Virus record (IMG/VR): IMGVR_UViG_3300027747_001067
Coordinates: 1-51,185 of that record
Source of the DNA: a virus
Length of the DNA: 51,185 nt
Reading direction: 5' to 3' (one strand)
Numbering within the stretch: position 1 is the stretch's first letter; every line of letters starts with the position of its first letter. Positions 1-51,185 of this stretch are shown here, one piece after another. Both the position numbers and the translations under genes were made by a program. The notes beneath the pieces are model-generated. The model ran no database searches. It was not told where the DNA came from and saw only the letters and a list, made by a program, of their open reading frames with translations.

Positions 1-864
1 CGATAGCTTCTGAACGCACTCGTCTAGGAAGGCGGTCTTGCTCTTGGCAGAACCGGTGCCCTCCAGTTGGACACCGTGGTACTCAGCGGACTTCATGGCT
101 AGGTCGGATGCGATGAGCATGGTCTCACGCATGTCACCAAGGTCCTCGCGGGACATGGGGATGCCGGCTTCGGACATGGTGATGATGGTCCACAGACAGT
201 CGGAGTAGTGCTGGATGCAGTAGGGCGAGAGCTTGTCCGTGTCGGGCCAGTCGATCAGGATGCGACGGGCCAACTCGGCTGAGGCAAGCAAGGTGTTGTG
301 CGTGTCTTGTGCTGCGTAGTCGAGGAACTGCGGATCGTGGGGGGACCTGAACTTGCCGTCCTTGATGGTACGCTTGTACGCATGAGTACCGAGGACAGGA
401 CCGAGAGACTTGAGGGATCGCTCTGGCCTGAGTTCCGAGTGCAGATAGTTAAGGATCGAGAGGTCATACAAAGTTTTGCTGTGTGGGGGCAGAGCGAACT
501 GAAAGCGGTGATCGCATGCGCGAAGGAACTGCAGATCAAAGGGCAGGTTCATGCCGAGGATCGTGTCGGCCCAGGTAAGCCAACGATGCAGGAGTACGCG
601 ATCCTTTTCTACATCCATGTGTAGGGTGAAGGTGCAGCATGGCTTGGCCTTGTCCATAGTGACATGAGCAAGGTAAGTCTTGGCGCACGGGCACGAGTGG
701 ACCTCGGTGGTGATGGTGCAGGTGAGGACCATGTTGTCCTTCGAGACGCCGTCGGTTTGCATGGCGCGCTGAGGATGGAACACGGACTGTGAGGGGAGAG
801 ATTGACCCTTGGCGTTGGCGACGCATGAGCCGTACGTCTCGATGTCAAGGGAGATCAGTTTCAT
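1..864 (-). CDS. DNA polymerase I family, N-terminal part (3'-5' exonuclease domain); continues at 51185
   Basis: This is the first 288 codons of a family A (PolA-type) replicative polymerase. The ATG at 864 overlaps the stop of the preceding gene as ATGA. A DnaQ-like proofreading domain is visible: Exo I is D7 and E9 in DIETYG, Exo II is the N106..FD110 segment (GMNLPFDLQFL), and Exo III is YAAQD with D187. The frame is open to base 1, where codon 288 ends exactly, and continues in phase at 51185. A full protein of 664 aa fits a phage PolA without a 5'-3' exonuclease domain. It should copy the phage genome in the cytoplasm, with the helicase-primase at 10002-11399 as likely partner. The only inference is that the two window ends join. 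Confidence 0.93.
   Translation of the reverse strand, partial: MKLISLDIETYGSCVANAKGQSLPSQSVFHPQRAMQTDGVSKDNMVLTCTITTEVHSCPCAKTYLAHVTMDKAKPCCTFTLHMDVEKDRVLLHRWLTWADTILGMNLPFDLQFLRACDHRFQFALPPHSKTLYDLSILNYLHSELRPERSLKSLGPVLGTHAYKRTIKDGKFRSPHDPQFLDYAAQDTHNTLLASAELARRILIDWPDTDKLSPYCIQHYSDCLWTIITMSEAGIPMSREDLGDMRETMLIASDLAMKSAEYHGVQLEGTGSAKSKTAFLDECVQKLS
337..346 (+). repeat. Polar motif GTGGGGGGAC (plus strand)
   Basis: An exact copy inside polA. On the coding (minus) strand it reads TCC CCC CAC, Ser-Pro-His 174-176. Confidence 0.85.
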
Positions 865-1034
865 GGGGCAGCCTTTTGATTGAGGTAGTCGGTGAGGAAG
901 GTGCGGGCTCGGTCGATGAGATCGAACGCTTCTTCCCAGTTGCCAAACTCTTCAAGGGTGTAGTCAAGGAATGCGTCGTCGAGATCCTCGAGGAGTTCGG
1001 TTGCTTCCTTGGTCATGTTCTTCTTCTTTTTCAT
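861..1034 (-). CDS. small acidic hypothetical protein (57 aa)
   Basis: A 57-residue acidic protein that begins with a run of four lysines (MKKKKN) and then becomes rich in Glu and Asp, with helical-looking segments (LLEDLDDAFLDY, NWEEAFDLIDRA). The start at 1034 has AAAGGA about nine bases upstream. A second ATG six codons in is also possible. Its TGA overlaps the polA ATG, so it is probably translationally coupled to the polymerase. I recognise no family, and size and charge alone do not give a function. Confidence 0.65.
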   Translation of the reverse strand: MKKKKNMTKEATELLEDLDDAFLDYTLEEFGNWEEAFDLIDRARTFLTDYLNQKAAP

Positions 1035-1245
1035 TGTCTGATTCCTTTGGATGAATCTGCAGTGTGTCGTTGCGGACGACGGTGACTTGGTGATCCATGA
1101 AGTGGCGGATGCGTCCGTCGTCAAGGACCACTGCGTAGCAGGCGTTGGTGTACATACCTGGGCTACAGATGTACAGGAGGTACCCCTCACCGAGTGGGGT
1201 GTTGACTGGGATGAGTTGCTGGAACTCGTGTATCTGGTTGTGCAT
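964..1245 (-). CDS. hypothetical protein (93 aa)
   Basis: This 93-aa protein has a beta-rich N-terminal two-thirds (segments like EGYLLYICSPGMY and CYAVVLDDGRIRHFM) and a charged C-terminal tail. The tail is encoded in the stretch shared with the next gene, an overlap of 71 bases in another frame. The ATG at 1245 is preceded by AGAGAAGATCC, a moderate ribosome-binding site. The N-terminal half looks like genuine protein, while the tail may be a by-product of the overlap. No family recognised. Confidence 0.6.
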   Translation of the reverse strand: MHNQIHEFQQLIPVNTPLGEGYLLYICSPGMYTNACYAVVLDDGRIRHFMDHQVTVVRNDTLQIHPKESDNEKEEEHDQGSNRTPRGSRRRIP

Positions 1246-1363
1246 GGATCTTCTCTAGCTCAAATAGTTTTCGCATGGCATGACGCAGCTTCATGATCTC
1301 CATGAGTGCTGACTTGCACGATGGGCATGACGAGGACTGTAGCGTTTCGATCAACGTGTCCAT
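1187..1363 (-). CDS. small CxxC protein (58 aa), tentative
   Basis: A short frame starting with ATG at 1363, four bases after the uracil-DNA glycosylase stop. It carries a CPSC motif at residues 13-16 and a following helix rich in Met, Leu, Arg and Lys. A single CxxC could bind metal only as a dimer or with a partner. It overlaps the next gene by 59 bases. There is no convincing Shine-Dalgarno sequence, so expression would rest on coupling to the gene upstream. It fills what would otherwise be a gap of about 120 bases in a tightly packed arm. Confidence 0.4.
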   Translation of the reverse strand: MDTLIETLQSSSCPSCKSALMEIMKLRHAMRKLFELEKIHAQPDTRVPATHPSQHPTR

Positions 1364-1366
1364 GGG

Positions 1367-2092
1367 TCAGTTCATCTTGGGGTTCTTTCGGAACTCATCG
1401 TTCCAGTGGTTGGCTTCCGCTGGGTCGTTGGGTGAGAAGGGGGTGACAATGCGTGGGCTGGATGCTACGGGCATCTGGCCGATGATGGCTGAATGGACAA
1501 GGGTCATGTGGTCGGCGACGGGGTGGAGGAGGTTGCGAGAGCGGAGCACGGCGGCTGGGTGGAACGTGGTGAAGAGTTGCCAGTCTCCCCATAGTCCGGT
1601 CGGTGTACCTTGTCGGTTGAATGCAGAGGTTAGCGACCAGGGCTTGGGCTGTGTGAACTTGGTGACAGTGGAGATGGCGTGGGCACCGACGCAGAGCAGG
1701 ATCTTGGGAACGTGGGGGGCAATGAGTTGGCCAACGGCATTGAGATCCTGAGCAGAGAAGGCAGGGAAACAAGTGCGGAAGTGACGGGGCTTGGGTGGTG
1801 CAGCGGCTGGCGTGTAGCAGCGGGCTGCGTTGAGGAGGATGACTGAGGCGTGAGGCAGGATGGATGGGAGGTAGATCTCCTTGAGCATCTTGCCTGATGG
1901 CCCAACGAATGGCTCGTTGAAGCGGTCCTCTTGGAAGCCTGGGTTCATGCCGAGCACTGCGACGATGGGTGTGAGGGGTGAAGGTAGCAACGACTCAGAA
2001 AGAAAAACCCCGGGGACTCCAGGGTTCTTCGCGTGCTTGTGCAGTTCGCAGGCAGTGCAGGATGGGGCGGGGAGTAACAGTGGTAGGTTCAT
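1367..2092 (-). CDS. uracil-DNA glycosylase, family 4-like (Fe-S type)
   Basis: A 241-aa protein with the signature of Fe-S uracil-DNA glycosylases, which excise uracil from DNA and start base-excision repair. The catalytic/uracil-binding region is GMNPGFQED (48-56) followed by PFVGPSG (61-67), matching the family GExPGxxED..PFVGxxG pattern with GMN in place of GEA. A late motif TFHPAAVLR contains H178. Four cysteines at 12, 15, 92 and 108 have the family spacing for a 4Fe-4S cluster. The start at 2092 was chosen over a longer frame because AAGGAG lies seven bases upstream and because it overlaps the previous stop as ATGA. In a phage it may guard against dUMP or act on host DNA. Confidence 0.8.
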   Translation of the reverse strand: MNLPLLLPAPSCTACELHKHAKNPGVPGVFLSESLLPSPLTPIVAVLGMNPGFQEDRFNEPFVGPSGKMLKEIYLPSILPHASVILLNAARCYTPAAAPPKPRHFRTCFPAFSAQDLNAVGQLIAPHVPKILLCVGAHAISTVTKFTQPKPWSLTSAFNRQGTPTGLWGDWQLFTTFHPAAVLRSRNLLHPVADHMTLVHSAIIGQMPVASSPRIVTPFSPNDPAEANHWNDEFRKNPKMN

Positions 2093-2370
2093 GCGGGCTC
2101 CTTCTGTGGGGGGATGCACCAATCCCAGATGGCTTCGTACTGATCTGGGATGATGAGCTTGCGACAGAGTTCGTGCTGATCGCGGTCGATCATGAAGGCG
2201 TAGGGGAAGAGCTTGTCACCGTCGGGGTGAGACTCGATGATGCAAAGGGTTGGGTAACGGGCTCCTGTGTCCTCATGGCGCAGATCCACAAGTGTGATGG
2301 CGGGTATGGGTCGCTGCTTGAAAGCGTGCCACAGAGTACGCAGGTTAGTTCCGTTGGCTTCAGATGGCAT
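2089..2370 (-). CDS. hypothetical protein (93 aa)
   Basis: This protein starts at 2370 behind AGAAGGATCC and ends inside the ATGA shared with the glycosylase gene. It is 93 aa, soluble, with no membrane segment. The sequence alternates short beta-like and polar segments (ITLVDLRHEDTG, YPTLCIIESHPDGD) and ends in a Trp- and Pro-containing tail. I recognise no family. It sits between the VWA protein and the glycosylase in the same minus-strand operon. Confidence 0.7.
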   Translation of the reverse strand: MPSEANGTNLRTLWHAFKQRPIPAITLVDLRHEDTGARYPTLCIIESHPDGDKLFPYAFMIDRDQHELCRKLIIPDQYEAIWDWCIPPQKEPA

Positions 2371-2383
2371 AGTGCGGATCCTT

Positions 2384-4498
2384 CTACTGGTTGGCAAGAC
2401 ACTGACCAATTCCTGTGATGAGCTGGCATGCAACGGGCACGGCATCCAGCGGGGACTCAACCTTGAACCACTTGTCGTGATTGTACTGCTGACGGAGAGT
2501 CTGTGCATCAATGCCGAAGCCGAAGCCGACGGTGAACACGGGAATGGGAATGTTGTCAACGATGTGACGGACGCTGGAGATGCCATCGTTGAAGGGCTCC
2601 TGATTGTGGTAAGGATCTTCGACGCCACCGCAGGGTGCACCGTCAGTGAGATGGATGATGATCTTGGTTGCGTCGGGGTGATGAGCAAAGAGGTAATCGG
2701 ACGCAGACTTGATCGCGGTTGCAGACGGAGTGCCACCGGTGGGGTACGAGTAGAGGAGAGCGGAGTCAGTGTCGAGGCGACGCATGCTGCACACGGGGAT
2801 ACTGCTGTCTGCAGATGGATCAGACTTGGTGTGCACGAAGTAGTCGCTGTCATCGGCAACGCAACCGCTGCAGTAAGCGAAGGAGGACAGCGAGACGTTG
2901 GATGCACGAGCCAAGCCGTCCTTGAGACCGGCAAGGAATGCAAGCGCTTCCTGCATCACGTTGTGACTGGGCTCGTACTTGTGGGTAGCGAGGTCGATCT
3001 CCGTGGGGTAGACATTGAGGGACATGGACGAGGAAGAGTCAAGGACGACGGCGATTGCGATCTGGCCGTGACCTGCCTCGGGGGGGATGGAGAAGATACG
3101 CGGATCGTTGAAGGCTGCAAGGTTAAGCAGGCTGCCCTCGTCGAGCACACCCTGGAGTTGGGCGTGGTCAGTGGGTGGTGGGGCAGGCACGTGCCACGCA
3201 GCAGCACTGATGGCCTCTGCGATGGGAGCACGGACCTTGTCTTGCAGGCGCTTGGACTTGGCGGCGTACTCACGCAACTTGGGATTGCGTGCAAGGACGG
3301 GGGCCATCTGCTCTTCAGTCATCATGTCGTAGAAGATGGATGGTGGGGGTATGCCCACACAGGGCGAGTCGGTGGGTTCCCACTGAGCATCTTCCTTGGA
3401 CGGCTCGATGACGCAGTCACCGCTTGTGTGCTGCTTGCGGTGGAAGGACTCGTCCTTGTCGGGGGTACCGTCGATACCGAGTCCGCTGCTGCCACGACGA
3501 GGAGTGGTACTGCGCTTGGGCTTCTCCTCGTGGGGGGACAGGACGCGGGCCAGGTAATCGACGAGTTCGCTGATGGCAAAGATGTGTTCTTCGTTGGTGC
3601 GACACTTGGAAAGGATGCCGGGCCATGCTTGGACGGCGAGGTCATAGGCAGACTTGAACTGCTTGGGGAACGGGATGCGCTGGTCGGGTGCAGCGTTGAG
3701 GTTCCATGCAAGGGCCATGCAGAAGCGACGGAGTTCCGAACGGTACTTGCTCTTGGTCTTGACAGCCGAGGCAACCTCCTCCGTGGGGGGAAGGAGCACG
3801 GAGTCTTGGGCTTCGAAGATGGAGTGCCAGCCCGGCCATTGGGTAAGGATCTTGGTGCGGATGTCACGGACACAGGCTGCGTACCAGACGTCAAGCACGC
3901 AGTCAGCATGGACAGAAAGAATATCGCAGCAACCACTTGGCATAGGTGGAAGGTTGGTGTTCTTGAGCAGGTCGGCCACGAACATGAGACCGTGGTAACC
4001 GATGTTGAGGCATGCGTTGTCACGCTCCATGGACTCGAGGCCATAGCCGGTGATGGCATCGGCCAGGGTGTAGATGTCGGGAACGTGGTCAAGCATGCGG
4101 TCAGAGATGAGACTGCCGGGGATGTAGATGCTGGGTCCCCGGTCGGTCATTGGGTCATAGGGTGTGTTGGGGTTGTCCCAGATGTCACCGTGTCGATAGG
4201 CATTGATGAAGTTGTTGACGATGTCAATCTTCTCGCTGGCATTGGGCTGTCGCCTCCAGTCTGCTACGTAACGGTCCATGTGGCCGGCGAAGGCTTCGAT
4301 GGCGGATGAGATGGAGAGACGCTCGATGGTCTCGAGGGGCACGTAGTTAACACCAATAGGGCGGCAAGCCCAGAGAGACCATACCTTGTTGGTGATCTCA
4401 CTCGTGCGGTTGAGGATGTTGCGCTTGTCAGATCCATCGTCGGTGTCGAACCAACCGCTGGTGTCGATGTCGAAGTTGTCAAGGATGCGTTGAAACAT
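2384..4498 (-). CDS. VWA-domain protein, CobT-like partner of the MoxR ATPase
   Basis: A 704-aa protein whose last third is a von Willebrand factor A domain with a complete metal-ion-dependent adhesion site: DSSSS at 487-491, a threonine in the TGGTPSAT segment near 590, and Asp 619 in LTDGAP. The N-terminal 400 residues are helical and charged, as in CobT-type proteins. The start at 4498 overlaps the stop of the upstream AAA+ gene as TAATG. That coupling and gene order are the classic MoxR-VWA (CobS-CobT-like) arrangement, in which the ATPase remodels or metal-loads a target presented by the VWA protein. There is no sign of cobalamin biosynthesis here, so a chaperone-like role is likelier than cobalt chelation. 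The substrate is unknown. Confidence 0.82.
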   Translation of the reverse strand: MFQRILDNFDIDTSGWFDTDDGSDKRNILNRTSEITNKVWSLWACRPIGVNYVPLETIERLSISSAIEAFAGHMDRYVADWRRQPNASEKIDIVNNFINAYRHGDIWDNPNTPYDPMTDRGPSIYIPGSLISDRMLDHVPDIYTLADAITGYGLESMERDNACLNIGYHGLMFVADLLKNTNLPPMPSGCCDILSVHADCVLDVWYAACVRDIRTKILTQWPGWHSIFEAQDSVLLPPTEEVASAVKTKSKYRSELRRFCMALAWNLNAAPDQRIPFPKQFKSAYDLAVQAWPGILSKCRTNEEHIFAISELVDYLARVLSPHEEKPKRSTTPRRGSSGLGIDGTPDKDESFHRKQHTSGDCVIEPSKEDAQWEPTDSPCVGIPPPSIFYDMMTEEQMAPVLARNPKLREYAAKSKRLQDKVRAPIAEAISAAAWHVPAPPPTDHAQLQGVLDEGSLLNLAAFNDPRIFSIPPEAGHGQIAIAVVLDSSSSMSLNVYPTEIDLATHKYEPSHNVMQEALAFLAGLKDGLARASNVSLSSFAYCSGCVADDSDYFVHTKSDPSADSSIPVCSMRRLDTDSALLYSYPTGGTPSATAIKSASDYLFAHHPDATKIIIHLTDGAPCGGVEDPYHNQEPFNDGISSVRHIVDNIPIPVFTVGFGFGIDAQTLRQQYNHDKWFKVESPLDAVPVACQLITGIGQCLANQ
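3530..3539 (+). repeat. Polar motif GTGGGGGGAC (plus strand)
   Basis: An exact copy inside the VWA gene; the coding strand reads TCC CCC CAC. A near-copy ending in AA lies at 3783-3792. Confidence 0.85.
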
Positions 4499-5520
4499 TA
4501 GAAGGGCTCCGCGTTGGTGGTGGTGACGGTGTCGGACACGAGGCCGGGGAACTTGCCGGCGAGGAGAGTGGCCATCGCTGCGCGCTTCGAGTGGTCCTCG
4601 ATCTTGGACAGGATAGTATAGCGCAGGGACTGCTGGCCGTACTTGGCGATGTCGGAAGCGGCGGCAAGCAGTTCGCGGGTGGAGATGGGCTCGTGCGTGG
4701 AGTTCTTGCCTCGGGTGTTGGAGGCGATGTGAGCGAGAGCAACGCACGAGTCGATGTCAAGAGTGGTACGACGCTGGAGCAGCATGGCCTCCTTGGGGGT
4801 GGGCAGGTAGGTGACTTCGATGACACGCGAGAAGCGGTCGCGGAGGGCCAGGTCAACGGGCGAGGCACCGAGATACTTGGCACCCATGTTGGTGGTAGCG
4901 ACGAACGTGGTGTTGGGTCCGACGCGTACTGCTGAGCCGCGTTCCTCGATCCACGAGGCACGACGGTGGTCGAGCAGAGGCATGAGACCGTTGAGCACGG
5001 AGGCAGGTGCGCGGTTGAGTTCGTCGAGGACGACGACGCAGTTGCCAGAGGTGACGGCGCGCACGAACTCGGTGTCCTGCCAACGGATGCTGCCGTTGTG
5101 CACGGTGCGGAAGCCGAACCAATCGCGTGGCTCACGGATCACGGAGCAGTCCATGATGAGCAGGCGCTTGTTGGTTTCCTGTGCGAGCCACTGACCGATG
5201 GAGGTCTTGCCGCAGCCGGCGGGACCGACGAGGCGCAGGTTCTCGATGCCGGTGGAGGTACCGATGGACATCAGGAACGACTTGAGGTTGTCATCGAGTT
5301 CGAGGTCGATGCGCTCGGTGGGGGTAGCGGGCATGGTGCCAGGGACATCGAGTCCGTGGGGGGATGCGGCGAACAGACCGTCATCGAAGGCGGGCTTGTG
5401 TGTGTCCATTGGCATGGGCTCCGGTGTGGTGCGTCGAGTAGTCATGGTGGGTGCGGGGTTGGCGGCGTTCATGCGGGCACGAAGGGCTGCAATGGCAGCA
5501 GGCGAGAGGTTCAGGTTCAT
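4498..5520 (-). CDS. MoxR/CobS-like AAA+ ATPase
   Basis: A 340-aa AAA+ ATPase. Walker A is GPAGCGKTS (99-107), Walker B is VVVLDE (162-167), sensor 1 is the Asn of ATTN (211), and an arginine finger candidate lies in RDRF (227-230). The long post-Walker-B segment, with LNRAP and a GLMPLLD stretch, is typical of the MoxR clade. The first 70 residues are Pro/Thr-rich and probably disordered. The start at 5520 has TAAGGAACTCACCA upstream. Its stop overlaps the start of the VWA gene, so the two should be made together and form an ATPase-adaptor complex. Confidence 0.9.
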   Translation of the reverse strand: MNLNLSPAAIAALRARMNAANPAPTMTTRRTTPEPMPMDTHKPAFDDGLFAASPHGLDVPGTMPATPTERIDLELDDNLKSFLMSIGTSTGIENLRLVGPAGCGKTSIGQWLAQETNKRLLIMDCSVIREPRDWFGFRTVHNGSIRWQDTEFVRAVTSGNCVVVLDELNRAPASVLNGLMPLLDHRRASWIEERGSAVRVGPNTTFVATTNMGAKYLGASPVDLALRDRFSRVIEVTYLPTPKEAMLLQRRTTLDIDSCVALAHIASNTRGKNSTHEPISTRELLAAASDIAKYGQQSLRYTILSKIEDHSKRAAMATLLAGKFPGLVSDTVTTTNAEPF

Positions 5521-5538
5521 TGGTGAGTTCCTTATGGG

Positions 5539-5997
5539 TTAGCAGGCTGAGAATCCACCGCACGCGCGGAGGAAGTTGATCCACTCTTCGAGTTTGGATC
5601 GGGTGATGGAGTAGACAGGGACCCAGTTGGGGTCACGAGTGGCAACGGATTGTTGCTGTTGGCGAGTGATGAACTGACCGGTGTTCTTGTCGACAAGCAT
5701 CTCCTCTGATTCCTCGGGTAGAGGTGGAGTCCAGTGGTCATTGCCGGTAGCGTCGTAGTGCGTGGCCTCGAACTCATTGTCGAGGAAGTCCTGGAATTGT
5801 TCGGCGATGCGGTTGCACATGGCCTGGTTGTTGGGACCAGCGCCATCGTTGGCACCAAGTCGAGTGAGCATGGTGTCACCGAGGAACTGACATCGGGAAC
5901 ACAGCAGGTAGTGGATGGGACGCCAGGTCCAGATCGAGGCACGAAAGTATTCGCCATCGGTGTGAGATGGCTTGCGTCCATGTACATCAAACCCCAT
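5539..5997 (-). CDS. conserved phage hypothetical protein (GFDVHG family)
   Basis: A 152-aa protein with the N-terminus MGFDVHGRKPSHTDGEYFR followed by WTWRPI. This pattern (MGFDxxG..P..xxGEYFR..xWxWRPL) recurs in many phage proteins of unknown function, as far as I recall. Two cysteines in LLCSRCQF could bind metal with others further on. The start at 5997 sits behind AAGGAGGACAACGACA and overlaps the end of the coiled-coil gene upstream by 11 bases. No enzymatic motif seen. Confidence 0.78.
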   Translation of the reverse strand: MGFDVHGRKPSHTDGEYFRASIWTWRPIHYLLCSRCQFLGDTMLTRLGANDGAGPNNQAMCNRIAEQFQDFLDNEFEATHYDATGNDHWTPPLPEESEEMLVDKNTGQFITRQQQQSVATRDPNWVPVYSITRSKLEEWINFLRACGGFSAC

Positions 5998-6178
5998 TGT
6001 CGTTGTCCTCCTTGAGCATGTGGTAGATCTTTTCGAGCAGGTCACGCAGCAAGTCGACGCGCTTGTTGGTTGCGTCGAGTTGGTTCTGTTGGTTCTCGAA
6101 GAGCTTGTGCGCAGTGTCGATGACGTGGTTGTGCTTCTCTTCGAGGGTGTCAAGACGATCGTTGATTGCGTCAATCAT
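5987..6178 (-). CDS. small coiled-coil protein (63 aa)
   Basis: A 63-aa helix-forming protein with heptad-like Leu, Ile and Val spacing along nearly its whole length (DRLDTLEEKHNHV, NKRVDLLRDLLEKI). It probably forms a coiled-coil dimer or oligomer. The start at 6178 lies eight bases after the upstream stop codon and has only a weak GGAT-type Shine-Dalgarno sequence, so it may be coupled to the gene before it. No family assigned. Confidence 0.65.
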   Translation of the reverse strand: MIDAINDRLDTLEEKHNHVIDTAHKLFENQQNQLDATNKRVDLLRDLLEKIYHMLKEDNDNGV

Positions 6179-6186
6179 GGTGTTGG

Positions 6187-6750
6187 TTATCCGAAGGGGG
6201 ACTTGGGATCAGAGGGCAGGTTGTTGTAGTCGTCCGGGTAGGGCGAGTCCTTGTAGAGCGGGTCGAAGGTGGGTGGCTTGGGCTTGAGGTAATCAGCAGG
6301 CTTGGGGTTGAAGCCCATCTCTTTGAGGACTTCGGGCATGTGCTTGCCGTTGATGGAGACGTCCTCTTCATTGGCCTTCTTGGGCATGACCACGACCAGA
6401 CCGATACGATCGGGCTGGCCGGGCAGGGAGATAGGACCGAGGTCGTCCTGCTCCTTGAGGATGGTGGTGCCACGGAGGGAGGCAGCCATCATGAGCTTCA
6501 TGCACAGCAGGTCGAAGAACTCAACCCACACGCGGTCAGGGGTGCAGTGATCGGGGGACTGTTGCGTGATGATCTCGTGCTGGGCACCGGCCTTGCCACC
6601 GAAAGGCGTGGTGGCAAAGCAGTCGTAGTCACAAGCATCGACGCGGTCAGCGACGACGTTGTTGCCACGCGTGCGTGTGCGGGAGATGGAGATGACGGTG
6701 CCGTCACCTGCTGCGGTGCTGATAGTGATGGAATGGACAAGTCGATTCAC
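6187..6750 (-). CDS. hypothetical protein (187 aa), GTG start
   Basis: I place the start at the GTG at 6750 because it overlaps the upstream TGA as GTGA and has CGGAG eight bases before it. A longer frame back to 6792 has no such support. The protein has a beta-rich first half and a hydrophobic helix (VWVEFFDLLCMKLMMAASL). It ends in a Pro/Asp/Lys-rich tail of about 50 residues that looks disordered. No family recognised. It lies in a run of small unknown genes between the leader-bearing genes and the MoxR-VWA pair. Confidence 0.7.
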   Translation of the reverse strand: MNRLVHSITISTAAGDGTVISISRTRTRGNNVVADRVDACDYDCFATTPFGGKAGAQHEIITQQSPDHCTPDRVWVEFFDLLCMKLMMAASLRGTTILKEQDDLGPISLPGQPDRIGLVVVMPKKANEEDVSINGKHMPEVLKEMGFNPKPADYLKPKPPTFDPLYKDSPYPDDYNNLPSDPKSPFG

Positions 6751-7292
6751 TTGACGATCTCCGAAGGATGGCGTGAGGCTGGCCCGACCCACGATGAGTC
6801 GAGCAACAGACGATGAGAGTCATTGCGACGGAAGCGACGGTATCGGTTGTCGCCGATACGGAAGTCGGGGTCGCCTTTGGTGTGGATGCGTACGTTGGCG
6901 GTGCGGCAGACACGACGAGGAGGAAGTGCAGCAGCGCTGATCTCTGACTTGCTGACGCTACCGAAGAGAGCAAGGATGGAGCGTGCAGTGAGGTTGTCAC
7001 TGGACATGAGAGCGGCTGAGTCAACACGTCCGAGGCTGCGTTCGATGAACGAGTCGGCTTGGTGTCGAGTGCGTTCGTTGCTGGAACGAAGGCGTTCGGC
7101 GTGCTCCCAGTTGCAGGTGCGGAGGGAGAAGTTGGGCGTGTCGCAACCGTCAGAGTCGATGCGAGGCACGGCGTTATTGGGATCGACCAGCATCACACGA
7201 CCACTGACGATGCGGATGGGGATGTTACCGAGCGAGAGGGTGTTGAACTTCACATCGGACGGGCGAATGTCGTCAATCTTGTAGAAGGACAT
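6747..7292 (-). CDS. hypothetical protein (181 aa)
   Basis: A 181-aa protein, basic at the C-terminus (RYRRFRRNDSHR). An N-terminal segment FYKIDDIRPSDVKFNTLS is followed by a beta-like stretch IPIRIVSGRVMLVDP. The start at 7292 is behind TAAGGAACTCGCC, nearly the same ribosome-binding site as the MoxR gene. The basic C-terminal patch could bind nucleic acid, but nothing recognisable supports a specific role. Confidence 0.7.
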   Translation of the reverse strand: MSFYKIDDIRPSDVKFNTLSLGNIPIRIVSGRVMLVDPNNAVPRIDSDGCDTPNFSLRTCNWEHAERLRSSNERTRHQADSFIERSLGRVDSAALMSSDNLTARSILALFGSVSKSEISAAALPPRRVCRTANVRIHTKGDPDFRIGDNRYRRFRRNDSHRLLLDSSWVGPASRHPSEIVK

Positions 7293-7321
7293 GGCGAGTT
7301 CCTTATTGAGGTTGGGTCACG

Positions 7322-7355
7322 CCCCCCACTGCCATGGTGTATGGACAGTGGGGGG
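7322..7355. repeat. inverted repeat CCCCCCACTG...CAGTGGGGGG
   Basis: A perfect 10-base inverted repeat with a 14-base spacer, in the 78-base gap between two minus-strand genes. The right arm contains the polar motif GTGGGGGGAC (7348-7357). There is no T-run beside it, so it is not a standard terminator. A protein-binding site or an mRNA 5' hairpin are alternatives. Confidence 0.7.
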
Positions 7356-7357
7356 AC
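7348..7357 (+). repeat. Polar motif GTGGGGGGAC (plus strand)
   Basis: The only exact plus-strand copy outside coding sequence. It forms the right arm of the inverted repeat at 7322-7355. Confidence 0.85.
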
Positions 7358-7370
7358 ATGACGGTGGGGG

Positions 7371-7913
7371 TCACGAAAGCTGAGCGTCTTCGCTCGGATC
7401 AGACTGCTCGCCCGTGTTGGACAGAGCAGACGGTTGAGCAGGAGCGTCGGTGTCGGAGTCATGACGCTGCGACTTGATCACAGACTGGACAGCCTCGCTG
7501 AGAGGCTTGACGCCAGTGACCTTGTTGCGAGCACCGTAGTCCTTGCTGACTTCCTTGCCGACTGAGACAGTGAACACGACGCCTGAGTGCAGAGCCTTCT
7601 CAAGCTCGAGGCTGAACATGCGAGTCGTGATGGTGGCGTCACTGTCAAGCTGCATGTCGCAAGCCTTGAGGTAGTGCGCGTAACGCCACACCACGCCGTC
7701 GTTGACCAGCGTGCAGTCGGTGTCGTTGTGCAGCGGGGGCAGCAAGTCGAACACCTTGGCGGTACGGCCCGAGTCGAGCGTGATGTCGAGCACGACCGAG
7801 ATGTTGAACAGACCGGGCTTGGACTTGGACGGACGCAGTTCCACCTTGTTGATGGTGGCGCAGTAGTCACCGGCGGTGATGAGCAAACGATCCTGCATTT
7901 CAGTGATGTTCAT
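7371..7913 (-). CDS. possible single-stranded DNA-binding protein (180 aa)
   Basis: A 180-aa protein with a beta-rich body and a flexible, acidic, Ser/Gln/Pro-rich C-terminal tail ending in EDAQLS. Body segments include SKPGLFNISVVLDITLDSG and FTVSVGKEVSKDYG. An OB-like body with an acidic tail is the pattern of phage SSB proteins such as T7 gp2.5, but I see no diagnostic motif, so this is inference. The start at 7913 has TAGGAGAACTCGCC upstream and lies about 80 bases after a leader box (7993-8002). Its own leader suggests high or separately timed expression, which would suit an SSB. Confidence 0.6.
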   Translation of the reverse strand: MNITEMQDRLLITAGDYCATINKVELRPSKSKPGLFNISVVLDITLDSGRTAKVFDLLPPLHNDTDCTLVNDGVVWRYAHYLKACDMQLDSDATITTRMFSLELEKALHSGVVFTVSVGKEVSKDYGARNKVTGVKPLSEAVQSVIKSQRHDSDTDAPAQPSALSNTGEQSDPSEDAQLS

Positions 7914-8003
7914 GGCGAGTTCTCCTAATGGAGGTTAAGTGAGAAGAGTGATGTGGTCAGGACACACGTCGCTGCCACCTGCCCCAGCCTCCCTCCCTTT
8001 TTG
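7914..8003 (-). promoter_or_regulatory. leader cassette A (AAAAAGGGAGG box to start codon)
   Basis: On the minus strand an AAAAAGGGAGGG box (about 7992-8003) lies 80 bases before the ATG at 7913, with TTAGGAG as Shine-Dalgarno sequence. It is one of four similarly spaced leaders between 7.9 and 9.7 kb. The hairpin found in the other three is only weakly formed here. Confidence 0.5.
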
Positions 8004-8034
8004 GAAAGAGGCGTAAGGCGTAAGACAGAACACA

Positions 8035-8093
8035 CAAACAAACACACAAACCCCCATCCCTGCGGGGGCCGCATGGCCCCGCAGGGATGGGGG
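8035..8093 (-). terminator. strong Rho-independent terminator
   Basis: Arms 8051-8070 and 8075-8093 pair over about 19 bases with one bulged G, closing a GCAT loop. On the minus strand the stem is followed by TTTGTGTGTTTGTTTG (8050 down to 8035). It lies seven bases past the stop at 8100 and should end the transcript of the 8100-8634 gene group before leader A. Confidence 0.85.
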
Positions 8094-8099
8094 AGTAGG

Positions 8100-8300
8100 T
8101 CAACTCTTCACCTCATTGGTGAGGGATTGCATACACCTATCAACCTTGGTGATGCCGTGGTCGATTGCGTCTACAAGGTCTGCACTTGTGTCTTCGTGTT
8201 GGACTTGGTCAATCACGTAGCTACGGAGGTGCAAGAGGATGCCCCTCAGGTCCTCGAGGCGGACAGCCATCTTGTTGTTGGTCATTGGGTTGTTTCCCAT
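8100..8300 (-). CDS. small hypothetical protein (66 aa)
   Basis: A 66-aa helical protein containing LEDLRGILLHLRSYVIDQV and a second helix ending near the C-terminus. Two starts are possible. The one at 8300 has GAGGAC upstream at good spacing. The one at 8285 (61 aa) overlaps the upstream TGA as ATGA. It is the last gene before the strong terminator. No family recognised. Confidence 0.65.
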   Translation of the reverse strand: MGNNPMTNNKMAVRLEDLRGILLHLRSYVIDQVQHEDTSADLVDAIDHGITKVDRCMQSLTNEVKS

Positions 8301-8503
8301 TGGTCATAGTCCTCATGTTGGTGGTTGCAGAACACGATGTTTGAGTCTGGTGCTACGAGCAGTGCGTCACCGTGAGCGTTCTCACAGTGGATGACCTTGG
8401 TGTAGCCGTCACCAAGCAGGTCACCGCCGCAGTTAGGGCAGCTGTGGTAGTGGTATGTGCTGCCCGTACGCGTGATGTGGTCTTCATGTGGGTGTGGTTT
8501 CAT
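8282..8503 (-). CDS. zinc-ribbon-like small protein (73 aa)
   Basis: A 73-aa protein with CPNC at residues 22-25, a third Cys in IHCENAH, a fourth in VFCNHQH, and several His residues, notably in the first 20 positions. Four Cys in two groups fit a small zinc ribbon, probably for nucleic-acid or protein binding. The start at 8503 has GGAGGACGACCA upstream and overlaps the preceding stop. It sits in a three-gene group with a membrane protein upstream and an unknown downstream. Confidence 0.7.
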   Translation of the reverse strand: MKPHPHEDHITRTGSTYHYHSCPNCGGDLLGDGYTKVIHCENAHGDALLVAPDSNIVFCNHQHEDYDQWETTQ

Positions 8504-8634
8504 TGGTCGTCCTCCGGAAGGCGGATGCCCATCTCGCTACGAGCGGCGGGCTTGGCAATGGAGATCACGGTGAAGGCCACCAGCGAGAAGGCTGATGCGG
8601 CGGCCACGAGGAAGAACACTTCAGTCAGCGTCAT
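8500..8634 (-). CDS. small single-span membrane protein (44 aa)
   Basis: The protein is 44 aa if started at 8634, where CATAAGGAGTTACGC gives an excellent Shine-Dalgarno sequence. A longer in-frame start runs back into the hairpin leader and is unlikely. One hydrophobic helix (VFFLVAAASAFSLVAFTVI, about residues 5-23) is followed by a short charged tail, predicting a single inner-membrane span. It could modify the host membrane or affect lysis or superinfection, but nothing identifies it further. Confidence 0.7.
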   Translation of the reverse strand: MTLTEVFFLVAAASAFSLVAFTVISIAKPAARSEMGIRLPEDDQ

Positions 8635-8722
8635 GCGTAACTCCTTATGCAAGGATGAAGTAAGAAGCGGGGTTGGGCTACACACCCAACCCCGCACACC
8701 AACCACCGGCCCCCTCCCTTTT
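8635..8722 (-). promoter_or_regulatory. leader cassette B (AAAAGGGAGG box, hairpin, AUAAGGAG)
   Basis: On the minus strand AAAAGGGAGGGGG starts at 8722, inside the stop codon of the upstream gene. It is followed by an 11-base perfect stem (8667-8677 with 8685-8695) and then CATAAGGAGTTACGC before the ATG at 8634. The box-to-start distance is about 80-88 bases, as in the other three leaders. Confidence 0.6.
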
Positions 8723-9114
8723 CAGAAGGGCACGTGCTCTGGGTCGAGGAGGCGGGCATAAGCATCGAGCCCATCCGAGATCTTGCCTGCTGCATCCATG
8801 GCATCCAGGTTCTTCTTGTGGAACTGAGCATTGTCGGCGCTGTGGATGAGGTGGTTGATGGTGGTACGCAGACCACGCATGCAGTCGGCCAGGAACAGAC
8901 GACGACCATTCTCAATTGGGCCAATCTTGTCAGGGGTGACCAGCTTAGCCGCGTACTTGTAGAAGGCATCCCTCACCTCGCGGAAGGTGTTGTATGACTC
9001 GTACGACAGGCAGTTGTGCTCGTCCTCGAACTTGAAGGTCCCGTCCTTCATGACATAGATGTGCGGGCACATGGGCACGTTACCGATCACGGTTGTGCTA
9101 TTAGTGTTGTACAC
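8722..9114 (-). CDS. hypothetical protein (130 aa), GTG start
   Basis: A 130-aa protein starting at the GTG at 9114, eight bases after AAGGAG. It opens with a polar segment, then has DGTFKFEDEHNCLSYES and several helices (FREVRDAFYKYAAKLV, MRGLRTTINHLIHSA). It has no membrane segment and no recognisable family. It has its own leader (C) and is followed directly by leader B, so it may form a single-gene unit. Confidence 0.7.
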   Translation of the reverse strand: MYNTNSTTVIGNVPMCPHIYVMKDGTFKFEDEHNCLSYESYNTFREVRDAFYKYAAKLVTPDKIGPIENGRRLFLADCMRGLRTTINHLIHSADNAQFHKKNLDAMDAAGKISDGLDAYARLLDPEHVPF

Positions 9115-9207
9115 GGTAGTGACTCCTTATGTGGAGGTTGTGTGTGAGTCGGTGGAGGTGTACACCCACCACCACGCGCTCAACCCCTTACGCCCCCCTC
9201 CCCTTTT
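9115..9207 (-). promoter_or_regulatory. leader cassette C (AAAAGGGGAGG box, hairpin, AUAAGGAG)
   Basis: On the minus strand AAAAGGGGAGGGGGG starts at 9207. A perfect 10-base palindrome GGTGTACACC (9157-9166) is extended by GGTG/CACC arms to 9151-9170. CATAAGGAGTCACTACC precedes the GTG at 9114. The box lies about 84 bases before the start codon. Confidence 0.6.
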
Positions 9208-9260
9208 GAAACTTGGTGTATGGCGTTACTATCTCCCCCCGGATCGGGGACACATAGCCG

Positions 9261-9302
9261 TCAAAAGAAAGCGACCCAGAGGCTCCGTAACCTCTGAGTC
9301 GC
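9261..9302 (-). terminator. Rho-independent terminator
   Basis: The stem GCGACTCAGAGG / CCTCTGGGTCGC (9271-9302, one mismatch) is followed on the minus strand by TTTCTTTT (9270 down to 9263). It lies directly after the stop of the 9309-9614 gene and should end its transcript. Confidence 0.88.
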
Positions 9303-9308
9303 GATCTG

Positions 9309-9614
9309 TTACTTCGTGGTCTTGCGCATATACACCGAGAGTTGCTCGGTACGATCCGCGCCCTTGCCGCGGGTTTCGCGCACGATCACGGTATCACCGA
9401 CCTGCTTCACGACAGGCACAGCAGCGATCCACGCATTCGAAGGCGAGCCGGCCTCGTCGAACGTCTCGTACTGCACGATCGCATACGGACTGGTCACCTT
9501 GTTGAGGGTGATGTCGGTCAGGTCGATCACCGCCGCACGGAACTTGACCTTGTTCGCAGAGGGTTGCTTAGCGGACGCGGCCTTCATCAATTCCTCAGTT
9601 GTTACCTTAGCCAT
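9309..9614 (-). CDS. hypothetical protein (101 aa)
   Basis: A 101-aa protein with a short helical, Lys/Ala-rich N-terminus, then a mostly beta-strand body. Body segments include VKFRAAVIDLTDIT, YAIVQYETF, WIAAVPVVKQVGDTVIV and EQLSVYMRK. This could be a small beta-barrel, but no family is recognised. The start at 9614 lies behind CATAAGGAGATACTGAT. It has its own leader and its own terminator, so it is a self-contained unit next to the candidate origin. That suggests an early, abundant product. Confidence 0.72.
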   Translation of the reverse strand: MAKVTTEELMKAASAKQPSANKVKFRAAVIDLTDITLNKVTSPYAIVQYETFDEAGSPSNAWIAAVPVVKQVGDTVIVRETRGKGADRTEQLSVYMRKTTK

Positions 9615-9705
9615 ATCAGTATCTCCTTATGCAAGACAGCGACGATAAGTTGAGGTGTACTCACACCACCAACTGCTGTCATTACCTTCAGCCCTTCTCC
9701 CTTTT
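9615..9705 (-). promoter_or_regulatory. leader cassette D (AAAAGGGAG box, hairpin, AUAAGGAG)
   Basis: On the minus strand AAAAGGGAGAAGGG starts at 9705. A hairpin follows (AGTTG 9648-9652 with CAACT 9670-9674; GGTGT 9654-9658 with ACACC 9663-9667), then CATAAGGAG before the ATG at 9614. The box lies about 83 bases before the start codon. Confidence 0.6.
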
Positions 9706-10001
9706 AATTGTTATAGGACTCACTTCACTGGCGCGCCAGCGCCGGGGGGCCTATGCCCCCCTAGGCCGGAGGCCGTAGTGAGAATGAAAGGGGGAACCCG
9801 TCCCAAAATTTCCTTCCGCGTTCCATGGACCCGACCACACTGACCACCCCGACCATGTCTCCAAAAAACCGTACACCCTATAGCCCAATCGCTCACTAGT
9901 TTCTCTATTTACCTGGTCTCCCTGGTCAGAAGAGTATAAGTAAGGGAAATACAAGCACTTAGCCTAGACCACACCCCTGGTCATAACCTGGTCGGACGTG
10001 G
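9706..10001. other. structured intergenic region, candidate replication origin
   Basis: This is the upper part of the only gap longer than 300 bases (9615-10001, between a minus-strand gene and the helicase-primase). It holds a perfect 12-base palindrome CTGGCGCGCCAG (9728-9739), overlapping GC-rich stems at 9744-9774, and ten TGGTC/GACCA pentamers between 9833 and 10018. It also has a moderately AT-rich stretch with TATACT on the minus strand (about 9928-9950). A frame on the minus strand at 9751-9954 could code for 67 aa, but it has no Shine-Dalgarno sequence and lies over the repeats, so I do not call it. Confidence 0.5.
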
Positions 10002-10018
10002 TCACCCCTCCTTGACCA
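9833..10018. repeat. TGGTC/GACCA iteron-like cluster
   Basis: GACCA starts at 9833, 9842, 9851, 9967 and 10014. TGGTC starts at 9914, 9923, 9978, 9989 and 9999. The spacing is exactly 9 bases in the first group and in the 9914/9923 pair, and 10-11 bases in the last, close to one helical turn. The arrangement suggests a binding site for an initiator or a transcription regulator. Confidence 0.6.
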
Positions 10019-11399
10019 CCAGCCCCCTGACGCCCCTAATGCGCTCATCCCCCAATCGAGCCCTAACAAGCTTCCATGTACTCTCCTCAACCATCCTATG
10101 AACGAGCTGAGCCTGCGACACCTCCTCCCGATACCCCACTCGAGCCTTCCATTGCTTCCAGATCCCCCACAGATTGGTCGTACTGACGAATCCCCCATCG
10201 CTTTCCACGAAATGGGACTCCAAGAAGTCCTGCACGGGGTTGTTCAGGGACTGGAAACGCCCCACAACTTCCTCTGCCGCCGCTGGAACTGGCCACAACT
10301 GACTCGAATCGGTCTCCTCAAGCAGTTCCTTAGCCCCCTGCAGCGCCCACGCCGCAATACCCGCAGTCTCCGCAGCCAACTTTGACGCCAACTGCAGGTC
10401 CTCCCGGCCCAAAAAGCTATTGGTAAACGGCAGAACCAGCATCTTGCTGGCCAAACCCTGCCCCTTATTGGGCAACTTGGGGATCTCATTGCTCTGAACC
10501 ACCAAGAAACCCGGGATCACCACATCCCGGATGGGCTCCATGTACTTCCTATCAATGCTTACCGGGTCCCCACCCACGATGTTTTTTAGTGACGCGACCG
10601 CCAATTCACTTTCCCTGGAGTTCAACGCCCCAAATTCACTTACGCTCAGCACCCTAGCCGCCTCTGCACCCCACAACCCAAACTGACTGGCCAACTGAGC
10701 CATGCTCAGACCCCTGAAACCATCACCCATCAGGTTCTTCACCACCCGCATGATCGTTCCCTTGCCGCCACGGACCCGTCCCTGCATCAAAAGCCACCGC
10801 TGCCACCGTCTCCCGGGCATCAACATCGCCCCCATCGCCCTCTGCAGCAGGCTCTTCCACTTCTCATCGCCCCCACTCCACTGTTCCAAGCACGCCATCC
10901 ACGTCGGACACACCGCCGACGGGTCCCACGCGCACCCCACAACCACCGGCTCAAAGAACAGCTCGTCCCTGACCACCGTCTTGCCCGTCAGTACATCGAC
11001 AACCACATCCTCAAACGCAACGCACCGCTCAAGCTCCGGCGTATCGACCACATTCCCCAGCCACGCCGGCGCATAGCTCTGCTTCAACCGAATCAACGCC
11101 CTCAACGCCTGCTGCACGTTCATCACGGTCTGACTCGTAGGCCCCAATCGCCTTGTGTTGATTCCCGTCGGCGTCGGCGTCTGGATGTGCGCATCCTCCA
11201 TCGCCAACCACAGCGCCTCCTCCAACCATCGCTCATCCCTGCGCACCCATTTACCCGCGTACCACTCCCACGGCTCGCCCCGCCACTCCCAAATACCCAT
11301 GCGCCCTTGCGGTGTCGTCCACCTTGCCCGCAAAATAGCCCTAGCAATTGCCATGGGCTCTGCACTGTTCAGCGGGTTCCGTTGCGTCAAGACTTTCAT
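10002..11399 (-). CDS. D5-like SF3 helicase-primase
   Basis: A 465-aa protein with a superfamily 3 helicase core. Walker A is GRVRGGKGT (207-215), the Walker B-like segment is VLSVSEF (250-256, E255), and motif C ends in QSN (N304). The region before Walker A contains conserved Trp-rich segments (WEWRGEPWEWYAGKW) and fits a D5_N-type domain, as in phage and plasmid DNA primase/helicases. I see no clear catalytic primase domain, so primase activity is inferred from the family only. The start at 11399 has AGGAGG upstream. It is the first gene of the minus arm and lies beside the candidate origin, which fits the replicative helicase. Confidence 0.85.
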   Translation of the reverse strand: MKVLTQRNPLNSAEPMAIARAILRARWTTPQGRMGIWEWRGEPWEWYAGKWVRRDERWLEEALWLAMEDAHIQTPTPTGINTRRLGPTSQTVMNVQQALRALIRLKQSYAPAWLGNVVDTPELERCVAFEDVVVDVLTGKTVVRDELFFEPVVVGCAWDPSAVCPTWMACLEQWSGGDEKWKSLLQRAMGAMLMPGRRWQRWLLMQGRVRGGKGTIMRVVKNLMGDGFRGLSMAQLASQFGLWGAEAARVLSVSEFGALNSRESELAVASLKNIVGGDPVSIDRKYMEPIRDVVIPGFLVVQSNEIPKLPNKGQGLASKMLVLPFTNSFLGREDLQLASKLAAETAGIAAWALQGAKELLEETDSSQLWPVPAAAEEVVGRFQSLNNPVQDFLESHFVESDGGFVSTTNLWGIWKQWKARVGYREEVSQAQLVHRMVEESTWKLVRARLGDERIRGVRGLVVKEG

Positions 11400-11438
11400 C
11401 GCGTATCCTCCTGTTGTTCAGCCCTCTAAGGAGCCTCT

Positions 11439-12851
11439 ATGTCCAGCATGAACTTTCCGAATCTTCCGTTGCCCACGTCTACCGGCAATCCAATGAGCAA
11501 CCCAATGGGTCGGAGCTACATGTCCGACCCCAATGCAAACCTGTCTTTTGCTAAGAATTCGGGCGCGGCTTCGGGTGTTGTTGGAGGCGGCGGCAGGGCA
11601 GCTCCGATTAGTCTGGAACAACAGATCCAAACGCTGACTCAGGAGTGCGCCGAGTATTCTAAGGCAAACCCCGGTGGACCGCAAGATCAAAACTGCCAAC
11701 AGCGCCTAAATCAGCTGATTCAAAGCCGAAACACAGCTGCCCCTTCGCCAAGTCCTGGCTACTCAGACAGCACAACCCAGGACCAGCCAGAGAGCAGTGG
11801 CAGTGGGCGAAATAAGCAGCAGGCTCGTGCGGGAGCACCCGTAGACCCGGGCACAGACGAGATTGAGCGTCTCACCTTGATCCTTAACGCAACCCAGGAT
11901 CCTTACCTTCGAGCTCAACTTACGTCCCGCATCCATGACATCCTGTACACAAAGCGAAAGACCATGGAGAAGGAAGAATCGGAAGCACGCCGCACAGCAT
12001 TCCTTGAGCGAAAGCAACGTGGTGATGCTGCAAGGCAAAAGAACCTTGCTGACCGCAAGGCCCAAGCCGAGACATCCCGCAAGCGTATTGAAGCAAACGC
12101 AACAAAGAACGCAGAAGCCGACGGCAGCAACCGAGGCGCATATGCCACTGCCCTTGCAGAAGGTCGCATTACTCCAGAGGAGTACGCCCGCCTTATGGGC
12201 GACACTCTCGGCGAAGGCTCCAACGTCACTACTGCCCCGCCTCCTCCTCCAAACCCAGTTGACGTTGTGAGCTCCAAGGAGTTCTTGGATCTTGCTAGGT
12301 CTGTTGCTCCACAGCCCAAGCCGCCAACCATTGTGCCTGAACAAGCCAAGATTGGTGGTGTTGTTCCCCAGACCCCAGGCGAAGCAATAACTGCTGCACG
12401 TGCCCGCCGCATTAGCCAACAGCACAGTCGAACACCTACGTCACCATTCCCACCTGCTGAAGCAAATGTTGGAGGGGTGCCCGATCATTTGAAGCCGCTG
12501 CCGCCAGAGGGACCTGGTCGTCAGTTTGCAAAGGCCCCTGACAATCTCAGCGTTCAGCCCAACACCCCAATGTTTGGAAACCCCAACAACAGGGAGTACG
12601 GCAGGGACTTCCGCACCAACCCAATGCAGGCTTATGCAGATACGGTTGGTGGCTACGCGGGTGCAGCTGGCAATCTGGCTGCTCAAGCTTTTGGTGATCG
12701 CCTTGCCCCTATTCGACAGAAGGCAATGAACGGCGAAATTTCGTGGGAGCAGTTCCGCAAGTTTGAGGAAATGTACAACGCTGGCAGCATCTTCCCAGGC
12801 GAAGGCGAATTCGGAGCAATAACGAGCGGATACGGAAACATTGGCCCCTAA
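11439..12851 (+). CDS. hypothetical protein (470 aa), possible virion or scaffold-type protein
   Basis: A 470-aa protein of low complexity. It has a Gly/Asn/Pro/Ser-rich N-terminus, a long Lys/Arg/Glu/Gln-rich helical segment (about residues 165-235, probably coiled coil), a PPPPPP stretch, and a Pro/Asn-rich C-terminus. No catalytic motif seen. It opens the plus arm 39 bases from the helicase-primase start, with CTAAGGAGCCTCT before the ATG. Position upstream of the packaging genes suggests a structural or assembly role. Confidence 0.75.
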   Translation: MSSMNFPNLPLPTSTGNPMSNPMGRSYMSDPNANLSFAKNSGAASGVVGGGGRAAPISLEQQIQTLTQECAEYSKANPGGPQDQNCQQRLNQLIQSRNTAAPSPSPGYSDSTTQDQPESSGSGRNKQQARAGAPVDPGTDEIERLTLILNATQDPYLRAQLTSRIHDILYTKRKTMEKEESEARRTAFLERKQRGDAARQKNLADRKAQAETSRKRIEANATKNAEADGSNRGAYATALAEGRITPEEYARLMGDTLGEGSNVTTAPPPPPNPVDVVSSKEFLDLARSVAPQPKPPTIVPEQAKIGGVVPQTPGEAITAARARRISQQHSRTPTSPFPPAEANVGGVPDHLKPLPPEGPGRQFAKAPDNLSVQPNTPMFGNPNNREYGRDFRTNPMQAYADTVGGYAGAAGNLAAQAFGDRLAPIRQKAMNGEISWEQFRKFEEMYNAGSIFPGEGEFGAITSGYGNIGP

Positions 12852-12855
12852 TCTG

Positions 12856-13272
12856 ATGTACATCTCCTTCGGTGGGGGGATGCGCCTTGTCGGTGAGGAC
12901 TACATGATCCGAGAGCTCTCTGCTCTTGGCTTGTCTCGCCGCGGCTTTCGCCAGCTCTGCCGCAAGCTACAAGTCCCACTTATCCACGCACCCGGCGATC
13001 GCATCCTCGTCGACCTCATCGCATTCATGTTGGCGATGCGCACCATCTCACGACCCGGTGCACCTGACTTCTCGCTGCCCGGCTCCCAGCATCGGCCTGG
13101 TACACGCAACTCGCTGCCTTCGCAAGAACTGATTGACGCAATGCCGGAGACCGTCTCGCTCCTTGAGAACGGTCGCAAGATGTTTGGCATAGTCAAACCC
13201 GGCACCTTAAGATCTGCTGCCGGCGAAGTGGTCGCTCGGCTCAAGGACACGCAGAGCAAGGTGCAACAGTAA
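12856..13272 (+). CDS. hypothetical protein (138 aa), possible HTH DNA-binding protein
   Basis: Two starts are possible: the ATG at 12856 (138 aa) and a TTG at 12841 that has GGAAAC upstream but overlaps the previous gene. Residues of about 20-60 (ALGLSRRGFRQLCRKL, then a strand and a helix VDLIAFMLAMRTI) resemble a helix-turn-helix fold of the kind that reads DNA. The C-terminal half is polar. A DNA-binding small terminase is one idea, since TerL lies three genes downstream. The stop overlaps the next ATG as TAATG. Confidence 0.65.
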   Translation: MYISFGGGMRLVGEDYMIRELSALGLSRRGFRQLCRKLQVPLIHAPGDRILVDLIAFMLAMRTISRPGAPDFSLPGSQHRPGTRNSLPSQELIDAMPETVSLLENGRKMFGIVKPGTLRSAAGEVVARLKDTQSKVQQ

Positions 13273-16199
13273 TGGCTGAATACACATCCAACGAGATCTA
13301 CAAGTTCCTTAAGATCTTTGCCGACAAGATGGGCTATAAGTTGGATGCGGATAAGCGCGGCCCCTTTGAGTACGAAGGCAAGCTGAAGCAGGGCGGCCCA
13401 ACTGTGGCCAACCAGATGCTTGCCGAGCTTGCCCGCAAGGTTGTGTCGTCCGGACTGATTGGCGACCTTGACATGCGCCAGGCATTTCTGGACTTCTCAG
13501 GTGAGCTGGAAGCAGCCGATACCCATCGCCGTTTGAAGCGCGAAGTTGCTAAGGCGCCTGGCAAGGAAGCAGAAGTTCGCGTACCCATCCACTCACGCAC
13601 GGGCCGACCCCTCGGCATCCAGCGTCCAGACGGAAGCATTGTCAAGCTGCACCTCAAGCAGTCTGACGTTGAAGAAATTGAGGGGATGGCAAAGCGAGCA
13701 CCTAAATTCAGCGGCTACTTCCAAAAAGCTGGAGAGCGAAAGAAGGGTGTGCCGTACGATCCGGTTGTTGACATTGACATGTATGGCCCAGACATACGCA
13801 AGGCTGTACTCAAGAAGGTTCTAGCCCGCCATAGGGAAGCCGGAGGTTGGGTCAAGGGCTCCAAGGTTGTGGAGATGTACGGGACCAAGACGGCTCTTTC
13901 CCGAGAACGTGGCCCTAGCCGCATTCCCAAAGAGTTCCCCGGCGAAACTGAGCAGCAAAAGAAGTCTCGCAGTCTACTGCTTAAAAGGATGCAGGAGGAA
14001 GCGGACGCGCCGGACAAGCCAGATCGTTTCCGCAGTGCGCTTGAAGAAGCTGCCGCCGAAGCCCTGGGCCCCAAGAACCGAAACATCTTTGGCCAGATCA
14101 AGGGCGGTGGGCCCATGGTTGCACGAAAGCCAGAAGTGCAAACTACCCCCCTAAGGGATTTTAAGTACGACCTCCCACCGGGTGTTGACCAGGTGCTTGT
14201 CGACGGCAAGTACATGTTCAGCTACCCAGGCTCCAAGAAGCCCGGCACCATTGATGACGTGTACGCCTACTTCAAGAAGCAGGTAAAGGGTCTTGATCCG
14301 GATGCGCTTGACAACCTAAAGCGCGTAGCCACTGCCAAGGAAGCTATCAAGTTCCAGATGGAAGATCCTTCCGGTGCAGACACTGCACTTGATACCTATG
14401 CCGGTGTCAAGGCTCGCAAGGCTGGGGGGACCCGCAATCCGGATGAGTATGAAGTTGCTGAGCGTCGTGCCAGCAAGAAGCAAATGTACGACGAGATGGC
14501 CCCCTCCGACCGGAAGGCTCGTGAGACTGCAGCGGCCATTCGCGAGCAAGAAGAAAACAGGCCACCCTACCTGAGCCCCGGCCGCCGACTCTTCTCAGCC
14601 CCTGGGTCTAAGCAGTGGGAATTCATGAACAAGTCGGTCAAGAAGCTGAAGGCATACCTGCGCAAGAGCGGGATGCCGGAGCCGGAGATTGAAGCCAAAG
14701 TTCTCAAGATCCTGAAGCCGTACATTGACAGCATTCACTCTGCAAAGTTTGAAACGCGCAAGGCAACCAAGAAGAGTCTTGAGAAGCCGCAGAACGTCCC
14801 CTACTTCCAGATGACAAAGCCCGATGCTCAGGGCAAGTCAATGAAGGCAATCATTGTTCCTGGCGAAGACCAGAGTACGAATGAGGTGGACGGGGTGCGT
14901 GCCTATGAAGTTAAGGCTGCAACCCAAGTCATCAAGGCCCTGCAAGCAGAGGAAGCCAAGGTTCGTTTGGAAATGGCCCGTCAAGCCGAAAGATCAGGCA
15001 CAAAGGACGCAGTGGCTGACGCCATGGCGGAAATGGAAGCAGAAGGCCTGTCTCTTTCTCGCAAGTCTTTGGGCAAGCGGCCATTCAACGCGTCGAAGAC
15101 CAAGGACCTCATCACTGGCCCATTTGCACGCACTGCCGAAGAGGTGGGTGCACTTCAGGGTGCCGCGGCAAACCGTGGCACCAAGCTTGGCACTATGGTT
15201 GAGAACTCGGTAAGGGACCTCCTCAAGAGGAACTTGTCCAAGCCCGAGCTGGAAACGGCACTCAACTCCGTTCGAAAGAATTTCAAAGAACGCTACAACC
15301 TCAGCCCGGCCAACTTTATGCGGATTGCGTCTGCCTTTGACGACCGTATCAAGGACCTAGTAACGGTGGACATTACTACCGCGGCACAGCAGAAGCAGCG
15401 TCGTGAGTTCTTGGAACGGCCTGATGTTCGCTCGTCAGAAGGCCAAGTCGGTACCCCTGATACCCCAAAAAAGACACTTCAGCAGACCATTGAAGAGCAC
15501 AAGAGGCAGGGGTCGTGGAACCAAGCTGCCGAAGCTGAGCAGCAGGGGCGAATTAGTAAGCGCATTGCAGACTACCTCCGTCTGGCCCGAGGTGAGGCTG
15601 ACATTTCAGTTGGCAAGGCGCTTAGCCCAGCGGAACGTACACAAGAGGCACGCGCCGCCAATGGTGCCCCAGAAGAAGTGATGGCTCGTGCTGGAACCAG
15701 CATGCGCCGGTCGCTTGAGGGCAAGCGGGACTTTGCTATTGCAGACAAGCGTCGCCGAGTGGCTGCCAAGCTCAAGCAGTTGATGGACCCCCGCATGTCC
15801 GCAGCTGTGCAAAGGGCCCTAGAAAACCCGGTTACCCGAGTGGAAATGCAGGGGACTGAGCGAGATCGAGTGGCCGACATGCTTAACGAGCTCATCACCA
15901 CCCACGTGGGGGGACGCGGAGCCACCGATCTGTTGGGCCCCACTTCGGACACCGGTGTCTCCATGCCTTGGGAGCCTACAAACTACACGCCTCGCCTTCA
16001 GGGCCGATCGCCCGTTGAGACCGAGGCTCCCGACTTGGGGGCTCTGCTGAGACTTGGCAAGGCAGATCGTCCGGTGCAGGGTCCGGCCCCGGCTCCAGTG
16101 GCACGGGAGATTCCGGCTGTGGAGTCCCGTTTGTCTGCTAAGATCCTGGAGCGTCTGAAGAAAACTGGTTCGTATAAGCGACCGACGCGACGTAGGTAA
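13272..16199 (+). CDS. large basic/charged hypothetical protein (975 aa)
   Basis: A 975-aa protein very rich in Lys, Arg, Glu and Ala, with many predicted helices, no membrane span, and no motif I recognise. The N-terminus (SNEIYKFLKIFADKMGYKL) looks globular. Much of the rest alternates charged helices with Pro/Gly linkers. It overlaps the genes on both sides by TAATG. Size and position before the terminase genes suggest a virion-associated or packaged protein, or a scaffold. That is inference only. Confidence 0.8.
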   Translation: MAEYTSNEIYKFLKIFADKMGYKLDADKRGPFEYEGKLKQGGPTVANQMLAELARKVVSSGLIGDLDMRQAFLDFSGELEAADTHRRLKREVAKAPGKEAEVRVPIHSRTGRPLGIQRPDGSIVKLHLKQSDVEEIEGMAKRAPKFSGYFQKAGERKKGVPYDPVVDIDMYGPDIRKAVLKKVLARHREAGGWVKGSKVVEMYGTKTALSRERGPSRIPKEFPGETEQQKKSRSLLLKRMQEEADAPDKPDRFRSALEEAAAEALGPKNRNIFGQIKGGGPMVARKPEVQTTPLRDFKYDLPPGVDQVLVDGKYMFSYPGSKKPGTIDDVYAYFKKQVKGLDPDALDNLKRVATAKEAIKFQMEDPSGADTALDTYAGVKARKAGGTRNPDEYEVAERRASKKQMYDEMAPSDRKARETAAAIREQEENRPPYLSPGRRLFSAPGSKQWEFMNKSVKKLKAYLRKSGMPEPEIEAKVLKILKPYIDSIHSAKFETRKATKKSLEKPQNVPYFQMTKPDAQGKSMKAIIVPGEDQSTNEVDGVRAYEVKAATQVIKALQAEEAKVRLEMARQAERSGTKDAVADAMAEMEAEGLSLSRKSLGKRPFNASKTKDLITGPFARTAEEVGALQGAAANRGTKLGTMVENSVRDLLKRNLSKPELETALNSVRKNFKERYNLSPANFMRIASAFDDRIKDLVTVDITTAAQQKQRREFLERPDVRSSEGQVGTPDTPKKTLQQTIEEHKRQGSWNQAAEAEQQGRISKRIADYLRLARGEADISVGKALSPAERTQEARAANGAPEEVMARAGTSMRRSLEGKRDFAIADKRRRVAAKLKQLMDPRMSAAVQRALENPVTRVEMQGTERDRVADMLNELITTHVGGRGATDLLGPTSDTGVSMPWEPTNYTPRLQGRSPVETEAPDLGALLRLGKADRPVQGPAPAPVAREIPAVESRLSAKILERLKKTGSYKRPTRRR
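14422..14431 (+). repeat. near-copy of the polar motif (CTGGGGGGAC)
   Basis: It differs from GTGGGGGGAC only at the first base and lies inside the 975-aa gene. Other near-copies on the plus strand start at 2106, 3783, 5356, 12872, 18081, 25284, 30300, 38452, 44097 and 47514. Confidence 0.7.
15906..15915 (+). repeat. Polar motif GTGGGGGGAC (plus strand)
   Basis: An exact copy inside the 975-aa gene, read GTG GGG GGA (Val-Gly-Gly). Confidence 0.85.
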
Positions 16200-16765
16200 T
16201 GCCCCCCCAGCTACCGCCATCTCAGGGTCCCGTTAACCCACTGACCTCCTTCTTTGCAAGTGAGTCGGTGGGCAACGCGCTTAACGCATCGGGATTTGAC
16301 ATTCATGAGGAAATGGAGACACTGGTCCGACATTTCCGTGATACAGACCCTAACATCTCACTTCGAGCCCACTCCCGGCTCCGTCACGTGATCAGGGAGG
16401 TCGCACAGGCTTCTGGTCTGATTCAGAAGCAATCCGCTGAAGCGATTGAGACGCATGACGGACGCAAGGTAAAGGTCTCCTTTGAGACCTCCAAGCTGGT
16501 GTCCAAGATTCAGGAGAACGTACATGGCATCGTCGACCAAGACCGTCCAGAGTTCGCAAGCACCTACCTCCCCGCAGCCACAGATTCCCCCCATGCCGGA
16601 AGACCCAATCCTGGTGCAGGCGATTCTGCAGTTGGAAGCGATGGACGATCTGCAGATGGCTCGAGCAGCGGGCCAGGTGTTGTACGACCTGGCGATTCAG
16701 GACCCGGTGATCTCGATTGCGAGCCCGGAGACTCTGGGGATGATCTTGAAGACGACGCTTCGTGA
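16199..16765 (+). CDS. hypothetical protein (188 aa) with overprinted acidic tail
   Basis: The first 115 residues look like an ordinary helical protein (FDIHEEMETLVRHFRDT, AHSRLRHVIREVAQASGL). The last 75 are a Gly/Ser/Asp/Pro-rich acidic tail encoded in bases shared with the next gene, an overlap of 242 bases in a different frame. The start overlaps the previous stop as TAATG. The position just before TerL makes it a candidate small terminase subunit, but I see no clear DNA-binding motif. The tail could be real and disordered, or the frame could be shortened in relatives. Confidence 0.65.
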   Translation: MPPQLPPSQGPVNPLTSFFASESVGNALNASGFDIHEEMETLVRHFRDTDPNISLRAHSRLRHVIREVAQASGLIQKQSAEAIETHDGRKVKVSFETSKLVSKIQENVHGIVDQDRPEFASTYLPAATDSPHAGRPNPGAGDSAVGSDGRSADGSSSGPGVVRPGDSGPGDLDCEPGDSGDDLEDDAS

Positions 16766-16943
16766 CGACAATGGCAAGGTGTTTCCGCAGTACTACCCCC
16801 TGCTGAAGCAGTACCTGTCGCACTCGATTGTTGCCCGTGATCCCCGCCTCGTTGCGGTGGCCATCACGCGAATCATCACCGTCCAGCTGTACGCAGCCGG
16901 AAAGCTGAAGAATGCAAATCAAGCGAATCCCGCAACCGCCTGA
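16524..16943 (+). CDS. hypothetical protein (139 aa), directly before TerL
   Basis: The start at 16524 has AGGAGAACGTAC upstream, deep inside the preceding gene. After a Ser/Gln/Pro-rich N-terminus of about 30 residues the protein is helical and regular (ILVQAILQLEAMDDLQMARAAG; LVAVAITRIITVQLYAAGKL). Helical content and position make it a second candidate for a small terminase subunit or another packaging factor. It overlaps the TerL start by 32 bases. No family recognised. Confidence 0.72.
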   Translation: MASSTKTVQSSQAPTSPQPQIPPMPEDPILVQAILQLEAMDDLQMARAAGQVLYDLAIQDPVISIASPETLGMILKTTLRDDNGKVFPQYYPLLKQYLSHSIVARDPRLVAVAITRIITVQLYAAGKLKNANQANPATA

Positions 16944-18846
16944 AAATCCGCTTTACCCTCTGCCCCCTGACTACGACACGCTGACCGTTGAAGGCCAGCG
17001 GCTTGCTCGTATCAACGCAACGCGGCAATGGCTTCTGCCTTCGACTGACCTGAGGCAGCGAGCTATTGACTTCATTTCTGCACTCCGTTTCTTCGAGGCT
17101 TGGTACCTATGGCCGGACCCCGATACGGATTTCAATCCTTTGTTCTTCGACGACACCCCAGTGGCGACTCCGAAGGGCCACGTTTCAATCTACAAGGAAT
17201 GGGCGACATCTCGATCAAGCATTGCCGTGGCCCCTCGTGGTTACGCGAAGAGCAACTGCATCCGCAAGTCGATCTTGCTGCAGATGCTCACCCGACCGGC
17301 CTTCTCCTTTATCTACGCTACGAGCTCGCACGACAACGCGCAGCAAACGAGCCAGATCATCAAGAGTCAGTTCACGGACAACTCGCGTATCTTCGACGAC
17401 TTTTCGCCTGAGTTCCCCGACGGTCGCATTGTCCCCCGTCGTGGCGAAGCCAGCTTCGGTCTTGAGATGATGTACCTCAAGAACGGCTCGTGGCTCCGGG
17501 CCATCTCCGCATCCAGCAAGCAGCGCGGCGGTCGACCACGTTGTTACATCCTTGACGACCCTGAGTACGATCCCAAGGCATCGACGTCCATGGCGGTACT
17601 CCGCGACTACGTGGAGAATCTGCTGTTCAAGATCGTGCTGCCCATGCTTACCCGGCCCGACACCTCGGTGCGATGGCTGGCTACCTTCGTCAGCCGTCGT
17701 CACTATGCGTGGCATGCCATGCAGACCGAGCAGACGCCCAGTGGCCCGCGCGCCCGGGATCCACGCTTTGAGTTCTGGTCACGCATGCTTCTTGACTCGG
17801 AGTACGAAAAAGACGGAAAGCTCCACTCCTGCTGGCCCGAGATGTGGCCCCTCAACCGTGCAGACAAACTTGCGCGACCAGATCTTGCGAACCGCATTTC
17901 CCTTGAGGAAATCAAAGAACGAATCGGTAATGCTGTCTATCTGGCTGAGTATCGCGGCCGACCCGGTGAGAGCGGTGAGAACTTCTTCCCGCCCCTCATC
18001 CGTGAGAACCACGGGTGGTGGATTGAGGACCCGGATCCGTCCTTCGACACTGACCCGGTAACCTCCAATACTAAGATCGCGTGGGGGGAGAAAACCGGAA
18101 TCAAGGTGATGCCCGTCAAAGACTTCCTCTTGAACTGCCTCACCTTCATGGCTGTCGATACGTCGTATACTCATGGTCCTGACTCGGATTATAAGGTAGC
18201 AGTTGTCATGGCGGTTAACAGTGACAACTGCCTTTTTGTTCTAGATATGTGGGCAGGCCAGGCCCCTGAAGACCAGCTGATCCGGAACGTCTTCCGCCTG
18301 GCCGACAAGTGGAAGGTCCCCTCCATCCACCCCGAGGTGGTCCGTGAGTCGGTCAACCTCTACCAGCAACTTGAAACTCTGGTCCGACAGCGGGCTACCG
18401 AGATCACCGGCACATCCCACATGCCCAAGATCATGCCCCTCAAGGTGGGCATGGTTCAGAAGGAAGCCAAGATCTCCGGTCTCCTGTTCCGCTTCGAGCA
18501 TGGCCTCCTCAAGCTGCCCATGTGGAAGCGCATGGACAAGCCGTGGCGCGAGCTGTTTGACCAGTTGGAGCAGTTCAACCCCGAAGCTCGAGACGGTGGC
18601 CTTGCCCACGACGACCATCTGGACGCGGTGGCCATGTCTTCCATGATCCTGAAGTTCCGACTTCCCAAGCGCGGACTGGGCATAGAGCCAGCGAAGTCCC
18701 CCCTCGAGCGCTTGAAGGACGGAGAGCGCCATGAGAATGGTGTATCCCTGTTGTCCATGATTGACTGGAACAAACTTCCAAGTGAAGATGTGCTTGATAT
18801 CCTAAGACCTGAGGAACACACGAATGACGGCGAGACCAGAATCTGA
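16912..18846 (+). CDS. terminase large subunit
   Basis: A 644-aa genome-packaging motor with an N-terminal ATPase and a C-terminal nuclease. Walker A is APRGYAKS (107-114), with the Arg/Lys pattern common in TerL. Walker B is CYILDDPE (211-218), where the usual Asp-Glu is DDPE. The RNase H-like nuclease has MAVDTSYT (D416) and HDDHLDA (566-572). It pumps DNA into the prohead through the portal encoded just downstream and cuts the concatemer. The start has GGAAAGCTGAAG upstream. The headful or site-specific mode cannot be read from the sequence. Confidence 0.92.
   Translation: MQIKRIPQPPENPLYPLPPDYDTLTVEGQRLARINATRQWLLPSTDLRQRAIDFISALRFFEAWYLWPDPDTDFNPLFFDDTPVATPKGHVSIYKEWATSRSSIAVAPRGYAKSNCIRKSILLQMLTRPAFSFIYATSSHDNAQQTSQIIKSQFTDNSRIFDDFSPEFPDGRIVPRRGEASFGLEMMYLKNGSWLRAISASSKQRGGRPRCYILDDPEYDPKASTSMAVLRDYVENLLFKIVLPMLTRPDTSVRWLATFVSRRHYAWHAMQTEQTPSGPRARDPRFEFWSRMLLDSEYEKDGKLHSCWPEMWPLNRADKLARPDLANRISLEEIKERIGNAVYLAEYRGRPGESGENFFPPLIRENHGWWIEDPDPSFDTDPVTSNTKIAWGEKTGIKVMPVKDFLLNCLTFMAVDTSYTHGPDSDYKVAVVMAVNSDNCLFVLDMWAGQAPEDQLIRNVFRLADKWKVPSIHPEVVRESVNLYQQLETLVRQRATEITGTSHMPKIMPLKVGMVQKEAKISGLLFRFEHGLLKLPMWKRMDKPWRELFDQLEQFNPEARDGGLAHDDHLDAVAMSSMILKFRLPKRGLGIEPAKSPLERLKDGERHENGVSLLSMIDWNKLPSEDVLDILRPEEHTNDGETRI
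18081..18090 (+). repeat. near-copy of the polar motif (GTGGGGGGAG)
   Basis: It differs from the 10-mer only at the last base and lies inside terL. Confidence 0.7.
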
Positions 18847-19081
18847 TTCCCAGTATGTGACCATCCCCTATTTCCTGTATGAAGCGATGGCCCGCATGTA
18901 CTACGGACGGGTAAATGGTGACTTTCCCGTGACTCGCCCTATCGCATCGGAGACCCCGGAACCCAAGTTTACGGGCAACTTCACGATGGTTGACGACGAC
19001 ATCCCCGCAACTTGGAAGCCACAGGGCGCAGCCCAAAGGACACCCAGTGACAACTCGAAGCCCGCTAAGTCTCCCAAGTAA
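18824..19081 (+). CDS. small hypothetical protein (85 aa)
   Basis: An 85-aa protein between TerL and the portal, overlapping the end of terL by 23 bases and the start of the portal gene by 35. GAGGAACACACGA precedes the ATG. The first 30 residues look folded (YVTIPYFLYEAMARMYYG); the rest is Pro/Thr/Lys-rich and probably disordered. No family recognised. Confidence 0.65.
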   Translation: MTARPESDSQYVTIPYFLYEAMARMYYGRVNGDFPVTRPIASETPEPKFTGNFTMVDDDIPATWKPQGAAQRTPSDNSKPAKSPK

Positions 19082-21047
19082 GCCAGAAGACATTGCCAAG
19101 TTCATGCGCATGCACGTAGACCGTGAGCGTGTGCGCTACAACTATCGCCGCTCTATCTGGCTTCTGGCGTGGCACTACCTGAACGGCGCTCGACGCTTTG
19201 ACGTCTTTGACCCGCTTACCGGCCGCCTTTCCCCCCACTACCTGGACCGCGAAGGCAACATGGAGTTCCAGTCGCAGGACCTTCTCTCCATCATTGACCG
19301 CACGGTGGCTCGCATTGCCACCATGGACCTCCGTCCCAAGATCATGCGCCAGGGCACTAGCCTTCGCATGATCCGTGAGCGTTCCAGCGCCCAGATCATT
19401 GCCGACTCGCTGGTCTCTGACCACCAGCTGTCGCAGGTTACCTCCGACTTTGCCCACATCTTTGCAACCCTGGGTTGCTGCGGAATCATGGGGCACCTCA
19501 CCGATGTCCCCACCGTCGGCCTTACTGCCGATCTTGAAGTGGTGCACCCCCGTGAGGTGTTCCCATTCCCCGCTCTGCACCAGGATCACACCAAGCAGAG
19601 CGGCATTATCCGCCAGCGCGTGGTGCCCATCGACCTGTTGGGTGCCAAGTTTGGCAAGATCTCGGCGAAGAAGAAGGATCAGATGGAGTGGTGGAAGGTT
19701 GACCACGGTGACGTGACTACCGACCTTGGCCTTGACGAGCCCGGCTCGTACATGCGCAACCCCTTCAACAACAGCGGCGTGATGACAGGAGCCTCTGAAG
19801 GCACCGACGTGGTGAACGAAGTAGCCCGTATCCGCGAGCTGTGGATCAACGGACCCCGCGACACCTGCGTTCGCTACGTTGTGGCCAGCGGTAACGAGAT
19901 TCTTGTCGACGAATCCTACGATGATTCGGCAATGTACTGCCCGCTGGGCTGGGCACGCTTCATGGACACCGGCACTTTCTATGGTGCTGGCCTGTTTGAC
20001 CTGCTTTTCGGCATCTGCCGACAGGCTGAACACATGATGAAGAGCCTTTTCAACAATATCCGTGACACCGATCGCTACGGCGTGCTTGTTTTGCCGCAGG
20101 GTTCGATGAATGAGCGCACTCTGCTCAAGGATGTGGGCCGTGGTTTGCGCGTGATGACCTACACACCCGACCCATTGAACGAGAACTTCAAGCCATTCCC
20201 CATCCAGCCGTGGAATGCAGGCGACGCACCCGGCAAGGTGGCCCAGTTTGCACGCGAAGTGATGCAGCAAATCAGCCCCGTGCAGGATCTTCTGCAGGAA
20301 AAGGGTCGAGTTGAGAGCGCTACCGGCCTGCAGTTCCTTGACGAGCAGATTACCAAGGCCATGACCAATCCCTCGATTGGTATTCAGCGCGCATTTGGCA
20401 ACATGTACCGCTCGATGACGGCCCAGGCCGTGGCGGAAATCGTGAAGTTCCCCCGCACGGTGCCCGTGAACTACGTCACCCTCGATTTGGCGGGTGCAGT
20501 TCTTGATATTGCCAAGTCCACCGTGTCTTTTGACCAGAATCCGCTGCCACAGGTGGGCTATCTCACCTTCGGCGTCAAGCAAGTCAACCCCCGTAGCGAT
20601 ACCGCTCGCAAGGAAGAGGCTATGGGGCTGCTCAAGGCCGGCCTTACCGACCCAATTGGCCTGAAGGTCTTTGCCCTTAAGGAGGGTTTGGACTTTGCCA
20701 TGTGGATGGACGAGGAAAAGGGTGCATACGAGTCCATCGTGCAGAACATTCTGCTGCTTTACGGCAACGGAGAGGACCCTGGCCAAATTGTTTTGACTCA
20801 GCACATGATGCGACCGGACATTCAGATGCGCGTGCTAAGCGCATTCATGACGAGTCCCATCATGATGGCTGCTTCGTCCGAGGTTCAGGACGAATTCCGA
20901 AAGTTTAGGGACACGATGCTGCGATTCATGGGTCAAACCCTGCCGCAGCAGGTCCCGACTCCCGAAGAGGCTGCCGCTATGGGCATGCAGCCTCAGATGG
21001 GTGCCCCGCAACAAATGCCTATGCAAGGAATGATGCCAAATGGTTGA
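19047..21047 (+). CDS. portal protein
   Basis: A 666-aa protein starting at the GTG at 19047 with AAAGGA seven bases upstream; a longer frame from 18990 lacks such support. Size, position between TerL and a scaffold-like gene, and composition fit a podovirus-type portal (head-tail connector). There is a globular N-terminus (RYNYRRSIWLLAWHYLNGA), a central part with repeated beta and helix segments, and a long helix followed by a Met/Gln/Pro-rich tail (about the last 35 residues). It should form the dodecameric ring through which DNA enters and leaves the capsid. Confidence 0.85.
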   Translation: MTTRSPLSLPSKPEDIAKFMRMHVDRERVRYNYRRSIWLLAWHYLNGARRFDVFDPLTGRLSPHYLDREGNMEFQSQDLLSIIDRTVARIATMDLRPKIMRQGTSLRMIRERSSAQIIADSLVSDHQLSQVTSDFAHIFATLGCCGIMGHLTDVPTVGLTADLEVVHPREVFPFPALHQDHTKQSGIIRQRVVPIDLLGAKFGKISAKKKDQMEWWKVDHGDVTTDLGLDEPGSYMRNPFNNSGVMTGASEGTDVVNEVARIRELWINGPRDTCVRYVVASGNEILVDESYDDSAMYCPLGWARFMDTGTFYGAGLFDLLFGICRQAEHMMKSLFNNIRDTDRYGVLVLPQGSMNERTLLKDVGRGLRVMTYTPDPLNENFKPFPIQPWNAGDAPGKVAQFAREVMQQISPVQDLLQEKGRVESATGLQFLDEQITKAMTNPSIGIQRAFGNMYRSMTAQAVAEIVKFPRTVPVNYVTLDLAGAVLDIAKSTVSFDQNPLPQVGYLTFGVKQVNPRSDTARKEEAMGLLKAGLTDPIGLKVFALKEGLDFAMWMDEEKGAYESIVQNILLLYGNGEDPGQIVLTQHMMRPDIQMRVLSAFMTSPIMMAASSEVQDEFRKFRDTMLRFMGQTLPQQVPTPEEAAAMGMQPQMGAPQQMPMQGMMPNG

Positions 21048-21993
21048 TGAGACCCAGTTTGACGACACCGCAGACAGCGAATTGGACGAAGCAGTTGAAT
21101 CGACTCCCACCCCAGTGGTGGATATGGACGCCCGCGTTCGTGCAGGCGGACAGGAGATCCCGGTTTCGGAGCTTTTGAAGGCGAAGGAGGACCTGGAGTA
21201 CCTCCGTCAGGACTACAGCAAGCTCGTTTCCTTTCGCGACGCGACTTCTAAGGTCATGCGACCCGACGTGGACCCCGCTGTCAAGGAACAGGCAGCACGA
21301 CAGCTGCTGATGGACATGGGATACCGCAACGAGGAAGTGGAAAACTACGTGCAGGATTGGATGAACAACCAGAATCAAGGAGCTAAGACTCAAATGACTG
21401 ACACTGACGACAACCGTGGGGGGACTGACGACGACAACAGTGCGGAAGAGGTGGCTCAGGCCATTCTTCAGGCCCAGCAGGAGGCGGCCCGCGCCAACGA
21501 AGAGCTGAACCGCATGAAGGCGGATCACCTGAACAACAAGCTCAACACCCAGATTGTCATGGGTCTTGAAATGAACGAAGGTGCCCGTACAATGTTGGGT
21601 AAGCTTCAGGAGATCAACGGAAAGGAAGCTCTTACTGGCGCGCGTGCAGCGATCGAGAGGGATATCCGCCAGCAGACGCTGGACAATCTTCGATCACGAC
21701 GTACGGCAGCAGGAACTTTCGAAGAAGCGTGGATTTCTGAGGAGTCAGCAAGGGCGACTGACCAAGTCCTTGCGAAGTACCGCTCGGTAATCGGAGACCC
21801 CAACCGTTTGGGACGGGCCCCGGAAACAGACAGCAGTGCGAGTGCGTTTTTGAACCGTAAGCCCGTCTCGGCTCCAAAGTGGAAGCCGGGTGTGAGTGCT
21901 GGCGACATGGAGACGGCCCTCGACGCATACAACAAGGATGCGTTGAACCGACTTGTCGCGGAACTCGGTACGGAAACTGACGGTCGCGTCTGA
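21040..21993 (+). CDS. scaffold-like protein (317 aa)
   Basis: An acidic, Gln/Glu/Ala-rich, largely helical 317-aa protein, with a probable coiled coil at about residues 135-165 (EEVAQAILQAQQEAARANEEL). It lies between portal and major capsid genes, the standard place for a scaffold that directs prohead assembly and is then lost. The start is behind CAAGGAATGATGCCAA and overlaps the portal stop. The call rests on composition and order, not on a sequence motif. Confidence 0.75.
   Translation: MVDETQFDDTADSELDEAVESTPTPVVDMDARVRAGGQEIPVSELLKAKEDLEYLRQDYSKLVSFRDATSKVMRPDVDPAVKEQAARQLLMDMGYRNEEVENYVQDWMNNQNQGAKTQMTDTDDNRGGTDDDNSAEEVAQAILQAQQEAARANEELNRMKADHLNNKLNTQIVMGLEMNEGARTMLGKLQEINGKEALTGARAAIERDIRQQTLDNLRSRRTAAGTFEEAWISEESARATDQVLAKYRSVIGDPNRLGRAPETDSSASAFLNRKPVSAPKWKPGVSAGDMETALDAYNKDALNRLVAELGTETDGRV
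21416..21425 (+). repeat. Polar motif GTGGGGGGAC (plus strand)
   Basis: An exact copy inside the scaffold-like gene, read CGT GGG GGG ACT (Arg-Gly-Gly-Thr), one base out of phase with the copy at 15906. Confidence 0.85.
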
Positions 21994-22028
21994 TTTTTCC
22001 CTAACCCCGTTTACAAGGAAACTAAACT

Positions 22029-23624
22029 ATGCCAGCTAATTTTGCGCCTACCAACAGTTTGTTTGGTCGGCACGCCCAGCAGCTCGAAGAGCTGATCAAC
22101 AAGAACGTCGACACGATTCTGCCGACCCTGGACCCCGCTTGGCGCGACACCGTCGTGACCTCGCAGGGCGTGGGCCCTGCTTCGGCCATCGGTCGTGACA
22201 TGAAGATCCTGAAGCTGTATCGCGGCGGTCTGACCGGCGTGATTGAGCAGGGCGAGCGTTACAACGACTTTGCTCTGTACGGCGACGCAACCACTGCAAT
22301 CAGCGCCAAGCTGTACCAGCAGACTAATGCGCAGACTTGGCCTGACGCTCTGCAGGGTCCGGCCATCAACAGCTACCGTCTTGGTATCGGCATGCGCTCC
22401 ATGCTGACCAACCTGGCGGTCACCATGGGCGAAATGCAGGCGGAAGCCACCCCGGCTTTCATCGGCGACGTGATCGCTCCGAAGCTGAAGGGTTTTGCCC
22501 AGAACCTGTCGCACACCCTTTGCAACTACTGGTACACCAGTCAGAACCTCGGCTACTCGCTGGGTGCTTTCAATGCCGGTACTTACAACATCACTGCTTG
22601 CGCCACTGGTGCAAGTGCAACGACTACGTTCATCCCCAGCAACTATGCGATTGACCGTTTCTATGTGGGTCAGCGCGTGGACTTCATTGTGGCCACTGCT
22701 GGCGTGCCTAGCACTGCAACTGCGGATCGCATCAACTCGATTTCGAGTGGTGCAACCCGCATCAAGTGCTTTGTCAGCGCTGTGGACGAGCTGAAGGGTG
22801 CCGTGACCGTTACCATGGTGAACGACACCGGTACCAACTTCTCGGTTTACAACACTTCTGGTGTTGACAACGTGGCTGTGGTTTACGCCAGCAGCAAGTT
22901 GCAGGCTGCCAATGCCTTTACGGGCATTGCCGGCATCAACAGCTGGCTGAAGTTCGGCGACGGCGTGTCTGGTGATAGCTATGCGGGTAACTACCTGCTG
23001 GGCAGCGAGCGTGATACGGGCAACGAGATCAGCGTGCTTACGCATCCTGAGTTCAAGTCTTTCGGTGTGAGCAGCGTCGGTACCCTGACTGAGCACAAGC
23101 TCCGTCAGTACATCCGTCGCTTCCATGCTGCGAAGAACAAGTACGGCCAGACGATCGACTGCCTCATCGCCAGCGATGGCGTGTGGCTGAGCTACGAGGC
23201 CCAGAAGATTGGTCAGTACACCCTGGAGCGTCAGGGCAAGCTCTCGAACGTGAACAACGAAGGCTCCGATCAGGGCTTCAAGTTCACTTTCGAAGGCCGC
23301 ACCTACAACGGCTACACCTCGACCTACATCGAGGACGGCGTGGTCTACGGCATTAAGAAGGGCGGTTCCAACTGGAAGCGCTACGTGCCGCCGGATCCGA
23401 AGGGCGTGCAGAAGTTCAGCGAAGCCGACAGCTTCATTCCGTTCAACTTCGTGGTCCCGGCCCTTACCGGCATGGCTACCACCAAGTTCCCCATCCTGAG
23501 TGGTGGTCTGATGACGGAAGCCATGCAGATGCCGGGCATGCTGCGTATGCAGCTCGTGCCTGATCAGGCTGCTGGCATGAAGCTCAGTGGCGTTACGACT
23601 GACCGCGTCTGGTCGGCCACGTAA
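22029..23624 (+). CDS. major capsid protein
   Basis: A 531-aa protein, beta-rich and Thr/Ala/Gly-rich, with a middle domain of repeated short strands (residues of about 185-290) that may be an insertion. The last third (YTSTYIEDGVVYGIKKGGSNWKR, then FNFVVPALTGMATTKFPI) fits an HK97-like P-domain and ending. It follows the scaffold-like gene, has TACAAGGAAACTAAACT before the ATG, and is followed by two hairpins. Its codons are strongly skewed to C-ending forms, as expected for a highly expressed gene. No delta domain or protease is seen. Confidence 0.8.
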   Translation: MPANFAPTNSLFGRHAQQLEELINKNVDTILPTLDPAWRDTVVTSQGVGPASAIGRDMKILKLYRGGLTGVIEQGERYNDFALYGDATTAISAKLYQQTNAQTWPDALQGPAINSYRLGIGMRSMLTNLAVTMGEMQAEATPAFIGDVIAPKLKGFAQNLSHTLCNYWYTSQNLGYSLGAFNAGTYNITACATGASATTTFIPSNYAIDRFYVGQRVDFIVATAGVPSTATADRINSISSGATRIKCFVSAVDELKGAVTVTMVNDTGTNFSVYNTSGVDNVAVVYASSKLQAANAFTGIAGINSWLKFGDGVSGDSYAGNYLLGSERDTGNEISVLTHPEFKSFGVSSVGTLTEHKLRQYIRRFHAAKNKYGQTIDCLIASDGVWLSYEAQKIGQYTLERQGKLSNVNNEGSDQGFKFTFEGRTYNGYTSTYIEDGVVYGIKKGGSNWKRYVPPDPKGVQKFSEADSFIPFNFVVPALTGMATTKFPILSGGLMTEAMQMPGMLRMQLVPDQAAGMKLSGVTTDRVWSAT

Positions 23625-23637
23625 TAGGCTCCTGTTA

Positions 23638-23690
23638 AGGGCTGCGGTGCCCTTGGCGTCTCACGGGGGGTGGACTTTGGTCCACCCCCC
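23638..23690 (+). terminator. two hairpins after the capsid gene, possible terminator
   Basis: A short stem AAGGG / CCCTT (23638-23654 region) is followed by a perfect 10-base stem GGGGGGTGGA / TCCACCCCCC (23665-23690) with a CTTTGG loop. There is no T-run, so it may cause partial termination or stabilise the 3' end of capsid mRNA. Confidence 0.55.
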
Positions 23691-23722
23691 AGGGACACGC
23701 CGCTCACCGTACAGGAGACGTC

Positions 23723-24490
23723 ATGCCTACCCGCATTGCAGCAATCAGCTGTACCCACGCCCCCTTTACTCCCCCGAACGTCCATCACTGGCTGCTCGAA
23801 ACCCTGTCCGCTCTGGATGGGGTTTCTCACTTTGTGCACCTGGGCGACATCTTCGAGGCCTCTGCAGCCTCCGTCCACCCCGACGAGCACGATCACACCC
23901 TCCTTGACGAGTACCGACACGCCGCGGCATTCTTAGCCTCCATCCGATCTGTCCTTCCTACAAGGACACATTTCCACGCCATCATGGGAAACCACGATGA
24001 CAACCTCCGCTCCCAAGACCCCCGCCGTATCCCCAAGGCCCTGCGCGACGTGGCCGATTTCATGCGCACGGAACCCTTCGCGTCCGAAGCCAAGAACTGG
24101 CACTGGACCCCATATCGCAAGGACAAGCGCGGCTGCCTTGAGATCGGCCCCGTCGTCCTGACCCACGGCTTTGACGTAGGCCAGAACTCCGACGAACTTG
24201 AGTGCCTCCAGTTCATGAACCTTACCGGTGGCGACGCCCACCGCCTGTTCGTCCGTGGCCACACCCACCGTCCGGTTCCACCCACGCAGTGCGTACGCAC
24301 CCGCTCCATTCCCCTTCCATACTGGTACATGAATGCGGGAACCTGCGGACCCCTCAACCCCGGCTGGATGAGCCGCCGCGATACCTCAATGTGGGGGGCG
24401 AGCATTGCCGTGATTGACTTGGTCCGCGACCCCTCACATCGGAATCGAGGCCGCCAATGGGACGCTCAGTTGATCCGAATGGACGCCTGA
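23723..24490 (+). CDS. calcineurin-like metallophosphoesterase
   Basis: A 255-aa phosphoesterase with most of the two-metal motifs: GD at 41-42, GNHD at 89-92, H148 in LTHGF, and GHTH at 179-182. The first motif, normally DxH, reads CTH (10-12), so the metal-bridging Asp is replaced by Cys. CAGGAGACGTC precedes the ATG at 23723. Substrates of phage members include phosphorylated nucleic-acid ends and cyclic nucleotides; nothing here chooses between them. Its 3' end overlaps the next gene by 34 bases. Confidence 0.82.
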   Translation: MPTRIAAISCTHAPFTPPNVHHWLLETLSALDGVSHFVHLGDIFEASAASVHPDEHDHTLLDEYRHAAAFLASIRSVLPTRTHFHAIMGNHDDNLRSQDPRRIPKALRDVADFMRTEPFASEAKNWHWTPYRKDKRGCLEIGPVVLTHGFDVGQNSDELECLQFMNLTGGDAHRLFVRGHTHRPVPPTQCVRTRSIPLPYWYMNAGTCGPLNPGWMSRRDTSMWGASIAVIDLVRDPSHRNRGRQWDAQLIRMDA

Positions 24491-24771
24491 TCTACAAGGT
24501 CAAGATCAACGGTCGCCGTTGGCGAATCCGCCTCAACGAAGCGGCTGCCATGGGCAAAGACTGGGGCCGATGCTGGGAACCCCACAAGCCGGGCCGGCAT
24601 CCCCTCATTGAGATCCGCCGTTCCCTTAGCGAACCCAACCTTTTAGACACCGTGATTCACGAGGTCTTGCACGCCGCACGCCCAGAATTGGATGAGACTT
24701 CGGTAGATCAGACGGCAACATCAATCGCTAGGGCTCTTTACCAGATGGGATGGCGACGTAAACTGGACTAA
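24457..24771 (+). CDS. small HExxH protein, SprT/minimal gluzincin-like
   Basis: A 104-aa protein containing HEVLH (68-72) with a downstream acidic residue (E80) in PELDE. This gives the HExxH..(8)E zinc-binding pattern of small metalloproteases common in phages. The N-terminus is basic (INGRRWRIRLNE), which could bind nucleic acid. The start has GAGGCCGCCA upstream and overlaps the phosphoesterase gene. At this length it could be an active protease or only a metal-binding fold; no substrate is indicated. Confidence 0.65.
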   Translation: MGRSVDPNGRLIYKVKINGRRWRIRLNEAAAMGKDWGRCWEPHKPGRHPLIEIRRSLSEPNLLDTVIHEVLHAARPELDETSVDQTATSIARALYQMGWRRKLD

Positions 24772-24773
24772 CC

Positions 24774-25229
24774 ATGGCAAAAGACACAAACGAAGAAGAC
24801 GGCGAGTACAACTCGTCTAATGACAACCCCCTGAACAAGCTGATGCCCAAGGGTCCGGTCAAGAGTTCTGGTGGTAGCAAGTCTTTCCTTGCCAAGCTGA
24901 TGGAGTGTCAGCAGTCCTTGGCCATTCTCCATTGGAAGACCACCTCCTTTGCTGAGCACAAGGCTTTGGGGCATGCTTACGAAGAGCTGGCAGAGAAGAT
25001 TGACGGCTTCATCGAGAGCTTCATTGGTGTCAAGGGTCGTGAGATCCTTGGCACCGTTACCACCTTGTCGATTATGAGTGATGTGAAGTCCGTGCTGATG
25101 GCCGTTGAGAACGTGCTTCGCAAGGACATCCCCTCCGTTGTGGGCGAGAAGGAAACTTCGCTTCTGAACCTCCGTGACGAGATGCTGGATATTGTGCAGC
25201 ACACCCGTTACCTCCTGACCCTAAGCTAA
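24774..25229 (+). CDS. ferritin/Dps-like helical protein (DUF5856-like)
   Basis: A 151-aa protein with an acidic disordered N-terminus (about 35 residues) and a four-helix body. The segment LAILHWKTTSFAEHKALG followed by AYEELAEKIDGFIESF resembles the H-x-x-T-x-S/F-x-x-H-x-A-L pattern of phage DUF5856-type proteins and Dps-like ferritins. In that family His and Glu/Asp residues could bind metal. It starts three bases after the preceding stop. Whether it binds iron or protects DNA cannot be told from sequence. Confidence 0.6.
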   Translation: MAKDTNEEDGEYNSSNDNPLNKLMPKGPVKSSGGSKSFLAKLMECQQSLAILHWKTTSFAEHKALGHAYEELAEKIDGFIESFIGVKGREILGTVTTLSIMSDVKSVLMAVENVLRKDIPSVVGEKETSLLNLRDEMLDIVQHTRYLLTLS

Positions 25230-25232
25230 TCC

Positions 25233-25487
25233 ATGGCAAGCAGTAAGCCCAAGTTCCAGTTCAAGGCCAAGCACAAGAACCCCATGGGGGGACTTAGTGA
25301 ACTTGGTCGCCGTGCCTACAACAAGGCTACCGGTGGCCACCTCCAGCGCCCTCAGCCCGAGGGTGGCTCACGCCGCAACTCCTTTTGTGCCCGCATGAAG
25401 GGTATGAAGCGCAAGCTAACCAGCTCTGAAACCGCTCGTGACCCCAACTCTCGCATCAACAAGAGCCTTCGGGCATGGAAGTGCTGA
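25233..25487 (+). CDS. small basic phage protein (DUF6321-like)
   Basis: An 84-aa, strongly basic protein. The pattern GGLSELGRRAYNKATGG, then SFCARMKGMKRKL, and a C-terminal LRAWKC matches a short conserved phage family I know as DUF6321. The likely role is nucleic-acid or virion association because of charge; no function is established from sequence. Two Cys, one at the very C-terminus, are part of the pattern. Its TGA overlaps the next ATG. Confidence 0.75.
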   Translation: MASSKPKFQFKAKHKNPMGGLSELGRRAYNKATGGHLQRPQPEGGSRRNSFCARMKGMKRKLTSSETARDPNSRINKSLRAWKC

Positions 25488-25618
25488 TGAAATACAACCC
25501 GCTCAATTCGCTGGTCGGAAACATCAACAAGCGCAAGAAGGCTGGTACTAGCCGGCCTAAGTCAAAGTCCACTGTGGACCCAAAGCAGTACGCCAAGATG
25601 AAGCGAGGTTGGAAGTGA
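25487..25618 (+). CDS. small basic protein (43 aa)
   Basis: A 43-aa basic protein from the ATG at 25487 (TGATG overlap with the previous stop) to the TGA at 25618. It is Lys/Arg-rich (NKRKKAG, KSKSTVDPKQYAKMKRGWK). The ending, VDPKQYAKMKRGWK, looks like a recurring tail of tiny phage proteins. It overlaps the next gene as GTGA. No function known to me. Confidence 0.6.
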   Translation: MKYNPLNSLVGNINKRKKAGTSRPKSKSTVDPKQYAKMKRGWK

Positions 25619-25779
25619 AAAAGTCTAAGAACTGGATTGGCAAGGTAGCTGCCGGAATCAAGAAGCGCGGCACCGAGGGCGTGTGCACCGGCGGAAAGTT
25701 TGGTAGTTCGTCCTGCCCGCCCGGCTCAAAGCGCTACAACTTGGCGGTGACCTTCAAGAAGATGGCAAAGAAGAAGTAA
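25615..25779 (+). CDS. small basic protein with two cysteines (54 aa), GTG start
   Basis: A 54-aa protein from the GTG at 25615 (overlapping the previous TGA, with CGAGGTTGGAA upstream) to the TAA at 25779. It is basic at both ends, with GVCTGGKFGSSSCPPGSKRYNLAV in the middle. The two Cys ten residues apart could form a disulfide or bind metal with others. It is the third member of a run of small basic proteins, and its stop overlaps the next ATG as TAATG. Confidence 0.6.
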   Translation: MKKSKNWIGKVAAGIKKRGTEGVCTGGKFGSSSCPPGSKRYNLAVTFKKMAKKK

Positions 25780-26513
25780 TGATTGACGACTTGGAACAAC
25801 TTATTGAGTTGTTTCACGCCAGCCCAACAACTGGTGATCCGGATCGTCGTGGAATCTATCCGTTCCGGGCTCGCGCAAACCCCCACATCTCCCGTGGTGA
25901 AGGCCAAGGAAGGGGTTTTTATGCTTGGCCCAACATGAAAGACGCTTTGGATTTTGCGCGCAACACTATTTTGACTGAGGGTAACTACATTCGCGAGCCA
26001 GCTAGGGGAGCAAACGTTTTTCAAACTCGAGTCCCAGCAAAACATCTAACTCCAGATGCTGAACTTGCTTTTGATGTGCTTCGGCCACTGCTTGAACAAA
26101 ACGCAGAAGAAGTAAACAGGGCACTACTTAGATTTAAGCAAATGACCGGATCTGATGTTTACATGGGTAATTACAACCGTCGAAAAACCACCACAAGATC
26201 AAGGAACAAATCTAAACCAGCTGTGGCTATTTCTGGTTTTGAAGTGGCTGATAAACCAGGACAAAGCTGGGAACTTGGAGATTTGCTTGCGCTTGTAGGT
26301 TCTCCAAAGGCCGCTATTACACCGCCAGTTAGAATGGCGTTGGGCCCTGATACGGGTTCAGCTAGCATTTTGGGCCCGATTTTACGGGCTTTGAGGTTAA
26401 GTAGTCCAAGTTTGTCTCGCTTGTTGCTTTCTGAAACCATTGCAAAACGACGTCCTGTTCGCTCACGAGTAGCTTCCCCTTTAAAGCTGGTTGCTACACT
26501 AGGTAAGCCATGA
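25779..26513 (+). CDS. ADP-ribosyltransferase-like candidate (244 aa)
   Basis: The N-terminal 65 residues contain LFHASP (11-16), RRGIYPFRARANPHI and GRGFYAWPNMKDALDFARN. An early His followed by a Gly-rich G-x-GFY-x-W segment and an Ala-rich helix is the outline of the ADP-ribosyltransferase (ART) fold seen in toxins and DarT/RNA 2'-phosphotransferase relatives. A catalytic Glu is not assigned. The C-terminal 100 residues are basic and probably flexible. Codon use is visibly more A/T-rich than in the neighbours, which hints at later acquisition. The call is tentative. Confidence 0.4.
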   Translation: MIDDLEQLIELFHASPTTGDPDRRGIYPFRARANPHISRGEGQGRGFYAWPNMKDALDFARNTILTEGNYIREPARGANVFQTRVPAKHLTPDAELAFDVLRPLLEQNAEEVNRALLRFKQMTGSDVYMGNYNRRKTTTRSRNKSKPAVAISGFEVADKPGQSWELGDLLALVGSPKAAITPPVRMALGPDTGSASILGPILRALRLSSPSLSRLLLSETIAKRRPVRSRVASPLKLVATLGKP

Positions 26514-27067
26514 TGGAACAAGAGACCGCACCGCTTGACATTGAAATCATCTACGACCCGGTTGCAGAGGCGCACCATGAGGGCCTTGTTCTGGATGCTA
26601 CTCGCCATCGTGTTATGCCTGATAGCGAGTTCATCCTGTGGGCCAAGCGCCACTACAAGCGCCCCACGCTGTTTGAGTACCACCACTTGGAAACCGACAA
26701 CATCGTGCTGTGCGACTGGCTGATCCGTGGCAAGGTAGCCCAGGAACTGGAAGCGTACCCCCACGATGAGCGTCCCAGTCGCGCGTTCTTGGATCTGCGT
26801 ATTGTCATGTGTGACAAGAGTGCTGACGCCATGCGCCGCAAGATGAAGCGGGCTGCTGAAGAGCGACAGGCTATTCGTGATGAAGCCGCTGCTGAGCGTC
26901 AGAACTCTGCAAAACACCTAAAGCACATGGGCTTGCATGCAGAAGCACGGGCAATGGCCAGTGGCGAAAGTTCTTTCATTGGCACCCGTGAGGGTGGTCA
27001 GTCTTTGGCTATGGCCAAGGAGGAGTTGGCTAATCTGACCCGGAACCGTATCATTACAGGCGGCTAA
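26510..27067 (+). CDS. hypothetical protein (185 aa)
   Basis: A 185-aa protein with a folded first half (EFILWAKRHYKRPTLFEYHHLE) and a long charged helix in the second (residues of about 110-150, Lys/Arg/Glu/Ala-rich, possible coiled coil). The start at 26510 overlaps the previous stop, and a second ATG follows at once. It sits just before the adaptor-like gene, so a structural role is possible. No family recognised. Confidence 0.7.
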   Translation: MMEQETAPLDIEIIYDPVAEAHHEGLVLDATRHRVMPDSEFILWAKRHYKRPTLFEYHHLETDNIVLCDWLIRGKVAQELEAYPHDERPSRAFLDLRIVMCDKSADAMRRKMKRAAEERQAIRDEAAAERQNSAKHLKHMGLHAEARAMASGESSFIGTREGGQSLAMAKEELANLTRNRIITGG

Positions 27068-27069
27068 CC

Positions 27070-27999
27070 ATGGACAGTACACGCTCCCTCCTTATGACCG
27101 TCATTGAGCGCATTCGAGGCTACCTCGATGATGCAGACTTTGACGCCAAGTACACCAACCAGTTCTTGGTGCAGCATGTCATCATGCCGTCTTTGGTTGA
27201 TGTGTGGAGCCGATGTTCTTTAAGCGCGGACAACCCCGTCATGCTGGATTACAGCTTGACATTTGCTGAAAACCAGGAGTGTTACGTTCTGCCTCCGTGT
27301 GTTGGCGAGATCCACGAGATTGTTCAGTACACGGGTTCTGATGGCCGTCAGGTCAACACAGGACTTGTTACCGACGATATGCGCCCAGAGCATCCGCAAT
27401 CCCGTACGGGTCCTATCTGGATGATCGAAGGCAACATGGTGTGCTTCCGGCCTTTCCCGCAGAACCTAAACGTCACTTCAAACGGCAACAACACGTGGAT
27501 CGTTCGCTACACCACGAACGGCGACATGATGCCGCATTACTCCTCGATCAGCAATGCGGGAACACTGCAAACGTCAACTACGTTTTTGTTCTCGTCAACC
27601 CCCGACCTAGGTCTTATTGACTACCGACCAAATGCTTACGCTGGTCAGTTCCTCCGCATTCTTAGCGGCAGCATCCACGAAGAACGAGTCATTGCTTCCT
27701 ACGACCCCAATACTCGTATTGCTACTTTGATGCGTCCTTTTACGGTCACTGCGAACAGTACTACGTACGCTTACGAAGTGTGTCCGCCTCAGTCGCAGGG
27801 TATGGTTGAGGCTATTGCAATTGCTGCGGCCCTCAAGCTTGGTGCGTGGCGCAAGATCTCGCAGGCCCACGCCCAAATGCTGCAGATCCAGTATCGTTCG
27901 GCCATCAAGACCATTGGTGACAACCTGGCAAACCTGAACCTCCGTACTGGCAAGGGCTACGCAAAGGACACCCGCGACAACCCGAGGTGGCGTCCGTGA
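27070..27999 (+). CDS. head-tail adaptor-like protein (309 aa)
   Basis: A 309-aa protein with helical ends around a beta-rich core. The first 50 residues (ERIRGYLDDADFDAKYTNQFLVQHVIMPSLVDVW) and the last 70 (MVEAIAIAAALKLGAW...QMLQIQYRSAIKTIGDNLANL) resemble the helical bundle of podovirus adaptor proteins, which sit below the portal and join the tail. It lies two genes before the first tail-like gene and overlaps it by four bases. The call rests on layout and position. Confidence 0.55.
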   Translation: MDSTRSLLMTVIERIRGYLDDADFDAKYTNQFLVQHVIMPSLVDVWSRCSLSADNPVMLDYSLTFAENQECYVLPPCVGEIHEIVQYTGSDGRQVNTGLVTDDMRPEHPQSRTGPIWMIEGNMVCFRPFPQNLNVTSNGNNTWIVRYTTNGDMMPHYSSISNAGTLQTSTTFLFSSTPDLGLIDYRPNAYAGQFLRILSGSIHEERVIASYDPNTRIATLMRPFTVTANSTTYAYEVCPPQSQGMVEAIAIAAALKLGAWRKISQAHAQMLQIQYRSAIKTIGDNLANLNLRTGKGYAKDTRDNPRWRP

Positions 28000-28553
28000 G
28001 CCTGTGGTTTCAGGCTCCCCCTTCTAACTACGATCCGACCGAAACCAGGTCAGTTGGGTTCGGTCAGATCAGGCGTGGTGGTTCCATCTTCGGCGAGCCG
28101 CAAGACAGCGAAACTTCCCAGATGTCCGCTGCCGCTGGCGGTATTACGCAGAACTTTTCGTCCAAGGTCAGCATCAGCCCAACAATTGATACGTCATTCA
28201 ACTTTGACGGGCCATACTTCAACAACAACTCGATGACGTTGACCAACGCCATCAACAACAACATCCTGCAGAACTTTCAGGTCAACAACCTGATGCAGAC
28301 CATTGAGAACATTGTGCAGCTTTTTTCCGTCGGCTTTACCGACAACAACTATGATAACCGCATCACCGCCCTTGAGCAGTGGCGTGCAACCGGCTTTGAT
28401 GCTGATCCGACTCTGATTGTTATGCGGGATTGGTCGTTTGACGGCACTACCATCAAAAACGAGTACTCCGGGTTTACGGTTGTTAATGGGTTGATTACTG
28501 CTGTTGACAACACTCTGCCTGATGGTGACACCGCAACTACCGCTTGTCCATAA
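27996..28553 (+). CDS. structural protein, Asn/Gln-rich (185 aa)
   Basis: It starts at the GTG at 27996, overlapping the previous TGA as GTGA, with GAGG eight bases before. The protein is rich in Asn, Thr, Ser and Phe, with a trimeric-looking middle (NNNSMTLTNAINNNILQNF, then NLMQTIENIVQLF) and a beta-rich C-terminus. Such composition is usual for tail or fibre-base proteins. It may anchor the following Cys-rich protein. No family recognised. Confidence 0.6.
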   Translation: MSLWFQAPPSNYDPTETRSVGFGQIRRGGSIFGEPQDSETSQMSAAAGGITQNFSSKVSISPTIDTSFNFDGPYFNNNSMTLTNAINNNILQNFQVNNLMQTIENIVQLFSVGFTDNNYDNRITALEQWRATGFDADPTLIVMRDWSFDGTTIKNEYSGFTVVNGLITAVDNTLPDGDTATTACP

Positions 28554-28556
28554 GCC

Positions 28557-28853
28557 ATGGGGAACCTTCGTAGGCTTGGAAGTAATTTACTTAGAGTGGG
28601 CGGCGTTTTGGCTTCAAGCGCTGCTTGTTGTTGTAATGTTGGTGCTTGCTGCATAAATGGTGTTTGCAGCTCCAAAACTCAAGCTGCGTGTACAAGTGCA
28701 GGTGGAACTTGGAAAGGTCTTGGAACTACGTGTGGTTGTGCCTCGGGCGCTTGCGTTGACATTTGCGATACAATTTGCCCTGGAGATCCGTGCGGATCTG
28801 GTAGTGGTTCTGGTTCCGGTCAGGCTTTCAATGGTTTTGGTCTAGAGTTTTGA
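28557..28853 (+). CDS. small Cys-rich, Gly-rich protein (98 aa)
   Basis: A 98-aa protein with 13 cysteines between residues 24 and 79. A run of CCC is followed by a CC..NG.C pattern and GGTWKGLGTTCGC, then a short Gly-Ser repeat and a C-terminal FNGFGLEF. The C-C-x(n)-C-x(n)-GGTW-x-G-x-GT-x-C pattern recalls small disulfide-bonded repeats in surface proteins, and in my memory especially in planctomycetes and marine phages. It could be a virion surface decoration. There is no strong Shine-Dalgarno sequence, so coupling to the previous gene is likely. Confidence 0.6.
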   Translation: MGNLRRLGSNLLRVGGVLASSAACCCNVGACCINGVCSSKTQAACTSAGGTWKGLGTTCGCASGACVDICDTICPGDPCGSGSGSGSGQAFNGFGLEF

Positions 28854-29860
28854 TTCAGGTTTACCATTCATACTGGAGTGCTGGCTACGCAGGAACCCCT
28901 GATCCTTTCTTGGTTGATTTACATCGCCTCTCTGCTTACTTGGCCAAGAAACACTACGGGAACGTTCATCTTGTTACGGACTCTCGTGCCGTTGGGTCAT
29001 TGGGAAATTTGGGCTACGACTCCGTAAGCACCGAATTGGATCAGCTTCCAACAAAGTACGCACAGGTTTGGTCGCTTGGCAAGATCTGGACTTACATCCA
29101 CGCTGCATCTAAGGGTCAGCCATTTATGCACATTGACTATGATGTGCTGCTGTGGAAACCACTTCCCGTAGAGATGACAAGCAGCCTTTTGTTTGCTGAG
29201 CGCATTGAGCTGGAGGTCAACAAGCGATACGGAGTCAAGCGGTTCTTTAGTCAGTGCCCAAATCCACACGACCTTGCGGGGGCAGAAGACCTAGACGGAG
29301 CGATTAACGCCGGAATTGTGGGGGGACACAACACAGACTTCTTGCGAGAGGCTTACAGTAAGGCATGGGATCTTGTCATGGATCCGGTCAACGTCGACTA
29401 CATGACTGGGCCCCCAGATTTTCACTCTCCATCTTGGGCACGTGCAACCATTGCTGAGCAACTTTACTTTTACCACTACGCTAGGAAGCACAACCAGAAC
29501 ATCGTCTGCTTGCTTAACACCTTGTTGAACAGGGATAAGGACAAGGAAGCAAGTGAGCTTGGTTACACCCACATTTGGGGTGCAAAAAGCAACAAAGAGA
29601 TTAGAGCAAGGGTCCTAGCCAAGTGCAGGGAGTTTGGTTTACCCGTTGCCAGTGAGGAGCATGGGGTAAAATGGCTAGCCAAGGGAGCAGTCAAAGCTGC
29701 CCAAGCATTGATTCTTGAGGAAACTGAGCAGTCCAAGGCCCGCCTTGCCATCTGCGGTGTGTGCGACCAGTGGACCGGTACGACCTGCAAGGTGTGTGGG
29801 TGCTTCACCAAACTCAAGGTCAAAATCCCGGAAGAGAAGTGTCCTCTCGGGAAGTGGTGA
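28850..29860 (+). CDS. glycosyltransferase-like protein with C-terminal Cys cluster (336 aa)
   Basis: The start is a TTG at 28850 overlapping the previous TGA; no upstream ATG exists and the first in-frame ATG would cut the domain. Residues of about 1-250 look like a nucleotide-sugar transferase: YHSYWSAGY at the start, HLVTDSRAV, and HIDYDVLLWKP with a DxD-type DYD at 96-98. The last 35 residues hold six Cys (302, 305, 313, 316, 318, 331) in the CxxC..CxxCGC..CPxGKW pattern, which I recall at the ends of many phage proteins. It may glycosylate virion or host surface structures. Confidence 0.65.
   Translation: MIQVYHSYWSAGYAGTPDPFLVDLHRLSAYLAKKHYGNVHLVTDSRAVGSLGNLGYDSVSTELDQLPTKYAQVWSLGKIWTYIHAASKGQPFMHIDYDVLLWKPLPVEMTSSLLFAERIELEVNKRYGVKRFFSQCPNPHDLAGAEDLDGAINAGIVGGHNTDFLREAYSKAWDLVMDPVNVDYMTGPPDFHSPSWARATIAEQLYFYHYARKHNQNIVCLLNTLLNRDKDKEASELGYTHIWGAKSNKEIRARVLAKCREFGLPVASEEHGVKWLAKGAVKAAQALILEETEQSKARLAICGVCDQWTGTTCKVCGCFTKLKVKIPEEKCPLGKW
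29318..29327 (+). repeat. Polar motif GTGGGGGGAC (plus strand)
   Basis: An exact copy inside the glycosyltransferase-like gene, read GTG GGG GGA CAC (Val-Gly-Gly-His). Confidence 0.85.
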
Positions 29861-29904
29861 TATACTTTGCGGGTCCCCCCACGTCGGGGGGTTAGGAGAA
29901 ACAA
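29861..29904 (+). promoter_or_regulatory. possible promoter/leader of the lysis-type cassette
   Basis: TATACT (29861-29866) directly after the upstream stop looks like a -10 box, but there is no good -35. It is followed by CCCCCC-ACGT-CGGGGGG (29875-29891), a hairpin without T-run, then TTAGGAGAAACAA before the ATG at 29905. Confidence 0.45.
29873..29882 (-). repeat. Polar motif GTGGGGGGAC (minus strand)
   Basis: One of only two exact copies in the reverse orientation. It forms the left arm of the hairpin before the ATG at 29905. Confidence 0.85.
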
Positions 29905-30024
29905 ATGGACGCATTCATCGGTAGCATCTGGTTTGGTGTCATGCTCTTTGCCTTTGGTTACATCGGTGGCAACATCCTGCCCCTGGGCAAGATCACGTCG
30001 TGGATCTCCGACAAGCTTGGCTGA
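29905..30024 (+). CDS. small membrane protein (39 aa), holin candidate
   Basis: A 39-aa protein behind TTAGGAGAAACAA. A hydrophobic helix (IGSIWFGVMLFAFGYIGGNIL, about residues 5-25) is followed by a short amphipathic tail (LGKITSWISDKLG). One span and small size fit a holin-type or other small inner-membrane protein. Position before a predicted spanin strengthens the lysis reading but does not prove it. The end overlaps the next start by 25 bases. Confidence 0.6.
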   Translation: MDAFIGSIWFGVMLFAFGYIGGNILPLGKITSWISDKLG

Positions 30025-30533
30025 TCCTTTCGGTCACTCTGGTTCTAGGGTGTTCGGCCTCCCAGCACATCGCTGAGGAGGCCAACACCATTTCGGCCAG
30101 CGCTGAAAACATCGTCAAGCTAGCGGAGCAAATCCGCCATACTTCTAAAGAAGTAGAGTCGATTCGTACCGCTACCGACATCAAGAACGAAGCCCTGCAG
30201 ATCCGTGATGGCGTAGCGGAAATCCATGCCACCCTCCCCGGCGTTCGGGACGTGACCCCTTGGTGGGCCTCCCTGATCCAGTGGGGTCTTATCGCTCTCG
30301 TGGGGGGATTCGTGGTGTGGATCCTGTACTCTACCGGGGCTGTGACCGCTATCCGCATTGCCGTTGGCTGGCTCCCCCGCCGCAAGGTGCAGGAGGCCCA
30401 GATTGCTGTGGCTGCCCTTGACGACTCTCGACCTGAAACTGCTCGAGAATGGCTGGCTGCCCGCCGGGCTGCTGACCCAGAGTTCAATGCCGCATGGCTC
30501 AAAGCCAAGGAGAAGACTGATGGACACCAATGA
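30000..30533 (+). CDS. lipoprotein with C-terminal membrane span, spanin candidate (177 aa)
   Basis: It starts at the GTG at 30000. Residues 1-18 form a lipoprotein signal peptide ending in LVLGC (lipobox, Cys18). A helical, coiled-coil-like stretch follows (about 25-75), then a hydrophobic helix (about 89-110), and a 65-residue basic/charged C-terminus. An outer-membrane lipid anchor plus an inner-membrane span is the plan of unimolecular spanins, which fuse the two membranes at lysis. The long tail after the span is unusual for that class. The weak Shine-Dalgarno sequence suggests coupling to the 39-aa gene. Confidence 0.6.
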   Translation: MDLRQAWLILSVTLVLGCSASQHIAEEANTISASAENIVKLAEQIRHTSKEVESIRTATDIKNEALQIRDGVAEIHATLPGVRDVTPWWASLIQWGLIALVGGFVVWILYSTGAVTAIRIAVGWLPRRKVQEAQIAVAALDDSRPETAREWLAARRAADPEFNAAWLKAKEKTDGHQ

Positions 30534-30891
30534 CGTGCTGAAGATCCACGAAAACATTTGTGTACATGCCCAGTCTTTGATGCGTAAGAAGCAAGCTGAT
30601 TACACAAGCGGTGAGGACCAGCCCTTCCGCAACTTCCAGTTGGGACCCCTTCTGGGAGTGGGCAATGTGCAGCAGGGCATCTTTATTCGGTTCCTAGACA
30701 AGGTGAGCCGGCTGTCGACCTACATGGCCAAGGGCAAGTTCCAGGTCAACGAGTCCCTGCAGGACACCATTGTGGACGCCATCAACTACTTGGTTCTTCT
30801 GAAGGCGTCGGTTATCCTCGAAGAGTCCAAGTCCGTGAATAATCCAGAGGAGATTCGTTGTGGATGCCCAGCCTGTTCAACTAAAGCCTAG
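30520..30891 (+). CDS. nucleotide-modification-associated domain 1-like protein (123 aa)
   Basis: It starts at 30520 behind AAGGAGAAGACTG. The pattern K-x-x-DYTSG, PFRNFQ, then IRFLDKVSRL and VNESLQDTIVDAINYLVLL matches the NMAD1/DUF1599 family, which is MazG-like. Members are thought to act on nucleotides, possibly as pyrophosphatases in pathways for modified bases. The acidic residues (E/D in the NES..DT segment) could bind metal. A C-terminal CGCPAC tail is an added feature. Its place among lysis-type genes is odd for a nucleotide enzyme. Confidence 0.65.
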   Translation: MDTNDVLKIHENICVHAQSLMRKKQADYTSGEDQPFRNFQLGPLLGVGNVQQGIFIRFLDKVSRLSTYMAKGKFQVNESLQDTIVDAINYLVLLKASVILEESKSVNNPEEIRCGCPACSTKA

Positions 30892-31150
30892 CTTGTTTCA
30901 GTACGCGACTCTGGCATTCCAGGCAATCACGGCGGTGTCCGTGATCTATGGCCTAGTTAGCATCCCCATCGAGATTGGCCGCAAGGACCAGATCCTCATG
31001 CAGCAGCAGAAGAGCACCGACGAACTACATTCGGTGGTCCAAGATTTGGTGAAGACCACCATCAACCTGACCGGCACTGACCGCGTCCATGACCGGGACC
31101 TGAACGATCTGCGCTCCCGGCTGGAACGGCTGGAGAGCAAGCGTGGCTGA
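30860..31150 (+). CDS. single-span membrane protein with coiled coil (96 aa)
   Basis: It starts at the GTG at 30860 with GAGGAGATTCGTT upstream. One hydrophobic segment (YATLAFQAITAVSVIYGLVSI, about 15-35) is followed by a polar helix with heptad spacing (to the end, LNDLRSRLERLESK). A short N-terminus plus an outside coiled coil is like an inner-membrane spanin subunit (Rz type) or a holin. The neighbouring lipoprotein makes a two-part arrangement conceivable. It overlaps both neighbours. Confidence 0.6.
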   Translation: MDAQPVQLKPSLFQYATLAFQAITAVSVIYGLVSIPIEIGRKDQILMQQQKSTDELHSVVQDLVKTTINLTGTDRVHDRDLNDLRSRLERLESKRG

Positions 31151-33452
31151 TATTGATACCAGTTGGTCGTGGAATTTTACGGGGCCAACGACCATGTCGA
31201 AGGCCCAGTCTCGATCTTCTCTTCCCAAGGAAATCTCCTGGGACCTGATTGGCTTTGACGGTAACGAGGTTGGGTCGCTGCGTACGCACCCCGGCTTCAA
31301 GTCCATTGACACATTTACCCCAATTGATAGCGTGGCAAACGTCATCGGGTTCTTCCCTGTTGCCTTGCTAACTTCCAGTACTACATACGTTTACGGTTAC
31401 GTATGGGCTGAGTACGTGGCCAGTGGCCCGTCAATCAAGTTCTACGCGCGGTTCAACGACGGAACTAACTGGCTTACTCCTGACGGTAGCTCAAATGCCA
31501 GCGGACTTTTGCAAACGTACACCGACGCGGCGTTGACTAGCTCAACGGACATTGACGTGCAAGTGTCTGGACGTTTCTTGATGCTGTTTGTTCGTGGACA
31601 GAAGCCCCGCATCCTGGTGGTTGCAGTGCCCGGCACCTGGAACACCAGCACCACAAATGCTGATCTTGGTCCCGGCGATGCTCCTCTTGCCACCGCACAG
31701 TCAGCACGGGCCGTTACTACAGCTACTTCGGGCAATCCATTCTACGTAGCAAACTACAGCATCGGCACGGGGCCCACGTACACGGCTGGTAATTACTCGT
31801 TTGCAGTTCAGTACTTGAGCACAACCACGGGACGTAAGTCGGCCCTATCCAACGTGGTTACTATCACCACAACGAGTTCCAATAACAAAATCAACTTCAG
31901 TGTAATCCGTCCTAGTGCTGCCTATGACAGGGCCTTGATCTACCGAAGCGTAAACCTGGGCACCGGATCTGGTGCGTCGGCTTACGGCAACGGAACGCTC
32001 CACCTAGATCAGACCGTAACTCTTGGTAGTACAGCAGCATCTGGGTACATCAGCATCCCAGATACGCAGGTGGTGTATCAAGACATTTACGTAGATCAAG
32101 GCAAGGCAGACACCTACGGACCCAAGGGCGGCGTTGCTGGGTTCATGGGCAATACCCTGTTTGTCTCCCGCATTTCCGACTCGTCCAGCAGTGCACCCAC
32201 GGGAGGCGGCATTACGCCTGATAGCCCCCCACGTGCCATTGGTGACATGCGGTGGTCCGCCACCAGTCAGATGTCGCCGGAGAACTTCAACCCCTCTAAC
32301 CGCTGGGTGCCCCGTACACCGGGCAACGAGATCATTGGTATGCGTGGCTTGGGTAACTACATGATTGCCTTGAGCTCCGACCGCCTGTACCGAGTGGGCC
32401 GAGCGGGTGCATTCATTAAGGTGGAAGAGGGCCACTTGGGTTACGGCCTGCAGGGCAAGTACGCGCTCGAGGCCATTGGCACGATGGTCTACTTTGTGTC
32501 AGGCGGCGGACTCAAGGCGGTCAGTTCAGACGGCCAGGTTGAGGACGTGACCTCTCTGGACAACCTGATCAACGTGACCTGGGCCTCTACCCGCTCCACG
32601 CTGCAGTTGGCATTTGACGCCCGCGGCCAGTGCCTCACCGTTATGCAGCCAGATACAGGCAGCGGACTGGCTAACGGCCGTGCAGCCATCTTGTGGTTTG
32701 GTACTAACCGCGTGACCGAACTGGCTGACCTACCCTTTCGATGGGCCCGCACTGGCTACTACACCGCAAGTGGGAGCCTGCAGCGTCGTACCCTGTTTGT
32801 CAAGCGCGATTCCACCACAACTCTGGGCGTCTACATTGTGGACCACGAGCGCTCGGTGGCCTACCCCAAGAACCTCTGTGGGGGGACCGCCCGGTTTGTA
32901 ACGACGTCTGCAGTAACTCCAACTGCTCAGGAGTTTGACTGCTCGGCCTACAAGATTTCCGACGGGGTTCGCAGTCTTGTTGATACGGTCAAGGGCGGCC
33001 ATGCGTCTAATGTCTACTCGCTAGCCCCCATGCTTCAGCAGTGGGTTGGCGGCAACATTGGTACCCAGGTCCAACCTGATCAGCCGGAGTTCAAGGACTT
33101 CTTCCGCCAGAAGCAGATCTCCTCTGCCCGTTCTTACTTTGAAACTCTGGCAGTTCCAGCCAACCTACCTACCACGGCAACGTGGCGTGGCGTGGCATAT
33201 CGTGGCTCAGAGACTACCGAGTATGCGTCCGGTCAACCTTTGGGCCACACGGGGATTGCCTTGGGTAGTTTCAGCACGGACAACACTAACCCCGGCTATT
33301 TGGCAAATGCCCCGCTGGGCACAGGCCGGCACGGCATTTTGTGGTCTAGCTTGAGCCCTGGGTGGCGTTGCGATGTCGTGGGCATTGACACCCGTCTTCT
33401 TGCGTTCTCGGTTGTAGGAAGGATACTTGACAGCGACCGGAGGTACACCTAA
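31143..33452 (+). CDS. tail nozzle-like (tail tubular B-type) protein
   Basis: A 769-aa, beta-rich, Ser/Thr/Gly-rich protein. The central part has propeller-like repeats (MRGLGNYMIALSSDRLYRVG; GTMVYFVSGGGLKAVSSDGQVEDVTSL), which I associate with podovirus nozzle proteins (T7 gp12-like) that close the short tail. It starts at the GTG at 31143 behind GGAGAGCAAGC. The proposal rests on repeat style, size and location before internal virion candidates. A receptor-binding or hub role is the alternative. Confidence 0.65.
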   Translation: MADIDTSWSWNFTGPTTMSKAQSRSSLPKEISWDLIGFDGNEVGSLRTHPGFKSIDTFTPIDSVANVIGFFPVALLTSSTTYVYGYVWAEYVASGPSIKFYARFNDGTNWLTPDGSSNASGLLQTYTDAALTSSTDIDVQVSGRFLMLFVRGQKPRILVVAVPGTWNTSTTNADLGPGDAPLATAQSARAVTTATSGNPFYVANYSIGTGPTYTAGNYSFAVQYLSTTTGRKSALSNVVTITTTSSNNKINFSVIRPSAAYDRALIYRSVNLGTGSGASAYGNGTLHLDQTVTLGSTAASGYISIPDTQVVYQDIYVDQGKADTYGPKGGVAGFMGNTLFVSRISDSSSSAPTGGGITPDSPPRAIGDMRWSATSQMSPENFNPSNRWVPRTPGNEIIGMRGLGNYMIALSSDRLYRVGRAGAFIKVEEGHLGYGLQGKYALEAIGTMVYFVSGGGLKAVSSDGQVEDVTSLDNLINVTWASTRSTLQLAFDARGQCLTVMQPDTGSGLANGRAAILWFGTNRVTELADLPFRWARTGYYTASGSLQRRTLFVKRDSTTTLGVYIVDHERSVAYPKNLCGGTARFVTTSAVTPTAQEFDCSAYKISDGVRSLVDTVKGGHASNVYSLAPMLQQWVGGNIGTQVQPDQPEFKDFFRQKQISSARSYFETLAVPANLPTTATWRGVAYRGSETTEYASGQPLGHTGIALGSFSTDNTNPGYLANAPLGTGRHGILWSSLSPGWRCDVVGIDTRLLAFSVVGRILDSDRRYT
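32878..32887 (+). repeat. Polar motif GTGGGGGGAC (plus strand)
   Basis: An exact copy inside the nozzle-like gene, read TGT GGG GGG ACC (Cys-Gly-Gly-Thr). Confidence 0.85.
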
Positions 33453-34693
33453 TGCCGACTCCCACTTACAAGCCCAACACCAACGGATTCAACTTCGACA
33501 AGAACGCTTTCATGAGCCAACTGTCGGGTATGGGTCTTGGCAATGCCATGCAGAACTTTGGTGGTGGCTACAGCCAGACTCCAAACTATGCCTTGAACAT
33601 TGGCAACTACAACGAACCTGCGACCAAGAGCATTCAAAGCCTGCTGCCCTCTGGCAAGCCTACGTTCCAGCATCAGGGCATGGGCACGTTCCAGCAGCAG
33701 CCCATTCAGGGCCCCAGCGTTCAGCAGATGTGGGGGGGCATGCTGCGTGACCTGAACGTGCGTGACCAGCTTAACCAGCAGAACTTTGCTCGCCAGCAAA
33801 ATGCTGCGGACATGTTTCTGAACAAGTCCACTGCTGCTGCAGAAGCCACCAAGAACGCGGCAACGCCCATGTTTGACAAGGCTTACGCCTTCCAGCAACA
33901 GGGTCAGCAGCAGGCAGCCAAGGATTTTGATCTTTTCCAGAAGCAGTTGGGTGAAGCCGACAAGGCGATGCAGGCCACACAGAACCAGGTGGGCCAGATC
34001 TACAACCAGGCACTTGGCCAAGTTGGCCAGGGCATTGACCGCGTGGCGTCAGATGCTGCTGCTGCTATTGCTCAGCGCAAGGCGTCTGACGTGGATCAGA
34101 TCATGGGCGAGATTGGTGGCTTTGCCGGAACCGAATCTCAGATCCAGGAAGCCGCTCGCCAAAAGGCTTCCGGTTACGACCGTGATCTATTTGGCACCAT
34201 CGCGGGCATTCAGGCCAACGCCGCGCAGCAGCGTGCACAGGTGCTGCAGGGCAAGGCTGGAACCATGGCTTCCCTTGGCTCCTCTCTTGCAGGCATGAAG
34301 CAGAGCTCTGCAAAGATGGGCTTTGACGCAGCCGCCAACAAGAATCAGTGGAACGAGTTTGGTGCCAACATTGCCATGGCTCATGGCAAGCTGCAGCAGG
34401 ACGTTGCAAACAACTATGCCCAGCTGACCAACATGGGCTACGCCAACTACGCCCAGATGATCCAGCAGAACCCCGTGTTGGGTGTAACCATCACCCCCAC
34501 TCTGCTTGCAATGTCTGAGGCTGCTCAGTCTTACGGCAACCAGAACCTGGCTCGAATTAGTCCAACTACTATTAGTGGTGGTGGTGCACCCGGCAGCAAC
34601 TTTACGTACGACTACGGCTTTGGCCAGAGGTTCGTCAACCCAATGGATGTCTTTGGTGGCCCACAGCAGCGCCAAAACGTCAACTTTATCTAA
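33452..34693 (+). CDS. Gln/Ala-rich helical virion protein candidate (413 aa)
   Basis: A 413-aa protein rich in Gln, Ala, Asn and Met, with an Asn/Gly/Pro-rich first 100 residues and a long helical middle (about 110-300, likely coiled coil). GGAGGTACACCTA precedes the ATG, which overlaps the previous TAA as TAATG. Such proteins often form the ejected internal core of podoviruses. There is no lysozyme-like motif here. It is followed by two more proteins of the same general look. Confidence 0.65.
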   Translation: MPTPTYKPNTNGFNFDKNAFMSQLSGMGLGNAMQNFGGGYSQTPNYALNIGNYNEPATKSIQSLLPSGKPTFQHQGMGTFQQQPIQGPSVQQMWGGMLRDLNVRDQLNQQNFARQQNAADMFLNKSTAAAEATKNAATPMFDKAYAFQQQGQQQAAKDFDLFQKQLGEADKAMQATQNQVGQIYNQALGQVGQGIDRVASDAAAAIAQRKASDVDQIMGEIGGFAGTESQIQEAARQKASGYDRDLFGTIAGIQANAAQQRAQVLQGKAGTMASLGSSLAGMKQSSAKMGFDAAANKNQWNEFGANIAMAHGKLQQDVANNYAQLTNMGYANYAQMIQQNPVLGVTITPTLLAMSEAAQSYGNQNLARISPTTISGGGAPGSNFTYDYGFGQRFVNPMDVFGGPQQRQNVNFI

Positions 34694-34702
34694 GGACTAG
34701 CC

Positions 34703-36391
34703 ATGCCACAGAATACTCCCAACTACATGGACGATCCGAACCAGGACATCTACCAGATGCTGGCTCAGCGCAACATGGCTAACCGCAGCTATGGTGGTGG
34801 GGGTGGTGGGGGTGGCAACGAAATTGACATCATGAATGCTCGTGATGCCCTTGACCAGTTGGCTGAGGGCCGCGCCGACCAACGTGGGCTTCGCAACCGC
34901 GCTCTTGATGCAATGGCTCGACGGGCAGAACGCCGCGCGGACATCGAGTCACAAGGCGCAACCATGGACCTCAACAAGCAGTTCATGGAGGACGTTGCCA
35001 AGCGTAAGATGGAGCTTCTTATCCAGGAAAACCAGTTGAACCTGGAAATGTCGCGCGCCGAAATGGAAGGCGACCCCGCGATGTTGGAGAAGAAGAACGA
35101 GCTTGAAAAGCAGCGTGCCGACATTAGTGCACGCGAAAATGCTGCTTACGCTGAAATGGCCAAGCGTGACTCCGAACACGGCAAGGCTTTTTCAAATCGT
35201 GTTGGTGAACTTACCATGTACAGGGATAGCCTTAATGAGTGGAACGCCAAGCACAAGGGCTCCCTTAATGCTGAAGGTACTATTTCCTCATTGCTTAATG
35301 ATCCGTCTAAGTACGGACACGTTGCAAACTGGGACCGGTGGGGCGCTGATACCCTTGTTGAGAACATTGGCGAGGGCCTTATCGAGAAGTTTTATAGTGG
35401 TGACAAGGTCAAGGATCTGGAAATTGCACGCAAGATGGGTATTGCGGATATGGGTGCCATGCCTAGCCGTATGGAAGGTCTCATTGCCGCTGCTGCTCGT
35501 TACGGTGGAAAGGACTCCAGTCTGCTTTCCTACATGGATCAGAGCGCTGCGCCAGACAGCTTCAGAGAGTCGCAGGCTCAAACGCAGTTGCGACGGTACA
35601 GCAGTGAAACCTACCAGCGTGACGCCGACGCTTTCTCAAACGATCTGCTTAGCAACATTGTGGTCAAAGGTCTGTCTAACTCCGGTATGGATTTGAACCA
35701 AGATGGTGCCCGTATGGCCGTCAACAAAGTCCTGGGCATCTTGAATGACGCTACCCGTAGCACCTCCACCAACCCCAACGAGGTAAGTGAAGCAGTTCTA
35801 AAGTCTTTGGAGCCTGCGGCTACCGCAATCTTTGGTGTCAATGAGGGCAGTAGGGCTGTGCCCAAGTTGGTGCAGGCCATTCAGAGCTCGCTTTCTGAAG
35901 CCCAGACTTTGGCCGGCAAGTACGGCAGCGAAGTCATGGGAGCGGGTGGCGTTATTGGGTTTGACAACATTCAAAAGGCAGCCGTGGCCCACGCCCTTAA
36001 GCGCAGCGGTTCTCTGAGTATGGCGCTGAAGGCTGCGGTGAATGGCAAGGTATTCACCGCAGACCAAATTTCTTTGGCTCTTGGAGAGGTTGGACACTTG
36101 GCAGATGCTTCTACTGGCAAGCTGGATTACGGCCTGCTTAACGTGGATCCCAAGTCTGAAGAAGGCCGCATGATTCGTGCGGTCCTTGGCGGCGAACGAG
36201 TGGCCGGCCTTGAGGATTTGATCCGCGCCCGTAAAGCCCGCACAACCGAACAAGAGGCAGCTACATCCAAGTTGAAGGGTATTGAGAGCGAGTTCTCTCG
36301 CGAGATTCCTGCCCTTGAACTGAAGCGCAAGATGACTGTAAATGAGCGCAAGCAAGCAATCTTGGCTGAGAAGGTCAAGCGTTTGCGGTAA
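34703..36391 (+). CDS. charged helical virion protein candidate (562 aa)
   Basis: A 562-aa protein with an eight-Gly run near residue 35 and a long Arg/Glu/Lys-rich coiled coil (about 45-165). A mixed helical domain follows, then a basic C-terminal helix (ELKRKMTVNERKQAILAEKVKRLR). It starts ten bases after the preceding stop. The position beside the nozzle and other large helical proteins suggests an internal virion (ejection) protein. No enzymatic motif found. Confidence 0.65.
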   Translation: MPQNTPNYMDDPNQDIYQMLAQRNMANRSYGGGGGGGGNEIDIMNARDALDQLAEGRADQRGLRNRALDAMARRAERRADIESQGATMDLNKQFMEDVAKRKMELLIQENQLNLEMSRAEMEGDPAMLEKKNELEKQRADISARENAAYAEMAKRDSEHGKAFSNRVGELTMYRDSLNEWNAKHKGSLNAEGTISSLLNDPSKYGHVANWDRWGADTLVENIGEGLIEKFYSGDKVKDLEIARKMGIADMGAMPSRMEGLIAAAARYGGKDSSLLSYMDQSAAPDSFRESQAQTQLRRYSSETYQRDADAFSNDLLSNIVVKGLSNSGMDLNQDGARMAVNKVLGILNDATRSTSTNPNEVSEAVLKSLEPAATAIFGVNEGSRAVPKLVQAIQSSLSEAQTLAGKYGSEVMGAGGVIGFDNIQKAAVAHALKRSGSLSMALKAAVNGKVFTADQISLALGEVGHLADASTGKLDYGLLNVDPKSEEGRMIRAVLGGERVAGLEDLIRARKARTTEQEAATSKLKGIESEFSREIPALELKRKMTVNERKQAILAEKVKRLR

Positions 36392-36400
36392 GCTACCGTC

Positions 36401-36769
36401 ATGTTCAACTGGCGAGTCCTCAGCTCTGACCTGTGCCGCGAGCATGCAGCCGACGGCAAGGCGCGTATTGCCCTGAACCGCTCTTTCGACTTGGAAACCC
36501 GGTACGACCTACCTATCTTCAACCTCACCCCGCTCCCCCTCGTCGTGGGGGGACCCTACTTGCGTGCAAAGCAGGTACGTGCGTGGTTCTGGGAGGTCAG
36601 GCACCTGAGGGCAATGCACCGCCCATGGTCCATGCTGGTGTCAAACTACGATCCAATTGAGCGGGTATCGACTGTCCACATTGGCACTGTTACACTGCCC
36701 GATGTGGTTGAACGATACGCCAGCATGGTGCGTGGCAAGGTTCACCGCTTTGACCCAATGGTGTTCTAA
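36401..36769 (+). CDS. hypothetical protein (122 aa)
   Basis: A 122-aa protein rich in Arg, Leu and Val, with WRVLSSDLCREHAADGKARI at the N-terminus and a Trp-rich middle (RAWFWEVRHLRAMHRPWS). It appears compact and soluble. It has a poor ribosome-binding site and lies nine bases after the upstream stop. It is set between large virion-type genes, so it may be a minor virion or assembly protein. No family recognised. Confidence 0.65.
   Translation: MFNWRVLSSDLCREHAADGKARIALNRSFDLETRYDLPIFNLTPLPLVVGGPYLRAKQVRAWFWEVRHLRAMHRPWSMLVSNYDPIERVSTVHIGTVTLPDVVERYASMVRGKVHRFDPMVF
36545..36554 (+). repeat. Polar motif GTGGGGGGAC (plus strand)
   Basis: An exact copy inside the 122-aa gene, read GTG GGG GGA CCC (Val-Gly-Gly-Pro). 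Confidence 0.85.
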
Positions 36770-36771
36770 CT

Positions 36772-37497
36772 ATGACTGCACTTCCATGGCTTCTTGAAAA
36801 CGCTTCTTGGCTCATGCCATTGCTTTTGGCCGGTGGTCTTAGCCCAGGTGAAGATGCAAAGAAGTCCCCGGGTCGTTCTGCTGATGCGCTCAAGAGCCAC
36901 TTTGAAAGTTTGAAGAGCAAGCACAGCGGTGATGAGAAAAAGGCTTTGGAAGAGTTTCTCACCACCCATGGCCCCGATCGAATCAAGGCTGCATACGAAC
37001 ACCGTGCGCCTGCTGCAAAGCCGGGCAAGGGCGCTGCAATTAAGGGCGGTCTTAAAGATGCTTTCCACTACGGCACTACTGGCTTGTTTGCACTGGGCAC
37101 TCTTCCCATACTGATGGACATGTTCCGAAGCGGTGGCAAGGAAGGTGGGGCGGCGGAAATGGAGGGCCTGCTGGGAAGTCCCCCCACGGGTGGGGGTGAC
37201 AGTGCGCTGGAGGAGATGCTGATTCAAGCGATGGATCAGGATCGCCGCGGGCAACTGCGTAGCATGGAAGCTGAGTCTCGAGGCGCAGCCAACATGGCAA
37301 ACCGTCGGGGCTTTAGCTCCACGCCTTCTTCCAATGCAGGATTTGCAGACGACCTGGAATCACTGATTCGTGGACACGAGCGTGAACTGGGAAGCATTGC
37401 ACACCAGGAGCCGCTGAGTCTTGCACAGGCTTTTGCAATGAAGGGTTTGTACCGCCCTGAAGAAACCACTCGCTTCGACTTTAGGAACCTGATGTAA
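36772..37497 (+). CDS. virion-associated candidate (241 aa) with hydrophobic segments
   Basis: A 241-aa protein with a hydrophobic N-terminus (LPWLLENASWLMPLLLAGGL), a Lys-rich helical part, and a second hydrophobic stretch (TTGLFALGTLPILMDMF, about 103-119). The C-terminal half is Gly/Ser/Ala-rich and ends in YRPEETTRFDFRNLM. The hydrophobic parts could insert into membranes, as expected for ejection-channel proteins, but this is only suggestive. Its stop overlaps the next ATG as TAATG. Confidence 0.6.
   Translation: MTALPWLLENASWLMPLLLAGGLSPGEDAKKSPGRSADALKSHFESLKSKHSGDEKKALEEFLTTHGPDRIKAAYEHRAPAAKPGKGAAIKGGLKDAFHYGTTGLFALGTLPILMDMFRSGGKEGGAAEMEGLLGSPPTGGGDSALEEMLIQAMDQDRRGQLRSMEAESRGAANMANRRGFSSTPSSNAGFADDLESLIRGHERELGSIAHQEPLSLAQAFAMKGLYRPEETTRFDFRNLM
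37178..37187 (-). repeat. Polar motif GTGGGGGGAC (minus strand)
   Basis: The second of two exact reverse-orientation copies. It overlaps a short inverted repeat CCCCCAC-GG-GTGGGGG (about 37181-37196) inside the 241-aa gene. Confidence 0.85.
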
Positions 37498-38543
37498 TGG
37501 CAAAGAAGCCCACCCCACGCAAGAAGTCCACGCCAAAGAAGGACCCCGGCCTTGATAAGGCAGCGGCAGAAGTGCCGCTGGGTGGTCCACTTGCCGGCAT
37601 TCCTAGTCCGCCAGAAACTCCGTCTGCACCTGACATGTCGGGCGAAACGCCTAGTCGTGGTGTAAACCAGCAGAAGCTGCTCGAGAAAATTATCAAGCTG
37701 ATTGACACTCCGGGTCTCTCGCCTGAGAACAAAAAGATTCTTTCAGATGCTGCGTCGTTGGTTCAAAACCATGACATTGAGTCTGAAGGAACCAACATCC
37801 TTGATGAGCTTGATGCGCACTTCAAGGACGGTCTTCCGCCTGAAATGAAGCCCAAAGCTGGGGCTCCTGCAGAAACTGCACCAGAAGAAAAGCCTGCGCC
37901 TAAGCCTCGTGGCGGTAAGCCAAGGGGCGGTTCAAAGCCTGCACCAAAGCCGACTATCAAAGACCTTAAGGAAGCCGAAGAGAAGCCTGCTCCCAAGCCT
38001 GAGCCTAAGCCAGCACCTAAGGAAGAACCTAAGGCGGGGCCAGAGCCAACAAAGCCGACGGAACCTGCAGCTCCTCCGATTGCACCAAAGAAGGCTAAGC
38101 CAAAGGGGGAGTTTAACCCGGAACTGTACGTGGGTCGATACCCCAAGGTCGGCGAGAAGTTGAAGCTCCTGCGGGCTGGCAACATCGGTAAGGTTGGACT
38201 AGGCGCACTGGCTGCTTTAATGCTGGCCCGACAGATGAGGCCAGAACAGGATTCGCGGCCAATTGAAGCGCAAATGGAAGAAGCGCGCACGCAGTCTCGA
38301 TCTGCACGGATTGCCAAGGCAATGGAAGATATGCGTATGCAGCGCTCGATTCAGCAGAACCAGATGCGCCTTGCACAAGCTAACCCCACCCTCTACACTT
38401 CTGTCATGGCTGGGCGACGTGTGCCCACCAACTCCGTAGTGTTGGGGGGACGACCCCGTACGGATCTAATGCGAGAACTAGCGGCGTCTATGGACAGTGG
38501 ACGCTACGCCCAGCAAGACCCACTGTCCGATTTGATGGGATAA
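37497..38543 (+). CDS. Pro/Lys-rich protein with PKP repeats and a hydrophobic helix (348 aa)
   Basis: A 348-aa protein. The first 20 residues are basic and the middle (about 120-205) is dominated by Lys-Pro, Glu-Pro and Ala-Pro repeats (PAPKPEPKPAPKEEPK), as in periplasm-spanning segments of TonB-like proteins. This is followed by a hydrophobic helix (GKVGLGALAALMLARQM, about 228-244) and an Arg/Gln-rich C-terminus. An extended rigid arm plus membrane-compatible helix would suit a virion protein that reaches through the cell envelope. No family recognised. Confidence 0.65.
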   Translation: MAKKPTPRKKSTPKKDPGLDKAAAEVPLGGPLAGIPSPPETPSAPDMSGETPSRGVNQQKLLEKIIKLIDTPGLSPENKKILSDAASLVQNHDIESEGTNILDELDAHFKDGLPPEMKPKAGAPAETAPEEKPAPKPRGGKPRGGSKPAPKPTIKDLKEAEEKPAPKPEPKPAPKEEPKAGPEPTKPTEPAAPPIAPKKAKPKGEFNPELYVGRYPKVGEKLKLLRAGNIGKVGLGALAALMLARQMRPEQDSRPIEAQMEEARTQSRSARIAKAMEDMRMQRSIQQNQMRLAQANPTLYTSVMAGRRVPTNSVVLGGRPRTDLMRELAASMDSGRYAQQDPLSDLMG

Positions 38544-38547
38544 ACAA

Positions 38548-39288
38548 ATGCCTGGACAAAACCCCGTTGTCGCCGAACACTACAAGGATCAGTTTCAAAC
38601 GATCTCTTTCCCTATTCACGGCAGCACCATTACCCGTGGTGCAATTACTCCGCTGCTCTACGTTGAGAAGCGTCAGATCGTGGTTGACGACGTGCGTCTG
38701 ATTACCCGAGTTGGTGTTGACAGCCTGACTATTGATGTTGGTTTTACCCGTGGCGCAGCTCCAGTTGGTGGCTGGACCGGCACTTACAGTTGCTCGGCTG
38801 CAAATGGTACAACGGTTACTATTGATAGCACTACTAGTGGGTTCCTGACCGTTGGTGACCGACTTGCTACTGTTGCTGGTGCTGCTCTTACCAACATCCC
38901 TGTTGGCGCATACATCCAGTCGTTTGGCACCTACACGGCTGCAGCCGGTACTGGTACTGTCATCATCAGCGATGCTGCTACTAACACTAGCTCTGGTGCA
39001 ACTGGTAATGCGATTGATTTCAACTCGGTGCTTACCGCCCCAATGGCTGCTGCTACGGCAAATGCCAACACCATTGTGGTGGGTGCAATCAACAGCAACC
39101 AGAGCACAGTGCCGACCACGGCTCCCAATAGTTACGCTGTAACGACCCCCAACAACATCGTGCCGGGTCCGGTTACTGTTGGCTCAACGACGACTCTTGG
39201 TGGCGTGCTCAGCATCGAAGCCCGTGGTGCCGCAACTACCAACTACATTGGTACTCTTCAGATCCGTTACCGCGAGCGTCAGGCCTAA
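38548..39288 (+). CDS. structural beta-rich protein (246 aa)
   Basis: A 246-aa, Thr/Ala/Gly/Val-rich protein with many short strands (TSGFLTVGDRLATVAG; GTVIISDAATNTSSG), no Lys/Glu-rich helices, and an N-terminus with EHYKDQFQTISFPIHG. The composition is usual for head-decoration, tail or fibre proteins. It starts four bases after the preceding stop, with only a weak Shine-Dalgarno sequence. It is followed by a tiny frame and a strong terminator, so it closes this transcription block. Confidence 0.65.
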   Translation: MPGQNPVVAEHYKDQFQTISFPIHGSTITRGAITPLLYVEKRQIVVDDVRLITRVGVDSLTIDVGFTRGAAPVGGWTGTYSCSAANGTTVTIDSTTSGFLTVGDRLATVAGAALTNIPVGAYIQSFGTYTAAAGTGTVIISDAATNTSSGATGNAIDFNSVLTAPMAAATANANTIVVGAINSNQSTVPTTAPNSYAVTTPNNIVPGPVTVGSTTTLGGVLSIEARGAATTNYIGTLQIRYRERQA

Positions 39289-39291
39289 GCC

Positions 39292-39339
39292 ATGAAGAAG
39301 AAAGGCCCCAAGAAGGGCGGTTGCGGTTGCGGCCGCTGA
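39292..39339 (+). CDS. possible 15-residue basic peptide
   Basis: ATG at 39292 to TGA at 39339 encodes 15 residues with a Lys-rich start and an end of GGCGCGR. It follows the structural gene by three bases and lies just before the terminator. There is no clear Shine-Dalgarno sequence, but translational reinitiation is possible. Composition is similar in style to the small basic proteins at 25233-25779. It could be chance. Confidence 0.35.
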   Translation: MKKKGPKKGGCGCGR

Positions 39340-39358
39340 GGTAAGATCCCCCGGAACG

Positions 39359-39394
39359 GGCCCCGGATGACGCGAAAGCTCTCCGGGGCCTTTT
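39359..39394 (+). terminator. Rho-independent terminator
   Basis: GGCCCCGGA (39359-39367) pairs with TCCGGGGCC (39382-39390), followed by TTTT (39391-39394). It ends four bases before the ATG of the 1311-aa gene, so that gene must be read by readthrough or a promoter placed within the leader. Confidence 0.85.
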
Positions 39395-39397
39395 CAT

Positions 39398-42300
39398 ATG
39401 ATCCAGAACCAGATCAAAACAGATGAAGAAGGTTTCCCAGATTGGGAGCCTGTTTCATTTTATGACGCCCCCGCCACGATCATTACGCAGATCTACGACG
39501 GCGAGGGATCTCTGGGTCGTGCAGCCCGCACGCTTCTTGACCAGTCCTCGCTCAGTCCCAAGGAGCGTGACTCCTACGTCCAGCGCATCAAGAAGTCCCA
39601 TGGTGGCAATCCGGTCCTTGATACTGTTATTGATATTGCCATGAACCCGCTGACGTGGTTGCTTGTTCTTACCAACCCAGTCACTGCAAAACAGTTCCGT
39701 AATGCCAAAGGCAAAATGTTGGGTGGCGTTTCAGAGATGGGCAAGGTTGGTCGCAAGATTGTGGACGCCCTGCGCGGTGTGCATGCCCTTGGATCTGCGT
39801 TCATGAACGAACACGCAGTCACGTCGCAGGCAATCAACCACTTAGCATCCCGTCAGCAGCAGATCATGGAAACGCTGCAGGAACTGGGGGGTAAGTCGCG
39901 TGGCAAAATGCTTCAGAATCTCACGGAGACCTTGGGCGAAGAGGTGTGGGACTTTGACCACACCCGTTACTCAGGAGAGAAGAAGCGCAAGATCTCCCTG
40001 CTAAACAAGATGCTGGCCGTGGATACCGGCGGGTTCTTCCGAGATGATGCGTTGATGAAGCACCAGCTGGCGGACCTGCCACGCATTGCCGTGGTGTCCG
40101 GCCCAGAAGGCGAGTACGCCCGCATTCTCCCACCACTACCAAAAGGAGAAGGTGAACGGGTTTACATCAAGGGTGCCAAGCTAACACTTGATGGCCAGTT
40201 GCACACGCTGGTTGATCGTCCGCTTGTTGTCAACAGCGAAGAGACTTACGCCCAAGGCAAGCGTCTGCTGGGACGCGACTTTGATTACTTGACGGTAGAG
40301 GAAGTTCCGATCTTGAACTCGTCCCGTCTTCCCATTACCCGCGAAGAGGGCATGAAGCTTCTTGCGGACGAGGGCTTTGACGTGGCTACGGTCAAGGAGT
40401 ACATGGGCGCTGTACGGAAGCAGCAGCGGCACCTGGCTGCTCTTGGCCTTGGACCTACGGTTGCAGGCACTCCTCTTTCTACAGAGGGCTACTTCAACGT
40501 GGACCCGAACAAGGTGCTGCATTCAATCCAGTATTTCAAGGAAGAGCAGGGATTCCGAAATAATTTCAGTGCTGCTGAACAGGAAGCGTTCCATGACATG
40601 GTGGGCACCCTGACGGAAAACATCCTTCCTGACTGGGTTGAGGCGGCTGTTGCCAAGAACACCATTACCAAGACTCGAGTCAATGATCTGATCAAGCGGT
40701 TGTACGAGCCGCAGTTGAACAACCCCCATTACTACCCCCGTAGTCTGGCCAACCAGTGGATGCGAGACCAGAACTTGGCAATGCGTGTGGAACCATACGA
40801 CGTGGCCCGTATGAACACCCGTAACCCAGAGGACAACCTGAAGGTCCGCTCTGCTGCACTGCTGCGTGAACGGCCCGACGTGATGCTGGACCATGGAGAC
40901 TTGGCTGAGTTGCGTGAGATGTTTGGTGACCGGCTGACCGACAAGCAGCACATGATGTGGGACAACCTGATCGAGCGCACCGACAATTTTGTCGCTGAGC
41001 AGATCAGCAAGAACAAGGTGGCTTCCACTCTGCCGTTGGACTTTGAACGGGCCGGCCGTGCGTACGAACAGAAGATGATTGGTCAAGCCATGATGTATGG
41101 CGATGACGTACCAGAACACCTGCTCCAGTCGCTGGAAGAAGTCAAGAAGATTCCTACTCGTGTAGCTAATGAGGAAGACCGCACAAAACTTCCACTCGGT
41201 ACCCCCACAAAGTACCGAGCACAGACACTCAAGAACTTGGGCATCACCGAGAAGACCATGGAAAGCATCTCGTTTGGTGATGCTTCCTACCCCACGCGTT
41301 TGAAGTACAGCTACGCGGCCCGTCAGTGGCGTGAGGAATTGGATCTTGTCTACGGGCAAATGCACAAGACAACCGACCCATTGAAGTTGGAAACTCTTGA
41401 GCGGCGTCGCAAGGCAATCAGCGAGGAACTGGACTTCATCTCCCAGTACCGCATGCCATTCGCTTCCACCCAACAGCCCCGTTCAATGGGTGAGTTCCTA
41501 CGTGTGCTGATGCCACGTGAGAACAAGGAAACCCGGGAACTGGTGGACGGTTTCATCCTACCCCGACTGTTTGGTGGGGCCCAAGGCAAGCACGCTGTAG
41601 CCATGACTGCATTGCAGGCATCGCGTGCCACCATGCAGAAGTTTGTGAACAGTTCGCTGGGCAAGATGCTCCGCGATAGTGGGGGGACACTGGGTCGTAA
41701 TATGTTTGAGGGGGCTCAGGCTTTTGCGGAACGACCTGTCTACATTCAGGACGCAGCCAACTTAAGCCGTAACGCTGCCGGTTACCTGTACTCAACGCAC
41801 TTGTCATCCATCATGACGGGCATGTACAACGCATTCCAGCCGTTTACCTGGGGTGCTGCTTGGGTGGGCGTGCCGGAGGTGATGAAGGCGTACCCCAAGG
41901 TGCTGAAGCAGATGGCGAATTACGAGCGTGAGCGCGTTCGATACGGCATCATCATGGACCCGCAACAGAAACGCGATTTGTTCCGCAAGCACGTCCCGCT
42001 GGCCAATTACCATGGCCGTGATTTGACCATGCTCAATGAAGACTTCCTGTCCACACTAGACAGTGCGATCTTCTCGGGTCGCGTGCAGCGCAAGTCGGGC
42101 ATGCTGAAAACTATCTTCATGGACATGCCACTGAAGTTCTTCCAGAAGATTGAAACAATGAACCGCATCGTCATGGCAGAAGCGGGCTTGTCGTTCTACG
42201 AGAAGCAGCTGGCAGCCAACGGCATGCGTATGGCTCCCATGGAGATTGCAGACAACGTGCAGACGTTGCAGTCCATGGCCAACTTTGCACCCCAGGCCAC

Positions 42301-43333
42301 AACCAAACCTCGAATCCTTTCCGACCCTAACACGGGCGCAGGATTCTTGGCTAACCCAACCATGGGCATGTTGCTGCAGTACCCCCTTCGCTTTGCAACA
42401 AACATCGCCACCTCAGGAATGGTGTTCGGAGGCAAGCGCAGCATCGGCTTGCAGAAGTTCGGCGGACCCGAGTTGTTTGAAGTGCCTGCTCAGGTTGCCG
42501 ACATTGGTCGCGTGCTGGGCATCAGTGCAATCATGTATGAGGTGGGCAAGAACCTCATGGGTCTTGACCTCTCTCCCGGCTTGGGCGCTCAGTCAGCGAT
42601 GGGTCTTGCAGATACTGCCACTCGCGGATGGTTGCCGGTACCTGTGGACATTGCAGTCAACTTGACCAAGGGTCTGCTGGATGACGATAAGGACTCAATG
42701 CGTCGTCAGGTGTTCCGTCTGTTGCCTGCTGGTATCCCACTGTCAAAGGCGTTGGGTGCACTGCCGTCCATGGACAACACTCCAGTGGGCATGCTGCAGT
42801 CGCAGTACGCCGACTGGAAGAACCCTAACCAACAGGGCCTGATTCCCGTCTACAAGGACGACGGAACGCTGCAGTCGTTTGAGTCCCCGCTGGCACTAGT
42901 ACTCAAGGGCGTGGGCTTTGACCCGCGCAAGTACCAGTCCCCCCAAGAGGCGACCAAGTTCCTGCTGTCCAACCGCCAGCAGATTGTGGACATGAAGCGT
43001 CAGTACAAGGACGCGGTGCTAGGTAACAATATGGCCCAGGCATCCAAGATCGAAGAGGAATACAAGACGCGGTTTGGCGTAAGCATGACGGTCAAGCCAG
43101 ACGAGTGGGACTCTGCCATCAAGTTGCGCGAAGTGTCGGTCAGCGAGCGCATGGTGGACTCGATGCCAGCTGATGTGCGTGGTGTCTACCAGCAATCGCT
43201 AGGGGGGCCAATGGGACAGGCCATGGGCTTGCCAGATGGCGGGCTTTACATGGGGGATGCTGCCAAGCAGCGTGACGCTATCCGTCAGTTCTCGTCTGGA
43301 TTATCCAATCCGTCATCCGACGAAGGCAGCTGA
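39398..43333 (+). CDS. large internal virion/ejection protein candidate (1311 aa)
   Basis: The largest protein, at 1311 aa. The N-terminal part has GNPVLDTVIDIAMNPLTWLLVL; the centre is charged and helical with several short hydrophobic segments; the C-terminus is polar. Such giant proteins at the end of podovirus structural arms are usually internal virion proteins ejected into the host. I find no transglycosylase, peptidase or polymerase motif. The ATG at 39398 has no usable Shine-Dalgarno sequence, because the terminator stem occupies that place. Its end overlaps the convergent gene by 49 bases. Confidence 0.75.
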   Translation: MIQNQIKTDEEGFPDWEPVSFYDAPATIITQIYDGEGSLGRAARTLLDQSSLSPKERDSYVQRIKKSHGGNPVLDTVIDIAMNPLTWLLVLTNPVTAKQFRNAKGKMLGGVSEMGKVGRKIVDALRGVHALGSAFMNEHAVTSQAINHLASRQQQIMETLQELGGKSRGKMLQNLTETLGEEVWDFDHTRYSGEKKRKISLLNKMLAVDTGGFFRDDALMKHQLADLPRIAVVSGPEGEYARILPPLPKGEGERVYIKGAKLTLDGQLHTLVDRPLVVNSEETYAQGKRLLGRDFDYLTVEEVPILNSSRLPITREEGMKLLADEGFDVATVKEYMGAVRKQQRHLAALGLGPTVAGTPLSTEGYFNVDPNKVLHSIQYFKEEQGFRNNFSAAEQEAFHDMVGTLTENILPDWVEAAVAKNTITKTRVNDLIKRLYEPQLNNPHYYPRSLANQWMRDQNLAMRVEPYDVARMNTRNPEDNLKVRSAALLRERPDVMLDHGDLAELREMFGDRLTDKQHMMWDNLIERTDNFVAEQISKNKVASTLPLDFERAGRAYEQKMIGQAMMYGDDVPEHLLQSLEEVKKIPTRVANEEDRTKLPLGTPTKYRAQTLKNLGITEKTMESISFGDASYPTRLKYSYAARQWREELDLVYGQMHKTTDPLKLETLERRRKAISEELDFISQYRMPFASTQQPRSMGEFLRVLMPRENKETRELVDGFILPRLFGGAQGKHAVAMTALQASRATMQKFVNSSLGKMLRDSGGTLGRNMFEGAQAFAERPVYIQDAANLSRNAAGYLYSTHLSSIMTGMYNAFQPFTWGAAWVGVPEVMKAYPKVLKQMANYERERVRYGIIMDPQQKRDLFRKHVPLANYHGRDLTMLNEDFLSTLDSAIFSGRVQRKSGMLKTIFMDMPLKFFQKIETMNRIVMAEAGLSFYEKQLAANGMRMAPMEIADNVQTLQSMANFAPQATTKPRILSDPNTGAGFLANPTMGMLLQYPLRFATNIATSGMVFGGKRSIGLQKFGGPELFEVPAQVADIGRVLGISAIMYEVGKNLMGLDLSPGLGAQSAMGLADTATRGWLPVPVDIAVNLTKGLLDDDKDSMRRQVFRLLPAGIPLSKALGALPSMDNTPVGMLQSQYADWKNPNQQGLIPVYKDDGTLQSFESPLALVLKGVGFDPRKYQSPQEATKFLLSNRQQIVDMKRQYKDAVLGNNMAQASKIEEEYKTRFGVSMTVKPDEWDSAIKLREVSVSERMVDSMPADVRGVYQQSLGGPMGQAMGLPDGGLYMGDAAKQRDAIRQFSSGLSNPSSDEGS
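41679..41688 (+). repeat. Polar motif GTGGGGGGAC (plus strand)
   Basis: An exact copy inside the 1311-aa gene, read AGT GGG GGG ACA (Ser-Gly-Gly-Thr). Confidence 0.85.
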
Positions 43334-43728
43334 TGGTTGTCCCACTTACCCATGGTGTAAGCCACAACTTCTTCTGCGGTAAGCCGTTCCATCCAGTGCA
43401 TAAACGATGAGCCACGGTCTGGCTCGTCGGGCTGTTCTTCCCGCCACCTGCGATACAGCATGAACGTGGCTGAGATGACCAACCCTGCCTCTTCTACGCG
43501 CATGGTGTGCACGGCCTCGAGCACACGAATGCGCTCTGAGAACCGATTGACCATCCGCTCGAGCATGTCGGCGTGAGCTTGCAGCTCGCCCTTCTTTTCA
43601 GATGGACGGGCTGGGGTCCGAGGACCTCCATTGACCCTATGCCGGTAGCCACGCATTGCCTTAGAGTCTAACGGCTGGATAACGGTCTGCGAGATGGGGC
43701 TGTTGATTTCGATGTTGATTTGGGTCAT
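43285..43728 (-). CDS. hypothetical protein (147 aa), last gene of the minus arm
   Basis: It starts at 43728, where the ATG overlaps the upstream TGA as ATGA. The N-terminus is beta-like (INIEINSPISQTVIQPL), the middle a charged helix with heptads (HADMLERMVNRFSERIRVLEAV), and a hydrophobic helix (GLVISATFMLY) precedes a Trp-rich, acidic C-terminus. It converges on the end of the 1311-aa gene with a 49-base tail overlap and no terminator between. No family recognised. Confidence 0.68.
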   Translation of the reverse strand: MTQINIEINSPISQTVIQPLDSKAMRGYRHRVNGGPRTPARPSEKKGELQAHADMLERMVNRFSERIRVLEAVHTMRVEEAGLVISATFMLYRRWREEQPDEPDRGSSFMHWMERLTAEEVVAYTMGKWDNHQLPSSDDGLDNPDEN

Positions 43729-44339
43729 ATACGATACCAAAACTGGAACTTGGTCCCGTCGTCTGTAGCCCTCGCGGACCACCTGACGGCTCGGGGGGTG
43801 AGCCTTTGACCCGACCCAAGGATGCCGTCCATGGCATCCCGGATCGGGCCAGGTACTTGGAAGGTAGCGACTCGCCAGCTACCACCTTCCAAGAATGCTG
43901 TGAAGTCTAGGCTGTCCGCCAGCCGCACCACGTTGCCCCGTACGGGCTCCGACTTATCCAGCCACCCTTCTAACGTCTCCTTGGAGGGGGCTCCGTGGAG
44001 GGCCGCCCAGGACGCCAGGAGCCATCGGGTGTGTCCCCCCAGCGGATGGGGGGTCTCCCACAGGTCGAGGGCACAGCGGCTGCGGTAGAGCCCGCGGCGG
44101 GGGGACAGGGTGATGGGGGGCAGGGGGCAGGCTTTGGAACCCCGAATGGTGGTCCAGAACCGGACGGATCTAGGGTTCTTGGCGTCAGGGCGGATGTGTT
44201 GAATGTGGGCCATGCCGTTTCCAGCATGGACCCACTTGCAAAAGGAAGCCCCCTGGACACCGGTCAGGTAATCCAGGGGGCGATCGTGGGGGGACGATTG
44301 TTCGCCATGGTAGTGACTGCTTCCCACAGGGCAAGTCAT
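43725..44339 (-). CDS. hypothetical protein (204 aa)
   Basis: A 204-aa protein rich in Arg, Trp, Pro and Gly. It starts at 44339, 11 bases after the stop of the gene before it, with no good Shine-Dalgarno sequence. A shorter start near 44214 has GGAAACGGC upstream and would remove about 42 residues. It has three Cys in the first 95 residues, no membrane segment, and a C-terminus ending in FQFWYRI. No family recognised. It lies next to the possible ssDNA-binding protein. Confidence 0.6.
   Translation of the reverse strand: MTCPVGSSHYHGEQSSPHDRPLDYLTGVQGASFCKWVHAGNGMAHIQHIRPDAKNPRSVRFWTTIRGSKACPLPPITLSPRRGLYRSRCALDLWETPHPLGGHTRWLLASWAALHGAPSKETLEGWLDKSEPVRGNVVRLADSLDFTAFLEGGSWRVATFQVPGPIRDAMDGILGSGQRLTPRAVRWSARATDDGTKFQFWYRI
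44286..44295 (+). repeat. Polar motif GTGGGGGGAC (plus strand)
   Basis: An exact copy near the 5' end of the 204-aa gene; the coding strand reads TCC CCC CAC. A minus-strand near-copy (CTGGGGGGAC) lies 250 bases away at 44033-44042. Confidence 0.85.
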
Positions 44340-44349
44340 GGCGTTGGAA

Positions 44350-44874
44350 TCAAGACAGCGACAGCGGGGCGACCAAGAACTCCTTGAAGTACTTGGTGCC
44401 GGGCTTGGCCTTGCTCTCGTCGTAACGCGCGCGGAGCTTGACCGGAATCACGTTGCCGTTGTTGATGCGCTCCTGCACGGTCTGCATAGCCATCTGCAGA
44501 TTCTCAGGACGACGGCCGATCAGGGTGGTGAGGTGACCCTTGATGCGCTCCAGTTCGATGCGAGCGCGGGTCTTGGCACCCTCGTCGGTCAACTGGGTGG
44601 GGTCAGCGGGCATCTGGAAGCGGGCACCCGTAAAGCTGCGAGGCTCGGGGCTGCCCGGATCTTCGACCATCTGGTACTGAAACGTGATGTCGATGGACGG
44701 GAACAACTGGCCGTCCTTCTGCTTGAACTCTCCTTCCTCGATGGTCATGCCCGTGACGAGCACGGCGTGGTCACCGGCATCGGGACGCCAGCCTGCGCCG
44801 GAGCCCTCGGTGTTGGCCTCGACCGAGGCGAAGGAGTTGTTGTACGCAGCGAACATGGTGGACTTGATAGTCAT
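44350..44874 (-). CDS. possible ssDNA-binding/recombination accessory protein (174 aa)
   Basis: A 174-aa protein with an N-terminal region of polar turns and a beta-rich body (GDHAVLVTGMTIEEGEF, SIDITFQYQMVEDPG). The helical centre is ERIKGHLTTLIGRRP, and the C-terminal strand is VIPVKLRARYDESKAKPGTKYFKEF. This outline resembles DUF669-type phage proteins that accompany Sak4-like recombinases; the recombinase-like gene is directly upstream. No decisive motif, so the call is tentative. The Shine-Dalgarno sequence AAAGG lies inside a palindrome. Confidence 0.5.
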   Translation of the reverse strand: MTIKSTMFAAYNNSFASVEANTEGSGAGWRPDAGDHAVLVTGMTIEEGEFKQKDGQLFPSIDITFQYQMVEDPGSPEPRSFTGARFQMPADPTQLTDEGAKTRARIELERIKGHLTTLIGRRPENLQMAMQTVQERINNGNVIPVKLRARYDESKAKPGTKYFKEFLVAPLSLS

Positions 44875-44883
44875 GACAGTAAA

Positions 44884-44897
44884 CCTTTCGTGAAAGG
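44884..44897 (-). promoter_or_regulatory. palindrome covering the Shine-Dalgarno site
   Basis: CCTTTCGTGAAAGG is a perfect palindrome apart from a two-base centre. On the minus strand its second arm is the AAAGG ribosome-binding site, nine bases before the ATG at 44874, so the hairpin could block translation. Confidence 0.5.
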
Positions 44898-44983
44898 AGA
44901 TGAAAATGGAAATGAGACACGGAACGAAATCAACGAAACAATCAACACGTTATACGGACTTGTCGATTGAGTAATCGGGAGGC

Positions 44984-45014
44984 GGGGGTGGGACACCGTC
45001 GAGGGCCCACCCCC
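44984..45014 (-). terminator. hairpin between the recombinase-like and ssDNA-binding-like genes
   Basis: GGGGGTGGG (44984-44992) pairs with CCCACCCCC (45006-45014) over nine bases. It lies 15 bases past the stop of the gene at 45029. There is no T-run, so termination may be partial. Confidence 0.5.
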
Positions 45015-45028
45015 AGCCCTTCCGGGGG

Positions 45029-45934
45029 TCAGGGAGTGTTGGCGGTCTTGTAGGCTTCTTCGAACAAGCCCCAAGGGTCAACTGCACTGGTCACGTCGAT
45101 GTCCTGCATCGGCTTGAGAGTGCGAGTACGGATGAGTCGCAGGTAGCGCGGGTCACGGAACGAGATGGTACGCGTGATCGTCTGCTTGGTAACAGTACGG
45201 TTCTGCGTAACCTGCTTCCCGGCCACGGTAACAACTGTTGGTTCCACGGTGGAGACTTCGCGCACTTCCGAGCGCATGGGTGCAATGATCTCTACCACCT
45301 TGGACAGTCGCTCCCGCAGGCCGGGAGGCAGGGACAGGTAGTGCTCCTCTACCTTGGATCCTTCGCCGATCTCCACCCAGTCGCGGGACAGGTGGGCGAG
45401 CAGCCAAACGCCGTAACCATGTGAGCGCAGACGGTGAGCCACATCAATCACCGTGTCGTACAGACGCTCCCACGCTGCAGGACCGTGTGCCTGCTCAAAG
45501 AGTTCCTTGCCCATCTGCCGTGCAACCCACGGCTTGAGCAGACGGATCATCGGGATCATGGTGTCAATGACGACCATTGAGGGGCGCTCGTCTCCGTTCT
45601 TAGCCATATCACATAACTGCTTGATCTTGGCTTCGACGTGGTCCCAGGTAATGATGAGCGGCTTTCCGTCGACGTCCATTGGACGACCATCAAGACCAAT
45701 GCCGGGCCACACTGCACACTTGGCGTGGGGGGACACGGTGCTGGACAGATCGAGGTTGATGACAAAGGCGTCGGGGCAGGACTGGAACAAGTAGGACTTG
45801 CCAGAGTTTTGCTCACCCACGACCATGCCGAAAAGATTACGGAGCGAATAGAGACCAGGTCCACCCTGGAATCCTAGCCCCTTATATGCCCGAACGGGGC
45901 CATTGCCTGCTGCTGTTGTCTGATGAATGCTCAT
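45029..45934 (-). CDS. RecA/Sak4-like ATPase (301 aa)
   Basis: A 301-aa P-loop ATPase. Walker A is GEQNSGKS (40-47) and Walker B is MVVID (120-124). A helical part (VIDVAHRLRSHGYGVWLLAHLS) has a possible sensor. The plan fits the AAA_24/Sak4 group, phage single-strand annealing or RecA-like recombinases. A beta-rich C-terminus (PTVVTVAGKQVTQNRTVT) may bind DNA. It starts at 45934 behind AGGAGAATTCC and overlaps the upstream stop. With the nuclease at 46334 and the possible SSB downstream it would make a recombination module. Confidence 0.8.
   Translation of the reverse strand: MSIHQTTAAGNGPVRAYKGLGFQGGPGLYSLRNLFGMVVGEQNSGKSYLFQSCPDAFVINLDLSSTVSPHAKCAVWPGIGLDGRPMDVDGKPLIITWDHVEAKIKQLCDMAKNGDERPSMVVIDTMIPMIRLLKPWVARQMGKELFEQAHGPAAWERLYDTVIDVAHRLRSHGYGVWLLAHLSRDWVEIGEGSKVEEHYLSLPPGLRERLSKVVEIIAPMRSEVREVSTVEPTVVTVAGKQVTQNRTVTKQTITRTISFRDPRYLRLIRTRTLKPMQDIDVTSAVDPWGLFEEAYKTANTP
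45725..45734 (+). repeat. Polar motif GTGGGGGGAC (plus strand)
   Basis: An exact copy inside the RecA/Sak4-like gene; the coding strand reads TCC CCC CAC (Ser-Pro-His 68-70). Confidence 0.85.
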
Positions 45935-46344
45935 TGGAATTCTCCTGATTGACGTGCGAGTTCACCGAAGGCGTCACCGAATCCCCGCGACGGGCGGAAA
46001 TCAAAAGTTTTTTCGTTGTCAAACTTGACATCCTCCTCCCCCGCATCCGGGCGGGGGCCGGCCCCCCCGCCCGGGGCGGGGACTGGACTCAAACCTTCAA
46101 TATGAACTGTCTTGCGGAACGAGATGCCTAGTGCTTCCAACCACGTGCTGAACGTGGAGAAAGACACCGTGCTTCCGGTTGCCTTCTTGAATGCTGCGTG
46201 CAGCGTGGACTTGTTGGTGATCTCAGTCTCGCTGCGAAGCAGGCCCGCAAGGTAGGGGCGCACAACTTCGGTGAGAATCTGAGTCATCAAACTTCCAAAC
46301 TCGCTGCGTTGCAGCTTGCCTTCTGGGTAGGGATCACTGGACAT
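45931..46344 (-). CDS. hypothetical protein (137 aa), HTH-like N-terminal part
   Basis: It starts at 46344, with AAGGAGACAGCAA upstream, rather than at an in-frame start further back. The first 85 residues are helical (LMTQILTEVVRPYLAGLLR, then KSTLHAAFKKATG and FSTFSTWLEALGISF), which resembles a DNA-binding helix-turn-helix bundle. A Gly/Pro linker encoded by a GC-rich palindrome (46047-46074) leads to an acidic tail. It is coupled to the recombinase-like gene by ATGA. The role may be as DNA-binding accessory. Confidence 0.6.
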   Translation of the reverse strand: MSSDPYPEGKLQRSEFGSLMTQILTEVVRPYLAGLLRSETEITNKSTLHAAFKKATGSTVSFSTFSTWLEALGISFRKTVHIEGLSPVPAPGGGAGPRPDAGEEDVKFDNEKTFDFRPSRGFGDAFGELARQSGEFQ

Positions 46345-47596
46345 TTGCTGTCTCCTTTGGTGCGTCTCGATCAACGATGACAAAACCTTCTTGCATCACG
46401 ATGTCTGGCCACTCCGAAACAGGACGCAAGACAAACGGTGCGTATGTGTCGAGTGTACCAGTACCATGAACTTCTGTGGGCCACGGATACTCATGCGGTT
46501 CAATCTCTGCAATGCGCCACTTGTTGAGAGCGGCGAGGCGCGCACGATACTGACCTACCCACTGTTTGTCTAGTAGGGCAGTACCCGAAGTGAAAGATAA
46601 ATCCACAAGAGGTTCAGCCACCCGCTCTGCCTTGAGGTGCACATAGTCCTTCTCACCCATGTACCACTGGCGGCAGCGCTCAATGTAGTTCTCTAGCCGG
46701 GGCTCCCCTGTGTACACTTTCTCATTGCGAGGCTCGCCCTTGCGGGGTCCACTCTTGAATGGCGTGGTGTCCAGGATGTAGTCCCTATCGGACTGGCCGA
46801 AGGAGATGGTGGGCTTACGCACAATGGCGTGAAGCATGCCCCCCACGGTGGTGTCATCGGGCAGATCGAACTGCTTCTGCAACTGGCCACGCTGCAACAG
46901 ATCGTGGGCGATGCTCATGTAGTGCTGGGTCTGTGGCTCAATTGGGCACGAGGCTCCACGGATGCGAGGGCTGATGCCCGTGGTCTTGTAGTCCACGATC
47001 CACAAGGAGCGCTGTGGCTTGTGGAACAGCAGCAAGTCAGGCTGCATAACACAGGTCACAGGGTCCATGCGCTTGTCGTCCAGTGTCAGGTCTGTACGCA
47101 GCAGGCACTCGTTGCACAGGGGGACAAAGTCAGGCCCGCTTAAGAACTCGTGCATGCTACGACCATTGGCAAGGGACCCCTCGATGGGCAGGTCCTTGGA
47201 CACGAGGGACCAGGCCCACCCGCAAGTGGCGTCCTGCTCTTCGACGGCAACGATCTCACGCGTGCGTTGGTCCCCAATGGACAGCTCCTTGCATACGCTA
47301 CGCATCTCGTCAATGCGTGCCTCAAGCTTGGCCTGGTATTGGATGTGGGCTGACTCCACGGTGTTGCTGGGGTTCATCAGCAACTCGAGGGCCGCGTGGA
47401 ACCACGTGCCCTGCGAGAGGGCCACGCTGTAGCGCAGCGCTGGGACGAGGCCCAGCTTGCGAGTGAGGTAGTAGTGGAATGGGGATCCGAGCGAACGGAA
47501 GTCGGATGATCGGACGGGGGGACGACGCTCAACCAGACCGTGCTGGGCGAGCAGATCACGCGACCCCACTGGGGTCGACCGGAACTCAGGTGGCAT
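46334..47596 (-). CDS. PD-(D/E)XK nuclease (RecB/Cas4-like)
   Basis: A 420-aa nuclease. The core has GTWFHAALE (63-71; His67), QPDLLL (D187), IVDYKT (D202, K204) and QTQHY (222-226), the motif series of RecB-type exonucleases. It should resect or cut DNA with Mg2+. No four-Cys iron-sulfur arrangement as in Cas4 is evident. It starts at 47596 behind AGGAGAACAAT. Together with the ATPase downstream it fits a phage recombination and repair set. Confidence 0.88.
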   Translation of the reverse strand: MPPEFRSTPVGSRDLLAQHGLVERRPPVRSSDFRSLGSPFHYYLTRKLGLVPALRYSVALSQGTWFHAALELLMNPSNTVESAHIQYQAKLEARIDEMRSVCKELSIGDQRTREIVAVEEQDATCGWAWSLVSKDLPIEGSLANGRSMHEFLSGPDFVPLCNECLLRTDLTLDDKRMDPVTCVMQPDLLLFHKPQRSLWIVDYKTTGISPRIRGASCPIEPQTQHYMSIAHDLLQRGQLQKQFDLPDDTTVGGMLHAIVRKPTISFGQSDRDYILDTTPFKSGPRKGEPRNEKVYTGEPRLENYIERCRQWYMGEKDYVHLKAERVAEPLVDLSFTSGTALLDKQWVGQYRARLAALNKWRIAEIEPHEYPWPTEVHGTGTLDTYAPFVLRPVSEWPDIVMQEGFVIVDRDAPKETANVQ

Positions 47597-47608
47597 ATTG
47601 TTCTCCTG

Positions 47609-48988
47609 TTAGGTGGTAGTAAGTAAGTTTAGTTCAGTTTGCGTCTTAGTCACTGGCCAGTACTTGACCTGTGCAAAAGTCATGCACGGCATATAATTTC
47701 CGTAACTTGTTGTTGGAAGCCTGCCCAACACAAACTTCGTTGAGGCATACAGGTCTCCAGTTCCTGCCCTGTTGATAGTTCCAACTGTTCCACCATTCAA
47801 AACTGCAGCAACGATTGGATCGCTAGTTGTGTTAACGCTGCAAGCATAACGTGTTTGTGCGTTGAGGGTGTACCCTCTATACACTTCATTTGGACCACCA
47901 GAACTCAAACTTGGTCCGCGCGCTGCAACGCCAATATTGGTAGAGTTTGTGAACACTTCAAATGTTGGTCGTGGACTAGGGCTGTTACTGTCCATAAACC
48001 CGACGATCTCTGTGTAAGCACCGGGTGTTTGCTTGTGAATGATGCCGCTCCAGTAAAGCGTACCGTTGGTGGTGCTCACTTGGAAAGGAGAAGCATCAGC
48101 AATGAAACACTGGTCAGCTGCTCGTGTCACAGCAGCAGTAGTTGTTGGGATGTACGAGGATGCTCCGTTGCCTGCTTCAAGTTGCGCGCCCCAAACGTAA
48201 ATGCCGCTTCCAGTAGTCCCTGCATATGAGGTTGTGGTTCCGTCTGTAGACAGCCTCATTTGACAGTTTGCGCTTGTTTGTCCAGCAGCGGTTGTAAATC
48301 GCATTTCAATCCGATACCACCCGGTTGTTCCGATTGCTGTAACCCTTGTGTTACCGGCGACTGATTCGCTAACAATGTTTCCGTTTGACAGGTTTACCAT
48401 GTTAGTCGCGCTGCTTCCACCGTTTTCATACAGCTGGACAAATGTTCGTTCGACTGCTTTTGCCCAAACGCTGAAGGTATATGCCGTTGAAGCAGAGGCA
48501 GTAGGCACACTTAATGTTGCATGCACTCCGTTTGTAGTTGTTTCTTCAACTTTGACAACTGTTCCGCTTGATCCAGTTGGGTTGGTGGTTGTGACTGTTC
48601 CTCTTGTCGTATTCACTGCTGAGAAGTTCCAGTTCACTGCGCCGCCAGTAGTTTGAAATGACTCACTCCAGTTCAACAGGTTCGTTGCGCTTCCCTCAAT
48701 TAGCAGCCCTCGAGGGGCTAGCGTGGTCGGGTTGTAGTCAAAGCGTGGCACACCAGCAGCAACACTTTGCACATAACCACTGCTGTTGATAAAGGTGGCT
48801 GTTCCAACTGCACCTGAAGTGGTTGAAGAACTTCTATCAAAGGTGAAGCGCGAATCCAGAGATGACATCTGGGTAAAGTCAAGGGTGAGCGTGGACCCGT
48901 CGCTTGCTTCGAGTGCGGGGTAGATGCGGTTACGCTGATCGCGTGTGCCGAAGGCGTCAAGAGAAGACGCGCGTGTTCTGTTCATCAC
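47609..48988 (-). CDS. lectin-like fibre/spike protein (459 aa)
   Basis: A 459-aa protein of Thr/Ser/Gly/Asn-rich strands. The segment RGLLIEGSATNLLNWSESF is a hallmark I recall from phage head-fibre and spike proteins with a concanavalin/LamG-like fold. The following repeats (TAYTFSVWAKAVERTFVQLYENG, WYRIEMRFTTAAG) fit the same fold, which binds surface sugars. It lies inside the replication/recombination arm, away from the other virion genes. Codon use is more A/T-rich than in its neighbours. The start at 48988 overlaps the upstream gene as ATGA. Confidence 0.7.
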   Translation of the reverse strand: MMNRTRASSLDAFGTRDQRNRIYPALEASDGSTLTLDFTQMSSLDSRFTFDRSSSTTSGAVGTATFINSSGYVQSVAAGVPRFDYNPTTLAPRGLLIEGSATNLLNWSESFQTTGGAVNWNFSAVNTTRGTVTTTNPTGSSGTVVKVEETTTNGVHATLSVPTASASTAYTFSVWAKAVERTFVQLYENGGSSATNMVNLSNGNIVSESVAGNTRVTAIGTTGWYRIEMRFTTAAGQTSANCQMRLSTDGTTTSYAGTTGSGIYVWGAQLEAGNGASSYIPTTTAAVTRAADQCFIADASPFQVSTTNGTLYWSGIIHKQTPGAYTEIVGFMDSNSPSPRPTFEVFTNSTNIGVAARGPSLSSGGPNEVYRGYTLNAQTRYACSVNTTSDPIVAAVLNGGTVGTINRAGTGDLYASTKFVLGRLPTTSYGNYMPCMTFAQVKYWPVTKTQTELNLLTTT

Positions 48989-49503
48989 ATCTCCCCAACG
49001 TGGGCGTTCACCTTAGTGCCAGCAGTGGCAACAAAGTTCAACTCAACCAGTTCAAAACCCTGGGAGTCAACGACAAAGTAAGCGTCCGTGTTGCCCGTGG
49101 AAGGTGCAAACAGTTTGGCATCACCCGCACCCTTGGTCAGGGTTGCTGCGGCCAGAAGTTCCGTGCCGTTGAGGGTGAGACCGGTGCTTGCAGAACGAAG
49201 GCTAGCCATGGTGACTTCGGCAATCAGGTGGGGGATCCAGTAGCGGGTATCGCTGCATAGGGCCCAGCCAATTACACGGATAGTGGGAGTAGCAGCAGAA
49301 GCCCAAGGGTGAATCTTCATGTAGTTCGAAGTGGAACCAAAGACGATTGAGCCACGAGTTGCCGTAGTAGTGCTCACGTCAGTTGCGGGCCGGGTCGTAG
49401 TGGGGTTACGAACCTGCGCGGTTGCTGCGGTAGTGACATCCGTACTACTCTTGTTGCCAAGATAGGTGTTGCGGACGATGGTGTTGAGCATCACGTGTGG
49501 CAT
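48985..49503 (-). CDS. structural beta-rich protein (172 aa)
   Basis: A 172-aa protein of Ala/Thr/Ser-rich strands, without Lys/Glu-rich helices, starting at 49503. Segments such as VMLNTIVRNTYLGNK at the start and TPTIRVIGWALCSDTRYWI in the middle suggest a jelly-roll or fibre-like part. It is coupled to the lectin-like gene, so the two probably form one surface structure (base and tip). No family recognised. Confidence 0.65.
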   Translation of the reverse strand: MPHVMLNTIVRNTYLGNKSSTDVTTAATAQVRNPTTTRPATDVSTTTATRGSIVFGSTSNYMKIHPWASAATPTIRVIGWALCSDTRYWIPHLIAEVTMASLRSASTGLTLNGTELLAAATLTKGAGDAKLFAPSTGNTDAYFVVDSQGFELVELNFVATAGTKVNAHVGEM

Positions 49504-50045
49504 GGTGGTTCCTCAGAGGGGGTGATAGTGGGGAGTATAGGGCACAGTGCCGCGTTGACCAAGAGGCGTACTGCCCACTCGGCCACGGCACGGCGTGCAC
49601 TCATGCTGGTGTTCGGTAAGAGAATCAGACCAATGTTTCTTTCAAGCAAGATGCGATGCAGGGCGTCGATCGCATTCCAGGGATCAGGCAGATCCTTGGT
49701 GGGGTTCATGGTGTCGAGCAGGTTCCCTTCGAGCAGGAGGTAGGGGTAGAAGCAGGCTTCTTTGAGTCGGTCCATTGCCGCTGTGAATTTGCGGCGACCG
49801 TCGGCGGTCAAGCAGTTCCCTGCCACCTCGGCTAGTGAACCCTTCCGCTCGATTAGACAGGCGACTTCGTACCCCTTGAGTGCGTAGTCCCCGGTGACGA
49901 GCGTGACCTTCTCGGTCTTGAGGCGGTGGGTTCGTGAACTCCGGGAGAGAGCAGGCAGGTCCGACCGAAGCGACGGAAGGTGCTCCGGAAAGGGCAGCGG
50001 CTTCTTCTCCCTAGAGTCCACGAGGATCGTGAGTTCGTTGTTCAC
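49491..50045 (-). CDS. ERCC4/XPF-type nuclease (184 aa), GTG start
   Basis: A 184-aa nuclease starting at the GTG at 50045. The ERCC4 core is visible: ILVDSREKKPLPFP (D10, R12, E13), GDYALKG (52-54) and ERK (66-68). The usual ERKxxxD has Ala/Glu at the last site (ERKGSLAE), so the second metal position is altered. ERCC4 proteins cut branched or flapped DNA. The upstream gene is polA, only nine bases away, so the nuclease may process replication intermediates. It overlaps the next gene by 13 bases. Confidence 0.85.
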   Translation of the reverse strand: MNNELTILVDSREKKPLPFPEHLPSLRSDLPALSRSSRTHRLKTEKVTLVTGDYALKGYEVACLIERKGSLAEVAGNCLTADGRRKFTAAMDRLKEACFYPYLLLEGNLLDTMNPTKDLPDPWNAIDALHRILLERNIGLILLPNTSMSARRAVAEWAVRLLVNAALCPILPTITPSEEPPCHT

Positions 50046-50054
50046 CCCCGTAGC

Positions 50055-51185
50055 CTAGCTGAAGTCGTACTCCAAGGGAACTGTGTTGCCGTAGTGGGAC
50101 TGGAGCTTGGCCCAGTACCCGGTGTCACGGACCTCCTCAATGTGGGACTTGATCTTGGACTTGAGGGTGTCGAGGTCCACGGAGGGGTGGACGTCGAGGT
50201 AGACCGCGTCATAGATCTGGAGGAACATCTTGACGTGGGGGGACAGGAGGGGGGCGATGGCTCGCTGGATTGCGAGGAGGGTGTTGCCGGCCTGGGTCTG
50301 GATAGGGAAGTTGACGATCTCGTTGAGGTGCTCGTCGCTTCCCCCCACGAAGGTGCGGGACTGGCCGGTAAAGGGAAGGACAAGGTGGCCGTCGATGTCG
50401 GCGCGTCGGAGAAGGGAATGCTGCCAGGCATGGAGGCCGGGGCGGGCGTCGGGTCGGGTCTCGGCTACCTGCTCGAAGAAGGACAGGGGCATGAGCTGGC
50501 CGGTCATCTCGTGTACTGACATCCGCATGCGGAAGGGGGAGGCAAGGAAGAGGTCGGCGAAGTTCATGGTCTTGCCCACTTGACGTTCAAGTTTCTTGAA
50601 GGTTTGTGAAGTAAGGCAGGTCTTGCCGAAGAGTTGGACGGCTCGGTCTGTGTGCAGGTCGAGTCCATTGTTGAAGGCGTCAAGGAGAGACCTGTCGCCA
50701 GAGCACAGGGCAGCTACGCGAAGCTCGATCTGCGAGAGGTCGAGAGACAGGATCGTGCCACCATGGAAGCGGGACTTGATGCAGGCTTTGATCTCAGGCG
50801 GGAAGGTCTGGGCCGAGGGACTCTTGCAGGTGATGCGGCCCTGAATGGTGCCACCTTCGGAACCCGAGTTGTCCTTCGATGCGGATGGCACGGGATACCA
50901 GACTGGGAAGGCGAGCCCGTCAGCCTCGCCGGGGTATGGGAGCGGGAGAACGGTGGACGACTTGTCTTCGGGCTTGTTGCGCTTGCCCTCGAGCAGGGGC
51001 CAGATGTAAGTGGAGAGCATCTTCTGTGCGCGCTGATGAGCGGCTGCAGCTGTGAGTACGGCGATCTCCTTGGTGTCAGTGTCGAGGAGGAAGCCACGGA
51101 TCAGGTTGCGGTTGGCGTCAGAGAATGAGAAGGCCCGGGTCTTCTCGGTGAACTGGGCAAGGGGGTGGGAGAGGACGTCGATGTT
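50055..51185 (-). CDS. DNA polymerase I family, C-terminal part (polymerase domain); continues from base 1
   Basis: Codons 289-664 of the polymerase, in frame with the part at 864-1. Motif A is LDLSQIELR (catalytic D437), motif B is RQVGKTMNFADLF (R489, K493, F497), and motif C is LQIYDAVYLDV (D614). Departures from canonical PolA: Tyr of DYSQ is Leu, the Gly after the O-helix Phe is Ala, the O-helix Tyr is Phe (F501), and HDE in motif C is YDA. Both catalytic Asp residues remain. Phe at the position of E. coli F762 fits a lytic phage enzyme. The stop is the TAG at 50055. Confidence 0.93.
   Translation of the reverse strand, partial: NIDVLSHPLAQFTEKTRAFSFSDANRNLIRGFLLDTDTKEIAVLTAAAAHQRAQKMLSTYIWPLLEGKRNKPEDKSSTVLPLPYPGEADGLAFPVWYPVPSASKDNSGSEGGTIQGRITCKSPSAQTFPPEIKACIKSRFHGGTILSLDLSQIELRVAALCSGDRSLLDAFNNGLDLHTDRAVQLFGKTCLTSQTFKKLERQVGKTMNFADLFLASPFRMRMSVHEMTGQLMPLSFFEQVAETRPDARPGLHAWQHSLLRRADIDGHLVLPFTGQSRTFVGGSDEHLNEIVNFPIQTQAGNTLLAIQRAIAPLLSPHVKMFLQIYDAVYLDVHPSVDLDTLKSKIKSHIEEVRDTGYWAKLQSHYGNTVPLEYDFS
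50235..50244 (+). repeat. Polar motif GTGGGGGGAC (plus strand)
   Basis: An exact copy inside polA; the coding strand reads TCC CCC CAC (Ser-Pro-His 603-605), the same tripeptide as at 337. A minus-strand near-copy (GTGGGGGGAA) lies at 50339-50348. Confidence 0.85.

Follow-up and report, generated by a model that had tools for sequence, protein, structure and literature searches.

The window (the whole 51,185-nucleotide stretch analysed) is a phage contig in which a series of minus-strand genes runs away from the primase/helicase gene (10002–11399). Past the primase gene, 9840–10020 is non-coding and carries CCTGGTC/GACCA repeats, making it a plausible origin region. Four leaders of common layout follow on the minus strand. 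The first precedes gene 1 (9309–9614, 101 aa), which is not homologous to the gene at the same place in close relatives and has an intrinsic terminator (9262–9302) behind it, before leader 2. Leader 2 serves gene 2 (8722–9114, 130 aa), for which no family was found, and leader 3 serves three small overlapping genes (8100–8634). A GC-rich hairpin with a T-rich tail, resembling a terminator (8051–8093), then precedes leader 4, behind which lies a gene (7371–7913) for a putative single-strand-binding protein. The product of this gene, which is without a Pfam family, is predicted to adopt an OB fold, with PrgE of plasmid pCF10 as its best PDB match (E = 7.9e-5), followed by single-stranded DNA-binding proteins (SSBs).

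Each leader contains the box AAAAGGG on the minus strand, at 9699–9705, 9201–9207, 8716–8722 (overlapping the gene 2 stop codon) and 7995–8001. These boxes, beginning at 9705, 9207, 8722 and 8001, are the only minus-strand copies in the whole window; the plus strand has two, both within one coding ORF. The Shine-Dalgarno sequence is TAAGGAG in leaders 1 to 3 (9623–9629, 9123–9129 and 8641–8647) and TTAGGAG in leader 4 (7922–7928), ahead of start codons at 9614 (ATG), 9114 (GTG), 8634 (ATG) and 7913 (ATG). Counted from the first A of each box, the start codons lie 91, 93, 88 and 88 nt away, respectively.

The four similar leaders reported in an earlier note on this DNA are therefore real, with Shine-Dalgarno sequences as given there. 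Its spacing of 80–88 bases fits a count that begins where the box ends; taken from the first A, the spacing is 88–93. Of the AAAA(A)GGG(G)AGG-type box it described, AAAAGGG is conserved and GGGAG is not: leaders of the relative L003 read AAAAGGGCAT, CTT, AAA and CGT at that position. The proposed likeness to the GGGAG start sites of single-subunit polymerases, which rested on too few genomes, is consequently unsupported, and no conserved promoter lies upstream. For such a polymerase, which the note did not see, PF00940 turned up in 0 of 11 records (a search run without a positive control, on contigs that may be incomplete), and the D.DGD motif was absent from the window ORFs. That each leader serves one gene or a small group also holds, with the qualification that the genes served differ between phages.

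Three other regions of the window deserve mention. A minus-strand gene inside the replication operon (47609–48988) matches a phage head spike fiber or tail protein (NF048003, E = 5e-38; phrog_5939). At 2384–5520 (minus strand) an AAA_5/MoxR-like ATPase stands beside a VWA-domain-like protein, a CobS/CobT-like pair also present in some other phages. A 975-aa protein encoded on the plus strand (13272–16199) belongs to no family and has no similar protein in six relatives, marking a hypervariable large gene.

Relatives and lineage-specific boxes

No near-identical record was found among 50,697 phages, and relatives came from IMG/VR, with primase identities of 63–99%. In L003 all four sense copies of AAAAGGG lie in the same four leaders, while L017 has three boxed leaders, L007 and L051 have two each together with one AAATGGG variant (found in L018 too), and L013 has one exact box and one CAAAGGG box. 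The L012 element on its own is weak, its scan having also returned chance matches with one box mismatch. The distant relatives, at 63–64% identity, keep the layout with a different box that is common to each phage's own leaders. In L014 the box of three leaders is AAGGCGGGCT, at 86 and 98 nt from the two starts that are unambiguous; in L015 and L016 it is AAATGCTGGT, which in three cases out of four precedes the start by 86–89 nt. Stems resembling the first hairpin described below, with 9–12 nt loops, follow nearly all of these boxes. This change of box in concert between lineages suggests either a trans-acting reader or recombination that copies the sequence among leaders.

The box is not indispensable, since in the close relatives L002, L004, L005, L006, L008 and L010 homologous genes have other leaders without it. 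A presence/absence comparison returned no gene confined to boxed phages, and so pointed to no phage-encoded reader. Unboxed leaders of L005 (12180–12290), L002, L004, L006 and L008 show the order C-run, G-run, C-run, with both C-runs as possible partners of the G-run, possibly a strand-exchange layout in other sequence.

Gene 1 and its L003 counterpart share a leader type at 17% protein identity, and leader 3 is nearly identical in the window and L003 while the genes behind it differ. Unrelated genes thus stand behind the same leaders, which go with positions and not with genes. The first gene past the primase encodes unrelated small proteins even at 97–99% primase identity; this slot, compared in the window, L003, L005, L007, L010, L013, L014, L016 and L017, is followed in most relatives by an intrinsic terminator, and is a hypervariable cassette with a possible role in counter-defence.

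Beyond these genomes, the pattern AAAAGGG-N6-GCTG-N10-CAGC matched 41 stretches in 2.9 million viral contigs, its repeated leader context being limited to this phage family; the singleton matches in L072 and L089 have chance-like Shine-Dalgarno sequences. We found no prophage relatives in cellular genomes. Rfam gave no match at the gathering score in the window, L003, L017 or L007, and at a lax E-value only chance-like matches to miRNAs and scaRNAs.

Hairpins and spacing

The box is followed after 4–7 nt by a weak hairpin, HP1, with a stem of 4–5 bp and a G-rich loop of 10 nt. On the minus strand of the window it reads GCTG[AAGGTAATGA]CAGC in leader 1 (9675–9692), GCGT[AAGGGGTTGA]GCGC in leader 2 (9176–9193), CCGG[TGGTTGGTGT]GCGG in leader 3 (8692–8709), where a G-G mismatch adjoins the loop and L003 has CCGT/GCGG, and GCTG[GGGCAGGTGG]CAGC in leader 4 (7971–7988). 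The exact geometry (4-bp stem, 10-nt loop, 4–7 nt past the box) occurs in 11 of the 13 exact-box leaders, from four phages, compared to a mean of 0.69 and a maximum of 5, whichever the loop length, in 2000 dinucleotide shuffles, and no other loop length scored above 4. The two exceptions are leader 3 of the window (W8722), with its mismatch at the loop, and L017_1786, which has an 11-nt loop. The stem sequences vary widely (GCTG/CAGC, GCGT/GCGC, CCGC/GCGG, CGGC/GCCG, GCCG/CGGC, CCCC/GGGG, CCGT/GCGG, and TTGC/GCAA in the AT-richer L012), while loop position 9 is G in 13 of 14 leaders.

Pairing was scored on an alignment (A6) of equal-length units cut by hand to the HP1 register, with the spacer trimmed to 4 nt; an earlier MAFFT alignment (A5) had broken the stems. 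HP1 pairs in 98.2% of cells against 55.2 ± 6.0 in shuffles, with a covariation score of 1.04 against 0.25, neither being reached in 500 shuffles, although pair counts on A6 lean toward HP1 and the unsupervised control is the 11 of 13 geometry count. Both sides have changed at each of the four HP1 pairs, and sliding the partners to any other register reduces pairing. Since the sample is drawn from few phages and includes orthologous leaders, its members are not all independent. In a covariance model search of 493 kb the boxed leaders of the searched set ranked top, except for weak ones that were filtered out, and the model recovered L007_6348, which was absent from the set used to build it. Across the 19 loci scanned, every exact box with HP1 precedes a Shine-Dalgarno sequence and start codon. 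Within this comparison, then, double changes demonstrate that the predicted HP1 pairing is conserved.

HP2 lies directly past HP1, mostly after a gap of 0–4 nt, and can extend by taking the HP1 3′ strand. In the window (minus strand) extended HP2 covers 9637–9678 in leader 1, as alternative partner of the HP1 3′ strand, 9148–9180 in leader 2 and, in a short form, 7952–7980 in leader 4; HP2 of leader 3 (8667–8695) is the most stable of the four. For 14 of 15 leaders, HP1 is less stable than a fold that pairs its 3′ strand downstream, the median difference being 6 kcal/mol. Of 60 arm bases, 53 take part in this downstream pairing (shuffles 37.9 ± 4.7), and a second test gave a Stouffer z of −4.1; the excess is not present in every leader and comes from leaders that are not independent. 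HP1, the helix best supported by comparison, is therefore not the most stable one, suggesting, on weaker statistics than those for its pairing, that it competes with an extended HP2 for its own 3′ strand and is either transient or stabilised by a ligand.

It was HP2 that the earlier note had seen as a hairpin in three of the four leaders; the hairpin is real, and HP1, present in all four, had been missed. The selection for RNA structure that the note proposed is upheld, most strongly for the hairpin it overlooked, as is its expectation of conservation, box and HP1 both recurring in relatives.

The distance from box to start is 90.8 ± 4.9 nt in 17 leaders (extremes 82–99 nt). Within it, HP2 takes up 11–46 nt (standard deviation 10.8) and the tail 20–52 nt (standard deviation 8.7), the two being inversely related (r = −0.92) with a standard deviation of 4.5 for their sum. 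HP2 and tail lengths thus compensate, indicating that the box-to-start distance itself is held, at about 91 nt, which speaks for a function at the level of mRNA or translation more than for one in DNA or antitermination. Base composition changes along the leader, from 48% G after the box to 9% G in the C-rich stretch before the Shine-Dalgarno sequence. The latter is not visibly sequestered in either fold, which counts against a reading as translation control.

Readings of the leader

The alignments establish the box, its constant distance from the start despite a variable HP2, and its reuse before unrelated genes; from these we infer a function in the leader. As far as comparison of genomes can tell, a small group of phages does have this RNA leader element, which covariation supports and Rfam lacks. 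What it does is an evenly balanced question, and the reading we place first takes it for a module that acts in cis in the mRNA leaders of early, exchangeable cassettes, with a lineage-specific reader that acts after transcription starts. The module would consist, in order, of a single-stranded box (AAAAGGG here), about 6 nt, the weak HP1, HP2, a G-poor stretch that should stay open, the Shine-Dalgarno sequence and the start codon. A lineage-specific factor would bind the box together with HP1, and its binding would set translation or stability of the mRNA, thereby coordinating the early genes. A candidate for this factor is the predicted OB-fold, SSB-like product of the leader 4 gene, which could act as T4 gp32 does on its own leader. 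Many leaders follow a terminator, so models at the level of transcription fit as well, and this weighs against post-transcriptional reading. We entertain only tentatively a more specific form of the module, a regulon of metastable leaders in which an SSB-type phage protein (or a polymerase) captures HP1 and the lineage's box, switching unrelated early genes together, while box and reader change jointly between lineages.

The main rival, to which we likewise give a minor share of belief, is an antiterminator of the put type, two hairpins in the nascent RNA that would allow host RNA polymerase to pass the terminators separating the cassettes, with no need of a phage protein. The stretch from box to HP2 measures about 60–70 nt and forms two adjacent stem-loops, as in HK022 putRNAs, intrinsic terminators do lie between cassettes, and no phage-only gene tracks with the box. 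However, antitermination needs no constant distance to a start codon, and one element per transcript would do where three or four are present; the sequence and structure of put are not matched, and the terminators are kept in relatives without the box.

Somewhat less probable is a start of transcription at or near the box, with one promoter per cassette between terminator and box and with hairpins that stabilise or pad a 91-nt 5′ UTR. Two of the four leaders begin about 45–65 nt past a terminator, as do orthologues in relatives, leaving room for one promoter, and both the constant leader length and the concerted change of box between lineages are what promoter sequences would give. Against this, we found no sigma-70-like −35/−10 site upstream of the boxes in 7–12 kb (1.6 expected), only a C at −6 stands out from otherwise nearly unconserved columns upstream of the box, and leader 3, which begins within the gene 2 stop codon, has nothing but coding sequence ahead of it. 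The searches for PF00940 and the D.DGD motif described above, and one for sigma-70 region 2, were negative, and HP1 covariation would be left unexplained.

Further candidates were tried and rejected. Neither a single-subunit nor a multi-subunit phage polymerase was found, within the limits of the PF00940 search given above. A T7-type promoter with a GGGAG start is contradicted by the absence of the roughly 17 nt of conserved promoter before GGGAGA, the upstream columns being near background. A leader peptide or uORF using the box as its Shine-Dalgarno sequence would have start codons past the box that, by inspection and without statistics, are inconsistent between leaders.

An unlikely account is that of ordinary hairpins, 5′ or intercistronic, which act as RNase barriers in mRNA protection or processing and have no specific reader. 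Boxless GC-rich hairpins between genes are frequent in these phages (one lies before 7292), but conservation of an unpaired box, the exact loop length of 10 nt and the concerted change of box would go unexplained. We regard as very improbable a function of the hairpins in single-stranded DNA as primase or primosome sites near the origin: covarying stems suit single-stranded DNA as well as RNA, and the primase gene and CCTGGTC/GACCA repeat region adjoin, yet the elements keep a constant distance to start codons, and each is flanked by a stop codon and a Shine-Dalgarno sequence. RNA G-quadruplexes are hardly credible, since a two-quartet structure, although possible in 11 of 18 of these leaders given their G-richness after the box, is impossible in the other 7, including W9705, L003_11754 and L012, where HP1 pairing is kept.

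Comparison with known systems

The lambda nut site (boxA and boxB) consists of a short linear box, a few nucleotides and a small hairpin with a loop of 5. The order of box, short spacer and small hairpin is shared by the leaders described here, which differ in box sequence, in a loop of 10 instead of 5, and in having one copy per cassette and no identified N-like protein. The manA and wcaG leader RNAs of cyanophages are structured, presumed 5′ UTRs of phage genes that were likewise found by covariation (PMC2864571). Unlike those, the present leaders have no Rfam match, and both structure and genes are different.

In the gene 32 translational operator, described for T4 and RB69, the protein binds its own leader and represses it; in T4 a pseudoknot at about −61 to −42 is accompanied by UUAAA repeats in an unstructured stretch (PMC535899). 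Structure 5′ of an open stretch leading into the Shine-Dalgarno sequence is common to both systems, as is an SSB-type gene (for leader 4 only, by predicted fold). The present element differs in having a box and two hairpins from −91, with no UUAAA repeats seen and no pseudoknot shown, and in being shared by three other genes. HK022 putRNA is about 70 nt long with two stem-loops, requires no phage protein and may be situated as much as 270 nt away from its promoter (PMC9378689). The similar size, the two adjacent stem-loops in an early-gene leader and the terminators downstream are set against a different sequence and structure, several copies per operon and a constant distance to the start.

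SAS and ESAS are repeated elements of cluster K mycobacteriophages and cluster EF Microbacterium phages; SAS is a 13-bp conserved sequence at the ribosome-binding site, 3–7 bp from the start, and the inverted repeats of ESAS are conserved in sequence, with little support found by the authors for RNA hairpins (PMC3203893, PMC7302621). As here, they form repeated leaders of non-structural phage genes from different families, in one orientation and in fixed relation to the start, with a lineage-specific consensus. The differences lie in position and in mode of conservation: SAS sits at the ribosome-binding site, whereas our box is about 91 nt from the start with an ordinary Shine-Dalgarno sequence, and HP1 stems are conserved by pairing, ESAS repeats by sequence.

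Taken with the relatives' own boxes, the four-leader layout gives the appearance of a common means, not yet on record, of controlling early phage genes. It offers a testable RNA control element from a group of uncultured phages to which nothing among 50,697 phage records is closely similar. A switch, should HP1 and the alternative hairpin constitute one, would provide simple joint control of exchangeable cassettes and a small portable part for controlling expression. While no system compared is met in full, SAS/ESAS of cluster K and EF phages is the closest described phenomenon, and the leaders resemble these unexplained start-associated sequences of actinophages with RNA pairing that is here backed by comparison.
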